This document shows, piece by piece, positions 1 to 64,000 of a DNA stretch of 64,000 bases; within the stretch, counting starts at the first letter, position 1; each line of letters begins with the position of its first letter. A model generated the notes under the pieces. That model was not told the DNA's origin. It did not search any database and was given only the letters and a program-made list of their open reading frames with translations. Source of the DNA: Pseudomonas sp. 31-12 (GTDB lineage Bacteria > Pseudomonadota > Gammaproteobacteria > Pseudomonadales > Pseudomonadaceae). Position numbers and translations under genes: made by a program. Location of the stretch: assembly GCF_003151075.1 (NCBI RefSeq), contig NZ_CP029482.1, forward strand, positions 3,162,001 through 3,226,000, written 5' to 3'.

Positions 1-1109
1 AGTCCGACACCCGTCAGTGTGGCGGCGTAAACGATGCTGCCGACCACGCCATATACGTTGCCGATGCCCGCCGCCATCGCAATGCAGGGAATCAAGTCAC
101 GCAGCACGCCAAACGGCAGGGGCATGAGCGAGGGCGAAAGGCGCACACTCAATCGGTCGTCCAGCAACCAAAAGCGGTGGGCTACGTGCGCCGTCAGCCA
201 GTTGAGTACCCAACCGACGAGCGCGAATATCACCGACCAGAACACGGCGACGCCGATCAATCCGCCCAGACGCGTGCCCAACGGCGCGTACTGAACAAAG
301 GTGCCGATCAGGCAGGCAAGGACGATCCCCAGGTACATCGGCCAGCTGTCGTAGGCATGTTCCCACTCGCGCCAGAAGAACGGCGTGCCACCGGGCAGGC
401 CTGCGCAGATGTCCGGGTGGTGCGCGTACAACGCAGAGCTGAGTTTGCGGCATTGTACCCAATCGCCTTCGCGCAAGCGTCGGGCGAGGGCGCGGCGTTG
501 ATTGAATGAGCCCGGCGCCAAGAGCAGATGGGCAGCGCGATGCTCCGGCGTGGCGGCGGGTTCTGCGGCGAGACGCCGTTGCCCGGCCAGGAATATCGGT
601 GCTTCACGACGCTCGGCCAAGCGCTTGCGCTGCTGCGATAACGCTTCGATCAGCTCTTCGTCCAGTTCCAGTCGCTGCCAGAGACTGAACCAGTGAAACG
701 TTTCCATCGCCCATTCGAGCAATGTTTCGCAGGTCTCGAGGTGTTCGACGCAATGCCTCAGCACCGCATCTTCCATGACATCGGCCGCGCCATGTTCGAC
801 GGCGATGGCATGGCGTCGTTCGAGCTCGACACGGCTGATTCCGTCCAGCGAACGGCTGACCAGTTGCAGCGTGTCGACTTCAACCACCGACAGCCCGGTC
901 AGGTCCCACGAAGCTTCGTCGTCGGAGTCATCCTCGCGCAGTTGCTCCCATTCCTTGATGCTCAGCGCTTGCTCATAGGCCTCACGCAGGCGCTGGAAGC
1001 CCTCGGGGTCTTCATCCGGGCGCGTCTGTTTGAGCAGGATGGCGTATTGGCGTTTGATACGGCGCGTATCGGCATCGGCCGGGAGGCCGAGGAGGGTCCA
1101 GCAACTCAT
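1..1109 (-). CDS. J-domain-like membrane protein (C-terminus cut by window edge)
   Basis: The reading frame opens at an ATG at 1109 and runs off the left edge without a stop, giving about 369 visible residues. The N-terminus (MSCWTLLGLPADADTRRIKR) has the fold signature of a DnaJ J-domain: helix I, then a basic helix II, then EGFQRLREAYEQAL as helix III. The HPD tripeptide that stimulates Hsp70 reads RPD here (QTRPDEDP), so canonical DnaK stimulation is doubtful. A long charged middle region follows. From about residue 275 there are three or more hydrophobic segments (for example around WPMYLGIVLACLIGTF), so the protein is probably anchored in the inner membrane by its C-terminal half. Such J-domain membrane proteins are common in Pseudomonas and their role is not established. 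It is divergent in function from the DUF1254 gene downstream. Confidence 0.75.
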   Translation of the reverse strand, partial: MSCWTLLGLPADADTRRIKRQYAILLKQTRPDEDPEGFQRLREAYEQALSIKEWEQLREDDSDDEASWDLTGLSVVEVDTLQLVSRSLDGISRVELERRHAIAVEHGAADVMEDAVLRHCVEHLETCETLLEWAMETFHWFSLWQRLELDEELIEALSQQRKRLAERREAPIFLAGQRRLAAEPAATPEHRAAHLLLAPGSFNQRRALARRLREGDWVQCRKLSSALYAHHPDICAGLPGGTPFFWREWEHAYDSWPMYLGIVLACLIGTFVQYAPLGTRLGGLIGVAVFWSVIFALVGWVLNWLTAHVAHRFWLLDDRLSVRLSPSLMPLPFGVLRDLIPCIAMAAGIGNVYGVVGSIVYAATLTGVG

Positions 1110-1228
1110 TGCGTGTGCAACTCCATGAAAACCCGCGACGCGACAGCTTCCCTGAAACCGGGGGATGGTGGCAGTTTGATTTTGCGCACCCTACCTGTTT
1201 CCCGTCGAAAAGTCCTCGGGTCTTGCCT

Positions 1229-2626
1229 TCAGTCGCCGATCACAGGGGTCAACAGGGGCATTTCCCATTGGCCGCTGGTGACTTCCGGTTTCGGCAGGTA
1301 CAGGCGTAATACCCCGAAGAACGGGCCTTCTGGCGCTGGCAGCCAGTTGCTTTGCAAGTCCTTGGGCGGTGCCTCGTTTTGCAGATAAAGGGTCAGGCCA
1401 CCGTCGGCGTCGAACTTGAGCTCGCGCAGCATCCGCGAGTTGATCAGATAGCGATTGATCGGGTTGGCCACCAGCAATTTGTTTTTGCCGTCGTACATCG
1501 TCAGCGACCAGAACGCATCGGCTGGGGGCAGGGCACCTTTGTCGAAATGCAGGGTGTAATCGTGTTTCGAGGCATCGAACGGTTGGCCATCCTTGTCGAC
1601 GAAATAGCCGATGTAATTCGCCTCTTCGGCCGAGTTGCCGAAGATCCCCATGTTGGCGCCGGCGTAGCGGTACAGGTAATTGCCCTTGAGGTGATCGCGG
1701 GTGCCGTAGAAATCGCTGCTGGTGACCTCGTGAGTATCGACTTTGTCTTTCTTGAACCGGGCGAATTCGGCCTTGGCATCACTGATACCGTCTTCCAGGG
1801 CCTGGCGTTGTTCCGATGTGAAGTCGTGCAGTCTGAAAGGCATGCCGGCTTCTATACCGATGGTCTTGAAGCGCGCGAGCAGGTCCTGTTCCGCGTCCTG
1901 CGCCGGGGCGAAGGCCAGCATGAAATTCAGGTAGCGGAACAGGTCCGGCGTATCGCTCATGGTCGGAGTGGGTTTCGGCCAGGCAATCTTCGGCGCGGCG
2001 GGAGGGGCCTTCTTTTTGACGTAGTGGCTCAGCGTTTCGACTTTGTAGCCTTTCTGGACTTTCTTGACCTTGGCCAGGTCCTTTTCATCGAGCAGCTGCG
2101 TGCGATACAGGGCGTAGGCAATGTTGGTTTCGCTGCGCAGCATTCGATCCATTTTTATCGGTTGCTGACCCTGCCAGTTGGGGCCTGCGACCATGAAGTG
2201 TCCGCCGTTGTTGCCCGTACTGCGGGTGCCCAGGTACGCAAAGTTCTGCGTGTAGGCGTCGATCAATTGCACAGAGTAGTAACGGTGCTCGTCGATGGGC
2301 GGCAAGGTCAGCACCACCGGTTCGGCGCGCAGGTCCATCCAGACGAACGAGTAGGGCGTGTCGGCGTTGGGTGTGACGAACGCAGTGTCCTTGGCGGTGA
2401 ACGCCTTCGCGGTGTTGCCGATCCGGTTGAACGGCGCCTTGAAGTTCGCGCTATTTTTGTCGACCGCCTGGGAGTAGAGGGTTTTGTACATCTCCACCAC
2501 CGGGAATCCGTACAGGTAGGCTTCCTTGGCGATGCTCCGGGCTTCTTCAGGCGTGGCGGTGAAGTCGGCCCAGGCGCTGGTGCTCAGGGCGAGCGACAGC
2601 GCGGTGAGCAACAGGCGGTTATTCAT
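1229..2626 (-). CDS. DUF1254/DUF1214 domain-containing periplasmic protein
   Basis: 465 residues with a clear Sec signal peptide (MNNRLLLTALSLALSTSAWA). An N-terminal DUF1254 region (roughly residues 40-170, including the stretch around TPNADTPYSF) is followed by a C-terminal DUF1214 region (roughly 340-455, ending PEGPFFGVLRLYLPKPE). Length and order are those of the usual two-domain family. The biochemical function of this family is not established; it is exported and very widespread in Pseudomonas. It lies 8 bases after a small secreted protein gene and was probably transcribed with it. Confidence 0.85.
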   Translation of the reverse strand: MNNRLLLTALSLALSTSAWADFTATPEEARSIAKEAYLYGFPVVEMYKTLYSQAVDKNSANFKAPFNRIGNTAKAFTAKDTAFVTPNADTPYSFVWMDLRAEPVVLTLPPIDEHRYYSVQLIDAYTQNFAYLGTRSTGNNGGHFMVAGPNWQGQQPIKMDRMLRSETNIAYALYRTQLLDEKDLAKVKKVQKGYKVETLSHYVKKKAPPAAPKIAWPKPTPTMSDTPDLFRYLNFMLAFAPAQDAEQDLLARFKTIGIEAGMPFRLHDFTSEQRQALEDGISDAKAEFARFKKDKVDTHEVTSSDFYGTRDHLKGNYLYRYAGANMGIFGNSAEEANYIGYFVDKDGQPFDASKHDYTLHFDKGALPPADAFWSLTMYDGKNKLLVANPINRYLINSRMLRELKFDADGGLTLYLQNEAPPKDLQSNWLPAPEGPFFGVLRLYLPKPEVTSGQWEMPLLTPVIGD

Positions 2627-2634
2627 AAAATTCC

Positions 2635-2862
2635 TTATTGAACCCTTGGGCGTCTTTCCACGGCCGTTGCGTCGTCGTTTGCCGGACGGGACGGCAGATC
2701 GATCACCAGCGGACCGGCAGAGAGCCAGGGGATCGCTTCATGGGCCCGTAGACTGTTTTCCAACATCTTGCCGACTCGGGTATCGAGGTCCTGGGCACCG
2801 ACGCCGCAACTGACGAACATGGTCATCAGGCTGTAGCCGGCCAAGCGAATTGCACCGTGCAT
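2635..2862 (-). CDS. small secreted protein, 75 residues
   Basis: The ATG at 2862 is preceded by TGAGGA about six bases upstream, a good ribosome site. I chose it over an in-frame upstream start because the longer version would only extend into a different gene remnant. The N-terminus (MHGAIRLAGYSLMTMFVSC followed by GVGAQ) looks like a signal peptide with cleavage after GAQ, leaving a mature peptide of about 50 residues. It ends 8 bases before the DUF1254 gene, so the two are likely co-expressed. I do not recognise the family. Confidence 0.6.
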   Translation of the reverse strand: MHGAIRLAGYSLMTMFVSCGVGAQDLDTRVGKMLENSLRAHEAIPWLSAGPLVIDLPSRPANDDATAVERRPRVQ

Positions 2863-2872
2863 AGAGATATCC

Positions 2873-3045
2873 TCATTTACCGAACGTGACATTGAGCCCG
2901 GCGAACAGCGTGAACTGCAGCAGGCCATCGCCTTTGCGCTCCACGGTCCACTGCGGTTCGATGAAGGCGTTGAGAATATTGGCCCCGGATTTCCACACTT
3001 TTCCGCCACACAAATCGAGTGGGATGTAATGGGTGTCGTTCCTTA
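2873..3045 (-). pseudogene. 3' remnant of an outer-membrane protein gene
   Basis: Reading leftward from a stop codon near 3045 to the TGA at 2873-2875 gives an open stretch with no plausible start. It ends KVWKSGANILNAFIEPQWTV, a few more residues, then FAGLNVTFGK. This resembles the C-terminal two or three beta strands of the Pseudomonas outer-membrane proteins often labelled transporter or neuromedin U. Only about 50 codons survive and nothing upstream continues the barrel. It therefore looks like the tail of a gene whose body was deleted, left at the head of the DUF1254 operon. Its TGA lies 11 bases before the ATG of the small secreted protein. The family assignment is from memory of the motif. 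Confidence 0.5.
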
Positions 3046-3205
3046 CCGTTTACGACGTAATCTCTTTCCTTTCAAGCCTGTAGGACACGTCTGTTGAAGT
3101 TAGCAGCTAACTTCGGGTTAGCCAGTCGGTATGAGGGTGCATTGGATTTTTGAACAAGTTTTCGGAGTTTGTTTGTGTACTGGAGTTAATGCGAATCAGG
3201 GGGGG

Positions 3206-3254
3206 TGGTCGCGGACAAGCTCGCGCCGGTAGGAGCGAGGCTTGCCCACGAAGA
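3206..3254. repeat. degenerate REP-like element
   Basis: An imperfect palindrome (GGTCGCGGACAAGCTCGCGC on the left, GAGCGAGGCTTGCCCACGA on the right) resembles a decayed copy of the repeats seen elsewhere in the window. The rest of the gap between 3046 and 3294 holds nothing else I can identify; it should include the promoter for the leftward DUF1254 operon. Confidence 0.35.
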
Positions 3255-3294
3255 ACGATGATGCAGTGGTGTTCCGTTTAATGCCCTGAACGGT

Positions 3295-3720
3295 TCAACG
3301 CTTTTTCATCTGCTCGCGAATCCGTTCTTCCTGCTCGCGCAGTTGCGGGGTGAACTCTTCGCCGAAATCTTCGGCCCCATATATAGGGCGAATCTCGATC
3401 TCAGCTTCGGTACCCGGCATCGGATTGGGGCAGCGTTTGACCCACTCGATCGCTTCCTCTTTCGACTTGACCTCCCATATCCAATAACCGGCGATCAGCT
3501 CCTTGGTTTCGGCGAACGGGCCGTCGATGACCGTGCGTTTTTCGCCCGAGAATCGCACCCGGGCGCCTTTGCTGCTCGGTTGCAGGCCGTCGCACTCAAT
3601 GAGGATGCCGGCCTTGGTCAGCTCTTCGTTGTAATTGCCCATCGCGGTCATCAGTTCCTCGGTGGGCATAACACCGGCCTCGGAGTCCGGGCTGGCTTTC
3701 ACAATGATCATGAATCGCAT
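3295..3720 (-). CDS. YciI family protein (DGPF motif)
   Basis: 141 residues of the YciI-like, ferredoxin-fold family. The opening beta strand MRFMIIVKASPDSEAG and the signature DGPFAETKE in the middle are diagnostic. The C-terminus is an extra charged helix rich in Glu and Arg. Proteins of this type are small cytosolic enzymes or binding proteins of unknown substrate, often encoded beside ECF sigma factors, though none is present here. The ATG is preceded by GGAGA. It is transcribed away from the bacteriocin gene. Confidence 0.85.
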   Translation of the reverse strand: MRFMIIVKASPDSEAGVMPTEELMTAMGNYNEELTKAGILIECDGLQPSSKGARVRFSGEKRTVIDGPFAETKELIAGYWIWEVKSKEEAIEWVKRCPNPMPGTEAEIEIRPIYGAEDFGEEFTPQLREQEERIREQMKKR

Positions 3721-3940
3721 GGTCTTGTCTCCGCTGGATTGTGGGTGATTCGCTGTCTAGTCGAATAACCGGGGCCTGAATCGACAACGCTGACGAAAGT
3801 TATTTGTACGCGCCAATCTGTTTTCGACTCGCCGCCTGGATAGCTCTCGACTGTCGGTGTAATGGCCACCCTATAACTATGTACCGCACCGGACCACTGC
3901 TCCATCGACATGCTGTGCCCTACAGACAAGGAGTGACTGT

Positions 3941-6538
3941 ATGGCACAACAAGTACATAACGATGGAACGTCAGGAAGTGTCGTCATCCGGTCGGGTCCG
4001 CCCGCTTCAAGCGGTGGTTCCGGTGGAGGTGGCGGCGGCGGAGGGGTTTCAGGCGGGTTCGGTAAAACCAGCAAGAAAAAGAAGAAGGCCCGAAAGCGGG
4101 CCATAGAGGCCGCTCGTCAGGCAAAGGAAAACGAGCGTGTGCAGGCAGGTATTCAAGCGCAAGCCTTGGCGGCTCAAGCTCAAGCTCAAGCTCAAGCAGC
4201 CGCGGCACGGGCTCAGGAGCAATCTCGCGTTCAGGCCTTGCACCAATTTCTCAACGGCCTGGCCCAGCGTCATGACGCTATCAGAACCGAGGTGGACCGA
4301 AGTTTTGCGGTTAAGGCCAGTCAACTCGCCCCCTCCCTTGAACATGAAATCTCCGGTGTTCGACGACCGCCGGACAGCGGTTCGAGCGAGCGTTGGCAGC
4401 TATACACCATCACCAAGGAAAAAAACGAAATTGACGGGCTGATCGCCCGAAAAACCGCAGAGCTCAATGCAAAGAACGCTGTTGCCAGGTCCTTTGATGG
4501 ACACGATCCATTCACCCGCACTTCGAACGATTACCTGACGCGACTGGGGGCGTTCGGGCAAGCGCTCAATGACGGTCACCAGATCTGGGAAAGCGCTTAC
4601 AACGCTGCCCACGAAGTGCGGCTTCTATCCGCGCAGATAAACGCGCTCACGGAAAAATCCAATGCGCTTGCCAGACATCATGCCGAGCAGACCGTTGTCT
4701 GGCGTGAGCGGGAAGCGGTGTGGGAGGCGCTCCGTCAGTTTTCCGAGCAGCGCGATGCTCGAGTCCGGTTCAAGCAGCAGGCTGATGAAGACTCTCGCGT
4801 CGAACGGGTCAGGCGGGTCAACACGCTGACTGTGCCCATGTCGACAACGGCCGCCGGCGGGATGTTTTTGACCCGTGAGGGTGTGCTCGTTGCTCAGGAC
4901 GTCGCGGCGGCAATCGAGGCTGCTTCCAGAGCTGCGGGCAGGCTCCTTGGCGATTTTGCTCGCATTGCAGCCAGAACAGGACCGGTATTCGTTACTGCCA
5001 TGGTGTACTCGCCGACGCTTGGCAATGGCGAGCTGACGCCCGAGCAACGCAGGCGCCTGTTCCATTCAGTCGGCGTGCCGGCGCAATCGCTGGGCCTCGC
5101 TGACAGCAGCGTCTTGCAATCGATCGCTGATGCGGGCGGATCGGTTGAAATGGCCTATCGGCTCAAAGCCGAAACGGTGCCGGAAGGCACCGCGATCATC
5201 GCCGTCAGTACCGGAGGCGGCATTGACGCACAGGTTCCGGTCGTCAATGCAGTGCTCGATCTTCTGACGGGGGCCTATCACGCCGAGATCCCCGGATATC
5301 CCGGCAGGCACTTGCAGTTCACTCCAGACGTCCCCTCTCTTCGGACAACGGCGAGTCAATCCGGATTGGCGGTGATCACTGCGCAGGTCCAGAGCATCCC
5401 GGAGGGTGTCGATCTACGCATACAGGATTGCATTGTGTGCGTGCCAGGCCTGCCACCGACTTACTTCTCTTTCGGTTTGCCGGCGATGGGATCTGGTGTC
5501 GTCACCGGCATCGGTCAACCCGCCGGCCTTGACTGGTGGAAAACAGCCAGCCAAGCGAGCGGTGCAGCTATCCCGGTACAGATTGGCGATCAGTTCCGTG
5601 GCCGGGAAGTCAATTCGTTCGGGGCCTTCGATGAAACGCTGTGGCGAACAGTTGGCGAGTACCCGGCCCTTGTCGCCGAATTCGATGAGGTGAACAAAAA
5701 ACGCCTCGAGCAAGGCTTTGCACCCTATGCCCCGAAAAACACCTGGGTCGGTGAGCGGCGTGAATTCGAGTTGCGTTATCAAACGCTCGCAGAGCTTGGC
5801 GAAAACCCGTTCAACCTCGACAAAATCAGCATTACTACTCCGCAAAGCAGCCAAGGACGGCTGGGCATAACACCGGCAATTTTGCCTTGGCCAATACGTC
5901 CTGTTGGCGTCGGTACCTGGATACCCCTCGTTCCACCGGGGATCGAACACCTCGGTCCTACAACTTCACCGGTCATACCGTCGATTCCTGCGGTTTATCC
6001 CGGTACTCCGGCCATCCCGGTCCTACCTCAAAACGAGACGTTTCCGGCTGTTGATCAAGGTCTGGTCGGTGGCAGTATTCCCGGGTTCCCGGCGGACATG
6101 GAGTTGCCTTCGTCGGATGTTCTGTTTCTTGACCGGCGGGATGATCCGGGTGTCGCAACCGGGGTTGGGCAGTCGGTGTCAGGAGTCTGGCTGGGTGCAG
6201 CCGCTCGTGGGGAGGGAGCGCCTATTCCTTCGCATATTGCGGATCAGTTAAGAGGACGGGAGTTTGCTAACTTTCATCGATTCAGGGAGGCTTTTTGGAA
6301 GGCAGTGGCCGCTGACTTAACTTTAAGTACTCAATTCCATGCCACAAATTTAAGGTTTCTGCGCAAGGGCACTGCGCCATTTCCTATCGGAAATGATCAG
6401 TACGGAGGTCGAGTGAAATACGAGCTCCATCATCAGATAGAGATTGCGCAAGGAGGGGCGGTGTACGACATGGATAACATTGTCGTAATGACGCCGAGAC
6501 GACACGTTCTCGTACATAAGGGTGGTCAGCACCTATGA
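3941..6538 (+). CDS. S-type pyocin-like HNH DNase bacteriocin with tandem nuclease domains
   Basis: 865 residues; ATG preceded by AAGGAG. The order is: a disordered N-terminus with a Gly run (residues 25-40); a basic, Ala/Gln-rich and coiled-coil region (about 45-300) likely to carry receptor binding; a Pyocin_S translocation-type region (about 345-512); a first colicin-type HNH region (about 525-645); a Pro-rich linker (about 645-735); and a second HNH domain (about 740-865). The second aligns without gaps to the colicin E9 active site: R824, E828, H830, H831, N846, H855 and H859 match R96, E100, H102, H103, N118, H127 and H131. In the first, R606 and E610 remain, but the histidines are R612, Y613, S637 and L641 and the Asn is K628. 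It should therefore be catalytically dead. The killing activity is DNA cleavage in the target cytoplasm. The stop overlaps the immunity gene start (ATGA). Confidence 0.9.
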   Translation: MAQQVHNDGTSGSVVIRSGPPASSGGSGGGGGGGGVSGGFGKTSKKKKKARKRAIEAARQAKENERVQAGIQAQALAAQAQAQAQAAAARAQEQSRVQALHQFLNGLAQRHDAIRTEVDRSFAVKASQLAPSLEHEISGVRRPPDSGSSERWQLYTITKEKNEIDGLIARKTAELNAKNAVARSFDGHDPFTRTSNDYLTRLGAFGQALNDGHQIWESAYNAAHEVRLLSAQINALTEKSNALARHHAEQTVVWREREAVWEALRQFSEQRDARVRFKQQADEDSRVERVRRVNTLTVPMSTTAAGGMFLTREGVLVAQDVAAAIEAASRAAGRLLGDFARIAARTGPVFVTAMVYSPTLGNGELTPEQRRRLFHSVGVPAQSLGLADSSVLQSIADAGGSVEMAYRLKAETVPEGTAIIAVSTGGGIDAQVPVVNAVLDLLTGAYHAEIPGYPGRHLQFTPDVPSLRTTASQSGLAVITAQVQSIPEGVDLRIQDCIVCVPGLPPTYFSFGLPAMGSGVVTGIGQPAGLDWWKTASQASGAAIPVQIGDQFRGREVNSFGAFDETLWRTVGEYPALVAEFDEVNKKRLEQGFAPYAPKNTWVGERREFELRYQTLAELGENPFNLDKISITTPQSSQGRLGITPAILPWPIRPVGVGTWIPLVPPGIEHLGPTTSPVIPSIPAVYPGTPAIPVLPQNETFPAVDQGLVGGSIPGFPADMELPSSDVLFLDRRDDPGVATGVGQSVSGVWLGAAARGEGAPIPSHIADQLRGREFANFHRFREAFWKAVAADLTLSTQFHATNLRFLRKGTAPFPIGNDQYGGRVKYELHHQIEIAQGGAVYDMDNIVVMTPRRHVLVHKGGQHL
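4172..4195 (+). repeat. tandem GCTCAA hexamer, four copies
   Basis: Four consecutive GCTCAA units encode an Ala-Gln repeat in the bacteriocin N-terminal helical region. The run is in frame (six bases), so copy-number slippage would change the length of the Ala/Gln stretch by two residues at a time without a frameshift. Confidence 0.85.
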
Positions 6539-6810
6539 AAAACTATTCACGTATCGAAGATTACACAGAGTCTGAGTTTCTGGAATTTCTTAGAGAACTA
6601 TTTGATGGTGGAGAGGATTTGACGGCTGATGAGTTTGATCAATACATGATCGAGCGCATCAAGCATTTCGAGACGATCACAGAACACCCAGACCGCTCAG
6701 ACGTCATTTTCTACCCCAAGGAAGGCCAGGAAGACAGTCCCGAAGGCATCCTGAAAGCAGTCAAGGAATGGCGCGCACTCAATAACAAACCCGGCTTCAA
6801 GCCGGAGTAA
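6535..6810 (+). CDS. colicin DNase-type immunity protein (Im2/Im9 family)
   Basis: 91 residues. The N-terminus (IEDYTESEFLEFLRELFDGG) and the helix III region (SDVIFYPKEGQEDSPEGI) match Im9 in order and spacing, with the C-terminal EWRALNNKPGF. In Im9 the contact pair is Tyr54-Tyr55; here it is Phe-Tyr (IFYP). Such changes, and those in helix II, set specificity. The protein should bind the C-terminal HNH domain of the bacteriocin at its exosite and protect the producer. The start overlaps the bacteriocin stop by four bases, the usual arrangement for coupled expression. Confidence 0.93.
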   Translation: MKNYSRIEDYTESEFLEFLRELFDGGEDLTADEFDQYMIERIKHFETITEHPDRSDVIFYPKEGQEDSPEGILKAVKEWRALNNKPGFKPE

Positions 6811-6833
6811 TGCAGTCACCTCGAGCGAAAAAC

Positions 6834-6860
6834 CATCTGCTCATCATTAATGAGCAGATG
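6834..6860 (+). terminator. hairpin between immunity gene and immunity-pyocin fusion gene
   Basis: A perfect 11-bp inverted repeat (CATCTGCTCAT, loop CATTA, ATGAGCAGATG) lies between the immunity gene and the next gene. There is no clean T run after it, so it may be a weak or partial terminator, or an mRNA-stabilising structure that reduces expression of the downstream fusion relative to the bacteriocin pair. Confidence 0.45.
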
Positions 6861-6909
6861 CATCTATCTTGCAGCTGTTAAGTGTCTTCTCTACAAGGAA
6901 AAACCAGGG

Positions 6910-8469
6910 ATGGAACTCAAAGCAACACTCAAGGATTACACCGAGCCGGAATTCCAGGCGTTGGTGAACAGAATATGGGCCGTCGATTTGCCTAAAGTGG
7001 ACCATGACCGACTCATCAACCACTTCGACCGGATCGTCGGCCACCCCAAAGGCGCAGATCTGTTGTTCTACCCTGCAGAGGACGATTACAACGGTCACAC
7101 CACGGGCTCGGTTGTGTACTACGTCAAAGACTGGCACCACAAGAAAGGGCAGCCTGCATTCAAGGGTGAGGGCATCCCCATGCCGAGCTCCAATGCCAAT
7201 TGGCCGTCCACTCCGATGACGTTTGCCCAAGTGACGCAACTGCGCATCGCTCAAAGTCTGGCAGCGGCACAAAAAGTCGTCATAGACGTGGCAACTTCCC
7301 AGAATGATGTTGAGCCAGCGTTAAGCCTTTTAGAGCGCCGTATCAAGCATCTGCGCAGCCAACAGAACGCTGAAGTGGACATCCGTGGGCGTGAGGCGGA
7401 CATCCGCAGCCTCGAAATCGCTGAATTTGATACACGTCTGGTGGTCAGGCGCTACGAGTTCTGGGAAATGAGGCTCAAGTTCAAAAGGGACGCTGCCCAA
7501 CGCGATTTGACTTATGGCCGCGCCGAGCAAGCACAGTGGCAAAACATCGCCCAGTTGATCACTGCCACTGAGTCTCGGTATCTGGCGACGTTGAGCGTCG
7601 TCAGGCAGCGCCTGAATCACCTGCAAATCGAGGCTGAAACGTTACTGATCAATGCGCAAACCCAACTGGTACGCCAACGCTATCAGGGAGGAGTGGGTCC
7701 CGTTCAGACCCCGGGCCTTTTGTTGGCGTCACTGGGCCACGTCAATTCGCGGCCCGGCGTCTGGATCGATGGGGCGCTTTCACAACCAATGGAAATTTAC
7801 CGGATCGCTCTGCAAAAATCGGTGCGTTCTGCGGTGGCAGAATTTACCTGGCAGATCACCTCCCGTACCGAAGCCCATCAGGGTCAATACGCGGCGGTTC
7901 TACGAATGGAATTTTCAAGTCGCGCCGAGGTTGGCAGGTATGCGGTGTGTGTGCCTTTGCACGAGTTCCAGCCCATCGAGGGGCATGATTGGCACGACCT
8001 TGCAGCAAACGCGGCAGACGTGGACATTGCTTTCAGGATGATCAGCGGTACATACGATGTTCCCGCAGGGACGCTGTCTCAAGGCGTGAGATTGATAAGC
8101 ACGCTGTTACAGGTGGCCATAACGCCAACGAATGGCAACACCTTGTCGTCCAAAGTGAAGGTGCGCCCCGCGGTCTGGAAGGACACCATGCAAGCTTACT
8201 GTTTCACCGCCGATGGACCGGCCCCGGTCACTGTCAGCTGGCGCGCACCTGCGGCGCTTGAAACCACACCGGACCAGGGGTCGACCACCGAGTATCGCCT
8301 GGGGTTTTTGCAATCTCCGCCTGTTCCGTTATTGGAGCCATTTGATGGCACGAGCGAGATCAAATTCGATGACTACATCGTTGTCTTCCCGGCAGGCTCC
8401 GGGGTGGACCCGCTTTACGTCATGTTCCGGGACAGAAGAGAGTTTCCGACCCCCGAAACCATAAATTGA
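6910..8469 (+). CDS. Im9-type immunity domain fused to a pyocin body lacking a nuclease
   Basis: 519 residues. I start at the ATG at 6910, preceded by AAGGA, because MELKATLKDYTEPEFQALV matches the exact start of Im9-type proteins. An in-frame ATG at 6850 lies inside a hairpin. Residues 1-88 form a complete Im-type domain (ADLLFYPAEDDYNG, then VKDWHHKKGQPAFK). Residues about 95-260 are helical and strongly charged, as in a coiled coil. Residues about 290-505 match the Pyocin_S domain, ending DDYIVVFPAGSGVDPLYVMF followed by RDRRE. In ordinary pyocins a nuclease follows directly after this segment; here the protein stops 9 residues later. It is thus a pyocin-shaped protein whose toxin is missing and whose N-terminus is an immunity protein. 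Its function is unknown: a decoy, a deliverable immunity factor, or a decayed bacteriocin are all possible. Confidence 0.8.
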   Translation: MELKATLKDYTEPEFQALVNRIWAVDLPKVDHDRLINHFDRIVGHPKGADLLFYPAEDDYNGHTTGSVVYYVKDWHHKKGQPAFKGEGIPMPSSNANWPSTPMTFAQVTQLRIAQSLAAAQKVVIDVATSQNDVEPALSLLERRIKHLRSQQNAEVDIRGREADIRSLEIAEFDTRLVVRRYEFWEMRLKFKRDAAQRDLTYGRAEQAQWQNIAQLITATESRYLATLSVVRQRLNHLQIEAETLLINAQTQLVRQRYQGGVGPVQTPGLLLASLGHVNSRPGVWIDGALSQPMEIYRIALQKSVRSAVAEFTWQITSRTEAHQGQYAAVLRMEFSSRAEVGRYAVCVPLHEFQPIEGHDWHDLAANAADVDIAFRMISGTYDVPAGTLSQGVRLISTLLQVAITPTNGNTLSSKVKVRPAVWKDTMQAYCFTADGPAPVTVSWRAPAALETTPDQGSTTEYRLGFLQSPPVPLLEPFDGTSEIKFDDYIVVFPAGSGVDPLYVMFRDRREFPTPETIN

Positions 8470-8963
8470 TGTGCCTGCCACGCTTGCCACTTCACTTCCT
8501 GCCAAACAATGGAATGCAAATGCCTGTGTTGCAAATTACTACGCTCATCCCCGGCCGGACACCGGCGCAAGTCCTCGATTACTGCCTGGAAGGCGTCAAC
8601 TTTCCGAAGATCTTCCCGGGGCGGGTGACGCTATTAAGCAATATCGACTTAAGCAATCTTCGAATCGAAGCCGGGCGCCAGTTCCGTTTTCGACACTGGA
8701 TGTTCAATTTCATACCTGCCGATTGGACCGTGGTGATTCGCGAGGTTGGCGAGCATCATTTCATCGATGAAATGCTCAAGGGACCAATGGCTGCCTTTCG
8801 TCATGAACACCGGGTGGAGACGGGAGAGGGCGGTACGCTGTACACCGATCATGTGACGTATTCGGCTTTCGGTGGCGCGTTGACAGAGGCGCTACTGGTA
8901 AATGCGTATATGCGCCGGATCTTCGAGGCGCGACACCGCAATATGTTGCGGTTGCTGGCCTGA
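8469..8963 (+). CDS. SRPBCC family protein
   Basis: A START/polyketide-cyclase-like small protein. The ATG at 8469 overlaps the stop of the fusion gene (TGATG), which would allow coupled translation. The recognisable domain begins at the ATG at 8520 ([20 protein letters not shown]), so the true product is 147-164 residues. The hydrophobic-pocket fold is suggested by the alternating pattern through [20 protein letters not shown] and the C-terminal helix ([20 protein letters not shown]). Its ligand is unknown. No functional link to the bacteriocin is evident beyond position. Confidence 0.75.
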
Positions 8964-8980
8964 CCCCGACCCTGTGGACC

Positions 8981-9083
8981 TTGTGGCGAGGGGGCTTGCC
9001 CCCGTTGGGTCGCGAAGCGGCCCCATAGCCGAAGTTCAGGGGACTGCTGCGCAGTCCAACGGGGGCAAGCCCCCTCGCCACAA
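8981..9083. repeat. REPIN-like inverted repeat (class GTGGCGAGGG)
   Basis: A 28-bp perfect inverted repeat: the left arm starts TTGTGGCGAGGGGGCTTGCC at 8981 and its exact reverse complement ends at 9083, enclosing about 47 bases. It lies between the SRPBCC gene and tpx. Such elements are mobilised by RAYT transposases encoded elsewhere and can end or stabilise transcripts. Confidence 0.85.
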
Positions 9084-9210
9084 AGGCTCGCTCCCATCAG
9101 GGATTTGGGTTGTATACAAGTTTTGTACAGGGGATAGGTCGTCGGACCATTTCGTGGTTAACTTCGGCCTCTTCAAAATTCTCCACAACAACGTCAGAAG
9201 GACTCCGTTC

Positions 9211-9711
9211 ATGGCTCAAGTCACTCTTAAAGGCTCCCCGGTTCAAGTCAACGGCCAATTGCCACAAGCCGGTTCCAAGGCGCCAGCCTTTTCCCTGGTT
9301 GCCGGCAATCTGTCCGACGTGACCCTGGCGAACTTCGCCGGCAAGCGCAAAGTGCTGAACATCTTCCCAAGCGTCGACACTCCGACCTGCGCCACTTCGG
9401 TCCGCAAGTTCAACGCCCAGGCCAACGACATCGCCAACACCGTGGTGCTGTGCATCTCGGCTGACCTGCCGTTCGCTCAAGCACGCTTCTGCGGCGCCGA
9501 AGGCCTGGAAAACGTTCAGAACCTGTCGACCCTGCGCGGTGCCGAGTTCATCGAGAACTACGGCGTGGCCATCGCTGATGGTCCTCTGAAAGGCCTGACT
9601 GCCCGTGCGGTCGTGGTACTGGACGAAAACGACAACGTGCTGCACAGCGAACTGGTCAAGGAAATCGCTGAAGAGCCGAACTACGAAGCGGCACTGGCCG
9701 TTCTGAAATAA
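9211..9711 (+). CDS. tpx: thiol peroxidase Tpx
   Basis: 166 residues, the usual length. This atypical 2-Cys peroxiredoxin reduces hydrogen peroxide and alkyl hydroperoxides with thioredoxin as electron donor. The peroxidatic cysteine is C60 in [14 protein letters not shown] and the resolving cysteine is C94 in [10 protein letters not shown], the spacing of the Tpx family. The start is an ATG after AGAAGGA. The gene stands alone, with a REPIN before it and a strong terminator after it. Codon use is highly biased, suggesting strong expression. Confidence 0.95.
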
Positions 9712-9730
9712 GTAAAGCATTACAATTGTT

Positions 9731-9759
9731 AACGGCCTGGCCCTGTCCAGGCCGTTTTC
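9731..9759 (+). terminator. rho-independent terminator after tpx
   Basis: A 10-bp perfect stem (AACGGCCTGG, loop CCCTGT, CCAGGCCGTT) is followed by TTTT, 20 bases after the tpx stop codon. Confidence 0.9.
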
Positions 9760-9890
9760 ATTTGTGCTTCAGTGTCTTAGATAAATCTCCTGTTACGTAA
9801 GCCGAAGGTAAATTGCCGGTAAAGGCGCTTTGCTTAATACCCACCAGTGCTTATCGTTCAGCCTCCTGTAGAAAGAAGCTCACGCGCCCA

Positions 9891-11207
9891 ATGGTTGATC
9901 ATTCCATGCAATCCTCCGCTTCCCGTAAACCTCGTCGCTGGCTCCTCGGCCTGCTTGTCCTGTTGGTCATCGCTGGCCTTTGCTGGAAATTCTGGCCCGC
10001 CGGTACTGCCAACAAGGACGGCGCTGCGCCGAAAGCCGTGGCCGGCCACACCGGCAAGTCGGGGGGGATGCGTCCGGGCTTCGGCGGGGCGACCGGGCCG
10101 ATCCCGGTGCGCGTGGCGCCGGCGGTCAAGGGAGATTTCCCGTTGTACTACAAGGCGTTGGGCACCGTTACCGCGCTGAACACCATCAATGTGCGCAGCC
10201 GGGTGGGCGGCGAACTGATGAAGATATCTTTTGAAGAAGGGCAGATGGTCAAGGCCGGCGATCTGCTGGCGGAAATCGACCCGCGCCCATACCAGAACGC
10301 CTTGCTCCAGGCCGAAGGCACGCTGCTGCAGAACCAGGCACAGTTGAAAAACGCTCAGGTTGACGTCGAGCGTTATCGTGGCCTGTTCAAGGAAGACAGC
10401 ATCGCCAAGCAAACCCTGGACACCGCCGAAGCACTGGTCGGTCAGTACCAGGGCACGGTCAAGACCAACCAGGCGGCGGTCAACGACGCCAAGCTCAATC
10501 TCGAATTCACCAAGATCCGCGCGCCGATTGCCGGACGCGTGGGCCTGCGACAGCTGGACGTCGGCAACCTGGTAGCCGCCAACGACACCACGGCACTGGC
10601 GATCATCACCCAGACCCAGCCGATCAGCGTCGCCTTCACCTTGCCGGAAAACAGCCTCGACGTGGTCCTGGCGCGCTATCGCACCGGCGCCAAGCTGCCG
10701 GCCGAAGCCTGGGACCGTGGCGACACCAAGTTGCAGGCCACCGGCGTGTTGCAGAGCCTGGACAACCAGATCGACGTGACCACCGGCACCCTGAAATTCA
10801 AGGCGCGCTACGAGAACCGTGATCAGGCGCTGTTCCCCAATCAGTTCGTGAATGTCCACTTGCTGGCCGACACCTTGAAAGACGTGGTGCTCGCACCTTC
10901 CGCGGCGATTCAGTTTGGCACCAACGGCACCTTCGTCTACGCCCTGGACGGCGACAAGAAAGTCGCGATCCGTCAGTTGAAAGTCGGCGCCAGTGACGGT
11001 GAAAACACCGTGATCACTGAAGGCCTGGCCCCCGGAGATCGAGTGGTCCTGGAAGGCACCGACCGCTTGAAGGAAGGCAGCGAAGTGGAAGTGGTCAACG
11101 ACACCAAGGACGTACCGACCACCCCGACCGGCCACCTGCAAGGCAAATCGGCGGCCAGCTCGACTGAGCCGGCGACCACCGACAAGGCGAAAAAGGGCGG
11201 CGCATGA
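9891..11207 (+). CDS. muxA: RND efflux periplasmic adaptor MuxA/MdtA
   Basis: 438 residues from the ATG at 9891 (an ATG at 9906 is also possible). The signal or anchor helix is [16 protein letters not shown], preceded by arginines. The membrane-fusion-protein order follows: beta-barrel and lipoyl halves ([20 protein letters not shown] and [18 protein letters not shown]) either side of an alpha hairpin rich in Gln and Ala, then the membrane-proximal domain. The adaptor bridges the inner-membrane RND pumps to the outer-membrane channel. It is the first gene of a four-gene operon whose members all overlap by ATGA, which fits coupled translation. The Pro/Ser/Thr-rich C-terminal tail is variable in this family. 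Confidence 0.88.
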
Positions 11208-14200
11208 ACATCTCGCGGCTGTTCATCCTCCGCCCGGTCGCCACTACGCTGAGCATGCTGGCCATTATCCTGGCCGGCGTGATCGCCTATCGGCTGCTGC
11301 CGGTGTCGGCATTGCCTCAGGTGGATTACCCGACCATCCGCGTCATGACGCTGTATCCCGGCGCCAGCCCGGACGTCATGACCAGCGCCGTGACTGCGCC
11401 GCTGGAGCGTCAGTTCGGGCAGATGCCCGGCCTGACCCAGATGGCGTCGACCAGCTCTGGCGGCGCATCGGTGCTGACCCTGCGTTTCAGCCTCGACATC
11501 AACATGGACGTCGCCGAGCAGCAGGTGCAGGCCGCGATCAACGCCGCGACCAATCTGCTGCCCAAGGACCTGCCGGCGCCGCCGGTGTACAACAAGGTCA
11601 ACCCGGCGGATACCCCGGTGTTGACCTTGGCCATCACCTCTAAAACCATGTTGTTGCCCAAGCTCAATGATTTGGTCGATACGCGCATGGCGCAGAAAAT
11701 CGCCCAGATCAGCGGCGTCGGTATGGTCAGCATTGCCGGCGGCCAGCGTCAGGCGGTGCGGATCAAGGTCAACCCGGAAGCGTTGGCGGCCAATGGCTTG
11801 AACCTGTCGGACGTGCGCACCCTGATCGGCGCGTCCAACGTCAACCAGCCCAAGGGCAACTTCGACGGCCCGACCCGGGTGTCGATGCTCGATGCCAACG
11901 ATCAACTGACCTCGCCCAAGGACTACGCCAACCTGATCCTGGCCTACGCCAACGGCGCGCCGTTGCGCCTCAGGGACGTGGCCGAGATCGTCGACGGCGC
12001 AGAAAACGAACGTCTGGCAGCGTGGGCCAATGAAAACCAGGCCGTGTTGCTGAACATTCAGCGTCAACCCGGGGCCAACGTCATTGAAGTGGTCGACCGG
12101 ATCAAGGCCTTGCTGCCGAGCATCACCGACAACCTGCCGGCCGGTCTCGACGTTACGGTCCTCACCGACCGCACCCAGACCATCCGCGCCTCCGTCACCG
12201 ACGTGCAACACGAATTGCTGATCGCCATCGCCCTGGTGGTGATGGTGACGTTCCTGTTTCTGCGTCGGGCCAGTGCCACGATCATTCCGTCGGTGGCTGT
12301 GCCGCTGTCGCTGATCGGCACCTTCGGCGTGATGTACCTCGCCGGTTTCTCGGTCAATAACCTGACCTTGATGGCCCTGACCATCGCCACCGGTTTCGTG
12401 GTGGACGATGCGATTGTGATGCTGGAGAACATTTCCCGGTTTATCGAAGAAGGGGATAGTCCCCTGAATGCCGCGCTCAAGGGCGCCAAGCAGATCGGCT
12501 TCACCCTGATTTCCCTGACCCTGTCGCTGATCGCGGTACTGATTCCGTTGCTGTTCATGGCGGACGTGGTGGGGCGGCTGTTCCGCGAGTTCGCCATTAC
12601 CCTGGCGGTGGCGATCCTGATTTCCCTGGTCGTGTCCCTGACCCTGACGCCGATGATGTGCGCACGCTTGCTCAAGCGTGAACCCAAGGAAGAAGAACAG
12701 GGTCGTTTCTACCGCGCCAGCGGCGCGACAATTGATTGGATGATCGCGGCTTACGGGCGCAAGTTAAAGTGGGTTCTCAAGCATCAACCACTGACATTGC
12801 TGGTGGCGATCGGTACCTTGGCGCTGACGGTGTTCCTGTACATGGTCGTGCCCAAGGGCTTTTTCCCGGTGCAGGACACGGGCGTTATCCAGGGCATCTC
12901 CGAGGCGCCGCAGTCGATTTCCTTTGCGGCGATGAGCGAGCGTCAGCAGGAACTGGCCAAGGTCATCCTGACGGATCCGGCGGTGGAAAGCCTGTCGTCC
13001 TACATCGGCGTCGACGGTGACAACTCGACCCTCAACAGCGGTCGGCTGCTGATCAACCTCAAGTCCCACAGCAACCGCGACCTGAGTGCCACCGAAGTGA
13101 TCGCGCGCCTGCAACCGGAGCTGGACAAGCTGGTCGGCATTCGTCTGTTCATGCAGCCGGTGCAGGACCTGACTATCGAAGACCGCGTCAGCCGCACGCA
13201 ATACCAGTTCAGCATGTCGTCGCCGGACTCCGAGTTGCTCAGCCTGTGGAGTGGTCGTCTGGTCGACGCACTGGCACAGCGACCGGAGTTGACCGACGTT
13301 GCCAGCGACTTGCAGGACAAGGGCTTGCAGGTCTATCTGGTGATCGACCGCGATGCAGCGTCGCGGGTCGGTGTATCGGTGTCGAACATCACCGATGCGC
13401 TGTACGACGCCTTCGGCCAGCGGCAGATTTCAACTATTTACACCCAGGCCAGCCAATACCGCGTAGTGCTGCAATCGCAGTCCGGCGAGAAGATTGGCCC
13501 GGACGCGTTGAACCAGATTCACGTCAAGACCACCGACGGCGGGCAAGTGCGCCTGTCCAGCCTGGCGCACATCGAGGAGCGGCAGGCGCAGTTGGCGATC
13601 ACGCATATCGGCCAGTTCCCGGCGGTGATGATGTCGTTCAACCTGGCACCCGGCGTGGCGCTGGGGCATGCGGTGGAAATCATCGAGCAGGTGCAGAAAG
13701 ACATCGGCATGCCGATTGGCGTGCAGACTCAGTTCCAGGGCGCGGCCGAGGCGTTCCAGGCCTCGTTGTCGAGCACCTTGCTGCTGATTCTGGCGGCGGT
13801 GGTGACCATGTACATCGTGCTCGGCGTGCTCTACGAGAGCTACATCCACCCGATCACCATTCTCTCGACCTTGCCCTCGGCGGCGGTCGGCGCCTTGCTG
13901 GCGCTGCTGCTGAGCGGCAATGACCTGGGGATGATCGCGATCATCGGCATCATTTTGCTGATTGGCATTGTGAAAAAGAACGCGATCATGATGATCGACT
14001 TCGCCCTGGACGCTGAACGCAACCAGGGCATGGACCCGGAAACAGCGATCTATCAAGCGGCGCTGTTGCGTTTCCGGCCGATTTTGATGACCACGTTGGC
14101 CGCGTTGTTTGGCGCGGTGCCGTTGATGCTGGCCACCGGTTCCGGCGCGGAATTACGCCAGCCGTTGGGTCTGGTGATGGTCGGCGGTTTGCTGGTGAGC

Positions 14201-14308
14201 CAGGTGCTGACGCTGTTCACCACGCCGGTGATCTATCTGTATTTCGACCGCCTCGGCCGACGCTGGGGTCGCAAGTCTGAAGCCGCGGAAGCGGTCGAGC
14301 AGCCATGA
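11204..14308 (+). CDS. muxB: RND multidrug efflux permease MuxB/MdtB
   Basis: 1034 residues with the HAE1-type RND layout: TM1 at the N-terminus ([20 protein letters not shown]), a first large periplasmic loop, TM2-6, a second loop, then TM7-12. The proton-relay aspartate pair is in TM4 ([16 protein letters not shown]). Tandem non-identical RND genes behind one adaptor are the hallmark of MdtBC/MuxBC pumps, which work as a heterotrimer. Its start overlaps muxA by four bases. Confidence 0.92.
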
Positions 14309-17300
14309 ACCTGTCCGGACCTTTCATCAGGCGCCCGGTCGCGACCATGCTGCTGAGCCTGGCGATCATGCTGCTGGGCGGCGTGAGCTTCGGCCTGCTG
14401 CCGGTGTCGCCGTTGCCGCAGATGGATTTCCCGGTGATCGTCGTCCAGGCCAGCCTGCCGGGCGCCAGTCCTGAAGTGATGGCCTCGACCGTGGCGACGC
14501 CGCTGGAGCGCTCCTTCGGCGCCATCGCCGGCGTCAACACCATGAGCAGCCGCTCCAGCCAGGGCTCGACCCGGGTGATTTTGCAGTTCGACCTCGACCG
14601 CGACATCAACGGCGCGGCCCGGGAAGTGCAGGCGGCGATCAACGCCTCGCGCAACCTGCTGCCGAGCGGGATGCGCAGCATGCCGACCTACAAGAAGGTC
14701 AACCCGTCCCAGGCGCCGATCATGGTGCTGTCGCTGACCTCCGACGTACTGGAAAAAGGCCAGCTCTACGATTTGGCCTCGACCATTCTTTCCCAGAGCC
14801 TGTCCCAGGTGCAGGGCGTCGGTGAAGTGCAGATCGGCGGCAGCTCCTTGCCGGCGGTGCGCATCGAACTCGAACCCCAGGCGCTCAACCAGTACGGCGT
14901 GGCCCTGGACGATGTGCGCAACACCATCGCCAACGCCAACGTGCGCCGGCCCAAGGGCTCGGTCGAAGACGGCCAGCGGTTGTGGCAGGTGCAGGCCAAC
15001 GATCAACTGGAAAAAGCCAAGGATTACGAGTCGCTGATCATCCACTACGCGGACGGCGCCGCGTTGCGCCTGAGGGACGTGGCCAAGGTCAGCGATGGCG
15101 TTGAGGACCGCTACAACAGCGGCTTCTTCAACAATGACGCGGCGGTGCTGCTGGTGATCAACCGCCAGGCCGGCGCCAACATCATCGAGACGGTCAACGA
15201 AATCAAGGCGCAGTTGCCAGCGTTGCAGGCGGTGCTGCCGGCCAGCGTCAAATTGAACCTGGCAATGGACCGGTCACCAGTGATCAAGGCGACCTTGCAC
15301 GAAGCGGAAATGACTCTGCTGATCGCCGTGGCGCTGGTGATTCTGGTGGTGTTCCTGTTTCTCGGTAACTTCCGCGCCTCGCTGATTCCGACCCTGGCGG
15401 TGCCGGTGTCGCTGGTCGGCACCTTTGCGGTGATGTACCTCTATGGGTTCTCCCTGAACAATCTGTCGCTGATGGCGCTGATCCTGGCCACCGGACTGGT
15501 GGTGGATGACGCCATCGTGGTGCTGGAGAACATTTCCCGGCACATCGATGAAGGCGTACCGCCGATGAAGGCCGCCTACCTGGGGGCTGAGGAAGTCGGC
15601 TTTACGTTGCTGTCGATGAACGTCTCGCTGGTGGCGGTGTTCCTGTCGATCCTGTTCATGGGCGGGATCGTCGAAAGCCTGTTCCGCGAGTTTTCCATCA
15701 CGTTGGCGGCGTCCATCGTGGTCTCGCTGATAGTCTCATTGACACTGACGCCGATGCTTTGCGCCCGTTGGCTCAAGCCGCACACGCCGGGGCAGGAAAA
15801 CCGTTTGCAGCGCTGGAGTCAGCGGGCCAACGAGTGGATGGTCGCAAAATACGCGACCAGCCTCGACTGGGTATTGCGTCACCGCCGGTTGACTTTGCTC
15901 AGCCTGATCGTGACGGTCGGCGTTAACATCGCCCTGTATGTCGTTGTTCCTAAAACTTTTATGCCGCAACAGGATACCGGTCAACTGATCGGTTTCGTGC
16001 GCGGCGACGACGGTCTGTCGTTCAGCGTGATGCAGCCGAAAATGGAAATCTTCCGCCGCGCCGTGCTCAAGGACGACGCGGTGCAAAGCGTCGCCGGTTT
16101 CATCGGCGGCACCAGCGGCACCAACAACGCCTTCATGCTGGTGCGCTTGAAACCGATCAAGGAACGCAACATTTCCGCGCAGAAAGTCATCGAGCGCCTG
16201 CGTAAGGAAATGCCCAAGGTCGCTGGCGCGCAATTGATGCTGATGGCCGATCAGGACCTGCAATTCGGCGGCGGTCGTGAACAAACCACGTCGCAGTATT
16301 CCTACATCCTGCAAAGCGGCGACCTCGGTGATTTGCGCGAGTGGTACCCGAAAGTCGTCACCGCTCTGAAAGCGTTGCCGGAGCTGACGGCGATCGATGC
16401 CCGTGAAGGGAGAGGGGCTCAGCAAGTGACCCTGATCGTCGACCGCGATCAGGCCAAGCGCCTTGGTGTCGACATGGACATGGTTACCTCGGTATTGAAC
16501 AACGCGTACAGCCAGCGGCAGATCTCGACGATTTACGACAGCCTCAACCAGTACCAAGTGGTGATGGAGGTCAATCCGAAATACGCCCAGGACCCGATTA
16601 CGCTCAAGCAGGTGCAGGTGATCACCGCCGACGGCGCGCGGATTCCGCTGTCGACCATTGCCCATTACGAAAACAGCCTGGAAGACGACCGGGTCAGCCA
16701 CGAAGGCCAGTTCGCCTCCGAAAGCATTGCCTTCGACATGGCGGAAGGCGTCACGGTGGAGCAGGGCAGTGCCGCCATTGAGCGCGCGATTGCCAAGGTC
16801 GGCCTGCCGGAAAGTGTGATCGCGAAAATGGCCGGCACCGCCGATGCCTTTGCGGCCACGCAGAAGAGCCAGCCGTGGATGATTCTCGGCGCACTGGTGG
16901 CGGTGTATCTGGTGCTGGGTGTGCTGTATGAAAGCTACATCCATCCGCTGACCATCTTGTCCACGTTGCCGTCGGCCGGGGTCGGCGCGTTGCTGTCGAT
17001 TTATGCGCTGGGTGGTGAGTTCAGCCTGATTTCGTTGCTCGGGTTGTTCCTGCTGATCGGCGTGGTGAAGAAAAACGCCATTCTGATGATCGACCTGGCG
17101 CTGCAATTGGAGCGTCATCAGGGCATGGCTCCGCTGGAGTCGATTCGCAGTGCTTGCCTGCAACGTCTGCGGCCAATTCTGATGACCACCCTGGCGGCGA
17201 TCCTCGGCGCGTTGCCGTTGCTGCTGAGCCGTGCCGAAGGGGCGGAAATGCGTCAGCCGCTGGGTCTGACCATCATTGGCGGGCTGATCTTCAGCCAGGT

Positions 17301-17412
17301 GTTGACCCTTTACACCACCCCGGTGGTTTACCTCTATCTCGATAAACTGCGCCATCGCTTCAACAAATGGCGTGGAGTGCGTACCGATGCTGCTCTGGAA
17401 ACTCCGCTATGA
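14305..17412 (+). CDS. muxC: RND multidrug efflux permease MuxC/MdtC
   Basis: 1035 residues, paralogous to the preceding gene throughout (for example [18 protein letters not shown] in TM4 with both aspartates). The second RND subunit in MdtBC-type pumps; in E. coli MdtC is thought to bind the drug while MdtB drives proton flow. It overlaps muxB by ATGA and is followed by an overlapping outer-membrane channel gene. Both RND copies keep the family length and show no disruption. Confidence 0.92.
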
Positions 17413-18890
17413 CTGACCGTTCGCTTATCAATCTGGCCACGCCGTTGGCCGCAGCCCGGGGCTCGCGCTTGCTGAGCCTGGCGCTGTGCGTGGCGATGCT
17501 CAGCGCTTGCGCTGTCGGCCCGGACTACCAGCGCCCGCCAGCCGCCGCGCCGGTGCAATACAAGGAAGCCGCCGGCTGGCGTCAGGCCAGCCCGAGTGAT
17601 TCCCTGGCCCGCGGCGCCTGGTGGGAGTTGTATGGCGATCAGCAGCTCAATGGCCTGATCGAAAAACTCAACAGCTCCAACCAGACCGTCGCCCAGTCTG
17701 AAGCCCAGTACCGTCAGGCCCAGGCCTTGGTGCGCAGCGCCCGGGGTGCGTTTTTCCCGACGGTGGATCTGACCGTCGGGAAAAACCGCTCCAGCCAGGG
17801 CACCGGCAGCAGCAGTTCAAGCCTGACCAGTTCCTCCAGCGGTATTCGTGACACCTACACCGCGCAGGCCGGGGTCAGTTGGGAGGCGGACATCTGGGGC
17901 AAGTTGCGCCGAGGCCTTGAAGCCGACACCGCCAACGCCGAGGCCAGTTTTGCGGATCTGGCGGCGATGCGCCTCAGCCAGCAATCGGAGCTGGTACAGA
18001 ACTACCTGCAACTGCGGGTGATTGACGAACAAAAGCGCCTGCTGGAAGCGACCGTCGAGGCCTATCAGCGCTCGCTGAAAATGACCGAAAACCAGTACCG
18101 CGCCGGCGTCTCCGGCAAGGACGCGGTGGCCCAGGCGCAAACGCAGCTCAAAAGCACCCAGGCGGACATGGTCGACCTGATCTGGCAACGTGCTCAGTTC
18201 GAAAACGCCATTGCCGTGCTGATCGGGCTACCGCCAGCCGAGTTCGACCTGGCCGAAACCAAGAATATTCCGGCGTTGCCCGAAGTACCGCTGGGCCTGC
18301 CTTCGCAGTTGCTCGAGCGTCGCCCGGACATCGCTTCCGCCGAGCGTTCGGTGATGGCGGCCAACGCCAACATCGGCGTGGCCAAGGCCGCCTACTACCC
18401 GGACCTGACCCTGAGCCTGAACGGCGGTTATAGCAGCAGCACCTATGCCAACTGGATCAGCGTGCCGAACCGCTTCTGGTCGGTGGGGCCACAACTGGCC
18501 ATGACCCTGTTCGATGGCGGCCAGCGATCTGCCGAGGTCGATCGCAGCGAGGCCGCTTACGACGAAACCGTCGCCAAGTACCGCCAGACCGTGCTCGATG
18601 GTTTTCGCGAGGTGGAAAACTACCTGGTGCAACTCAAGGTGCTGGAAGACGAAGCCGGCGTGCGCCAGGAAGCACTGGATGCCGCGCGTGAATCCCTTCG
18701 TTTGACGCAAAACCAGTACAAGGCCGGGGTGATTGCGTACCTGGACGTGGTGGTTGTCCAGGCCACCGCGTTGAGTAATGAACGCAGCGTGTTGAGCCTG
18801 TTACAGAGTCGGTTGATTGCCAGTGTGCAGCTGATTGCGGCGCTGGGTGGTGGCTGGGACGGAGCGCTCCAGGTAAGCGAAAACAAGTAG
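17409..18890 (+). CDS. opmB: outer-membrane efflux channel lipoprotein OpmB (NodT/OprM family)
   Basis: 493 residues. A lipoprotein signal ends at the lipobox LSAC, followed by AVGPDYQRPP, the standard opening of NodT/OprM channels. Two repeated helical-barrel halves follow (SQSEAQYRQAQALVRSARG and the QNQYKAGVIAYLDVV repeat). It forms the trimeric exit duct for the pump. The gene order adaptor, RND, RND, channel matches muxABC-opmB of P. aeruginosa as I recall it. Confidence 0.9.
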   Translation: MTDRSLINLATPLAAARGSRLLSLALCVAMLSACAVGPDYQRPPAAAPVQYKEAAGWRQASPSDSLARGAWWELYGDQQLNGLIEKLNSSNQTVAQSEAQYRQAQALVRSARGAFFPTVDLTVGKNRSSQGTGSSSSSLTSSSSGIRDTYTAQAGVSWEADIWGKLRRGLEADTANAEASFADLAAMRLSQQSELVQNYLQLRVIDEQKRLLEATVEAYQRSLKMTENQYRAGVSGKDAVAQAQTQLKSTQADMVDLIWQRAQFENAIAVLIGLPPAEFDLAETKNIPALPEVPLGLPSQLLERRPDIASAERSVMAANANIGVAKAAYYPDLTLSLNGGYSSSTYANWISVPNRFWSVGPQLAMTLFDGGQRSAEVDRSEAAYDETVAKYRQTVLDGFREVENYLVQLKVLEDEAGVRQEALDAARESLRLTQNQYKAGVIAYLDVVVVQATALSNERSVLSLLQSRLIASVQLIAALGGGWDGALQVSENK

Positions 18891-18898
18891 AGCAACCC

Positions 18899-19029
18899 TG
18901 TGGCGAGGGAGCTTGCTCCCGCTCGGCTGCGCAGCAGACGCAAATCGGCTGACGCATTCTTCCTGACCGACCGCGTTTGCCTATTTGGGACGGTTTCGCC
19001 GTCCAGCGGGAGCAAGCTCCCTCGCCACA
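18899..19029. repeat. REPIN-like inverted repeat (class GTGGCGAGGG)
   Basis: Left arm TGTGGCGAGGGAGCTTGCTC and matching right arm ending CTCCCTCGCCACA, about 25 bp each, enclose about 80 bases downstream of opmB. With 19030-19142 this makes up the 300-base gap before the next gene. Confidence 0.8.
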
Positions 19030-19142
19030 AGTTCGCAACTTGAGGCTTTGCGACGATCAAACAAGCGTTTCATCGGTTTGATGGCCATTTGATTACTTTT
19101 GTCAGTGCGTTCTTTTGTGCAATCAGTACAATCGCCCGTTTT

Positions 19143-19175
19143 GCCCTCCCGAGAACGGAAGCAGTACGGGAGGGC
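19143..19175 (+). promoter_or_regulatory. 5'-leader hairpin before the GGDEF-EAL gene
   Basis: A 9-bp perfect stem (GCCCTCCCG and CGGGAGGGC) with a 15-base loop lies 17 bases before the ATG at 19193. The right arm holds a purine-rich GGGAGGG stretch that resembles a ribosome site but is far from the start. The hairpin could influence translation or be an operator; no function is shown. Confidence 0.4.
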
Positions 19176-19192
19176 GATCGCGAGATAGTCAC

Positions 19193-21274
19193 ATGCTCAT
19201 CGGTAGCTATTCCCCCACGCTGGTAATCATTTCGCTCTGCGTAGCGATCCTCGCCTCTTATACCGCGCTCGACCTGACCGAGCGCATCGCGACCGCCAAA
19301 GGCCGCGCCGTGTTTCTATGGACGGCGGGCGGCGCCTTTGCCATGGGCGTTGGCGTGTGGTCGATGCACTTTATCGGCATGCTCGCGTTCACATTGCCCA
19401 TCGACCTGGGTTACGACTTCACCCTCACGGCACTCTCGCTGTTGACCGCGATCCTGTCCTGCGGCTTTGCCCTGTGGCTGGTCAGCCAGCCCCGGCTGCC
19501 GTCCTGGCAACTGGGGTTCGGCGCGTTGCTCATGGGCGCCGGGATCAGCGCCATGCATTACACCGGCATGGCCGCCATGCACATGCAGCCGGGCATCGAT
19601 TACGACCCGACGCTGTTTGGTGCGTCACTGCTCATCGCCGTTGGCGCCTCCGGTGCGGCGTTATGGATCGCCTTCCGCCTGCGTCAGCACACGCCATACG
19701 TAGGCCTGCTTCGCGCCGGTGCGGCGGTGATCATGGGCCTCGCCATCGTCGGCATGCACTACACGGCCATGGCCGCGGCGCGCTTCCCGGACGGCAGTTT
19801 CTGTGGCGCCGCCATCAGCGGCTTGAACGGCAAGGGCCTGGACAACCTGGTGCTGATCACCACGCTCGCGGTGTTGAGCATCGCCTTGCTGACTTCGGTA
19901 CTCGATGCGCGTCTTGAGGCTCGCACCGCCGATCTGGCGCGCTCGCTGACGGAAGCCAACCGCGAACTGACCCAACTGGCCCTGCACGACACCCTCACCG
20001 GTTTGCCCAATCGCATGTTGCTGGCCGACCGCATCGAGCAGGCCATGTCCAAGGTCCAGGAGCAGGGCGGTTGTTTTGCGCTGATGTTCATAGACCTCGA
20101 CGGCTTCAAACCGGTCAACGATGCCTTCGGCCACCACATGGGCGATCAGTTGTTGCGCGAAGTTGGTTTGCGTTTGCGCGAGGACATGCGCAGTCAGGAC
20201 ACTTTGGCGCGCATCGGCGGCGATGAATTCGTCCTGCTGGTGCGCCTCAGCGAGCCAAACGACGCGCTGAACGTGGCAGCGCGGCAGGTCGGGCTGATCG
20301 GCAGTGCGTTCCGGGTCGCCGAACACGACCTGCAGATTTCCGCCAGCCTCGGCATCGCGTTGTACCCGGGCAACGGCCAGACCGCCCAGGAATTGCTGAT
20401 GAACGCCGACGCGGCGATGTACCACGCCAAGGGCGCCGGGAAAAACGGCTACAGCTTCTTCGACGCGTCGATGAACAGCAACGCGCGCAAACAGCTGCAA
20501 TTGCTGCAGGATTTGCGCAATGCCCTCGAACAGCAGCAGTTCAGCCTCTATTACCAGCCCAAGTTCGACGCCGGCAATGGTCGCCCGGTAGGCGCCGAAG
20601 CGCTGCTGCGTTGGGAGCATCCGACCCAGGGCATGCTGCTGCCGGACAAGTTCATCGATCTGGCGGAAAGGACCGGGCTGATCATTCCCATTGGTGAATG
20701 GGTGCTGAACGAAGCCTGCCGCCAGATGCGCGAGTGGTACGTGCTCGGCTATACCGACTGGCGCATTGCGGTGAACCTCTCGGCGTTGCAGTTCTGCCAT
20801 GCGGGTCTGGTCAAGAGCGTCTCCAAAGCCTTGGCCACGCATAAGCTGCCGGCCAATAGCCTGACCCTGGAAATCACTGAAACCACCGCCATGAGTGATG
20901 CCGATGCGAGCATGACGGTGCTTCAGGAACTCTCGGAAATGGGCGTCGACCTGTCCATCGACGACTTCGGCACCGGTTATTCGAGCTTGATGTACCTTAA
21001 GCGACTGCCGGCCAACGAACTGAAGATCGACCGCGGTTTCGTCCGCGATCTGGAACACGACAGTGACGACGCTGCCATCGTCTCGGCCATCGTTGCCCTC
21101 GGCCAGGCGTTGGGCTTGCGCATCGTCGCCGAAGGCGTGGAGACCGGCGTCCAGCAAGACTTCCTGACCAAACTCGGTTGCGATTCGTTGCAGGGCTACC
21201 TGCTCGGACACCCGCTGCCGGCGGATCGCTTCATGGCCGACATTGTTCGCGGGGAACGATTGGCGACGGCTTGA
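19193..21274 (+). CDS. MHYT-GGDEF-EAL bifunctional c-di-GMP protein
   Basis: 693 residues from the ATG at 19193. Seven hydrophobic segments (residues 1-240) carry three MHYT-type motifs (WSMHFIGM, SAMHYTGM, VGMHYTAM), a proposed metal-binding sensor for diatomic gases. A GGDEF domain follows with intact GGDEF at 342-346 and an I-site RSQD five residues before it. Then comes an EAL domain with EAL at 469-471 and DDFGTGYSSL. Both catalytic signatures are complete, so diguanylate cyclase and phosphodiesterase activities are both possible. The protein sits in the inner membrane. Homologues include P. aeruginosa MucR/NbdA-type proteins. The gene appears monocistronic. Confidence 0.9.
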   Translation: MLIGSYSPTLVIISLCVAILASYTALDLTERIATAKGRAVFLWTAGGAFAMGVGVWSMHFIGMLAFTLPIDLGYDFTLTALSLLTAILSCGFALWLVSQPRLPSWQLGFGALLMGAGISAMHYTGMAAMHMQPGIDYDPTLFGASLLIAVGASGAALWIAFRLRQHTPYVGLLRAGAAVIMGLAIVGMHYTAMAAARFPDGSFCGAAISGLNGKGLDNLVLITTLAVLSIALLTSVLDARLEARTADLARSLTEANRELTQLALHDTLTGLPNRMLLADRIEQAMSKVQEQGGCFALMFIDLDGFKPVNDAFGHHMGDQLLREVGLRLREDMRSQDTLARIGGDEFVLLVRLSEPNDALNVAARQVGLIGSAFRVAEHDLQISASLGIALYPGNGQTAQELLMNADAAMYHAKGAGKNGYSFFDASMNSNARKQLQLLQDLRNALEQQQFSLYYQPKFDAGNGRPVGAEALLRWEHPTQGMLLPDKFIDLAERTGLIIPIGEWVLNEACRQMREWYVLGYTDWRIAVNLSALQFCHAGLVKSVSKALATHKLPANSLTLEITETTAMSDADASMTVLQELSEMGVDLSIDDFGTGYSSLMYLKRLPANELKIDRGFVRDLEHDSDDAAIVSAIVALGQALGLRIVAEGVETGVQQDFLTKLGCDSLQGYLLGHPLPADRFMADIVRGERLATA

Positions 21275-21366
21275 ATACCGTTGTGATTGATGTGAGTCCA
21301 TGCAAATCCGTGCAATGGCGGGTATTCTTGGCCCCGACTGCTTACGCGTGAAGGGGGAAAGTCAGC

Positions 21367-22113
21367 ATGGACAAAGTCATTGTCATCACCGGCGGCGGCC
21401 GTGGTATCGGCGCCGCAACCGCGCTGTTGGCCGCCGGGCTTGGCTATCGGATCTGTATCAACTATCAATCCGACGAATCGGCCGCGCATGGCGTATTGGC
21501 GCAAGTCCGCGCTTTGGGCGCTCAAGCCATCGCGGTGCGCGCCGACGTCAGCATCGAAGACGAAGTGATCAGTCTGTTCCACCGGGTGGACACCGAACTG
21601 GGTCGAGTCACCGCGCTGGTGAACAACGCCGGCACCGTCGGGCACAAGTCCCGCGTCGACGAAATGTCCGAATTCCGCATCCTCAAAACCCTCAAGACCA
21701 ACGTCCTGGCACCGATCCTCTGCGCCAAGCACGCGGTCATGCGCATGTCGCCCAAACATGGCGGGCAGGGCGGCAGCATCGTCAACGTGTCCTCAGTGGC
21801 TTCGCGTTTGGGCTCGCCTAATGAGTATGTGGATTACGCCGCGTCGAAAGGCGCGCTGGACAGCTTCACCATCGGTCTGTCCAAGGAAGTGGCGGGCGAG
21901 GGGATTCGCGTCAATGCGGTGCGACCGGGGTTTATCTACACCGATTTCCATGCGTTGAGCGGTGATCCGGATCGGGTCAGTAAGCTGGAGTCGGCAATTC
22001 CGATGGCCCGGGGCGGACGGCCGGATGAAGTGGCAGAGGCGATTATCTGGTTGCTGTCGGACAAGGCGTCATATGCGACCGGGACTTTTGTTGATCTGGG
22101 TGGTGGTCGTTAA
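21367..22113 (+). CDS. SDR family NAD(P)-dependent oxidoreductase
   Basis: 248 residues, classical short-chain dehydrogenase. Motifs seen: cofactor loop TGGGRGIG, structural NNAG, catalytic Ser in VNVSSVAS, and the YxxxK pair in YVDYAASKG, with the C-terminal VDLGGGR. The arrangement resembles YgfF/glucose-1-dehydrogenase-like SDRs. Substrate unknown. ATG follows a GGGGGAA stretch. A 30-bp perfect inverted repeat separates it from the convergent MocR gene. Confidence 0.88.
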   Translation: MDKVIVITGGGRGIGAATALLAAGLGYRICINYQSDESAAHGVLAQVRALGAQAIAVRADVSIEDEVISLFHRVDTELGRVTALVNNAGTVGHKSRVDEMSEFRILKTLKTNVLAPILCAKHAVMRMSPKHGGQGGSIVNVSSVASRLGSPNEYVDYAASKGALDSFTIGLSKEVAGEGIRVNAVRPGFIYTDFHALSGDPDRVSKLESAIPMARGGRPDEVAEAIIWLLSDKASYATGTFVDLGGGR

Positions 22114-22138
22114 CCGCTGAGACTTGTGTTGACCGGGC

Positions 22139-22217
22139 TGGCCCCTTCGCGAGCAAGCCCGCTCCCACCGTTGATCGCGTTACCCCTGTGGGAGCGGGCT
22201 TGCTCGCGAAGGGGCCA
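22139..22217. repeat. REPIN-like inverted repeat (class GTGGGAGCGGGCTTGCTCGCG)
   Basis: Perfect 30-bp arms (22139-22168 and 22188-22217) around a 19-base centre between two convergent genes. It can form a strong bidirectional hairpin and may serve as a shared transcription end. Confidence 0.88.
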
Positions 22218-22237
22218 TGCCAGACAACATCCAACTC

Positions 22238-23647
22238 TCAGAACGACCGCACTATCCGCCCCAACGTCTCCATCGCCTTCTCCGACTCCTCGGTCCACGG
22301 GCTCCCATAATTCAGCCGAATACAATTCCTGAACCGCTGCGTCGGTGAAAAGATCGGCCCCGGCGCGATGCTGATGCCTTGCGCCAGTGCCATCTGAAAC
22401 AACTTCAGCGAATCCATCTGCGGCGGCAGTTCCAGCCACAGGAAATAGCCGCCGGCCGGTTGGCTGACGCGCGTCTGTGCCGGGAAGTAGCGGGCGATGG
22501 CGGCGAGCATGGCGCTTTGCTGTTCTTCCAGGGCGTAGCGCAGTTTGCGCAGGTGCCGGTCGTAGCCGCCGTGTTGCAGGTAGTCGGCGATGCCCGCCTG
22601 GGCCGGCATCGAGGCGCACAGCGAGGTCATGAGTTTCAGCCGTTCGATCTTCTGCGCGTATCGCCCAGCGGCAACCCAGCCGATCCGGTAGCCGGGGGCC
22701 AGGCTTTTGGCGAAGGAACCGCAATGCATCACCAGCCCTTCGGTATCAAACGCCTTGGCCGGTTTCGGCGCCTGTTGTCCATAATAAAGTTCGGCGTAGA
22801 CATCGTCCTCGATCAGCGGCACCTGATGGCTGCGCAACAACTCGACCAGCTCCTGCTTCTTCGCCTCGGGCATGGTGGCGCCCATCGGGTTCTGGAAACT
22901 GGTCATGCACCAGCAGGCCTTGATCGGGTGGCGTTCCAGGGTTTGCGCGAGTACGCCCAGGTCGATACCGTCACGCGGGTGCACCGGGATTTCGACGGCT
23001 TTCAGTTTAAGCCGCTCCAGGATTTGCAGGCAGGCATAGAACGCCGGCGCTTCAATGGCCACCAGGTCGCCGGGTTCGGTGACCGCTTGCAGGCACAGGT
23101 TCAGGGCTTCCAGTGCGCCGTTGGTGATCAGCAGTTCTTCCATCGGCAGCATCAGGCCGCCGACCATGTAACGCAGGGCAATCTGGCGTCGCAATTGCGG
23201 GTTGCCCGGTGACATGTCGGTGACGACCATGCGCGGGTCCATGTCCCGGGCGGCGCTGGCCAGGGAGCGGGACAGGCGCTGCAACGGGAACAGCGTCGGG
23301 CTGGGGAAGGCCGAGCCGAACGGCACGGTGGTCGGGTCCTTGATCGAGTCGAGGACCGAGAACACCAGTTCGCTGACGTCGACTTCGGTGGATTCATTGA
23401 CCTGGCTGCTGATCACCGGCTCCGAGAACGGACTCGGCGCGTGCGCGTTGACGAAGTAGCCGGAACGCGGCCGGGCGCGGATCAGGCCCCGGCGTTCAAG
23501 CAGGTAATAGGCCTGGAACACGGTGGACGGGCTGACCCCATACGTCTGGCTGGCATAGCGCACCGACGGCACGCGCTGACCGGGGCCTAGGACACCGGAG
23601 CGGATCAGTTCAGCGATGTCGTCGGCGAATTTTTCGTAGCGTTTCAT
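22238..23647 (-). CDS. MocR-type GntR regulator / aminotransferase-fold protein
   Basis: 469 residues from MKRYEKFADDIAELI; an upstream in-frame extension would run into a repeat and is rejected. An N-terminal GntR winged helix (SVRYASQTYGVSPSTVFQAY, then LLERRGLIRARPRSGYFV) is joined to a fold-type I aminotransferase domain with the PLP-lysine in the motif HCGSFAKSLAPGYRIGW. MocR proteins sense PLP plus an amino compound and usually control a neighbouring transport or metabolic gene. The neighbours here (SDR, ccoG) give no clear target. Confidence 0.88.
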   Translation of the reverse strand: MKRYEKFADDIAELIRSGVLGPGQRVPSVRYASQTYGVSPSTVFQAYYLLERRGLIRARPRSGYFVNAHAPSPFSEPVISSQVNESTEVDVSELVFSVLDSIKDPTTVPFGSAFPSPTLFPLQRLSRSLASAARDMDPRMVVTDMSPGNPQLRRQIALRYMVGGLMLPMEELLITNGALEALNLCLQAVTEPGDLVAIEAPAFYACLQILERLKLKAVEIPVHPRDGIDLGVLAQTLERHPIKACWCMTSFQNPMGATMPEAKKQELVELLRSHQVPLIEDDVYAELYYGQQAPKPAKAFDTEGLVMHCGSFAKSLAPGYRIGWVAAGRYAQKIERLKLMTSLCASMPAQAGIADYLQHGGYDRHLRKLRYALEEQQSAMLAAIARYFPAQTRVSQPAGGYFLWLELPPQMDSLKLFQMALAQGISIAPGPIFSPTQRFRNCIRLNYGSPWTEESEKAMETLGRIVRSF

Positions 23648-23685
23648 CGAGTGCCTGGTGTGAAGTAATTCAATGGGTACGCTGT

Positions 23686-23777
23686 TGTGGCGAGGGAGCT
23701 TGCTCCCGTTGGGGTGCGAAGCGCCCCCAGAATTTACGACTGCTAAGCAGCCGAACGGGGCAAGCCCCCTCGCCACA
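23686..23777. repeat. REPIN-like inverted repeat (class GTGGCGAGGG)
   Basis: Left arm TGTGGCGAGGGAGCTTGCTC, right arm ending AGCCCCCTCGCCACA; arms imperfect in the middle. It lies between the ccoG stop and the MocR start, where the promoter of the MocR gene should also lie. Confidence 0.75.
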
Positions 23778-23797
23778 GGGCACCGCAGTCTAAGGGA

Positions 23798-25228
23798 TCA
23801 ACGGTTCATCGGCGCAACAAACCGGCTTTTGGCCACGCTATAAATGTCCGGTTCGTCGCTGTCGGCAATCTTGAAATTGATCGTCTGCGAGCTGCTGCTT
23901 GGCCGTTCGGTGGTCATGGCCACCGACACCGGCACATCGACAATCTCACCCGGCGCCAGGCTCAGCTCGGTCTTGCCTTGCAGGACGAAGCCTTCGCCGT
24001 CCACCAGGCTCAGCCGGTAATCCTGACGCAGCTGGGTCTTGTTGATGACCTTCAGGCTGTAGATGTTTTCGATCTGCCCCTGACTGTTCTCGCGGAACAG
24101 GCCACGGTCCTTGCTCACGTCCAGCGACACCATCGGCCGTTCGACCAGAGCGAGGGCGAGGGCACCGATCATCACCAGCAGCACCGCCGTGTAACCGATC
24201 AGCCGCGGCCGCAGCAGATGAGTCTTGCCACCTTGCAACTCATGCTCCGAGGTATAGCTGATCAAGCCACGGGCGTAGCCCATTTTGTCCATGATCGAAT
24301 CGCAGGCGTCGATACACGCCGCGCAGCCGATGCATTCCATCTGCAAACCGTCACGAATGTCGATCCCGGTCGGGCAGACCTGCACGCACAGCTGGCAATC
24401 GATGCAATCCCCCAGGCCCACCTCGGCCGGTTTCACCTCACGTTTGCGCGGGCCACGGTTTTCACCGCGGGCGACGTCGTAGGAAATGGTCAGGGTGTCC
24501 TTGTCGAACATCACGCTCTGGAACCGCGCATACGGGCACATGTGCATGCACACCGCTTCACGCAGCCACCCGGCGTTGATGTAGGTCGCGCCGGTGAAGA
24601 ACAGCACCCAAAACAGACTGACACCGCCCATTTGCAGCGTCAGCAGCTCTTCGGCCAGGGGCCGGATCGGCGTGAAGTAGCCGACAAAGGTCAGCCCGGT
24701 GAGCAGGCTGATGGCCAGCCACAGCGTGTGCTTGGCCGAGCGGCGGACCAGTTTGTTCAAGCCCCATGGCGCGGCTTGCAGCTTGATGCGCTGGTTGCGT
24801 TCGCCTTCGGTGATCTTCTCGCACCACATGAAGATCCAGGTCCAGGAGCTCTGCGGGCAGGTGTAACCGCACCAGACGCGACCGGCAAACACGGTGATCG
24901 CAAACAAGCCGAACGCGGCGATGATCAACAGCGCCGACAGCAGGATGAAGTCCTGGGGCCAGAAGGTCGCGCCGAAGATGTGGAATTTGCTCTCGGAAAG
25001 GTCCCAGAGCACCGCCTGACGGTCGCCCCAGTTCAGCCACACGGTGCCGAAGAACATCAAAAACAATACGCCCGCGCCGCTCAGGCGCAAGGTGCGGAAC
25101 AGGCCGGTGAAACTGCGGGTGTGGATCAGGTTGTCGCTGGACTTGGCCTTCATCTTTGGACGCGAAGGCTCAAAGCTCTGTACTAAAGGGACGCTTTCTA
25201 CGGTTCGGACGGGGATTCTTTCGCTCAT
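23798..25228 (-). CDS. ccoG: cytochrome c oxidase accessory protein CcoG (FixG/RdxA)
   Basis: 476 residues from MSERIPVRTVES. A membrane ferredoxin-like protein with about five TM segments, a CGYTCPQSSW motif near residue 125, two cytoplasmic [4Fe-4S] cysteine sets (CIDCQLCVQVCP and CIGCAACIDACD), and a C-terminal Ig-like FixG domain in the periplasm. CcoG is needed for copper delivery to cbb3-type oxidase. No ccoNOP or ccoHIS genes are adjacent, so this copy is unlinked from the oxidase cluster. No Anr/FNR box is obvious upstream. Confidence 0.9.
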   Translation of the reverse strand: MSERIPVRTVESVPLVQSFEPSRPKMKAKSSDNLIHTRSFTGLFRTLRLSGAGVLFLMFFGTVWLNWGDRQAVLWDLSESKFHIFGATFWPQDFILLSALLIIAAFGLFAITVFAGRVWCGYTCPQSSWTWIFMWCEKITEGERNQRIKLQAAPWGLNKLVRRSAKHTLWLAISLLTGLTFVGYFTPIRPLAEELLTLQMGGVSLFWVLFFTGATYINAGWLREAVCMHMCPYARFQSVMFDKDTLTISYDVARGENRGPRKREVKPAEVGLGDCIDCQLCVQVCPTGIDIRDGLQMECIGCAACIDACDSIMDKMGYARGLISYTSEHELQGGKTHLLRPRLIGYTAVLLVMIGALALALVERPMVSLDVSKDRGLFRENSQGQIENIYSLKVINKTQLRQDYRLSLVDGEGFVLQGKTELSLAPGEIVDVPVSVAMTTERPSSSSQTINFKIADSDEPDIYSVAKSRFVAPMNR

Positions 25229-25307
25229 GGTCTTTCGCTCATCAGCCTCCATCAGGCATGAGCACTATGACCAGCGATCTGTTTGCATAACAGACTCAGG
25301 TATTGCA

Positions 25308-25340
25308 ATAAAAAGCGGATCAGATGGGCTTTGATCCGCT
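25308..25340 (-). terminator. rho-independent terminator upstream of ccoG
   Basis: On the minus strand a 9-bp stem (AGCGGATCA and TGATCCGCT) is followed by TTTTTATT. It lies 85 bases after the DUF3203-like gene and separates it from ccoG. Confidence 0.8.
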
Positions 25341-25424
25341 GCCTGCGACAACTTGATGCACCCCGTCACAGCGGGACGCAGACGCCTATAACAGGCGCCT
25401 GCGGGCGGTGTTGATCCGCATCAG

Positions 25425-25658
25425 TCAAATCACCGAATCACTGTCAGTGGCTTTCAAATGCTTACGACCGTCCACTGCGCCTGCTACGGTCAATGCGTCG
25501 GCTTCTGCTTCGGTGATGTAGACGCGCTGGCCGTTGAGCTCAACCGCCGACATGGCTTTTTCCGAGTCGGTGATGATCGTGACATCGGGGCACAGGCGAA
25601 TTTCTTCGCCGTTCTCGGTAACGAAAAAGCAGGTCTGGTTTTCGATGCGCACAGTCAT
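25425..25658 (-). CDS. DUF3203-like small protein
   Basis: 77 residues, beginning MTVRIENQTCFFVTENGEEI and continuing with VELNGQRVYITEAEADALTV. It fits the short Pseudomonas-restricted DUF3203 family as I remember it. No signal peptide or membrane segment; probably a small cytosolic beta-rich protein of unknown role. Start supported by AAGGA before the ATG. Confidence 0.7.
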   Translation of the reverse strand: MTVRIENQTCFFVTENGEEIRLCPDVTIITDSEKAMSAVELNGQRVYITEAEADALTVAGAVDGRKHLKATDSDSVI

Positions 25659-25783
25659 GGAGGTGTCCTTTTTTTAGCGGGTTCTAAACTGTTAGGGCGC
25701 ATCCGACGGACATCGTTCTGTGCAACTGATTAATGGTCGGCGCGGTCCATCCTCCCATAATGATCAATCACAAGGATTGCACC

Positions 25784-26296
25784 ATGAACGCCTGGTGGCA
25801 TGAGGTTTGGGTAACGCTGCAAGCGGAGTTCGCCGACATCGGCGATGCGTCACAACTGACGCGTATCACCGTGAGATTGCTGATGGCTGCGATTCTTGGC
25901 GGCATTCTCGGCTTCGAGCGCGAGCAAAAGGGCAAGGCTGCCGGGGTTCGTACTCACATGCTAGTGGCGCTGGGCGCGGCACTGTTTGTCCTGGTGCCAC
26001 AGATGTCCGGCTCCCAGGCCGATGCCATGAGCCGGGTGGTGCAAGGGGTCATCGCCGGGATCGGCTTCCTTGGCGCCGGCACCATCCTGAAAAACCAAGA
26101 AGGTGATGAAGGCCACGTCAAAGGCCTGACGACCGCCGCCGGGTTGTGGATGACGGCCGCCATCGGCGTCTCGGCCGGGTTGGGTCGAGAGGCGACGGCG
26201 GTCTTGAGTACGATACTGGCGTTGGCGATTTTCAGCGTGATGCCGAAAATCGTGCAACTGCTCGACAGGGATAAAGACGAGCAGGAGCGGCCGTAG
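25784..26296 (+). CDS. MgtC/SapB family membrane protein
   Basis: 170 residues from the ATG at 25784 (preceded by CAAGGA). Four to five TM segments and the signature region AILGGILGFEREQKGKAAGV, then GIGFLGAGTILKN and GLTTAAGLWMTAAIGVSAG. The conserved Asp of MgtC/SapB proteins is not assigned here. The family is linked to magnesium limitation and virulence in Salmonella, but the short forms lacking the C-terminal ACT-like domain, like this one, are of unknown function. Convergent with the proline-rich peptide gene (3-base gap). Confidence 0.85.
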   Translation: MNAWWHEVWVTLQAEFADIGDASQLTRITVRLLMAAILGGILGFEREQKGKAAGVRTHMLVALGAALFVLVPQMSGSQADAMSRVVQGVIAGIGFLGAGTILKNQEGDEGHVKGLTTAAGLWMTAAIGVSAGLGREATAVLSTILALAIFSVMPKIVQLLDRDKDEQERP

Positions 26297-26299
26297 TCA

Positions 26300-26467
26300 T
26301 CACTTGGGCGCAACGATCACCGGCGGCATCGTGCCCGGTGGATCTTCTCTGGGCGGTGGCGTGGTGCCGGGCGGCTCTTGCTCGGGCACCGGTTCCGGTT
26401 CGGTCGGCGGAATGGTCGGGGTGTCGATGTTCGGATCAGGCGTCTCGGCCGGGATAGGAATACTCAT
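26300..26467 (-). CDS. small proline-rich protein, 55 residues
   Basis: Start at the ATG preceded by GGAGG. The sequence is almost entirely Pro, Glu and Thr (TIPPTEPEPVPEQEPPGTTP is typical), with no signal peptide or folded core, so it is intrinsically disordered. The ribosome site and position beside glgE support a real gene. Function unknown. Confidence 0.6.
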   Translation of the reverse strand: MSIPIPAETPDPNIDTPTIPPTEPEPVPEQEPPGTTPPPREDPPGTMPPVIVAPK

Positions 26468-26556
26468 CGTTGAAGCCTCCAGTGGCACATGGCGTAAGTC
26501 GTGCTTAAGTGAGTTGACCGTCGCGCGAGGGATTTGATTCCCCGGCAAATGGGCGT

Positions 26557-26584
26557 GAACTTTTCCCCGCGCTTGTCGCTCGGA
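26557..26584 (+). promoter_or_regulatory. candidate AlgU (sigma-22) promoter for glgE
   Basis: GAACTT at 26557-26562, a 17-base spacer, then TCGGA at 26580-26584. The AlgU/RpoE consensus is GAACTT-N16/17-TCtgA, so the -35 is perfect and the -10 matches four of five positions. It lies about 90 bases upstream of the glgE start, in the right orientation, and would fit the stress role of this pathway. It is a single motif match. Confidence 0.45.
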
Positions 26585-26674
26585 ACCTAAGTGAGTTCAT
26601 TTCGGGACCGACGGTTCTGCGTGAACGACGAACAGACACAAGAGCGTCCATGGGGCGTTAAGGAGAGATGCTCG

Positions 26675-28672
26675 ATGACTGCTGAAAAACCGACTGAGTT
26701 GAACTACAACCCTCATATGCCGCTGTCGCAGGCGCTACTGCTGCCGCGCATTGCTATTGAAAGCATCATGCCGACCCTCGATGGCGGGCAGTTCGCTGCC
26801 AAGGCCGTGGTGGGCCAGGACGTGGTAGTCACCGGCAAAGTGTTCGCCGACGGCCACGACAAACTGGCCGTGCGCATCCGCTGGCGTGCCGATGGTGACG
26901 AGGCGTGGCAGAGCGAGGCCATGGCCGAGCTCGGCAATAACGGCTGGCAGGGCCAGTTCCGGGTTGAGGATCAGGGCCGGTACGTCTTTTGTATCGAAGC
27001 CTGGATTGATCAGTACGCGAGCTTTCTGTATGAGATCGAGAAGAAACACATCGCCGGCGTGCCCATCAGCCTGGAGTTGCAGGAAGGGCGCAATCAGGTA
27101 CAGCAAGCGGCCGAGCGAGCAGAAGGGCCACTGAGCGAAGCACTGGCGGCGTTGCACCATGAGCTGTCCGGCCTGCTCGAAGCCGAGCAGGTCGCCCTGT
27201 TTCTGCACCAACGCAGTGCTGACCTGATGGCCCAGGCCGATCACCGCGCTTATCTGAGCCTCAGTCCTGAATTTCCGCTGGACGTCGAACGGGAACTGGC
27301 CCAGTTCGCCAGTTGGTATGAGCTGTTTCCGCGCTCGATCACCGACGATCCGGCCCGCCACGGCACGTTCAACGACGTGCACTCGCGACTGGCGATGATC
27401 CAGGACATGGGTTTCGACGTGCTGTATTTCCCGCCGATCCACCCGATCGGTCGCAGCTACCGCAAAGGCCCGAACAATTCATTGACCGCCGGCCCCGACG
27501 ATCCGGGCAGCCCGTATGCCATCGGCAGCGAGGAAGGCGGGCACGAGGCGATTCACTCCGAACTCGGCACACGCGAAGACTTCCGCCGATTGGTGGCAGC
27601 CGCGGCCGATCACGGACTGGAAATTGCCCTCGATTTCGCGATCCAGTGTTCCCAGGACCACCCGTGGCTCAAGCAGCACCCGGGCTGGTTCAACTGGCGC
27701 CCGGACGGCACGATCAAATACGCCGAGAACCCGCCGAAAAAATACCAAGACATCGTCAACGTCGACTTCTATGCCAGCGATGCGATTCCGAGTCTTTGGG
27801 TCGAGTTGCGCGACATCGTGGTCGGCTGGGTCGAAGAGGGCGTGAAGATCTTTCGCGTCGACAACCCGCACACCAAGCCGCTGCCGTTCTGGCAATGGCT
27901 GATCGCCGACGTGCGGGCGTTGTACCCCGAAGTGATTTTCCTCGCGGAAGCCTTTACCACGCCAGCGATGATGGCGCGGCTGGGCAAGGTCGGTTACTCC
28001 CAGAGCTACACCTACTTCACCTGGCGTAATACCAAAACCGAACTGGCGACCTATTTCACCGAGCTTAACGAGTCGCCGTGGCGCGAATGCTACCGGCCGA
28101 ATTTCTTCGTCAATACGCCGGACATCAACCCCGCATTCCTCCATGAGTCCGGACGCGCCGGTTTTCTGATCCGCGCCGCGTTGGCCACCATGGGCTCCGG
28201 ATTGTGGGGCATGTATTCGGGCTTCGAACTCTGTGAAGCGGCGCCGGTGCCTGGGAAGGAGGAATACCTCAATTCCGAGAAGTACGAGATCCGTCCGCGG
28301 GACTTCAACGCGCCGGGCAACATCATTGCCGAAATCGCCCAGCTCAACCGCATCCGCCGGCAGAACCCAGCGTTGCACACGCACCTGGGCTTGACGGTCT
28401 ACAACGCCTGGAATGACAACATTCTGTATTTCGGCAAGCGCAGTGCGGATGGCAGCAACTTCATTCTGGTGGCGGTCAGCCTCGATCCGCATAACGTCCA
28501 GGAAGCGAACTTCGAGTTGCCGCTGTGGGAAATGGGCTTGCCCGACGACGCCAGCACCCAGGGCGAAGACTTGATGAGCGGCCATCGCTGGGCCTGGCAC
28601 GGCAAGTACCAGTTCATGCGGATCGACCCGGCGCATCAACCGTTTGGCATCTGGCGAATCACCACTTCCTGA
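26675..28672 (+). CDS. glgE: maltose 1-phosphate maltosyltransferase GlgE
   Basis: 665 residues from the ATG at 26675 (AAGGAGAG upstream). A GH13_3 enzyme that transfers maltosyl units from alpha-maltose 1-phosphate to the non-reducing ends of alpha-1,4-glucan. The N-terminal dimer domain includes QGQFRVEDQGRYVFCIEAW. Barrel residues seen: nucleophile D396 in FRVDNPHTK and acid/base E425 in FLAEAFT, close to the D394/E423 numbering of the Streptomyces enzyme. It starts the rightward glgE, treS-mak, glgB set; a REPIN separates it from treS-mak. Confidence 0.95.
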   Translation: MTAEKPTELNYNPHMPLSQALLLPRIAIESIMPTLDGGQFAAKAVVGQDVVVTGKVFADGHDKLAVRIRWRADGDEAWQSEAMAELGNNGWQGQFRVEDQGRYVFCIEAWIDQYASFLYEIEKKHIAGVPISLELQEGRNQVQQAAERAEGPLSEALAALHHELSGLLEAEQVALFLHQRSADLMAQADHRAYLSLSPEFPLDVERELAQFASWYELFPRSITDDPARHGTFNDVHSRLAMIQDMGFDVLYFPPIHPIGRSYRKGPNNSLTAGPDDPGSPYAIGSEEGGHEAIHSELGTREDFRRLVAAAADHGLEIALDFAIQCSQDHPWLKQHPGWFNWRPDGTIKYAENPPKKYQDIVNVDFYASDAIPSLWVELRDIVVGWVEEGVKIFRVDNPHTKPLPFWQWLIADVRALYPEVIFLAEAFTTPAMMARLGKVGYSQSYTYFTWRNTKTELATYFTELNESPWRECYRPNFFVNTPDINPAFLHESGRAGFLIRAALATMGSGLWGMYSGFELCEAAPVPGKEEYLNSEKYEIRPRDFNAPGNIIAEIAQLNRIRRQNPALHTHLGLTVYNAWNDNILYFGKRSADGSNFILVAVSLDPHNVQEANFELPLWEMGLPDDASTQGEDLMSGHRWAWHGKYQFMRIDPAHQPFGIWRITTS

Positions 28673-28688
28673 AGGCACCGCAGATACC

Positions 28689-28830
28689 TGTGGCGAGGGA
28701 GCTTCTGTGGCGAGGGGACTTGTCCCCGTTGGGCTGCGAAGCGGCCCCAATCTGCTTAGAGACCTCATTAACCAGATCAAAAGTAGGCGACTGCTTCGCA
28801 GCCGAACGGGGACAAGTCCCCTCGCCACAA
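28689..28830. repeat. REPIN-like element with a partial second copy
   Basis: An incomplete arm (TGTGGCGAGGGAGCTT at 28689) is immediately followed by a second, complete arm (TGTGGCGAGGGGACTTGTCC at about 28706). Its reverse complement closes at 28830. The broken first arm suggests one element inserted into or recombined with another. It sits between glgE and treS-mak. Confidence 0.78.
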
Positions 28831-28890
28831 AGCCCTATACCCAAGCGACTGGCTCGGTGGTGGCTATTTCGAATTCAACAGGAGTTTCAA

Positions 28891-31800
28891 ATGGCGAAGA
28901 AACCCAAGGCAGCCACCTTTATCAAGGACCCGCTCTGGTACAAGGATGCGGTGATCTACCAGGTACACGTTAAGTCTTTTTTCGACTCCAACAATGACGG
29001 GATCGGCGACTTTCCCGGCCTTATCGCCAAGCTCGATTACATTGCCGACCTCGGCGTCAACACCATCTGGCTCTTGCCGTTCTATCCGTCGCCACGGCGC
29101 GACGATGGCTACGACATTGCCGAGTACCGTGGCGTACACCCAGACTATGGCACCATGGCCGACGCCAAGCGTTTCATCTCCGAGGCCCATAAACGTGGCC
29201 TGCGGGTGATTACCGAGTTGGTCATCAACCACACCTCGGACCAGCACGCCTGGTTCCAGCGCGCACGTAAAGCCAAACCCGGTTCGGCGGCGCGGGACTT
29301 CTACGTCTGGTCCGATGACGACCACAAATACGACGGCACCCGCATCATCTTTCTCGACACCGAGAAGTCCAACTGGACCTGGGATCCAGTCGCCGGCCAA
29401 TACTTCTGGCACCGCTTCTATTCGCACCAGCCGGACCTGAACTTCGACAACCCGCAAGTCATGAAAGCGGTGCTGTCGGTGATGCGCTACTGGCTCGACA
29501 TGGGCATCGACGGCCTGCGGCTGGACGCGATTCCGTACTTGATCGAGCGCGACGGCACCAACAACGAAAATCTGCCTGAGACCCACGACGTCCTCAAGCA
29601 GATCCGTGCCGAGATCGACGCCAATTACCCGGACCGCATGCTCCTGGCCGAGGCCAATCAATGGCCGGAAGACACCCAGCTGTATTTCGGTGACACCGAC
29701 AAGAAAGGCCTCAACGGCGACGAATGCCACATGGCGTTCCACTTCCCGTTGATGCCGCGCATGTACATGGCGCTGGCCCAGGAGGATCGCTTCCCGATCA
29801 CCGACATCCTGCGTCAGACCCCGGAGATTCCGGCCAACTGTCAGTGGGCGATCTTCCTGCGCAACCACGATGAGTTGACCCTGGAAATGGTCACCGACAA
29901 GGAGCGCGATTACCTGTGGAATTACTACGCAGCCGACCGTCGGGCGCGGATCAACCTCGGTATTCGCCGCCGCCTCGCACCGTTGATGGAGCGGGATCGT
30001 CGTCGCGTGGAACTGCTCAACAGTCTGCTGCTGTCGATGCCGGGTACGCCGACGATGTATTACGGCGATGAAATCGGCATGGGCGACAACATCTACCTCG
30101 GCGACCGTGACGGTGTGCGCACGCCCATGCAGTGGTCGATCGACCGCAACGGTGGTTTCTCCCGCGCCGACCCGGCGAGCCTGGTGCTGCCACCGATCAT
30201 GGACCCGCAATACGGTTACCTGTCGGTCAACGTCGAGACCCAGGCCGGCGACCCACACTCACTGCTGAACTGGACCCGACGCATGCTCGCCGTGCGCAAG
30301 CAGTCCAAGGCCTTTGGTCGCGGCACGCTGAAAATGCTCTCGCCGAGCAATCGACGGATTCTGGCCTACACCCGTGAATACACCGGGCCGGATGGAAAAT
30401 ACGAAACCATCCTGTGTGTTGCCAACGTCTCGCGCAGTGCGCAAGCGGCGGAGCTCGACCTGTCGGCCTACGTCGGCATGGTGCCGGTGGAGATGCTCGG
30501 CGGTAACGCCTTCCCGCCGATCGGCCAGTTGAATTTCCTCCTGACCCTGGCGCCTTACGGCTTTTATTGGTTCGGACTCGCTGCGGAGAATCAAATGCCG
30601 AGCTGGCACGTAGAACCGGCGCAAAGCCTGCCGGACTTCACCACATTGGTGTTGAAAAAACGCATGGAAGAACTGCTCGAAGCTCCGTCTCGCGGCACGC
30701 TGGAGCAAGGCATCCTGCCGAACTGGCTGCAAAACCGTCGCTGGTTCGCCGGCAAGGACGCGGCCATCGAGAAGGTCAACCTGGCCTATGGCGTGCGCTT
30801 CGGCGACGCGCAGCATCCGGTGCTGCTGAGTGAAATCGAAGTCACCAGCGGCGGCCAGACCAGCCGTTACCAGCTGCCGTTCGGCTTCATTGCCGATGAT
30901 CAGGTCGGGCCGGCACTGCCGCAGCAATTGGCGCTGTCTCGAGTGCGACGTGGCCCTCAGGTGGGGTTGATCACCGATGCGTTCAGCCTGGAAAACTTTA
31001 TCCGCGCGGTGTTGCAAGGCATGCAGGAAAGCACCGTATTGCCTTCGGACGGCGGCGAGATTCGTTTCGAACCGACTGCCGAACTGGCCAAACTGGGCCT
31101 GAACGCAGAATCGGAAGTGCGCTACCTGTCCGCCGAGCAGTCCAACAGTTCGGTGGTGATCGGCAGCAGCCTGGTGCTGAAGCTGATCCGCAAGGTCGCC
31201 TCGGGCGTGCACCCGGAACTGGAAATGAGCGCCTACCTGACCAACGCCGGTTTCAGCAACATCTCGCCGCTGCTGGGCTCGGTGGTTCGCCGCGATGCCC
31301 AGGGCGAAGACAATCTGCTGATGATCGCCCAAGGCTATTTGAGCAATCAGGGCGATGCCTGGGAATGGACCCAGAACAACCTCGAACGGGCACTGCGCGA
31401 CGAACTGGCCGACGCCATGTCCGAGCAAGAGCAACACTACAACGCCTTGGGTGAACTGAAAGACTTCGCCGGCATGCTCGGCCAGCGGCTGGGGGAAATG
31501 CACCAGGTGCTGGCGGCCCCGACCGATGACCCGGACTTCGCGCCGCAGGTCACCACGCAGAAAGACGCCCTGGCTTCGGCCAAGGACGTCGCGGCTCAGC
31601 TGGAACACTCGCTGAAGTTGCTCAAGCAACATCAAAGCGAACTGAACCCGGCGGACAAAGCGCTGGTCACTCGTTTACTGGACAACAAAAAAGCCATCCT
31701 CAGCCATGTCCAGGACCTGGGCAAAAAAGCCGTCGGTGGTTTGCGCATTCGTGTCCACGGCGACTTGCACTTGGGGCAGGTGCTGGTGATCAAGGGCGAC

Positions 31801-32232
31801 GCTTACCTGATCGACTTCGAGGGTGAGCCGGCTCGGCCGTTGAGCGAGCGACGCGGCAAGCACAGCCCCTATAAAGATGTCAGCGGCGTGTTGCGCTCCT
31901 TCGATTACGCCGCGGCGATGGCCATCAACGTACACAACGTCGACAACACGGCCGAGGCCCAAGCGGCACGGCAACGGGTAGCCGACCGCTATCTGAATGA
32001 AGCAAAACAGGCATTTGTCGACGCTTATCGGCTGGCGGCAGCTAGTCTTGCTCATGCGTGGCAAGATCCGGAAGGCGAGGACGCCGCGCTGGCGTTGTTC
32101 GGGCTGGAGAAGGCGGCGTATGAGGTGGCGTATGAGGCTGAGAATCGCCCCACTTGGCTGCCGGTGCCATTGCACGGTTTGTATGGATTATTGAGTGGGC
32201 TTAAACCCTTTTCCGATCTTGGTGGAGAGTAG
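28891..32232 (+). CDS. treS: trehalose synthase-maltokinase fusion (TreS-Mak)
   Basis: 1113 residues from the ATG at 28891 (CAGGAG upstream). The N-terminal half (about 1-560) is GH13_16 trehalose synthase, which interconverts trehalose and maltose; catalytic D212 in [10 protein letters not shown]254 in LLAEANQ and D327 in LRNHDEL. The C-terminal half (about 590-1105) is maltokinase, which phosphorylates maltose with ATP to give the GlgE substrate; kinase motifs HGD at 956-958 ([10 protein letters not shown]) and YLIDFEGEP. Fused TreS-Mak proteins are known in pseudomonads; the fusion couples the two steps. It ends two bases before glgB. Confidence 0.95.
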
Positions 32233-32234
32233 TT

Positions 32235-34466
32235 ATGAGTTTCTCGAACAAGGAACAGGGTCACGCTAAAGAGGCGCTGCTGCCCAGATCGCGGGATATC
32301 GACGCGCTGGTTCGCGCCGAACATCAGGACCCTTTTGCAATTCTCGGCCCCCACGGCGATGACGCCGGTGGGCAATTCATTCGGGCTTATCTGCCGGACG
32401 CACTGAGCGTTCAGGTACTGGCCAGGGACTCCGGGGAAGAACTCGGCAACCTCGAAGCCACCCAGACCCCGGGCCTGTTTGTCGGTCACTTCGACAGAGC
32501 GCAGCCGTATCTGCTGCGCACCCGTTGGGCCGGCGGCGAACAGGTTTCCGAAGACCCTTACAGCTTCGGCCCGCTGCTCGGCGAGATGGACTTGTACCTG
32601 TTCGCCGAAGGCAATCACCGTGACCTCAGCGCCTGCCTCGGCGCGCAATTGAAGAACGTCGACGGTGTCGACGGCGTGCGTTTCGCCGTGTGGGCGCCAA
32701 ATGCCAAACGGGTGTCGGTGGTCGGTGACTTCAACAATTGGGACGGTCGTCGGCACCCGATGCGCCTGCGCCATCCCACCGGGGTCTGGGAAGTCTTCAT
32801 TCCGCGCCTGCAGGCGGGGGAAACCTACAAGTACGAAATCCTCGGCGCCCACGGCATTCTGCCGCTCAAGGCTGACCCGATGGCCCTGGCGACCTCGCTG
32901 CCGCCGGATACGGCGTCAAAAGTCGCTGCACCCTTGAACATCGATTGGCAGGACCAGGCGTGGATGCAATCCCGTGGAGAGCGGCATCTGCCGAGCGCGC
33001 CGCTGTCGATCTACGAATTGCACGCCGGCTCGTGGCAATGCGAGCTGGACGATCTGGGTGAAGTGGCACGCCAGTACACCTGGCACGAGCTGGGCGAGCG
33101 GCTGATTCCTTATGTGAAGGAACTGGGCTTCACCCACATCGAACTGATGCCGATCATGGAACACCCGTTCGGCGGTTCCTGGGGTTATCAGCTGCTGTCG
33201 CAATTCGCCCCGAGTGCCCGCTATGGTTCGCCGGAAGATTTCGCGGCTTTCGTCAACGCCTGTCACCAGGCTGATATCGGCGTGATCCTCGACTGGGTGC
33301 CGGCGCATTTCCCGACCGATACCCACGGTCTGGCGCAGTTCGATGGCACCGCGCTGTACGAATACGGCAATCCGCAGGAAGGTTTTCATCAGGATTGGGA
33401 CACGCTGATCTACAACCTGGGCCGCACCGAAGTGCATGGCTACATGCTCGCTTCGGCACTGCACTGGCTCAAGCATTTCCACGTCGATGGCCTGCGGGTC
33501 GATGCCGTGGCGTCGATGCTCTATCGCGATTACTCGCGCAAGGCCGGGGAGTGGGTGCCGAACCGTCACGGTGGGCGCGAGAACCTCGAAGCCATTGACT
33601 TCCTGCGTCACCTCAACGACGTGGTCAACCTGGAAGCGCCGGGTGCCTTGGTGATAGCCGAGGAATCCACCGCATGGCCGGGTGTCAGCCAAAGCACCCA
33701 ACAGGGTGGACTGGGCTTCGATTACAAATGGAACATGGGCTGGATGCACGATTCGCTGCATTACATCCAGCAGGACCCGGTGTACCGTGGCCATCACCAC
33801 AACGAGCTGAGTTTTGGCCTGGTGTATGCCTGGTCCGAGCGCTTCATCCTGCCGATCTCCCACGATGAAGTGGTGCACGGCAAACATTCATTGATCGACA
33901 AGATGCCCGGTGACCGCTGGCAGAAATTTGCCAATCTGCGGGCCTATCTGAGCTTCATGTGGGCGCATCCCGGCAAGAAGCTGTTGTTCATGGGCTGCGA
34001 ATTCGGTCAATGGCGTGAGTGGAATCACGATCAGCAACTGGACTGGTACCTGCTCCAATACTCGGAACACAAGGGTGTGCAGAAACTCGTCGGCGACCTC
34101 AATCGGCTGTACCGCGAAGAGCCGGCAATGCATGACCAGGACGACGCGCCGCAGGGCTTCCAGTGGTTGATCGGCGACGATGCGATCAACAGCGTTTATG
34201 CGTTCTTGCGCTGGAGCAAGGAAGGGCGGCCGGTGCTGGTGGTGGCGAACTTCACGCCGGTGCCGCGCCAGGCCTATCGCATCGGCGTACCGTTCGCCGG
34301 GCGCTGGGGCGAGATGATCAACAGCGATGCGGCGATGTATGCCGGGTCCAACTATGGCAACAGCGGCGGAGCCTTTACCGAGGAAGAGCCGAGCCATGGT
34401 CAGGCGCTTTCGCTGGTGTTGAATCTGCCGCCGCTGGCGGTGTTGATCTTGCGGCCTGAGGGTTGA
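32235..34466 (+). CDS. glgB: 1,4-alpha-glucan branching enzyme GlgB
   Basis: 743 residues. N-terminal CBM48-type modules ([20 protein letters not shown]) precede the GH13_9 barrel with D423 (GLRVDAVAS), E476 (VIAEES) and D544 (PISHDEV), then a C-terminal beta domain. It moves short alpha-1,4 chains to form alpha-1,6 branches in the glucan made by GlgE or GlgA. Start ATG two bases after treS-mak with GGTGGAGAG overlapping that gene's end, so the pair is translationally linked. Confidence 0.95.
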
Positions 34467-34486
34467 TCTAGAACCGAACCGCTCCA

Positions 34487-34561
34487 TTCGCGAGCAAGCC
34501 CGCTCCCACATTGGTTTTGTGTACGACACAGCTCCAATGTGGGAGCGGGCTTGCTCGCGAA
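34487..34561. repeat. REPIN-like inverted repeat (class GTGGGAGCGGGCTTGCTCGCG)
   Basis: Perfect 28-bp arms (34487-34514 and 34534-34561) with a 19-base centre, between the convergent glgB and autotransporter-barrel genes. Nearly identical to the element at 22139. Confidence 0.88.
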
Positions 34562-34601
34562 GGCGTCCGACCTGACACCGAATCACTCAAACCGAAAAAC
34601 C

Positions 34602-35675
34602 TCACCACCGCATCCGCACCCCAAGACTCCCAATCAACCCGTTCAAATCGTTGTCATCCACATCACTGCTGTAATCGGCGCTGACGTAAAAACTCACCGC
34701 AGGCGTGACTCTGGCCACCAGCCCCAACCCCACTTCGACCGTCGATGAATTGCGACTGCTGCTGATCTTGTCGACCTGATCGAGGGTCACGGTATTGCCG
34801 GTGTACACGGTGTGCCACAAGTTGGTCCGCACATAGGGTTCGACGCCCAGGCCATTGATGTCGTAACTACCTTTCAACCGTGCACCGACCCGGCCGCTCC
34901 ATGACGTCAGGTCGCTGGACGATGAATTGCTTGAACCGGCATAGGGCGTATCCAGGGTGATGCGCTGATTGATCAACTGCGCTTGCGGTTCAACCACCCA
35001 GTTTTCGCTCACGCCAATCGGGAAACCGCCTTCTACCGACAACGTTACCGCGCTGCCTTCGGTCGCCATCCGCGCGCCCTGGTCGTTACGGCTGTAGCCG
35101 TTGACCCGCCCGCCACTGGCCGACAAATCCACGTGCCAGCCTTGTGGCCCGGTCAGGCTCCAGTAAGCGCCGAGGCTCTGGCCTTGCAGGTTAAGGGTGT
35201 CGTTTTCAGGGGCGGCGAGTGCGCGACTGGTCAACAGACCGTTGCTGTTGCCTTGTAACTGGGTCATCCCGCCGATCAGACCGACCCGCTGGGTATGGCC
35301 ACTACCGCTCTGCAGGGTCAGGATCGCCGGGCCTTTGAATTCGGTGCTGCCGGGGATTGAATGACTCTGGGTCATGACATCGGTTTGTGCTTGGCGCGAT
35401 GCCTGACCGTAAAGCTGATCCCAGGCCGAAGGTGCGGCATCTTCGATGGTCAGGCGTGAACTTCGTGTATCGGAGGCGGCGCTGAAGTGGCCGGGGTAGG
35501 GGGCGGTGACAGTGATCGTTGGCAAGGTCATTGCCGGAACATCCTGGCGATACCAAGGGGCGGTTTCTTCTTCTGCCGGCCCTGCTTGCACCTCCATGGA
35601 AGAACACAGCAGCAGTGAACTCGAGACAGTGCAAAAAGTGACTTTGATCTCTTCTTGGGTGAATGAAGTTTTCAT
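34602..35675 (-). CDS. autotransporter beta-barrel domain protein without passenger
   Basis: 357 residues. An N-terminal hydrophobic stretch after a charged start (FCTVSSSLLLCSS) may be an unusual signal peptide, followed by about 60 disordered residues. From about residue 95 the sequence is a complete AIDA-type autotransporter barrel of about 260 residues, ending in alternating strands and a terminal aromatic (GSLGVRMRW), the outer-membrane targeting signal. A typical autotransporter has a passenger of several hundred residues; none is present. It may be a truncated gene or a stand-alone barrel. Confidence 0.72.
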   Translation of the reverse strand: MKTSFTQEEIKVTFCTVSSSLLLCSSMEVQAGPAEEETAPWYRQDVPAMTLPTITVTAPYPGHFSAASDTRSSRLTIEDAAPSAWDQLYGQASRQAQTDVMTQSHSIPGSTEFKGPAILTLQSGSGHTQRVGLIGGMTQLQGNSNGLLTSRALAAPENDTLNLQGQSLGAYWSLTGPQGWHVDLSASGGRVNGYSRNDQGARMATEGSAVTLSVEGGFPIGVSENWVVEPQAQLINQRITLDTPYAGSSNSSSSDLTSWSGRVGARLKGSYDINGLGVEPYVRTNLWHTVYTGNTVTLDQVDKISSSRNSSTVEVGLGLVARVTPAVSFYVSADYSSDVDDNDLNGLIGSLGVRMRW

Positions 35676-36200
35676 GGGGGTCTACCTTGCAATCGCATGC
35701 CGTATCTCGCTCTGGCGTCTCTCCTACCCCGAATGAGGGGCGACCGAATGGATTGAGGCAAGCCGCTGGCCGCCCGATTTCGCGGGTGTCTGGAGGTTTG
35801 CCCCTGGTGGATTTCCGGGGGTAGTAACGTGAAGCTAAGAAGACCCTTGACAGGTCGTCAAGAAAATGGCCGATAAGTGGTAGTGTTATTTTAGTGCTTG
35901 CAAGTGACTGATTTTTGCCGCGTATCTAAGTTCTTGTTTGTTCGAAAAATCGTCAAAAACCCCGCGTGCCAGAGCCTTTGGATAGTGGGCTATCGGTCTG
36001 CCGGGGTGAGGTAGAGTGCAAGGTTGTACCGCTGATCCGGTGTCTCGATTCTGTCAGTAATGCAGCGCTGAGATGAACGCAAGGTGACCGGCGTCTTCAC
36101 GCCGGTTTGTCTGTCTGGCGAACAGGGTGGGCCGCGACTAGGCTGAATAGTCAGCCATGAAATTCGGCGGCACCCCGGTGCAAGGACAGGAGCGGAACCC
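35676..36200. other. 525-base intergenic region with one hairpin
   Basis: No gene is visible. It should hold the divergent promoters of the autotransporter-barrel gene and the DUF2092 operon. The section around 35860-35960 is markedly AT-richer than the surroundings. An 8-bp hairpin (ACCGGCGT, ACGCCGGT) at 36087-36106 is followed by TTTGTCTGTCT and could be a weak terminator or leader structure on the plus strand. Confidence 0.5.
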
Positions 36201-36971
36201 ATGAAAACCCAACCCAGTGTTTTCTGCCTGATGGTCACCCTGGCCCTTGCTCCGGGGGCTCGCGCCGAAGAAGCACCCCCGGCGGACACTGCCCCGACGA
36301 TCAACCCTCAGGTGGTCGACAAGTTGATTGATATGGGCGACTACCTGCGCAGCCTGTCGAAGTTTCAGGTCGACGCCGAAGTGTCCCGCGATACCGTTCT
36401 GGAGACCGGTCAGAAGATCAAGTCCGAGGCGGCCACGACCCTGAAAGTGCTTGGGCATGATCGAATGTACGCCAGGACAGAAGGCGATATTCGAACGCGG
36501 GAATTTTTCTACAACGGCAAGAAACTGACCCAGTACTCACCGTACCTCAAGTACTACACCACGGTGGATGCTCCGCCCAAGGTGGCCGAAGCCCTGCACA
36601 TGATCGAAGACCATTACGGTATTCAGATCCCCATGGAAGACCTGTTTCTGTTTGGCAGCGATCAGGCGCAGATCGATGCCCTGAAAGAAGCCCTGTACGT
36701 TGGGCCCTCGACGATCAATGGTCAGCTCTGTGATCACTTGGCCTTTCGGCAGGAGGGCGTCGACTGGCAATTGTGGATCACCCGTTCCGAGAAGCCGCTG
36801 CCGTGCAAACTGGTGATCACCACCACCGACGAGAAGAGCTTTCCGGAATACAGCGCGGTGTATCGCTGGAACCTCAAGCCTGGCCTTCAGGAGTCGATGT
36901 TCACCTTCAAACCGGCCAAGGGCGACGTGGCGATTCCGTTGAAGAAGGCCGCTGAGCAGGGAGGGGAATGA
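36201..36971 (+). CDS. DUF2092 domain-containing exported protein
   Basis: 256 residues; start supported by AGGAG. Signal peptide MKTQPSVFCLMVTLALAPGA with cleavage near ARA-EE. The rest matches DUF2092, a family with a LolA/LppX-like half-barrel fold (opening MGDYLRSLSKFQVDAEVSRD, ending FKPAKGDVAIPL). Such folds carry lipids or bind hydrophobic ligands; the role of this family is not known. One base separates it from the Asn-rich protein gene. Confidence 0.8.
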   Translation: MKTQPSVFCLMVTLALAPGARAEEAPPADTAPTINPQVVDKLIDMGDYLRSLSKFQVDAEVSRDTVLETGQKIKSEAATTLKVLGHDRMYARTEGDIRTREFFYNGKKLTQYSPYLKYYTTVDAPPKVAEALHMIEDHYGIQIPMEDLFLFGSDQAQIDALKEALYVGPSTINGQLCDHLAFRQEGVDWQLWITRSEKPLPCKLVITTTDEKSFPEYSAVYRWNLKPGLQESMFTFKPAKGDVAIPLKKAAEQGGE

Positions 36972-36972
36972 C

Positions 36973-37536
36973 ATGAACCGGACAATGTCGTGGAGCCTGT
37001 TGTTATCGCTCGCCGCTGCCACCATGCTGACCGTCGGCCTGATCGCCGAAGCGGATGCCCGACCGCGAGGCCAGGGGCAGGCAAGGGCCTCGGTCAATCG
37101 AGCGCCGGCACCCAATGCCCAGCGGGCGCAGCGGATGAATACCTCGCAACGGGCGACCAATGTGAATGCGGCCAATCGGGTGAACTCAGGCAACCGGGTC
37201 AATGCCGGGAACAACGTCGGCAACCGCACCAACATCAACAACAGCACCCGTAACGTCAACATCAACAACAATCGCGATGTCGACATTGATGTCGACGGGC
37301 GTGGCCGCTATGGCTACGACAATCACTACCACCCGATCGCCGCGGCGGCGGCTGTGACCGCGACGGTCGCGGTGACAGCGGCCGTGGTCGGCTCGATCTT
37401 TACCCCTGCGCAAATGCCCACGAGTTGCGTGGAGGTCATGCAGTACAACACGTTGTACATGCAGTGTGGTTCGACCTGGTATCAACCGCAGTATCAGGGC
37501 AGCAATGTGACCTACGTCGTGGTCAACGCGCCTTGA
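36973..37536 (+). CDS. Asn-rich secreted protein
   Basis: 187 residues. A signal peptide (WSLLLSLAAATMLTVGLIAE) is followed by a low-complexity segment of Asn, Arg, Val and Gly (about residues 45-105). Then comes a hydrophobic, glycine-poor helix (AAAAAVTATVAVTAAVVGSI) that could be a membrane or amyloid-like segment, and a C-terminal module with two cysteines (SCVEVMQYNTLYMQCGSTWY). The start has GGAGGGG upstream. It is the second gene of the DUF2092 operon. The C-terminal module resembles that of other exported Pseudomonas proteins of unknown function. Confidence 0.7.
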   Translation: MNRTMSWSLLLSLAAATMLTVGLIAEADARPRGQGQARASVNRAPAPNAQRAQRMNTSQRATNVNAANRVNSGNRVNAGNNVGNRTNINNSTRNVNINNNRDVDIDVDGRGRYGYDNHYHPIAAAAAVTATVAVTAAVVGSIFTPAQMPTSCVEVMQYNTLYMQCGSTWYQPQYQGSNVTYVVVNAP

Positions 37537-37548
37537 CGCGCTGACCAC

Positions 37549-38382
37549 TTAGAGGTGCACTTCGACCGCCAACGGCAAGTGATCCGACAGGTGCGTCCAG
37601 GGTTTGTTGCCGAGGATTCGCGGGTTGTGGCTGCTGGCGTTGCGCAGGTAGATCCGGTCCAGGCGCAGCAGCGGAAAGCGCGCCGGGTAGGTTTTTGCGG
37701 GTCGGCCATTGTGGCGCTCGAACGCTTCGTGCAGGTAATCGCGACGGGCGAGGGCGGCGTTGCCTTGTAGCTGCCAGTCGTTGAAGTCGCCGGCGATGAT
37801 CACCGGCGCATCGTCGGGCAGGGATTCGAGCAGCAGGCAGAGCAGCTGGAGCTGCAACTGGCGATGACTTTCCAGCAGGCTCAGATGCACGCAGATTGCG
37901 TGGACTTCAGCGTGCCCCGGTACGTCGAGGATGCAGTGCAGCAACCCGCGCCGTTCGGGGCCGGTGATCGAGACGTCAAGGTTGCGGTGTTCGCGAATCG
38001 GGTATTTCGACAGCAGCGCGTTGCCGTGATGGCCGTTGGGATATACGGCGTTGCGGCCGTAGGCGAAATCGCTCCACATGCTGTCGGCCAGGAACTCGTA
38101 TTGCGAGGTCTGCGGCCAATCGTTGTAACGTGAAGAGTGCCGATCGTGCTCACCGACCACTTCCTGCAGGAACACCAGATCGGCCGACGTACTGCGCACC
38201 GCTTCGCGCAGCTCCGGAAGGATGAAACGCCGGTTGAGGGCGGTAAACCCCTTGTGCGTGTTGACCGTCAGCACCCTCAAGCGATGAATCGCCAGGGGCG
38301 AGTCCAAGGGCACTGATTCGACGGCTCGCTGCTCGGCATCGCTGGTCACGTTCACTCCTCTGAATCTGGGCTGCTTAGTCAT
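37549..38382 (-). CDS. endonuclease/exonuclease/phosphatase (EEP) family protein
   Basis: 277 residues, cytosolic. EEP signature residues are present in order: VNTHKG (Asn), VFLQEV (Glu metal ligand), GDFNDW and the terminal SDHLPL (Asp-His). The family cleaves phosphodiesters in nucleic acids, phosphoinositides or sphingomyelin. In P. aeruginosa a related gene sits near a cardiolipin synthase-like gene in the same carbohydrate region (from memory), so a lipid or glycan phosphodiester is possible. The substrate cannot be told from sequence. Convergent with the Asn-rich protein gene (12-base gap). Confidence 0.82.
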
Positions 38383-38430
38383 GCGACTGATTCAGCGGCG
38401 GGCAGTTCAGTTTGAGCGACAGCCAATCCA

Positions 38431-38520
38431 TGTGGGAGCGGGCTTGCTCGCGAAAGCGGTGGGTCAGTCAACATTGATGTCGCCTGAGACGCACTCTTCG
38501 CGAGCAAGCCCGCTCCCACA
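38431..38520. repeat. REPIN-like inverted repeat (class GTGGGAGCGGGCTTGCTCGCG)
   Basis: Perfect 24-bp arms (38431-38454 and 38497-38520) with a 42-base centre, between the two minus-strand genes for the EEP protein and the first PIG-L protein. Confidence 0.87.
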
Positions 38521-38548
38521 GGGGATTTGGGTTGGACGGGGAATGGGG

Positions 38549-39307
38549 TCAAACGAAGACGACTTCATAGGGCAGGCGCATCCGTTCCAGGATCACCCTG
38601 GGCAGTAGCGGTGCGATGCCGATGGCCGGTTCGCCGTCGAGCTGGCTGGCGTAGGCGTGGGTGGCGTGGCTTTTGCGCGCGACGGTCCAGGTGTCGAGGC
38701 GGATTTTGCGGGCACGATGCCAGGGAAACAATCCTTGATCCCGGGTGGGCCAATGCCAGGCCCAGACCGGCAGTTCGTTGATCGTCGCGCCGACCATGCT
38801 CGCTGCATTGGCGCTGGCGCGGCCGACGGCGTCATGATCCGAGGTGCCGTCTTCGCGCCAGGTGCTGAACACCACGTCACCGGGGCGCAAATAACGGGCG
38901 ATGAATTGCGTCAGTTGGGTTTCACGCTCGGCCAGGGCGTTGTCGGTGAAGCCGCCGCGAATCCACTTCAGGCTGTGCATCGGCAATCCTAGCCGGCGCA
39001 AGGCTTCGACGCTTTCCTGGCCGCGAAACACACTCAGGCGCTTCTCTGACCATTGCTGCGAACCCGGATGGCTGGCGCTGCCATCGGTGATCGATATCAA
39101 TTGCAAGGGATGACCGAGGGAGGAAAGAAGTTGAAGCAGGCCACCACACATGACCACTTCATCGCCGGGATGCGGCGCGATCACCACCGCGCGGGCGCCA
39201 GCAGGGACCAAGGTCTCGGTGTTGATAACGGGGATGTTGTCCAGTTGCTGGGCGTTGTTCCAGATCTGTCCCGGCAAGCTGCTGTCGATGATGGAAACGG
39301 GTTTCAT
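38549..39307 (-). CDS. PIG-L family protein with altered catalytic motif
   Basis: 252 residues, the same length as the PIG-L gene at 40684 and alignable to it without gaps for most of its length. The family motif PHPDDE reads PHPGDE here (H46, G48, D49, E50), and the second motif SDHDA keeps H158. By comparison with MshB (AHPDDE) the zinc ligands remain but the aspartate proposed as general base (position 48) is glycine. The protein may bind a GlcNAc-type substrate without hydrolysing it, or use another base. It is about 125 bases from the GT2 gene upstream and may be the tail of that operon. Confidence 0.82.
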   Translation of the reverse strand: MKPVSIIDSSLPGQIWNNAQQLDNIPVINTETLVPAGARAVVIAPHPGDEVVMCGGLLQLLSSLGHPLQLISITDGSASHPGSQQWSEKRLSVFRGQESVEALRRLGLPMHSLKWIRGGFTDNALAERETQLTQFIARYLRPGDVVFSTWREDGTSDHDAVGRASANAASMVGATINELPVWAWHWPTRDQGLFPWHRARKIRLDTWTVARKSHATHAYASQLDGEPAIGIAPLLPRVILERMRLPYEVVFV

Positions 39308-39431
39308 CGGGCTACGTCCTTGTTCTGTTTGATAGCAATAGGCAGCGCTCCATACCCTGGATTGCCGCGAGCAGAGTATTGCTCAAGTCAGGCTGTTCGT
39401 CGCGTGGTGGTGTTGTCTGAGCCGGTTTTTT

Positions 39432-40091
39432 TTAACCAACCTGTGCCAGGTCCCGCAAATAGTCGCCAAAACCGCCGCGGGCCCGGCTGTCCAGTCGGGC
39501 ACTGGTGAGCACTTGCGGACGATGGCTCCACGCGATGTTCGCGCCACAGCGTTCGAGTTGCCGCACCAGTTGCACATCTTCATCGCAGGCCAGCGGTTCG
39601 AAACCACCGGCGCGCCGGTAGGCGTCGGCACTGATGCCCAGGTTCGCGCCGTGAATGTGCCGATGGCCGTCGCGGGCCTGATAATGCTGGTGATAGCGAA
39701 TCTGTGCCGACTCATCGATCGACTCGTGCCATTCGTCCACCGTGACCGTGCCGCACACGGCATCGACGTCGAGGGCCAACTGCGCCACCAGCCAATCCTG
39801 CGCCACACGGCTGTCAGCGTCGGAACAGGAAATCCAGCGCGCCCCGCGATCCAGCAGAAACCGCGCCCCGGCGGCGCGGGCCTGACCGACGTTACGCGCC
39901 TCGATCACCAGGCTGTGCACCGGGTAAGCACTGACGATCTCCAGGGAGCGGTCGGTGCAACTGTCGAGCACCACCAACACCTCGACGGTTTCACCGCCCA
40001 GCAGTTCATGTTTCGCGGCGAGCAGGGCCGCTTCAAGGCAGTCTTCGAGCAAGTCTTCTTCGTTGTGCGCGGGGATCAGAATGCCAATCAT
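39432..40091 (-). CDS. family 2 glycosyltransferase
   Basis: 219 residues with a GT-A fold: opening MIGILIPAHNEEDLLEDCLE, nucleotide-sugar loop VVLDSCTD, the DXD-type motif SDADSR, and the acceptor-side ACDEDVQLVRQLE motif. No membrane segment, so it acts in the cytosol or at the membrane surface. Donor and acceptor are unknown. The start overlaps the methyltransferase stop by ATGA. It is the last of four genes downstream of glgX with overlapping ends. Confidence 0.85.
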   Translation of the reverse strand: MIGILIPAHNEEDLLEDCLEAALLAAKHELLGGETVEVLVVLDSCTDRSLEIVSAYPVHSLVIEARNVGQARAAGARFLLDRGARWISCSDADSRVAQDWLVAQLALDVDAVCGTVTVDEWHESIDESAQIRYHQHYQARDGHRHIHGANLGISADAYRRAGGFEPLACDEDVQLVRQLERCGANIAWSHRPQVLTSARLDSRARGGFGDYLRDLAQVG

Positions 40092-40687
40092 CGCAGACCC
40101 TCCAAAGCCGCCACGGAGCGAGGTTCACGACTCCAGAGTTCCAGCAGGAAATCCGCTTCCTGATGCAGGACCAGGCGCGGTAAAGGCAAATGTTCGTGCA
40201 GCAAGTCATGCACTTGCCGGGCATTCAGCGGGCAATCATCGATGGGCGGGCGCCAGTGGCAAGCCAGCAGTTGGCCGTCGGCGGTCAGCGACTCTGCGGC
40301 CTGTTCGATCAGGCGTTTCAGGTCGTCGGCGTCGAGGTAATAGCCGATCTCGCTAAGCACGATCAGATCGAATTTTTCGTCCGGCCAATCCGCGGGCAAG
40401 CGAAGGTGACGGACTTCGGCGTGGTCGAACGGGCCGAGTCGGGTGCGGGCCAGCGTCACGGCTGCGGGGGCGGTGTCGCAACACAAAAGACGATCACAAC
40501 GACTGGCCAGCTCAAAGCTCAGCTCGCCGTTGGCACAGCCGGGCTCGAAGATTGCGCGGTAATGCGGGCGGGGCAGTGCGGCGAGGGTGATTGCGCGTTT
40601 GCGTTGTTCATACCAGCGCTGACGAAAGGACCAGGGATCGTCGTTGCCGGCAAACAAACCGTCGAAGTAGCGATCCTCCACGCTCAT
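40088..40687 (-). CDS. NodS-like class I SAM-dependent methyltransferase
   Basis: 199 residues. Motif I is FEPGCANGELSFELA, motif II LLCCDTAPAAV, motif IV FDLIVLSEIGYYL. The opening YFDGLFAGNDDPWSFRQRWY and overall layout fit the NodS family (N-methyltransferases of nodulation factors). Overlaps PIG-L upstream and GT2 downstream by four bases each. Together these suggest a glycan that is assembled, N-deacetylated and methylated; that reading is inference. Confidence 0.85.
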   Translation of the reverse strand: MSVEDRYFDGLFAGNDDPWSFRQRWYEQRKRAITLAALPRPHYRAIFEPGCANGELSFELASRCDRLLCCDTAPAAVTLARTRLGPFDHAEVRHLRLPADWPDEKFDLIVLSEIGYYLDADDLKRLIEQAAESLTADGQLLACHWRPPIDDCPLNARQVHDLLHEHLPLPRLVLHQEADFLLELWSREPRSVAALEGLR

Positions 40688-41442
40688 AAAAACACCACCT
40701 CGAACGGTTGCAACAGTCGTTCCAGCACATAAGGCGCCAGCACTGGCGGCAGGCCGATTTTCGGGTCACCTTCCAACTGGCTGGCAAAGGCGTGGATCGC
40801 ATGGCGTTTGCGCGCGACCAAATGCGGCGCCAGCAGGATCTTCCGCGCCCGCTCCCACGGCACGAAACTGTCTTCGGGCGTTGCCCAGTGCCAGGTCCAC
40901 ACGGGCAATTCGTGCACGGTCACCCCCGCACGTTTCGCCGCTTCGGCGCTGGCCCGGCCCACGGCTTCGTGATCACAATGACCGTCTTCGCGCCACGTGG
41001 TGAACACCACGTCGTTGGGGCGCAAATGACGTTCGATGAATTCGCTCAATTCGTGTTCTCGAGCGGCGACCTGGCTGTCCTTGAAACCGCCGCGCAGCCA
41101 TTTCAGGCTGTGCAGTGGCAGCCCAAGACGGCGCAAGGCTTCGACCGACTCCTGAGGCCGCACCGCGCTCAGGCGCTCCACCGGCCAACGCTCGGAACCC
41201 GGATGACTGGCGCTGCCGTCAGTGACCGAGATCAATTGCAAGGGGCGGCCAGCGGCGGCGAGTAACTGCAGGAAACCGCCGCAGCCCAGCACTTCGTCAT
41301 CCGGGTGCGGGGCGATGATCACCGCGCGGGCGCCTTCCGGCACCAGGCTCAGGATATCGATCACCGGCAACTGCGCCAGGTGGCTGGAGGTCTGCCACCG
41401 ATGAAGTGGCGTGCCTTGGCCGACGATAGGGTTGGTTTTCAT
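40684..41442 (-). CDS. PIG-L family N-deacetylase
   Basis: 252 residues from MKTNPIVGQG; this start overlaps the acyl-CoA dehydrogenase stop by ATGA and makes the protein equal in length to its paralogue. Intact zinc motif PHPDDE (H46, D48, D49) and a third ligand in CDHEAVG (H158). PIG-L/LmbE enzymes remove the N-acetyl group from GlcNAc conjugates (GPI, mycothiol and bacillithiol precursors). No signal peptide, so cytosolic. A start nine bases upstream (MDVMKTN) is also possible. Confidence 0.88.
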   Translation of the reverse strand: MKTNPIVGQGTPLHRWQTSSHLAQLPVIDILSLVPEGARAVIIAPHPDDEVLGCGGFLQLLAAAGRPLQLISVTDGSASHPGSERWPVERLSAVRPQESVEALRRLGLPLHSLKWLRGGFKDSQVAAREHELSEFIERHLRPNDVVFTTWREDGHCDHEAVGRASAEAAKRAGVTVHELPVWTWHWATPEDSFVPWERARKILLAPHLVARKRHAIHAFASQLEGDPKIGLPPVLAPYVLERLLQPFEVVFL

Positions 41443-42429
41443 AACGTCCATGTTCCGCTGATGACGGTCTGACCGAGGGCGGCGAGGTCCCGCTCGGCGT
41501 GGCTTTGACGCAGGAATACCGGCAGGTCGGCGATCAATCGGGCGAACTGCCGATCCTTGCAATAGGGGCCCGCCCCGAGAGCGTGGCCGACGTGCAACAG
41601 GACTTGTTCAGCAGCGTGTTCCATCACTGCCCGGGCGCGCCGGGCCAGCACTTCGGCGTCGTCCAGCGGCGCGGCGTCGATCATCAGTGCGCTGACCCGC
41701 AACACTTCGGCAGCCGCATGCAACGCACTGTCGACGGCGCCCAGATGGGCGAGGGCGTGGGGTTCATCATGTTGAGCGCAGTGCGTGCGCAGGCGTTCGG
41801 CGATGCTCTGTGCCGCGCCGTACCAGCAGGCGGCAATGCCGATGCCGCCTTGCCAGAAACCGGGGCGATTCAGGTAGTCTCCCCGGTAGCCGATGGCTTG
41901 TGCTTCGGCGCCTTCGAACAGCACCTCGACGCTGCCGGTGGCGCCCATGCCGACCGCTTGCCAGCCCTGATCGGTGATGGTCACGCCGGGTTGATCCAGC
42001 GCCACCGCGACCAGTTGCTGGCAGTCCTGATGATCCCAGGCCGTGAGCAACGCATGACTCAACACCGCCGCGCCCGAGCACCAGGCCTTGCGCCCGTTCA
42101 GCAGGACCATATGGCCCTGTGGACGGACGCGCACCCGCGCCTGTGGTGGTTCGGCCGCCCACATGCCCCACGTGCTGCCCGGGGTTGGCGAGCCACCGAG
42201 TTGCTGGATGATCGCCAGCGCATCGGTGTGGCCTTCGTACAACTTGCACAACCCCAGGTCATGAGCACCGACCTCGGCCAGGCGCTGGAACCGTTCCAGC
42301 GTCTGGCCGCTTCCCGGCAGCGGAAGCTGATCAAGACCCGCCTCCACCAGCGCCCGCAGGCACCGGCCTAGCGCCTGAGTATCGGCGTAGTCCGCTGGCT
42401 GGCGATCGAGAAACGCTTGAAGGTCCATT

Positions 42430-42437
<8 letters not shown>
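41439..42437 (-). CDS. acyl-CoA dehydrogenase-like protein
   Basis: 332 residues from MSEMDLQAFLDR, whose ATG overlaps the glgX stop by eight bases. The sequence follows the ACAD fold (flavin region around PTPGSTWGMWAAE, substrate segment WQAVGMGATGSVEVLF, C-terminal helices HVGHALGAGPYCKD). It is shorter than typical ACADs (about 380 residues) and I see no clear catalytic glutamate, so it may oxidise an unusual substrate or be structural. Translational coupling to glgX is unusual and ties this operon to the glucan block. Confidence 0.78.
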
Positions 42438-44589
<2,152 letters not shown>

Positions 44590-44637
44590 ACATGCTCCTG
44601 CAAAAAGGGTAAACGAATAACGTGGCGCCACGAAACC

Positions 44638-44793
44638 CTGTGGGAGTGACCTGTGGCGAGGGGATTTATCCCCGTTCGGCTGCGAAGCAGTCGTAAAAGT
44701 CTATGTTGCAGCGAAAATTTTCAGGGCCGCTTCGCAGCCCAACGGGGCGGTGCGACGTTTCGCTAAATCCCCTCGCCACAGTCGCTCCCACAG
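44638..44793. repeat. nested REP elements between treY operon and glgX
   Basis: An inner pair (TGTGGCGAGGGGATTTA, closing TAAATCCCCTCGCCACA) is enclosed directly by an outer pair (CTGTGGGAGTGAC at the left, GTCGCTCCCACAG at the right) carrying sequence of the other repeat class. One class seems to have inserted exactly within the other. The unit separates the DUF2934 gene from glgX. Confidence 0.78.
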
Positions 44794-44896
44794 GGGGACA
44801 GTATTTCAATTCACAATGGCTCTTTATTTCGGGCGAGCGAGCCCACGGTGGCCAGGGGGCTGGCCACGAGGTCAATCAGGAAGCGATAGTGAAGCG

Positions 44897-45214
44897 TCAG
44901 ACAGCAGGCGGTTTGCGCGCTGCTTTAGGCTTCTTCTCTGCAGCTTTTTCGCCGGGCGGAATCACCTTCGACGCCGCAGCAGGCTTGGCCTTGGCTTTCG
45001 GTTCCGGGACCTTGCCATTGGCGGCTTTGGACACAGCAGGTTTGGCAGCCGTTTTACTGCCGGTAGCCTTCGGCGATTTCTTGGGGGCCAGGGCTTCGGC
45101 TTCAGCCAGTTTGCGAGCCATCTCCCAGTGCCGGGCTTCCTGGCCCTCAGGCTTTCCTTCCGATTCCCAGATTTGATAGGCAAATTCGCGAACGCGTTTA
45201 TCGTCGGTACTCAT
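44897..45214 (-). CDS. DUF2934 protein with a basic Lys/Ala/Pro tail
   Basis: 105 residues. The first about 40 residues (VREFAYQIWESEGKPEGQEA) are a DUF2934 helix pair. The rest is a histone-H1-like tail of Lys, Ala and Pro (KAKAKPAAASK and similar). This could bind nucleic acid or a polyanion. It starts 21 bases after treY, the fifth gene of the glgA operon; as I recall, a small gene lies in the same place in PAO1 (PA2161). Confidence 0.75.
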   Translation of the reverse strand: MSTDDKRVREFAYQIWESEGKPEGQEARHWEMARKLAEAEALAPKKSPKATGSKTAAKPAVSKAANGKVPEPKAKAKPAAASKVIPPGEKAAEKKPKAARKPPAV

Positions 45215-45235
45215 CGCAATACTCCTGAACTGAAC

Positions 45236-48013
45236 TCAAGCTTGGGTAAACGTTTGAATAAAGAGATTGACCGGGAAATCCCCCAGCGCGGCGCTGATCT
45301 TCAGCTCCCTGTGGTGTGTGACTGCTGTGCTCGAAAAAAGTCCCTTCAGATTTTCCTCGGGGGCGGTGAACGGTAATTTCACCCGCGTATCGCCCCAGCG
45401 CAGCGCATCCACCAAGGGGGCGGCACTGTTTCCCAGCAGTGGGGCGCAACGGATCGGTACGATCACGATGGCCCGTTTTCCTTCATGTTCGCGACAAAAC
45501 GCCAGCACTCGGTGAGCCTGACTGCCGAGGACTTCGAGGGCGTGATACGTCCCTCGCCGAAACAGCTCGGCATGCTCGGCACGCAGGTTCAACACCTGCT
45601 TGATCAGGGTCTGCTTGATGCGCCCGTCACGCCAGTTGGCCAACAGGTCAGGCAGGTTCAACGGCACCTGCATCGCCTGTTGGCGGTTGACGTAATCCAC
45701 TGGCCGGCGGTTGTCCGGATCGACCAGCGAGAAGTCCCAGTATTCGTTGCCCTGGTACAGGTCCGGGATCCCCGGTACGGTCATGCGCAGCAAGGTTTGC
45801 GCCAAACCGTTGATTGCGCCGGGCGCGGTAATCGTTTGAACCGCTTTGCCGAGGGCCGCGCGTAACAGCTCACCCTCGGGGCTCAGCAGCAGACGCTCGA
45901 TAAAGAGCTGCATGGCTTTTTCATAAGGCTCGTTCGCCGCGCTCCAACTGCTTTGCAGCTTGGCTTCGCGCAACGCTTTCTGCTGCCATTGCCACAGGCG
46001 TTTAGCGTAGTCCTCCAGCGCGGGCTGATCGTCACTGCGCAGGTCCAGCGGCCAACTGCCGAGGATCGCCTGATAGAGGATCAACTCATCGCCCGCCGAG
46101 GGCATCTGATCGTCGTCACGCAAGGGCCGGGCGAGTGTTCGCCAGAGCGGAACCTGCTCGGCGTACCAGGCACTGCGTTCACTCAACACCGCCAACCGCG
46201 CGCGAGTGTCTTCACCGCGTTTGTGGTCGTGGGTGGCGGTGGCCAGCAGGTTGTCCGGAAACTGTTCCAGGCGGTTGATGCAGACGGCATGGAAGTCAGA
46301 CACCGGCGCACTGAACTGCTCGGTGCTGAAGCCCACGTCATTGCGCGACAGCAGCACCGCCGAGCGATAGAACGCAGTGTCTTCCACCGCTTTGGCTGCC
46401 GCCGGGGACGTCAGTTGCTGGAACCGCACGCAAGCGTGCTTGAGGATCTTGCGCGGGCGTCCCACCGGGCGTTTGCGCCACGGCTCACCGCCCAGCCAAC
46501 CGGCCAGACAATCCAGCACCGGCCAGTCGGCCTCGCTGAGGGTTTGCCGTGCCCCGTCCATGGCTTGCTGGAAAAACACGTCGTCTTCGGCAGAACGGCC
46601 ACGCGGGCTGATGTAAGTGCGGTACACCGGGAAGTGCACGATCAGTTCCTGCAAGGCCCGACGGATCGCGCCAAGGGTCAGGTCGCGGGTCATCAGGTCG
46701 TCCCGGGCCACTTGCAGCAGCGCCTGGGCGACACTTTCGAAGTCACCGGCCAATGAACCGTTGAGAATCTGCTGGCGCGCCAGTTGCGCTTCCTGACGGA
46801 AGTCGGCGGGCCGTTCGCTGTGGCGATTCCACAGTTCACCCAGGGTTCTGCCACCGTCGGGATCGTGCTGCAGCAACGACAACTGGTTCATGAATTCATA
46901 ACCGGTGGTGCCGTCCACCGACCAGTCGCGGTGCAGGGTTTCGCCTTCTCCGAGGATCTTCTCGACGTAGATCGGCAGGTGTCGGTCAGGCGACAGCGTA
47001 TCGACCCGACGCCGCAGTTTGCGGCAATAACCGCGTGGGTCGGCGAGGCCGTCGATGTGGTCGATGCGCAAACCGTCGACCAGGCCTTCAGCCACCAATT
47101 CGAAGATCTTCGCGTGGGTCGCTTCGAACACGGCGGGGCGTTCGACACGCAAACCGCCCAGCTCGTTGATATCGAAAAACCGCCGCCAGTTGATGTCATC
47201 CGCCGCCGTGCGCCAACTGGCCAGGCGATAACTCTGGCGTTCAAGCAGGTGATGCAGGCGCTGGAAACCCTCGGGTGTCAGGGAATCGTAGGCGCTGAGA
47301 TTCTGCTGGATGCATTGCAGGAGTGCAGGGTCGCTGGCCAGTTCACGTAACTCTGCCTTCAGCGGTTGCGCCAGGCTGTGAGCATCGGTCTGGTAGCTCA
47401 ATGCACTGAAGCGGTCGGCGAGAAACCTGAGCGGTTCGTCGTCGGTTCGCAGCAACTCACCGTAGCTCGACGGGCAGATCGGGAAATGATGCTCGTAGTG
47501 CTCGACATAAAACGCGCCGCGCTCTGCATCGAAACGCAAGGGCAGGGTGCCGTCCTGCAGGGCGACACCGTAATCGCTGCCGAGGAATGGCAGCAGCAAC
47601 TGGCCCTCCATCAACGGATCAGGCGAGTGCCATTGAATGTCGAAGAACTCGCCGTAAGGGCTCAGGCGTCCCCATTCCAGCAAGTCCAGCCACCACGGGT
47701 TATCACTGCCACCGACGGCCATGTGGTTGGAGACGATGTCGAGGATCAGCCCCATCTTGTGCTCGCGCAGGGCCGCGACCAAACGGCGCAAGGCGGCTTC
47801 ACCACCCAACTCGGGGTTGACCGTGGTCGGGTCCACCACGTCGTAGCCATGCATGGAGCCGGAGCGGGCGGCGAGCAGTGGCGAGGCATAAACGTGGCTG
47901 ATGCCCAGGCTGGCAAAGTACGGCACCAGCGGCACCGCTTGATCCAGGGTGAAGCCTTTATGAAATTGCAGGCGCAGGGTCGCGCGCAGCGGTTGGATTA
48001 ACGGATGAGTCAT
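45236..48013 (-). CDS. treY: maltooligosyltrehalose synthase TreY
   Basis: 925 residues, GH13_26. Converts the reducing end of maltodextrins to a trehalose linkage. N-terminal ATLRLQFHKGFTLDQAVPLV is diagnostic. Catalytic regions: LRIDHIDGLADP (nucleophile Asp), VEKILGEGE (acid Glu) and ATHDHKRGED (Asp). The C-terminal part ends with GTYHALEVLGSQAHRVLAF. Overlaps malQ by ATGA. Confidence 0.95.
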   Translation of the reverse strand: MTHPLIQPLRATLRLQFHKGFTLDQAVPLVPYFASLGISHVYASPLLAARSGSMHGYDVVDPTTVNPELGGEAALRRLVAALREHKMGLILDIVSNHMAVGGSDNPWWLDLLEWGRLSPYGEFFDIQWHSPDPLMEGQLLLPFLGSDYGVALQDGTLPLRFDAERGAFYVEHYEHHFPICPSSYGELLRTDDEPLRFLADRFSALSYQTDAHSLAQPLKAELRELASDPALLQCIQQNLSAYDSLTPEGFQRLHHLLERQSYRLASWRTAADDINWRRFFDINELGGLRVERPAVFEATHAKIFELVAEGLVDGLRIDHIDGLADPRGYCRKLRRRVDTLSPDRHLPIYVEKILGEGETLHRDWSVDGTTGYEFMNQLSLLQHDPDGGRTLGELWNRHSERPADFRQEAQLARQQILNGSLAGDFESVAQALLQVARDDLMTRDLTLGAIRRALQELIVHFPVYRTYISPRGRSAEDDVFFQQAMDGARQTLSEADWPVLDCLAGWLGGEPWRKRPVGRPRKILKHACVRFQQLTSPAAAKAVEDTAFYRSAVLLSRNDVGFSTEQFSAPVSDFHAVCINRLEQFPDNLLATATHDHKRGEDTRARLAVLSERSAWYAEQVPLWRTLARPLRDDDQMPSAGDELILYQAILGSWPLDLRSDDQPALEDYAKRLWQWQQKALREAKLQSSWSAANEPYEKAMQLFIERLLLSPEGELLRAALGKAVQTITAPGAINGLAQTLLRMTVPGIPDLYQGNEYWDFSLVDPDNRRPVDYVNRQQAMQVPLNLPDLLANWRDGRIKQTLIKQVLNLRAEHAELFRRGTYHALEVLGSQAHRVLAFCREHEGKRAIVIVPIRCAPLLGNSAAPLVDALRWGDTRVKLPFTAPEENLKGLFSSTAVTHHRELKISAALGDFPVNLFIQTFTQA

Positions 48014-50088
48014 TGGTCACGCTCGCCAGCCTGAAGTCGCGCACAGGCGAGCAATTCCAGGCGCCGTGCGGCGTCCGGGTCATCGAGCAGCGCTTCGCTG
48101 CCGCCGGGCAGGCGCCGCGACCAGTTGGGGTGCGTGTCGATGGTGCCCGGCAGGTTGGCCTGCTGTTCAATGCCCAGGGCATCTTCCAGCGGCAGCAACA
48201 CCAGCGGTGCCTTGGTATGACCGAGGAAACGAACTGCGGCATCCAGCACCTGGTCGGTTTCATGGGACTCTTCGCGAAAGTTTTGCGGGTCCTCGCTCAG
48301 CACACGGCGCAGGCCTTCGCGCTCGCGTTCACGGTGCTGGCGCCATTCGATTTCACCCGTGGCATCGACCAGGCCCAGCCGGGCATTCCAGTCGATATCG
48401 CGGCCATGCCACCAGCCATTGAGCGTCGGCAAGTCATGGGTGCTGGTGGTCGCGAGGGCGTTGTCCGGCCAGTCGAGAATCGATTTGAAGTGCGCGTTGT
48501 CCTGTTCGAACAACAACACCCGCATGCCGAGGATCGAACGGGCGATGAGTTTTTCCCGCAGGCCATCCGCCACGGTCCCGAGGTCTTCGCCCAGGACGAT
48601 CGCCTGATGACGATGGGATTCAAGGCTGAGCAAGCGCAGCAGGTCGTCCACCGGGTAATACAGATAGGCGCCGTCAGCGGGCGGCGAATCATTGGGAATC
48701 ACCCACAGCCGTTGCAGCCCCATGACGTGGTCAATGCGCAAGCCACCCGCGTGGGCGAAGTTGGCCCGCAGCATTTCGATGAACGCGCGAAAGCCGTTGC
48801 GCACCAGGCCTTCCGGAGAAAACGCGGAAATGCCCCAGCCCTGGCCGGTACGGTTAAGAATGTCTGGCGGCGCGCCCACCGTCAGTGAGGCGAGTAATTC
48901 GTCCTGGCGACTCCAGGCCTGACTGCCACCGCCGTCGGCGCCCACGGCCAGGTCCGCGATCAGGCCGATGCTCATCCCCGCGCTGCGGGCGGCGGTTTGC
49001 GCGCGCTCCAGGCAGCGGGTGATCAACCATTGGCTGAACGCGAAGAAGCCAATGCGCCCGGCGTTCTCTTCGGCAAATTCGGCAAGGGCGGCACTGCGCG
49101 GGTCGCGCCATTGTTCTGGCCACTCGCGCCAGTCGAGGGTTTCACCCTTGGCAGCGCGGGTTTCTTGAATGGCCTCGAAGCGGCAATGATTTTCCAGGGC
49201 TTCGCCGGCAGCATGGCGGAAGCTGCTGAAGTCGGCATGCAACGGGTGTTCGCCCTGGACGAAGCCTTCGTACAAGGCTTGCAGCAAACGATGCTTGGCT
49301 TCGGCGGCCACGGGCCAGTTAATCAGCGGCTGTTCTTCCAGCTGTTGCAGTTCAGCGGCCAGGCCGGTGGCGTCAATCGCGGCCCGCCATGCACGCTCGC
49401 CGAGGATTGCACCCGGCGCGGCATAGAGGCTGTTGAGAAACAAACGGCTGGACGGTGAATACGGGCTGTAGCGCTGGGTGTCGCTGCCGAACATTGCATG
49501 CAGCGGACTGATCGCCAAGGCCTCGGCGCCGCGTTCGCCGGCCACTCGGGCGAGGTCTTCCAGCGCCTGGGTATCGCCGAATCCGCAATCGCCAGGTCGA
49601 CGCAGCGAATACAGCTGCACGCTCAGGCCCCAGGTACGCGGAATCGGACTGTCCACGGCATCGCCGACGCTGTAGCAACGGGTCGGCGCTACAGCCAGGG
49701 TAAAGGATTGCCCGTCGATGCTGACGTGTTGATACCCGACCGGAACCAGACCCGGCAGCATCGCCTCGGCATCCAGTTTCAGGTTAAGCCGTGAGCCATC
49801 TTCCAGGTGGATCTCACACGGCGTTTCGGGCTCAAAGAAATGCGCCAGATCGAGGCTGACACCGAAATCGGCTGTGATCAGCGGCGGCAGATGCCGGGTC
49901 TGTTGCACCTCCTGCAATTGCAGGAGGCTGGCGTCGATTTCCTGTGCGGTGCTGGCCGGGTGGCCGAGTCCGATCAGGACGTTACGCAATACCGATGGAG
50001 CGACTTTCTGCGGGCGGCCGTTGGCGTCGATCCAGTCGACTGCCAAACCGGCACGGCTGGCCAGTATTTCCAGTTGCGCATCACTCAT
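48010..50088 (-). CDS. malQ: 4-alpha-glucanotransferase MalQ
   Basis: 692 residues from MSDAQLEILASRAG (this start overlaps the treZ stop by ATGA; an upstream start would run into treZ). GH77 enzyme with GLRIDHVMGLQRL, VLGEDLGTV and TSTHDLPTLNGWW carrying the three acids. N-terminal extension of about 140 residues as in other bacterial long-form MalQ. It moves glucan segments between maltodextrins, rebuilding chains long enough for TreY. Confidence 0.94.
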   Translation of the reverse strand: MSDAQLEILASRAGLAVDWIDANGRPQKVAPSVLRNVLIGLGHPASTAQEIDASLLQLQEVQQTRHLPPLITADFGVSLDLAHFFEPETPCEIHLEDGSRLNLKLDAEAMLPGLVPVGYQHVSIDGQSFTLAVAPTRCYSVGDAVDSPIPRTWGLSVQLYSLRRPGDCGFGDTQALEDLARVAGERGAEALAISPLHAMFGSDTQRYSPYSPSSRLFLNSLYAAPGAILGERAWRAAIDATGLAAELQQLEEQPLINWPVAAEAKHRLLQALYEGFVQGEHPLHADFSSFRHAAGEALENHCRFEAIQETRAAKGETLDWREWPEQWRDPRSAALAEFAEENAGRIGFFAFSQWLITRCLERAQTAARSAGMSIGLIADLAVGADGGGSQAWSRQDELLASLTVGAPPDILNRTGQGWGISAFSPEGLVRNGFRAFIEMLRANFAHAGGLRIDHVMGLQRLWVIPNDSPPADGAYLYYPVDDLLRLLSLESHRHQAIVLGEDLGTVADGLREKLIARSILGMRVLLFEQDNAHFKSILDWPDNALATTSTHDLPTLNGWWHGRDIDWNARLGLVDATGEIEWRQHREREREGLRRVLSEDPQNFREESHETDQVLDAAVRFLGHTKAPLVLLPLEDALGIEQQANLPGTIDTHPNWSRRLPGGSEALLDDPDAARRLELLACARLQAGERDQ

Positions 50089-51881
50089 TGGCGCTCTCCA
50101 TCCGGGGGTAGCAAGGGGGCTGCGGCCGTGAGGCTGACTAGCGCGCAATACGGGGCAAGGGTGCCCTGTTCCAACAGGCCGGCGGACTGAGGTGGAGTTT
50201 CGAACAACAACCTGGCGTCGGCCTGTGGGGAGTGGACCACTGGCGTGTCGCTGAGGTTCAGGTCAATGCGCAGCTGTCGGCCATTACCCAGTAGCCAGCG
50301 CGCCGTCACCGCACCTTCGGCCAGCACCTCGGCCCCCAGGGCCTGGGCCCCCGGCAGATGCGGGATGATGTGGTCATGACGAATCCGCAACAGCTGGTGA
50401 TACAGGCCCTGCATGGCCGATTTCCGGGTGGCGGTCAGTTTCGGCCGCGACGCTTCAAAGGTCTGTTGCGCGTTCGGATCGGGGATCTGTTCGCGTTTAT
50501 GAGGATCAGTAAAGGCGCTGAAGGCTGCAAATTCATTACGTCGTCCTTCACGAACCAGTTCCGCCAGTTCACCGTGGTGGCTGGTAAAGAACAGGAACGG
50601 TTCCTCGGCCGCGAATTCATCGCCCATGAACATCAGCGGAATCATCGGTGACAGCAACAACAGCGCGGTAGCGGCTTTCAAGGCGTCGAGGTCGGTCAGT
50701 TGATGCAGCCGCTCGCCGAAGGCACGATTGCCGATCTGGTCATGGTTCTGCAAGAACAGCACAAACGCGCTGGGCGGCAAGTGACCACTGGGCTCGCCCC
50801 GGGTTGTACCGTGGCGGGTCACGTGGCCCTGAAACACGAAGCCCTGACTCAGGCAGCGCGCCAATTGTTCGGTGGGTTTGTCGGCATAGTCGGCGTAATA
50901 GGCGTCGGTTTCACCGGTCAGCAACACGTGCAACGCGTTGTGCCCGTCATCGTTCCACTGCGCGTCGAAGCCTTCTTCCAACAGGCTGGCCTGGTTGTGT
51001 TCGTTCTCGACCGTCAGCCACACATGCCGCGCCGGATCGGTCTGTTGCCGGACCCGTTGCGCCAGTTCCTGGAGAAAGTCCGGGCTCTCGATGGCGTGCA
51101 CCGCATCCAGGCGCAAGCCATCGAAGCGGTATTCCAGCAGCCACATCAGCGCGTTGTCGATGAAGAAGTCCCGCACCTCGCGCCGCCGGAAGTCGATGGC
51201 TGCGCCCCAAGGCGTGTGCTTGTCTTCGCGAAAGAAGCCCTTGGCGTAGTGATGCAAGTAATTGCCGTCCGGGCCGAAGTGGTTGTAGACCACGTCGAGA
51301 ATCACCGCAAGACCATGGCCGTGGGCGGTGTCGATCAGGTGTTTGAGTTGTTCGGGAGTGCCGTAGGAGGCTTGGGGCGCGTAGGGCAGAACCCCGTCGT
51401 AGCCCCAGTTGCGGTCGCCGGGGAACTGCGCCAGCGGCATCAGTTCGATCGCGGTGATGCCCAAGTCGACCAGCCGCGCCAAATGCTGCTCGACCTCACT
51501 GAAGCCGCCAAGTGCACCGACGTGCAATTCATAGATCACGGCCTCATTCCAGGGCCGACCGGTCCAGGCGCTGTTCTGCCATTGATAGGCGAGGGGATCG
51601 ACCACCACACTCTGGTCGCCGATATCGCCGGCCTGCGCCCGGGAGGCCGGGTCCGGCACCTCCAGTTCGCCATCAATGTTGTAACGGTAACGCGTACCCG
51701 CCGGGCAGCGGGTCTTGATCACGAACCAGCCATCAGCCTGAGGCAGTAGCGGCAAGGATTGTCCATCTTCCAGTTCGACACTGACGTAAAACGCATCTGG
51801 CGCCCACAAGGCAAAACGCGTGTGTTCTGCGTCCAGCATGATTGCGCCGTGGGGCCAGGTCTCAAGGGTCCGTAACGGCAT
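50085..51881 (-). CDS. treZ: maltooligosyltrehalose trehalohydrolase TreZ
   Basis: 598 residues, GH13_10. Releases trehalose from the TreY product. N-terminal beta domain (TRFALWAPDAFYVSVELEDG) and barrel with GLRLDAVHAI, VENEHNQ and LQNHDQIGN; the phrase GVLPYAPQASYG is typical. Sits between glgA (17-base gap) and malQ (four-base overlap). Confidence 0.95.
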   Translation of the reverse strand: MPLRTLETWPHGAIMLDAEHTRFALWAPDAFYVSVELEDGQSLPLLPQADGWFVIKTRCPAGTRYRYNIDGELEVPDPASRAQAGDIGDQSVVVDPLAYQWQNSAWTGRPWNEAVIYELHVGALGGFSEVEQHLARLVDLGITAIELMPLAQFPGDRNWGYDGVLPYAPQASYGTPEQLKHLIDTAHGHGLAVILDVVYNHFGPDGNYLHHYAKGFFREDKHTPWGAAIDFRRREVRDFFIDNALMWLLEYRFDGLRLDAVHAIESPDFLQELAQRVRQQTDPARHVWLTVENEHNQASLLEEGFDAQWNDDGHNALHVLLTGETDAYYADYADKPTEQLARCLSQGFVFQGHVTRHGTTRGEPSGHLPPSAFVLFLQNHDQIGNRAFGERLHQLTDLDALKAATALLLLSPMIPLMFMGDEFAAEEPFLFFTSHHGELAELVREGRRNEFAAFSAFTDPHKREQIPDPNAQQTFEASRPKLTATRKSAMQGLYHQLLRIRHDHIIPHLPGAQALGAEVLAEGAVTARWLLGNGRQLRIDLNLSDTPVVHSPQADARLLFETPPQSAGLLEQGTLAPYCALVSLTAAAPLLPPDGERQ

Positions 51882-51898
51882 CGGTGAAAACCTCTTTT

Positions 51899-53485
51899 TT
51901 ACTGCCTGCCCGATTTACCCAGGGCTTTGGCGACAAGTTGTTCGTAGAGTTCGGCGTAGGGTTCTACCGCCTTGCACCAGTTGAAAGGTGCGGCCATGGC
52001 GCGGCACCGCATGGCGTTGAGCAGGCCGGGGAAGGCAAACACCTTGAACGCGCGGCTCAGGGCTTCCTGGTAGCTCTCGACGGTGGATTCGTCGAACAGG
52101 AAACCGGTCACGCCGTTTTCAATGGTGTCGGCCAAGCCGCCGGTGTTGCGCGCCACCGGCAGCGAACCGAAGCGCTGGGCATACATCTGGCTCAGGCCGC
52201 AAGGCTCGTAACGCGACGGCATCAGCAGGAAATCACTGCCGGCGAACATGCGACGGGCGTCGGTTTCATTGAAGCCAATGCGCACGCCGATTTGCCCGGG
52301 GAAGCGCAGGGCCAGTTCACGCATGGCTTGTTCTTCTTCCGGCTCGCCTCGACCGATGATTGCGATCTGGCCACCGTTTTCGACGATGTATTCGGAGACC
52401 GCTTCGGTCAGGTCCAGGCCTTTTTGATAGACCAGGCGTGAGACCACCGCAAACAGCGGGCCTTCGGAGTCTTCCAGGCCGAACAGCTCACGGACATGGG
52501 CGGCGTTGACCGCTTTGCCATCCCAGTCGCCGATGCTGAACGGGCAGAACAAATGCGGATCGGTGGCGGCGTCCCAGCTTTCATCAATACCGTTGGGAAT
52601 ACCGCTGAGCAGACCTTGCTGGGTCTTGGCGGCGAGAAAGCCGTCGAGACCGCAGCCGAAGGCCGGCGTGGTGATTTCCTGGGCGTAGGTGGCGCTGACG
52701 GTGGTGATGTGGCTCGAATAGGCCATGCCAGCCTTGAGGAACGACATCTTGCCGTAGAACTCCATGCCTTCCTGTTGTAAGGCATGGTTGGGAATGCCGA
52801 GTTCCGGGCACGAACCCAGGCTGGTGACACCTTGATAGGCCAGGTTGTGAATGGTGAACAGCGTCGGGGTGCGCTGTCCACGCCAGTGCATGTAGGCAGG
52901 CGCCAGGCCGGCCGGCCAGTCATGGGCATGCACCAGATCCGGGCACCAGTGGATTTGTGCAAGATTGGCGGCAATATCGGCGGCGGCAAGGCCCAGGCGG
53001 GCGAAACGAATGTGGTTGTCCGGCCAGTCGCGGCCGTTGTTGGCGCCGTAAGGCGAACCTTCGCGCTCGTAGAGCTCGGGGCAGATCAACACGTAAATGA
53101 CCAGACCGTCCGGCATGTCCATGCGTCCGATCTTGCAGGGCGGCAGTGCGGCATGCCCACCGAGTTCACCGATGATGTGAATCGGGTTTTCGCTGTTCAG
53201 CACTTGCGGGTAACCGGGGATCAGCACCCGCACATCGTGCAGCAGCGCCATCGCTCGGGGCAGGGCTGCGGACACGTCACCCAAACCGCCGGTCTTGACC
53301 AGATCGGCAATTTCGGAGGTGACGAACAACACCTTCTTTCTATTCGGGTTCTGACTGGCAGCCGGTGTCAGCGTCTTGGTGCCCGGTACGCTGATCGATT
53401 GGGCGCTCGGAGCATTCACGGCGCTCGATTCGCCGACCTGCTGATGAGCACGCTCTCCCTGAATATCTAAAGCCGCACTAATCAT
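51899..53485 (-). CDS. glgA: glycogen synthase GlgA (GT5)
   Basis: 528 residues from MISAALDIQG (GGGAGA upstream). A disordered leader of about 48 residues precedes the GT5 core: KVLFVTSEIADLVKTGGLGD holds the KxGGL donor-binding motif, and SRYEPCGLSQMYAQRFG the E-X7-E acid pair. Transfers glucose from ADP- or UDP-glucose to alpha-1,4-glucan. No glgC is present in the window. First gene of the glgA-treZ-malQ-treY-DUF2934 operon. Confidence 0.94.
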   Translation of the reverse strand: MISAALDIQGERAHQQVGESSAVNAPSAQSISVPGTKTLTPAASQNPNRKKVLFVTSEIADLVKTGGLGDVSAALPRAMALLHDVRVLIPGYPQVLNSENPIHIIGELGGHAALPPCKIGRMDMPDGLVIYVLICPELYEREGSPYGANNGRDWPDNHIRFARLGLAAADIAANLAQIHWCPDLVHAHDWPAGLAPAYMHWRGQRTPTLFTIHNLAYQGVTSLGSCPELGIPNHALQQEGMEFYGKMSFLKAGMAYSSHITTVSATYAQEITTPAFGCGLDGFLAAKTQQGLLSGIPNGIDESWDAATDPHLFCPFSIGDWDGKAVNAAHVRELFGLEDSEGPLFAVVSRLVYQKGLDLTEAVSEYIVENGGQIAIIGRGEPEEEQAMRELALRFPGQIGVRIGFNETDARRMFAGSDFLLMPSRYEPCGLSQMYAQRFGSLPVARNTGGLADTIENGVTGFLFDESTVESYQEALSRAFKVFAFPGLLNAMRCRAMAAPFNWCKAVEPYAELYEQLVAKALGKSGRQ

Positions 53486-54045
53486 ATGAATCTCCCGTGT
53501 TGTTGATCTAATTCCAGGTCCGGCACAAACGGTGTTCGTGGCCAAATCCTGTGGCCGGGCGCAAATGCGCTTCGCATCGGTGAGCAATGCTGCCCCATGC
53601 GCTAATGCAGAAAGGGTGGAGGGGCCTTTGCAAGGAATGCACCAGTCGCTAAGGCCCTACCTTTAACCTGACCCCCGGTCAGGACCAAAAGTTTCGAGTT
53701 TCTTACCGCCAGATGACTGACCGGTTTTACCTCGCGAAAATGAGTCTAGGCCAGATCCTAGAGCGGGGCAGGTCAAGTGGCGAAATTGTTCGACAATCGG
53801 TGGAAAGAGGGTAAAGGCACAGCGCCTGTAGGGGGAAACGCACCGACGAAGGGCAGGTTTATTTTTCAGAGTGGGTCAAAACGGGACTGGCCAGTCAGGG
53901 AAATGGGCGTGGTTTGGAGCCAAATGCACCATTGCGGTGCGAGGTGTGTGGGGGCTGAGGGCCCCATCGCGAGCAGGCTCACTCCTACAGGGATTGCGTA
54001 AATCCTGTGGGAGCGGGCTTGCCCGCGATGAACGATAACTCGGTT
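53486..54045. other. 560-base intergenic region upstream of glgA
   Basis: No gene I can support. It holds the glgA promoter region, a short 7-bp hairpin (CCTGACC, loop CCC, GGTCAGG) at 53667-53683, and an imperfect REP-like element near its right end. The remainder is low in recognisable signals. Confidence 0.5.
53964..54029. repeat. imperfect REP-like inverted repeat
   Basis: Left arm CATCGCGAGCAGGCTCACTC and right arm GGAGCGGGCTTGCCCGCGATG (ending at 54029) are complementary with mismatches. Same class as the repeats at 22139 and 34487, but diverged. Confidence 0.65.
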
Positions 54046-54999
54046 TCAGCTGAGCAAACGAATCGGCTCGCCCGCCGACCACGCCTGAATATCCTCGATC
54101 ATCTGTGAAAAGAACTGATGGTAGTTCTGCTGGCTGACATACCCGACATGCGGCGTCGCCAACACATTGTCCAGCGTTCTGAACGGATGGTTCACCGGCA
54201 AAGGCTCCACGTCGAACACATCCAGCGCAGCCCCCGCCAGCCGATTCTTCTGCAACGCCTTGATCAGCGCCGTCTCATCGACAATCGGGCCGCGGGCGGT
54301 GTTGACCAGCAGCGCCGAAGGTTTCATCCAGGCCAGCGCCTGGGCGTCGACCAGTCCCCGGCTGCGGTCGCTGAGCACCAAGTGAACCGACAGCACGTCA
54401 GCCTGTTCGAACAGCTCTTGCTTGCTGACATAGGTCACGCCCGCTTCGGTGGCGCGTTCGGCCGTGAGGTTTTCGCTCCACGCGATCACCCGCATCCCGA
54501 ACACCTGACCGAACTGCGCGACACGTTTGCCAATGCTGCCAAGGCCGAGGATCGCCAGCGTCTTGCCGTGCAAATCGCCGCCCAGGCCTTGCTGCCATTT
54601 CCCGGCGCGCAGGGCATTGGCTTCGACCACGAGGTTGCGGGTTGCGGCCATGATCAGCGCCCAGGTCAGTTCCGGAGCGGCGTGTTTGTAGCTGTCGGTG
54701 CCACTGACCTGGATGCCCAGTGCTGCGGCGGCCTTGAGGTCCAGCGCGGCATTGCGCATGCCGCCGGTGACCAGCAGTTTGAGTTTTGGTAACTGACGCA
54801 GCAGCTCTTCATCGAACCGGGTGCGTTCGCGCATCACACAGATCACCTCGAACTTGCCCAGACGCTCAGCCAGTGTTGCGTTATCGGCAGGGTAGTCGTG
54901 GATAAAACTCACCTCGCCGAGGCTCTCCAGCACCGACCAGTCGACCACATCACGGGCCACGTCCTGCCAATCATCGATCACCGCAATCTGCACAGCCAT
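54046..54999 (-). CDS. D-2-hydroxyacid dehydrogenase family protein
   Basis: 317 residues. Rossmann motif ILGLGSIGKRV, catalytic Arg in NTARGPIVDE, Glu in VFDVEPL and His in ATPHVGYVS. It oxidises or reduces D-2-hydroxy or 2-keto acids with NAD(P); the substrate is not clear. It begins 13 bases after the hydrolase gene, so the two may be co-transcribed. Confidence 0.87.
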   Translation of the reverse strand: MAVQIAVIDDWQDVARDVVDWSVLESLGEVSFIHDYPADNATLAERLGKFEVICVMRERTRFDEELLRQLPKLKLLVTGGMRNAALDLKAAAALGIQVSGTDSYKHAAPELTWALIMAATRNLVVEANALRAGKWQQGLGGDLHGKTLAILGLGSIGKRVAQFGQVFGMRVIAWSENLTAERATEAGVTYVSKQELFEQADVLSVHLVLSDRSRGLVDAQALAWMKPSALLVNTARGPIVDETALIKALQKNRLAGAALDVFDVEPLPVNHPFRTLDNVLATPHVGYVSQQNYHQFFSQMIEDIQAWSAGEPIRLLS

Positions 55000-55012
55000 C
55001 AGCCTTACCTCA

Positions 55013-56038
55013 TTAACGCACGGGATTGGTTTTGTTCAGCCAGTCGAGCAATGCCTGGTGGAATTTCGCCGGTTCTTCCATTTGCGGCGCGTGGCCCATG
55101 CCGGGGAATTCAACCAGGGTGGACTGGGGAATCAGTTTCGCCACTTGCTTGCCGAGCACGTCGTAATGACCGAGCTTCGCCTTGACCTCCGGGGAGGCAA
55201 TGTCACTGCCGATGGCCGTGGTGTCGGACGTGCCGATCAGCAACAGCGTCGGCATCTTCAGGTTCTTGAACTCGTAATACACCGGCTGGGTGAAGATCAT
55301 GTCGTAGATCAACGCCGAGTTCCACGCCACTTGCGTGTGCCCCGGGCCTTTGTTCAAGCCTGCCAGCATGTCGACCCAGCGATCGAATTCAGGCTTCCAG
55401 CGGCCGCCGTAATAGGTGTTGCGTTCGTAAGTGCGGATGCCGTCGGCGCTCAGCTTGAGTTCGCGCTCGTACCATTGATCGACGGTGCGATACGGCACGC
55501 CGAGGGCTTTCCAGTCTTCCAGGCCAATGGGATTGACCAGCGCCAGTTGCTCGACTTGATCGGGGTATTGCAGCGCATACCGCGTGGCGAGCATGCCGCC
55601 GGTGGAATGCCCAAGCACGCTGGCCTTCTGGATGCCCAGGGCTTTGAGCAGTTGCTGGGTATTGGTCGCCAGTTGCTGGAATGTGTATTGATAGTTGTCC
55701 GGTTTGCTGGAGGTGCAGAAACCGATCTGGTCCGGCGCAATAACCCGGTAACCGGCTTCGCTCAGGGCTTTGATCGAACTGTCCCAGGTGGCGCCGCAGA
55801 AGTTTTTACCGTGCATCAACACCACGCTGCGCCCGTTGGCCTTGCCGTGGGCGGCGACGTCCATGTAACCCATCTGCAGGGATTTGCCCTGGGATTCGAA
55901 CGCGAAATGCTTGACCGTGTAGGGGTACTCGAATCCTTGCAGTTCCGGTCCGTATTCCGGGCCTTCAGCGTGGGCCAGAACAGGCAGTGCAGCCGTCAGG
56001 AACAGGCCGGGCAACCAGCGCGAAAGAGCAAGGGACAT
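55013..56038 (-). CDS. exported alpha/beta hydrolase
   Basis: 341 residues. Signal peptide MSLALSRWLPGLFLTAALPV followed by LAHA. Oxyanion strand VVLMHGKNFCG, nucleophile elbow GHSTGG, C-terminal His in GMGHAPQM; the acid is probably in the GTSDTTAIG segment. Periplasmic esterase or related activity, substrate unknown. Confidence 0.85.
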   Translation of the reverse strand: MSLALSRWLPGLFLTAALPVLAHAEGPEYGPELQGFEYPYTVKHFAFESQGKSLQMGYMDVAAHGKANGRSVVLMHGKNFCGATWDSSIKALSEAGYRVIAPDQIGFCTSSKPDNYQYTFQQLATNTQQLLKALGIQKASVLGHSTGGMLATRYALQYPDQVEQLALVNPIGLEDWKALGVPYRTVDQWYERELKLSADGIRTYERNTYYGGRWKPEFDRWVDMLAGLNKGPGHTQVAWNSALIYDMIFTQPVYYEFKNLKMPTLLLIGTSDTTAIGSDIASPEVKAKLGHYDVLGKQVAKLIPQSTLVEFPGMGHAPQMEEPAKFHQALLDWLNKTNPVR

Positions 56039-56122
56039 GGGTGGACTCCGTAGGAAACGGCCGATGCTGGATCGGCATGATTAGGGCGACATTAAACACA
56101 GGCAATTGCCACCGCTGATCGT

Positions 56123-56560
56123 TCAACCGATCCAGCCCAGCGTGGCCAGGGCCAGCACCCCGTAACGAGCACCTTTGGCGAGGGTCACGATCAGCAGGAA
56201 CCGACCCAGCGGCTCGCGCATGACGCCGGCCACCAGCGTCAGCGGGTCACCGATGATAGGCACCCAGCTCAGCAGCAATGACCAGTGACCATAGCGTTGA
56301 TAGTGTTTTCGGGCCTGTTCCAGATGGCGCGGGCTGACCGGAAACCAGCGTCGGTCGCGAAACCGTTCGAGGCGACAGCCGAGCCACCAATTGACCACGG
56401 AGCCGAGGACATTACCCAGCGTCGCGACGGCCAGCAGCGACCACAGCCAGTACTGCTCGCTGAGCAACAGGCCCACGAGCAGCGCTTCGGATTGCAAAGG
56501 CAGCAAGGTCGCGGCACCGAATGCCGCAAAAAACAGCCCGATGTAGGCGCCGCCGATCAA
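56123..56560 (-). CDS. YqaA/DedA-like (VTT domain) membrane protein, TTG start
   Basis: 145 residues with four hydrophobic segments and the YqaA signature (ATLGNVLGSVVNWWLG, then YGHWSLLLSWVPIIGDPLTL). The start is TTG overlapping the DUF411 stop as TTGA, the only start that keeps the conserved N-terminus; this is typical of strongly coupled translation. YqaA is related to DedA/VTT lipid scramblases; function in this group unknown. Confidence 0.82.
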   Translation of the reverse strand: MIGGAYIGLFFAAFGAATLLPLQSEALLVGLLLSEQYWLWSLLAVATLGNVLGSVVNWWLGCRLERFRDRRWFPVSPRHLEQARKHYQRYGHWSLLLSWVPIIGDPLTLVAGVMREPLGRFLLIVTLAKGARYGVLALATLGWIG

Positions 56561-57003
56561 TGGGCCGGGTAGTCCGCCACCACCACATCAGTGCCGTCCT
56601 TTTTCAGGCCGATCACTTGGTAGGCATCGCTCATGCCGTCCATTTCCATGCCCGGCGAGCCCATGGGCATGCCCGGTGCCGCAACACCCAGCAGGTCATC
56701 GCGTTTGCTCAAGGCCAGGACTTGATCCGCCGGCACATGACCTTCAACGAATTTGCCGTTGATCAGGCCGGTGTGGCACGACGCCAGGCGTGGAGGCACG
56801 CCGTGCTGTTGCTTGAATTCGCTCATGTTGGATTCGACGTGGTCTTCAACCTTGAAGCCATTGGCTTCCAGGTGGCTGATCCATTTTTTGCAGCAGCCGC
56901 AGTTGGCGTCACGGTGGACTTCGATCGGGACCAGGTCGGCGGCCTGGGCCAGGGAGGAGATGAAAAGGGCGCTCAGGGCGACCAGACGCAGGTGGGTTCG
57001 CAT
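56557..57003 (-). CDS. DUF411 metal-binding exported protein
   Basis: 148 residues. Signal peptide ending SLAQAADL, then RDANCGCCKKW with a CxCC cysteine set typical of DUF411, a further Cys in ASCHTG, and a Met-rich segment near the C-terminus (PGMPMGSPGMEMDGM). DUF411 proteins are associated with copper handling. Translationally coupled to YqaA, a common pair in Pseudomonas (from memory). Confidence 0.83.
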   Translation of the reverse strand: MRTHLRLVALSALFISSLAQAADLVPIEVHRDANCGCCKKWISHLEANGFKVEDHVESNMSEFKQQHGVPPRLASCHTGLINGKFVEGHVPADQVLALSKRDDLLGVAAPGMPMGSPGMEMDGMSDAYQVIGLKKDGTDVVVADYPAH

Positions 57004-57125
57004 GGGGATTTCGTCTCGGGGTGGCGGCCAAAAAGATGCATTTTGACCATTTTTCGCGGCGAAGAGATACGAGGTTGTTTCGAAGTAATACAGCAAACGC
57101 TGAGCCATTGTGTTGAAGGGGGCTG

Positions 57126-57222
57126 TTGTGGTGAGGGGAGTTATCCCCGATGGGCAGCGAAGCGGCCCCAAAAAATCTACGACTGCTGCGCAGCCGAACG
57201 GGGATAAATCCCCTCGCCACAA
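57126..57222. repeat. REPIN-like inverted repeat (class GTGGCGAGGG)
   Basis: Left arm TTGTGGTGAGGGGAGTTATC, right arm ending AATCCCCTCGCCACAA; imperfect in places. It lies between the chemoreceptor stop and the DUF411 gene, in a 292-base gap with no other gene. Confidence 0.75.
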
Positions 57223-57295
57223 AAGCTCCGTACCACCACAACCTTTTACTACACCAGCTCCCTGGCCACAGGGAGCTTGTGTCATCGGGCAGCAG

Positions 57296-59287
57296 TCAAC
57301 GCACCTTGAATCGCCCCATGATCGAGCTGACGCGCGCGTTGGCTTGCAGCAGTTGCTGGGTGTTGAGCTCACTGGCCTGGCCGCTTTTCACCAGCTCATC
57401 CACCATGTGGCGGATTTGCACCATGCTGCGGTTGATCTCTTCGGTTACCGCGCTTTGCTGCTCGGCAGCGGTGGCGATCTGCGTGCTCAGGCTGTTGATG
57501 TGGCTGACCGAGCCGGCCATTTCATCCAGCCCCGTGTTGACCCGCGCCGTGGCATCGGCGGCGGACTGGCAGCTGGCCTGGGTGTTTTCCATGGCGCTCA
57601 CCGACGAACTCACGCCTTGGGTCAGGCGCTTGAGCATTTCATTGATTTGCGAGGTGCTGGCCTGGGTGCGAGCGGCGAGGGCGCGGACTTCATCGGCGAC
57701 CACCGCGAAACCGCGACCTTGCTCACCGGCCCGGGCTGCTTCGATGGCGGCGTTGAGCGCCAGCAAGTTGGTTTGCCCGGCAATCGCGCCAATCACCCCG
57801 AGAATCTCGGTGATGCGCTGCGCATCCTCTTGCATGCTTTCGACTTTATGAGTAGCGCTCGCCACCTCGTCGATCAACGCGATCACGCTGCTGGACGCTT
57901 CTCCGACCACGACCCGCGAACGGTCGGCGTTTTCATTGGCGCGCTGGGTGAAGGCCGCGGTTTCGGCCGCATTCTGCGCGACGCTTTCAGCCGTCGAACT
58001 CATCTCGGTAATCGCCGTCACCGTCTGATCGGTTTCAGACGCGTGTCGCACCAGAATCTGGCTGGTGTGGGCCGAGGTGCGTTGCAGGTTGTCGAGGCTG
58101 GACGCCATGGCGCCGGTGGCCTGGGTGACTTCGCCGATCATGTTCTGCAGATAAATGATGAACGCGTTGACCGAGTGCCCGATGGCGCCCAGTTCGTCTT
58201 CGGCGCGGATGGTGATGCGCTTGGTCAAATCGGCATCGCCAGCGGACAGGGCGTCGATGTTGGCCTTGAGGATTTTCATGCGCTGGATCAGTTGGCGAAT
58301 CGCGTAGATCTGCAGCAACACCAGCAGGATCACCATCGGAATTTGCAGCAGGCTCAAGGTGCTGAGCACGTCGTCACGCTGGGCGGTGATCAGCTTGGTC
58401 GGCAGGGCGGTGGCGAGGAACCACGGCGTGCCTTCGATCGGGCGCATGAAGAAGGTGTTGGCTTCGCCGTTGTTGTCGAACTCGACACGCTGCGACTGAT
58501 CACGGTTTTGCAGGCCGGCCTTCACTTGACTGGCGAATGGCGAGTTGCCGGCCAGTTCACTGATGTTCTTCAGCACAATCGGCCCATTGATCCGCGAGCT
58601 GTTGCTGATGATCTTGCCGTCGGCCTCGACGATCAGCATTTGCGCGCCGAGGTCTTTTTCCTTGCGCGCGATCAGGTCATTGAAAAAGCCCAGGGTCACG
58701 TCGATGGTCGAGACGCCATACGCCGCACCATTTTTCTGAATGGCCATGGCGCAGTTGGTGCGTGGCTCGGCGCTGGCGTCATCTTTGTAGGCCGCGGCCC
58801 AGGCGCATTGGCCTCGCGGGGTTTGCATGCCGCCCTTGTACCAGGTCTGGTCGTAATAGTTGGGGGCCGCGTCGCTGTTCCAGAAGGTATTGACCGCCAG
58901 CTTGCCCGAGGCGTCGCGGTGCCAGAAGGTGCTGAACTTGTTGCGTCCGGCCTCACGCTGGCCGGGCAACGGCCAGATCCCGCCACCGAACACTTTCAAC
59001 TCGCCGTACTGATCGACCAGTCCCGGCAGGACGGTGTCGATGGCGGCGCTGTCGAGCAACGCAATGGTCTGGGTGATGCTGCGTTGTTGCGCTTGAACCT
59101 TGTTCAGTTCGCCCTGGATTTGCTCGGCCACTTCGGCGATGCGGTTGAGGGCGACCTGTTCTTCGGTGTGACGAAGTTTAGGCGCGACCAACTGGCTGAT
59201 GCCGACCACTGTCAGGACAAACAACAGCAGGATGAACAGGACCAGAAACAGCGTGTAGCGAGCCTGGATGGTGCGGAATGCGGGCAT
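57296..59287 (-). CDS. methyl-accepting chemotaxis protein with dCache sensor
   Basis: 663 residues. TM1 ([20 protein letters not shown]), a double-Cache periplasmic sensor (about residues 40-300, including [10 protein letters not shown] and [11 protein letters not shown]), TM2 near 310-330, HAMP, and the signalling hairpin with the highly conserved tip [20 protein letters not shown]. The C-terminus (RFKVR) lacks a CheR/CheB pentapeptide tether. Ligand unknown. Driven by a FliA-type promoter. Confidence 0.93.
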
Positions 59288-59351
59288 GGGACCGGTCCTT
59301 GTGCAGCGTTTTTATTGTGGTTTTCGATCAAAAGATCGGCGCTTCGAAGGG

Positions 59352-59378
59352 CTATCGGCCTGCGAAAGACGAGCTTTA
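59352..59378 (-). promoter_or_regulatory. FliA (sigma-28) promoter of the chemoreceptor gene
   Basis: On the minus strand TAAA at 59375-59378, a 15-base spacer, then GCCGATAG at 59352-59359. This matches the flagellar sigma consensus TAAA-N15-GCCGATAA at all but the last base, and lies about 65 bases before the start codon. Confidence 0.85.
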
Positions 59379-59626
59379 GGTACGAACGTACAAGATGCGG
59401 GCGGGGTGACGGACGGTCGGGTCATGAAGGTGTCGATGTGGATACAAACGAGGCTGATCAGTTGCCAGTCCAATGACGGCGAGTTGGTATAGACCAATGA
59501 ATCAAGGCACTTGGTGCTTTGTATCGTGAATGTACGAAAATTGTAAAAACCGCAAATACTTGTTGGTATGGCAAGTTGCCACGCTGATACTTGGCCGCTC
59601 TAAATCGGGGTTAACAAGGAGTTTTT

Positions 59627-59656
59627 ATGGTCACGCCGTCGGGAGTGCAATCATGA
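59627..59656 (+). CDS. ten-codon minicistron before the hypothetical gene
   Basis: ATG at 59627 has AAGGAG at good spacing and encodes MVTPSGVQS before a TGA that overlaps the ATG of the next gene (ATGA). The downstream start has no ribosome site of its own, so translation would depend on this leader. A single-base frameshift in an originally longer first exon would look the same. Confidence 0.5.
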   Translation: MVTPSGVQS

Positions 59657-60186
59657 CTATCGGCTACGCCGGGGCTTGGACATCCAAGGCAGGTTTATTG
59701 GTTCAGGATACGGGCGGCGGCAAGCCTATCAAGCAAAGCGCCCGGATCAAGCAAATGCTGTCACTGGTGGGGAGCAATCCAAACGCGCTGAGCACGGCGA
59801 AAATGGATGCAATGAAAATCCATCGAAACGTAAAAGGTTTCGATCCGGAAAATGTCTCCGCCAAACAACTGGGCAATCTCAGTTCCTTTTTGAGAGGCAA
59901 GGGACTGATTTCCGACATCACGTGGATGACGTTGATGAATGCCGGCGACAAGTTTGACCGGTTCGGCGTGCAGAAAGACCCGGATGCAAAATTCAATGCG
60001 CTGGAGTATTTCGCCACGCAACTGGACACCATCCAGAGCAACAGCATCAAGGGCGACAAGTATTCCGCTGGCCTGATCCCGGAGTTCAAGACCGCAATCT
60101 ACGTACTGCAGAACTTGCAGACTTACGGCAAGGGCAATGGCACGACGGTGCCTCCTACCGATGGTGGCGTCAGCTCCAAGGCCTGA
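59653..60186 (+). CDS. hypothetical protein, 177 residues
   Basis: Start at the ATG coupled to the minicistron; the product opens MTIGYAGAWTSKAGLLVQDT. No signal peptide, no membrane segment; mainly helical with many Asn, Lys and Ser. A repeated pattern of short helices (GNLSSFLRGKGLISDITW and ALEYFATQLDTIQSNSI) recalls secreted or effector-like helper proteins, but I do not recognise a family. Upstream, 59288-59626 holds only the MCP promoter and no gene. Confidence 0.65.
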   Translation: MTIGYAGAWTSKAGLLVQDTGGGKPIKQSARIKQMLSLVGSNPNALSTAKMDAMKIHRNVKGFDPENVSAKQLGNLSSFLRGKGLISDITWMTLMNAGDKFDRFGVQKDPDAKFNALEYFATQLDTIQSNSIKGDKYSAGLIPEFKTAIYVLQNLQTYGKGNGTTVPPTDGGVSSKA

Positions 60187-60198
60187 CGCTAGGTGTGC

Positions 60199-60223
60199 TG
60201 GCCCACTCAGGCTGAGTGGGCCA
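60199..60223. terminator. bidirectional hairpin between convergent genes
   Basis: A 10-bp perfect stem (TGGCCCACTC and GAGTGGGCCA, loop AGGCT) lies between two stop codons 45 bases apart. No strong T run on either side. Confidence 0.7.
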
Positions 60224-60230
60224 GGCCTGG

Positions 60231-61226
60231 CTACCGCTCAAGCAACTTCATGACTTCCTCTGGATAGCGCAAGCCAGCGGTGGCATTGGCCGGGAAGATC
60301 GCCTCCAGCGCGTGCAACTCGTCACGGCTGAGTTTTACCTCCAGTGCAGCAACATTCTCTTCAAGGTATCTACGCTGTTTGGTCCCCGGAATCGGGATCA
60401 GATAATCACCTTGCGCCAGCACCCAGGCCAACGCCAGTTGGCCCGCCGTCACCCCTTTGTCGGCGGCCAGGGCCTGCACTTGCTGCACCAGCAACAGGTT
60501 CTTCGCAAAATTATCCCCTTGAAAGCGCGGGCTGAAGCGACGGTAATCGTCGGCGGCGAAGTCATCCGCGCTTTTCAGTGCGCCCGTCAGAAAACCTCGA
60601 CCCAATGGACTGTAAGGGACGAAGGCAACGCCCAGGCGCTGACATGCTGCCAGGCAACCATTTTCTTCCTGATCGCGGCTCCACAGCGAATATTCACTTT
60701 GCAGGGCGCTGATGGGATGAACCTTGTGTGCGCGCTCCAGCGTGTCGGCTGACGCTTCACTCAAGCCCAGATAACGCACCTTGCCGGCTTTGACCAACTC
60801 GGCCATGGCGCCGACCGTTTCCTCGATGGCCACCTGCGGATCGATGCGGTGCTGGTAATACAAATCCAGGGTTTCAACGCCCAGGCGTTTAAGCGTGCCG
60901 TCGATAGAGTCGCGAATGTAGTCCGGGCGACCGTTGACGGCCCGGGCACCGGGATTGGACGGATCGCGGACGATGCCGAACTTGCTGGCCAGGAACACCT
61001 GCGCGCGCTTGCCGACAATGGCCTTGCCGATCAGTTCTTCGTTGGTGTGCGGGCCGTACATGTCAGCGGTGTCGAGCAAATTGATTCCCAGTTCCAGCGC
61101 CCGGTGCAGGGTGGCGGTGGCTTCGCGGGTGTCGACACCGGTGGTATAGAAATCGGTCATGCCCATGCAGCCCAGACCGATGGCAGAAACCTGCGGGCCA
61201 TTTTTGCCCAATTGACGTGTTTGCAT
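60231..61226 (-). CDS. aldo/keto reductase
   Basis: 331 residues, TIM-barrel NADPH-dependent reductase of the YajO/AKR13-type. Tetrad in order: Asp and Tyr in [15 protein letters not shown], Lys in FLASKFG, His in LYYQHRID. C-terminal [16 protein letters not shown] is typical of this clade. Aldehyde or ketone substrate unknown. Divergent from a LysR gene, which is likely its regulator. Confidence 0.9.
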
Positions 61227-61345
61227 GAAATCAACTCCCTGTGGTGTAAGCCCCTAGTGTTGACCTCGACAGAAACAAGATAAACCGGCTAAAACTGCTA
61301 TCACTGTTTGCAAATTCTAAACAATCACTTGGAGCGCTCTGACCA

Positions 61346-62272
61346 ATGGACCGCTTTAACGCCATGCGCGTGTTCACCCGAATCGTCGAGTTGGGCGGCT
61401 TTGCCAAAGCGGCAGACAGCCTGCAGTTGCCCCGCGCTTCGGTGACCATCCTGATCAAGCAGCTTGAAGCGCATCTTGGTGTGCAACTGTTGCAACGGAC
61501 CACGCGGCAAATCAGCCTGACCCTCGACGGTGCGGCCTACTACCCGAGATGCGTGCGATTGCTGGCTGATCTGGAGGAAACCGAAGCAGTGTTCTCCGCC
61601 GCTCGCCAGAACCCCAAAGGCCTGCTGCGAGTGGACATGCCGTCCGGGATCGGGCGTTTGATCGTGATTCCCGCATTGCCGCACTTCACCCGTCGCTATC
61701 CCTTGATCGAACTGGACATCGGCTTGAATGACCGACCTGTCGACCTGATTCGTGAAGGCGTCGATTGTGTGCTGCGCGGCGGTTCGGCGCTGGATGACTC
61801 ACTGGTGGCGCGGCCGCTGGTCATGCTCGATCAGGTGACCTGCGCCAGCCCCGATTATGTGGCGCATTACGGCGCCCCCCAAACCCTGGCGGACCTCGAG
61901 GGCCATCGGATGGTGGAGTACTTCTCCAGTGCAACCGGAAAACGCTTCGGCCTGGACTTCATGATCAACGATCAAATCCGCCAGGTAGATCTGCCCAAGC
62001 ATGTCTCGGTCAACAGTGCTGATGGTTACATTGCGGCCTGCGAGGCAGGCTACGGGCTGGTGCAGACGCCGTACTACCACGTTGCCCGTCAATTGAAGGA
62101 AGGGCGTTTGTGCGAAATCATGAAATCGACGCCGCCCCCCGGAATGCCATTGACGGCCCTCTATCCCCCACACCGCCAGTTGTCCCGGCGGGTAAGGGTG
62201 TTTGTCGACTGGCTGGTGGAGCTTTGCGCGCAGCCGGGCAATGACTTTCACAGAAAAGACTCAAGCAGCTGA
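61346..62272 (+). CDS. LysR family transcriptional regulator
   Basis: 308 residues. Winged HTH at residues 1-60 (FAKAADSLQLPRASVTILIK) and a periplasmic-binding-like effector domain after it. Belongs to the CrgA-like LysR group. The 119-base gap to the divergent aldo/keto reductase gene holds both promoters and should hold its operator. The 3' end overlaps the convergent GNAT gene by 12 bases. Confidence 0.9.
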   Translation: MDRFNAMRVFTRIVELGGFAKAADSLQLPRASVTILIKQLEAHLGVQLLQRTTRQISLTLDGAAYYPRCVRLLADLEETEAVFSAARQNPKGLLRVDMPSGIGRLIVIPALPHFTRRYPLIELDIGLNDRPVDLIREGVDCVLRGGSALDDSLVARPLVMLDQVTCASPDYVAHYGAPQTLADLEGHRMVEYFSSATGKRFGLDFMINDQIRQVDLPKHVSVNSADGYIAACEAGYGLVQTPYYHVARQLKEGRLCEIMKSTPPPGMPLTALYPPHRQLSRRVRVFVDWLVELCAQPGNDFHRKDSSS

Positions 62273-63196
62273 GCGAGCGCTGGCCAGTGTTTCGGTATTG
62301 CGCTGCAAGTCGTCGTGCAGCTGTTGCATGTAGGGGCAATGCAGGTTGAGGGATCGAGGCTGCGCTCCTCTATGAAACAGGGCGAACCATCCATGATTGC
62401 CGGGTGCGGGCATCAACCCGGTGAAGGTGAAACCCAGCAGCGTCAAACTGCGCAGGTCTTCGGTGAAGTGCCGTGATAACGCAACCCGGGTCGAGATCAT
62501 CCAGTGACCGGGCAATTGCCGGATCTGGTCGAGCAGGCGTTTGCTCAAGCGCTGAACGACCATGTCGAAGCGGTGATGATGTTGCTTGATCTGCAAGGGC
62601 ATCGAAGGTGGTGCTGGTATTTGCGGATGAGTCCCGAACAGCGAACACAGGTGCTGCATAAACCCTCGATAGCGCTCAGGCCAGGGAATGTCAGGGAGCG
62701 GGCGCGCGTGGCCTTCAACCACGTAGCAACCCATCACAATGGTTTCCGGGTGCGGCTCGCCGAAGGGCGAAGGGACGTAGTCGGGAAGCACGCCTGTGCT
62801 GTGGAAGCCGATGTTTGCAGCCATGCGTTGAGTGTACGGGTGGTGGGTCACTTGTTTGATCACGACACTCTTGAAGCCCAGTGGTCCGGCCTGCAACAGT
62901 AACTCCCGGCCCAGGCGGGTCGCGATACTTTGCCCCTGCGCGGCGGGATGCACCACGCTGAGCGCCAGTTCCGCAGTTTGCGGGAACACTTCCTGGCACA
63001 ACGCGGCATGCCCGAGAACCCTTACGTCGTCCACCGCCAGCATCGATTTCCAGCGGCCGTCGGCAATGTGCTGGCTGATCATGTTCGGCAGGTAAACATC
63101 CGGTTGAACGTAATGATCGCCATAGACCTCACGAAACAGCTCGCTCACGGCGCGGGCGTCGGAAGGGCGAAAGCGTCGAAAAATCAGGTGAGACAT
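62261..63196 (-). CDS. GNAT family N-acetyltransferase with C-terminal extension
   Basis: 311 residues from the ATG at 63196, which overlaps the upstream stop (TGATG). N-terminal GNAT core (FRPSDARAVSELFREVYGD, with acetyl-CoA loop QGQSIATRLGRELL). The C-terminal half (about 175-311) is not a standard GNAT region and may be a second acyltransferase-like domain. Partner of the PaaK-like gene upstream. Confidence 0.78.
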   Translation of the reverse strand: MSHLIFRRFRPSDARAVSELFREVYGDHYVQPDVYLPNMISQHIADGRWKSMLAVDDVRVLGHAALCQEVFPQTAELALSVVHPAAQGQSIATRLGRELLLQAGPLGFKSVVIKQVTHHPYTQRMAANIGFHSTGVLPDYVPSPFGEPHPETIVMGCYVVEGHARPLPDIPWPERYRGFMQHLCSLFGTHPQIPAPPSMPLQIKQHHHRFDMVVQRLSKRLLDQIRQLPGHWMISTRVALSRHFTEDLRSLTLLGFTFTGLMPAPGNHGWFALFHRGAQPRSLNLHCPYMQQLHDDLQRNTETLASARSAA

Positions 63197-64000
63197 CACG
63201 CAGTCTCCAGTGATGGCGCGTCATAGGTGCGCAAATCCAAGACCCGCATCTGTTTTCCCGAGCGAGGGTGAAGCTTCAGTTCGGTGGCAGGGCAGGACAG
63301 CACCCGCAGCTCCAGCAACCCTTCGCGATTCAGTTGCTCGAGCGCGGGATAGTGGGTCACAAGCGCTGCATACAGCGCCTGGCACATCGCAGCGGTGGTC
63401 AGTGCTTGAGCGCCGGGCACCCATTTCACACTGACGATGTCCTTGTAGCCGTCATGTTCGATGCGCAATTGCCACTGATCGGTATCGGCAACGCGCTGGA
63501 CGATCTGCAGAATTTCGTCGATCAACAACGACATAGACCCCACCCGAACCCGCTGACTATGGGCGCTACGTCCCTTGAGGGCGAATTTGCGCATCGGGGT
63601 TGTGCCTGGCTCACGCCAGCAGGCGCGGTCGCCCACCGGATAACGCAGCAGTGGCATCAGTCGGCGTGTCAGGTTGGTCACCACCAACACTCCAGTACGG
63701 TCGCATTCTTCGATGACTTCGCCGGTGAGTTCATCGACGATTTCCAGCAAAGTCTGCGGTTCAAACACCCTATGCTCGCCCAGGGCGCAGTCTCGGCTCG
63801 TCGCCCCGATCAGACCCGCATCGACGCTGGCATAGCCGATTGAGGCGATGCGCACGTTGGGAAACACCTGGGTGAATATTGCCATTTGCGGGCCGAACAG
63901 GCTTTCGCCGCCGTACAGCAACGTTTCAACCCCACACAGAACCCGCTGATGCTGGTTCAGGTAGGCCGCAAAGCGCAATAACTGCGCCGGCACGCCGACC
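63196..64000 (-). CDS. phenylacetate-CoA ligase-like adenylating enzyme (5' end outside window)
   Basis: About 268 residues of the C-terminal part are visible; the start is beyond the right edge. Recognisable ANL-fold features: VETLLYGGESLFGPQM, EVIEECDRTGVLVVTNLTRR, and LLRYPVGDRACW (the adenylate-forming YxxGD motif), then a C-terminal lid. It resembles PaaK/CapK-type ligases; the acid activated is unknown. Overlaps the GNAT gene start, so the two are likely one functional unit. Confidence 0.75.
   Translation of the reverse strand, partial: VGVPAQLLRFAAYLNQHQRVLCGVETLLYGGESLFGPQMAIFTQVFPNVRIASIGYASVDAGLIGATSRDCALGEHRVFEPQTLLEIVDELTGEVIEECDRTGVLVVTNLTRRLMPLLRYPVGDRACWREPGTTPMRKFALKGRSAHSQRVRVGSMSLLIDEILQIVQRVADTDQWQLRIEHDGYKDIVSVKWVPGAQALTTAAMCQALYAALVTHYPALEQLNREGLLELRVLSCPATELKLHPRSGKQMRVLDLRTYDAPSLETA

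What the first reader, a model, noticed from the sequence alone, without database searches (positions are those of the whole stretch)
6910..8469. Immunity domain fused to a complete pyocin body that has no toxin
The protein begins with a full Im9-type domain, continues with a helical region and the Pyocin_S translocation-type domain, and stops nine residues after the point (RDRRE) where ordinary pyocins enter the nuclease. The downstream DNA does not encode a nuclease remnant. An import-competent carrier of an immunity protein would be a new kind of social factor: it could protect sister cells, or neutralise an imported bacteriocin. Alternatively it marks an intermediate in bacteriocin evolution.
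Basis: partly seen in the sequence, partly recalled or inferred. Interest (0 to 1): 0.85.

Follow-up and report, generated by a model that had tools for sequence, protein, structure and literature searches.

The report
Bacteriocin partner built on dead toxin
A Pseudomonas protein that joins an immunity domain to a toxinless bacteriocin body is nearly always found beside a bacteriocin that carries a matching, enzymatically dead toxin domain, which suggests that an old toxin-antidote pair may have been reused as a clip holding a two-part weapon together.

Summary
In detail: window 6910-8469 encodes 519 aa, an Im9-type domain (PF01320), a helical stretch and a Pyocin_S/IMTD domain, then stops. 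It is not a local truncation: 105 of 120 listed relatives share the toxinless layout, and 41 of 398 Pseudomonas genomes carry the gene. Eleven of 120 keep a C-terminal DNase, cut off before its last histidine motif.

The social-factor reading is not supported. The killer just upstream (3941-6538) has an extra DNase domain, D1, without catalytic residues (0 of 51 keep H102, H127 or H131). Fusion and D1 co-occur (both 36 genomes, fusion only 5, D1 only 3); the 5 fusion-only genomes hold killer remnants next door. D1 and fusion stay while the C-terminal toxin changes at least 10 times. The Im-binding segment of D1 and helix II of the fusion's Im are conserved; the same segments of the active DNase and free Im beside them are variable.

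Best reading: the fusion docks on the dead DNase as second subunit of the bacteriocin. Binding and function are inferred. Such killers are in print as "dual-toxin" hybrids PsdH1/PsdH2.

The parts
3941..6538 (+). killer bacteriocin, 865 aa: glycine-rich N-terminus, helical region, IMTD, dead DNase D1, linker, active-type DNase D2
5486..5890 (+). D1, extra DNase domain (killer residues 516-650) with HNH histidines lost and Im-binding segment kept: proposed docking site for the fusion
5891..6115 (+). proline-rich linker between D1 and the C-terminal toxin, recognisable across loci
6116..6535 (+). D2, C-terminal DNase with complete HNH residues; the part that is swapped between loci
6535..6810 (+). 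free immunity protein (91 aa), taken as partner of D2
6910..7179 (+). fusion, Im domain (residues 1-90), helix II conserved
7180..7713 (+). fusion, linker and helical region (residues 91-268); much shorter in the 332-339 aa variant
7714..8430 (+). fusion, Pyocin_S/IMTD-type domain (residues 269-507)
6910..8469 (+). whole Im-helical-IMTD fusion gene

Best explanation
The fusion is the second subunit of a two-chain S-type bacteriocin. An ancestral pyocin DNase (D1) lost its catalytic residues once a new toxin stood behind it, but kept the surface that its immunity protein grips. That immunity domain, fused to a helical-IMTD body, still grips D1. The old toxin-immunity lock became a structural joint, while a separate C-terminal toxin and its own free immunity protein are exchanged behind it. 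Shown here: layout, conservation, loss of catalytic residues, linkage, toxin changes, conserved interface segments. Inferred: this order of events, that ImF binds D1, that the complex is released as one particle, and that the extra IMTD helps the killer cross the envelope or mature.
For: Co-occurrence in 398 Pseudomonas genomes: both 36, fusion only 5, D1 only 3, neither 354 (Fisher p 3e-42). In the 36 the two matches lie on one contig and strand with a gap under 3 kb (coordinates). The 5 fusion-only genomes carry killer remnants beside the fusion; of the 3 D1-only, two are remnants and one is an ordinary DNase pyocin. Of 114 genomes with a Col-Pyo_DNase but no D1 match, 4 have a fusion, all four among those remnant cases. 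D1: H102, H127, H131 in 0 of 51, H103 in 12 of 51, R5 and R54 in 0 of 51; D2 keeps each in 23 of 23. In the 23 loci with both, the Im-binding segment (E9 numbering 72-98) has mean pairwise identity 0.881 against 0.679 for the rest of D1 (column permutation P 0.0001), but 0.533 against 0.700 in D2 (P 0.009). Helix II: 0.801 against 0.617 in the fusion Im (P 0.012), 0.486 against 0.712 in the free Im (P 0.004). Distance matrices of those loci: ImF-D1 r 0.68, D2-free Im 0.67, ImF-D2 0.33, free Im-D1 0.19. At least 10 toxin changes on the fusion tree; L006 and L019 have fusions 96% identical but different toxins. Median dN/dS 0.12 for D1 and 0.14 for ImF.
Against: No binding was measured and no complex was modelled. 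The flanks of a swapped cassette would share a history by linkage alone, so the correlations do not prove contact; ImF-D2 is also above chance (r 0.33, Mantel p 0.0006), and the partial correlation of ImF with D1 given the fusion's IMTD is only 0.38. Column permutations treat columns as independent. R54, which I recall as facing Im9 in the E9 complex, is acidic in 43 of 51 D1, so the interface would differ from the textbook one; Y55 is lost in 5 of 52 fusion Im domains. Intact fusions do sit beside broken or frameshifted killers: in the census G111, G113, G154, G244, G310 and G367, outside it L012, which a protective role could also give. The killer model was poor (pLDDT 56.4) and says nothing on assembly.
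Confidence: 0.6

Rival explanations
1. Dual-toxin reading already in print for PsdH1/PsdH2: both nuclease domains are toxins and the fusion is simply the immunity protein for the first one.
For: PMC5358913 (passages) describes hybrids with two nuclease modules and two putative immunity modules downstream. The fusion Im keeps the helix III residues D51 (52/52), F54 (51/52), Y55 (47/52).
Against: D1 has lost H102, H127 and H131 in 51 of 51; Sharp et al. also note that the additional DNase lacks a functional HNH motif (passage); an antidote needs no 430-residue body and no conserved helix II.
Confidence: 0.12
2. Pan-immunity decoy: because killers of this family carry D1, the fusion traps incoming relatives through D1 whatever their toxin.
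For: One conserved Im beside different toxins; intact fusions beside broken or frameshifted killers in six genomes of the census and in L012.
Against: Killers would gain by dropping D1, yet D1 is under purifying selection (median dN/dS 0.12); none of the 41 fusion matches in the census lies away from a killer or killer remnant, unlike a free-standing antidote.
Confidence: 0.18
3. One reading: an import-competent carrier that brings immunity to sister cells.
For: It has an IMTD-type domain.
Against: No disordered N-terminus or recognised entry signal, and its Im domain goes with a dead domain.
Confidence: 0.04
4. Decaying relic of a fused pyocin carried along with the killer.
For: Truncated DNase tails in some members.
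Against: Intact in dozens of loci, median dN/dS 0.14-0.23 over its three parts, kept through toxin changes.
Confidence: 0.06

Closest known systems
PsdH1/PsdH2 hybrid nuclease bacteriocins (described in passages of PMC5358913; the cited review by Ghequire and De Mot is not held)
   Same: Killers with an S1-like DNase plus a second S1-like or S3-like DNase and two putative immunity modules downstream: apparently the same killer layout as here.
   Different: They were read as dual toxins; here the first DNase is dead and a ~500-aa Im-IMTD fusion goes with it. Identity with the named PsdH genes was not tested, and whether their second immunity module is this fusion is not known to me.
Nuclease colicin/pyocin immunity proteins (Im2, Im7, Im9, pyocin S2 Im; PF01320)
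   Same: Fold, Pfam family, helix III motif.
   Different: Fused N-terminally to a pyocin body, helix II conserved instead of diversified, proposed partner lacks catalysis.
IMTD/Pyocin_S domain proteins (PMC9040868)
   Same: Same domain; the legend of that paper's Fig. 1D lists Colicin_Pyocin among domains co-occurring with the IMTD.
   Different: In what I saw (section 5 and passages) there is no mention of the fusion as such, a dead partner or its function.
Polymorphic toxin systems (CDI, Rhs; comparison from general knowledge)
   Same: Fixed backbone, exchangeable C-terminal toxin-immunity cassettes, orphan cassettes (L085, L018).
   Different: Bacteriocin-type proteins; a constant last gene carries a retired immunity domain.

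Membership tests
Colicin/pyocin immunity protein | PF01320 over cut-off and four-helix fold | tested here: met
Colicin/pyocin immunity protein | helix III D51-[FY]54-Y55 | tested here: met
   52/52, 51/52, 47/52
Colicin/pyocin immunity protein | small free-standing protein | tested here: not met
   519 aa fusion
Colicin/pyocin immunity protein | specificity helix II diverges with an active partner nuclease | tested here: not met
   helix II conserved; proposed partner D1 dead
Colicin/pyocin immunity protein | binds and inhibits a nuclease | not testable with these tools
   no binding assay
S-type nuclease pyocin (for the fusion) | IMTD/Pyocin_S domain | tested here: met
S-type nuclease pyocin (for the fusion) | C-terminal cytotoxic domain | tested here: not met
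   absent; a truncated DNase without H102, H127, H131 in a minority
S-type nuclease pyocin (for the fusion) | disordered N-terminus with TonB-type epitope | tested here: not met
   starts with the folded Im domain
S-type nuclease pyocin (for the fusion) | receptor-binding domain | tested here: inconclusive
   helical region 105-259 of unknown role
HNH DNase (for D1) | R5, H102, H103, H127, H131 (E9 numbering) | tested here: not met
   0, 0, 12, 0 and 0 of 51
PsdH1/PsdH2 hybrid bacteriocin (for the killer) | two consecutive nuclease-type domains, second S1-like or S3-like | tested here: inconclusive
   second domain HNH DNase in 23 of 52; in 26 of 52 a domain with a DHIPS-type motif, no Pfam match in 8 whole killers; S3-like only by the published description, pyocin S3 itself not compared
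PsdH1/PsdH2 hybrid bacteriocin (for the killer) | both nuclease domains active | tested here: not met
   D1 residues lost, (by sequence, no assay)
Polymorphic toxin system | toxin-immunity cassettes swapped behind a constant backbone | tested here: met
   at least 10 changes on the tree, orphan cassettes

The most novel reading that the evidence does not exclude
A retired toxin-immunity pair has been turned into a permanent structural lock: a catalytically dead DNase and its immunity domain join two polypeptides into one bipartite bacteriocin whose real toxin and antidote can be exchanged freely, in about one in ten Pseudomonas species sampled (41 of 398).
Probability: 0.55. Interest if true: 0.87.

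Novelty: new variant of a known kind. Interest (0 to 1): 0.75.

Why it matters
Colicin DNase-Im pairs are the textbook case of ultra-tight, diversifying protein recognition. Here two kinds of pair sit side by side in one locus: one diversifying with the toxin, one conserved with a dead enzyme. If binding is confirmed, it shows how a toxin-antidote interaction becomes an assembly interface, explains why 'dual-toxin' pseudomonad bacteriocins keep a dead nuclease, and gives a natural constant dock in front of exchangeable toxins. It is directly testable with four small domains.

Tried and rejected
Local truncation of a nuclease pyocin: rejected, since the toxinless layout is the common form. Im domain as antidote to the active DNase: rejected, since it stays when the toxin is not an HNH DNase and differs from the free Im. 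T6SS effector: NCBIfam NF047924 matches the killer's DNase far below its cut-off (228 against 900 bits), and Pfam showed no secretion-system domain. SOS/LexA box upstream of the killer: CTGN10CAG in 7 of 52 loci, not in the window; led nowhere. The truncated DNase tail of some fusions as partner of their own Im: its segment carries a deletion in 4 of 6 and is not conserved, so it looks like a leftover. Helical regions of killer and fusion as homologues: the profile alignment (probability 99.3) covered mainly the IMTD, so not shown. Killer structure: model too poor to use. Spread beyond Pseudomonas: 1 of 360 Gammaproteobacteria, the window's own genome, at E 1e-20. Relatives of the short form: five clusters including the query. 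Literature searches for an Im-pyocin fusion, inactive nuclease, pseudonuclease, tandem DNase, two-component bacteriocin or PsdH1; in the listings and passages seen nobody pairs the fusion with the dead DNase. The review cited for PsdH1/PsdH2 is not held under the DOI that I recalled for it, so it may describe the fusion.

Full report
What is there. The ORF at 6910-8469 encodes Im (PF01320), a helical region and Pyocin_S/IMTD (PF06958), and ends there. The AlphaFold2 model is good (pLDDT 84.6) and matches Im proteins and the colicin E7 translocation domain. Upstream lie a killer of 865 aa and a free Im of 91 aa.

Is it a local accident? No. A protein search scored the 7997 candidates sharing most words and gave 141 relatives at E 1e-3, 120 of them listed. 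Of the 120, 105 have both Pfam domains and no DNase (480-536 aa), 11 add PF21431 (612-633 aa) and 4 lack one of the two domains. All 11 DNases end before the last histidine motif; in the 6 aligned from loci, H102, H127 and H131 are kept in none. The gene was found in 41 of 398 Pseudomonas genomes (E 1e-25) and, of 360 Gammaproteobacteria, only in the window's own (E 1e-20). A short form with little between Im and IMTD exists (332-339 aa, five clusters).

The neighbour. The killer carries two DNase domains. The first, D1, aligns with colicin E9 from residue 9 to 125 but reads R-Y where E9 has His102-His103, and lacks the C-terminal histidines. A domain table gave 69 loci with a killer ORF holding IMTD plus D1, 72 with a fusion ORF and 67 with both on the same strand, 52 of them distinct. 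Of the 5 with a fusion but no such killer ORF, L024 and L072 hold a killer fragment and L050, L051 and L052 hold killers with deletions or frameshifts. L005 and L057, with killer parts but no complete fusion, are broken on both sides. Among the 52, the killers of L004, L012, L026 and L053 are also broken or frameshifted, and in L011 killer and fusion are both short.

Census. In the same 398 genomes D1 plus linker matched 39. Both 36, fusion only 5, D1 only 3, neither 354. Fusion only: G127 and G214 (fragments), G154, G244 and G310, each with killer remnants. D1 only: G106 and G366 (remnants), G388 (an ordinary DNase pyocin). 152 of 398 genomes have a Col-Pyo_DNase; 114 of these lack a D1 match, and 4 of the 114 have a fusion, all remnant cases. 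Intact fusions beside broken or frameshifted killers: G111, G113, G154, G244, G310, G367 (G113 judged from open-frame lengths). The window's own genome has an ordinary DNase pyocin with free Im and no fusion at 1.253 Mb.

The toxin varies. Of 52 killers, 23 end in an HNH DNase, 26 in a domain with a DHIPS-type motif (found by pattern) and 3 are truncated. The DHIPS type has no Pfam match in 8 whole killers and no credible one in 4 separate domains. The gene behind it matches DUF6392 in 3 of 3 tested, above the cut-off in one (39.6, 25.5 and 19.9 bits against 25.9). It is probably the S3-like DNase of PsdH2 (PMC5358913, passages). On the fusion tree the toxin type changes at least 10 times (49 rows). 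In L006 and L019 the fusions are 96% identical, D1 95%, and the toxins differ. L085 and L018 hold orphan toxin-immunity cassettes between killer and fusion.

Mirror image at the interface. In the 23 loci with both DNases, the Im-binding segment is better conserved than the rest of D1 and less conserved than the rest of D2; helix II is better conserved than the rest in the fusion Im and less in the free Im. The segment borders (E9 72-98, Im9 30-44) are recalled from the literature on these complexes. Protein distances group as ImF, fusion body, D1 and killer IMTD (r 0.51-0.84 among them) against D2 and free Im (r 0.67); the killer's helical region follows D1 (0.62) more than the fusion (0.27-0.49). 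dN/dS medians: D1 0.12, ImF 0.14, helical 0.23, IMTD 0.22, over 45-49 overlapping pairs, some with dS above 1. These are the main grounds for proposing that ImF grips D1.

How it would work. The killer has a glycine-rich N-terminus with a VVI motif that resembles the TonB box MVITH quoted for pyocin S2 (resemblance only). The fusion has none, so it would travel with the killer. Possible gains: a second IMTD at the inner membrane, or a cap during storage. I cannot choose between these. In nuclease colicins Im is shed at the cell surface on entry (PMC5536347, passage), so the fusion might equally stay outside.

Prior work. PsdH1/PsdH2 'hybrids' with two nuclease modules and two putative immunity modules are in print (PMC5358913, passages). 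Sharp et al. note that the additional DNase lacks a functional HNH motif (PMC5536347, passages). A figure legend lists Colicin_Pyocin with the IMTD (PMC9040868, section 5). A comparative-genomics paper sorts P. fluorescens bacteriocins with PF06958 into groups N1 and N2; the passages seen do not mention the fusion (PMC3390384). The new part is the link between these: the dead domain and the fused Im as one constant pair.

Limits. Binding is not shown. Linkage can mimic coevolution. The genome sample holds one genome per species, and the thresholds may miss short or divergent forms.

Noticed in passing
G000:C1:1253248-1253902 (loci L045, L048): The window's genome has a second, ordinary DNase pyocin with free Im and no fusion, a useful internal control.
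   Followed up: partly
L085:6674-7204 and L018:6055-6914: Orphan toxin and immunity cassettes lie between the killer and the fusion; the DNase piece of L085 still carries part of the killer linker.
   Followed up: partly
L006:4898-6777: Three similar immunity-like genes (the first matches DUF6392) and a toxin fragment in a row between killer and fusion.
   Followed up: no
L050:5217-6077: Broken killer in which IMTD, D1 and linker are missing; the fusion beside it is intact and its truncated DNase sits in a separate ORF.
   Followed up: partly
window 8963-9090: GC-rich inverted repeat seen by eye (REP-like, name recalled) between the ORF at 8466-8963 and the gene starting at about 9212.
   Followed up: no
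window 8520-8960: Small protein weakly similar to polyketide_cyc2, below the Pfam cut-off, directly downstream of the fusion.
   Followed up: no
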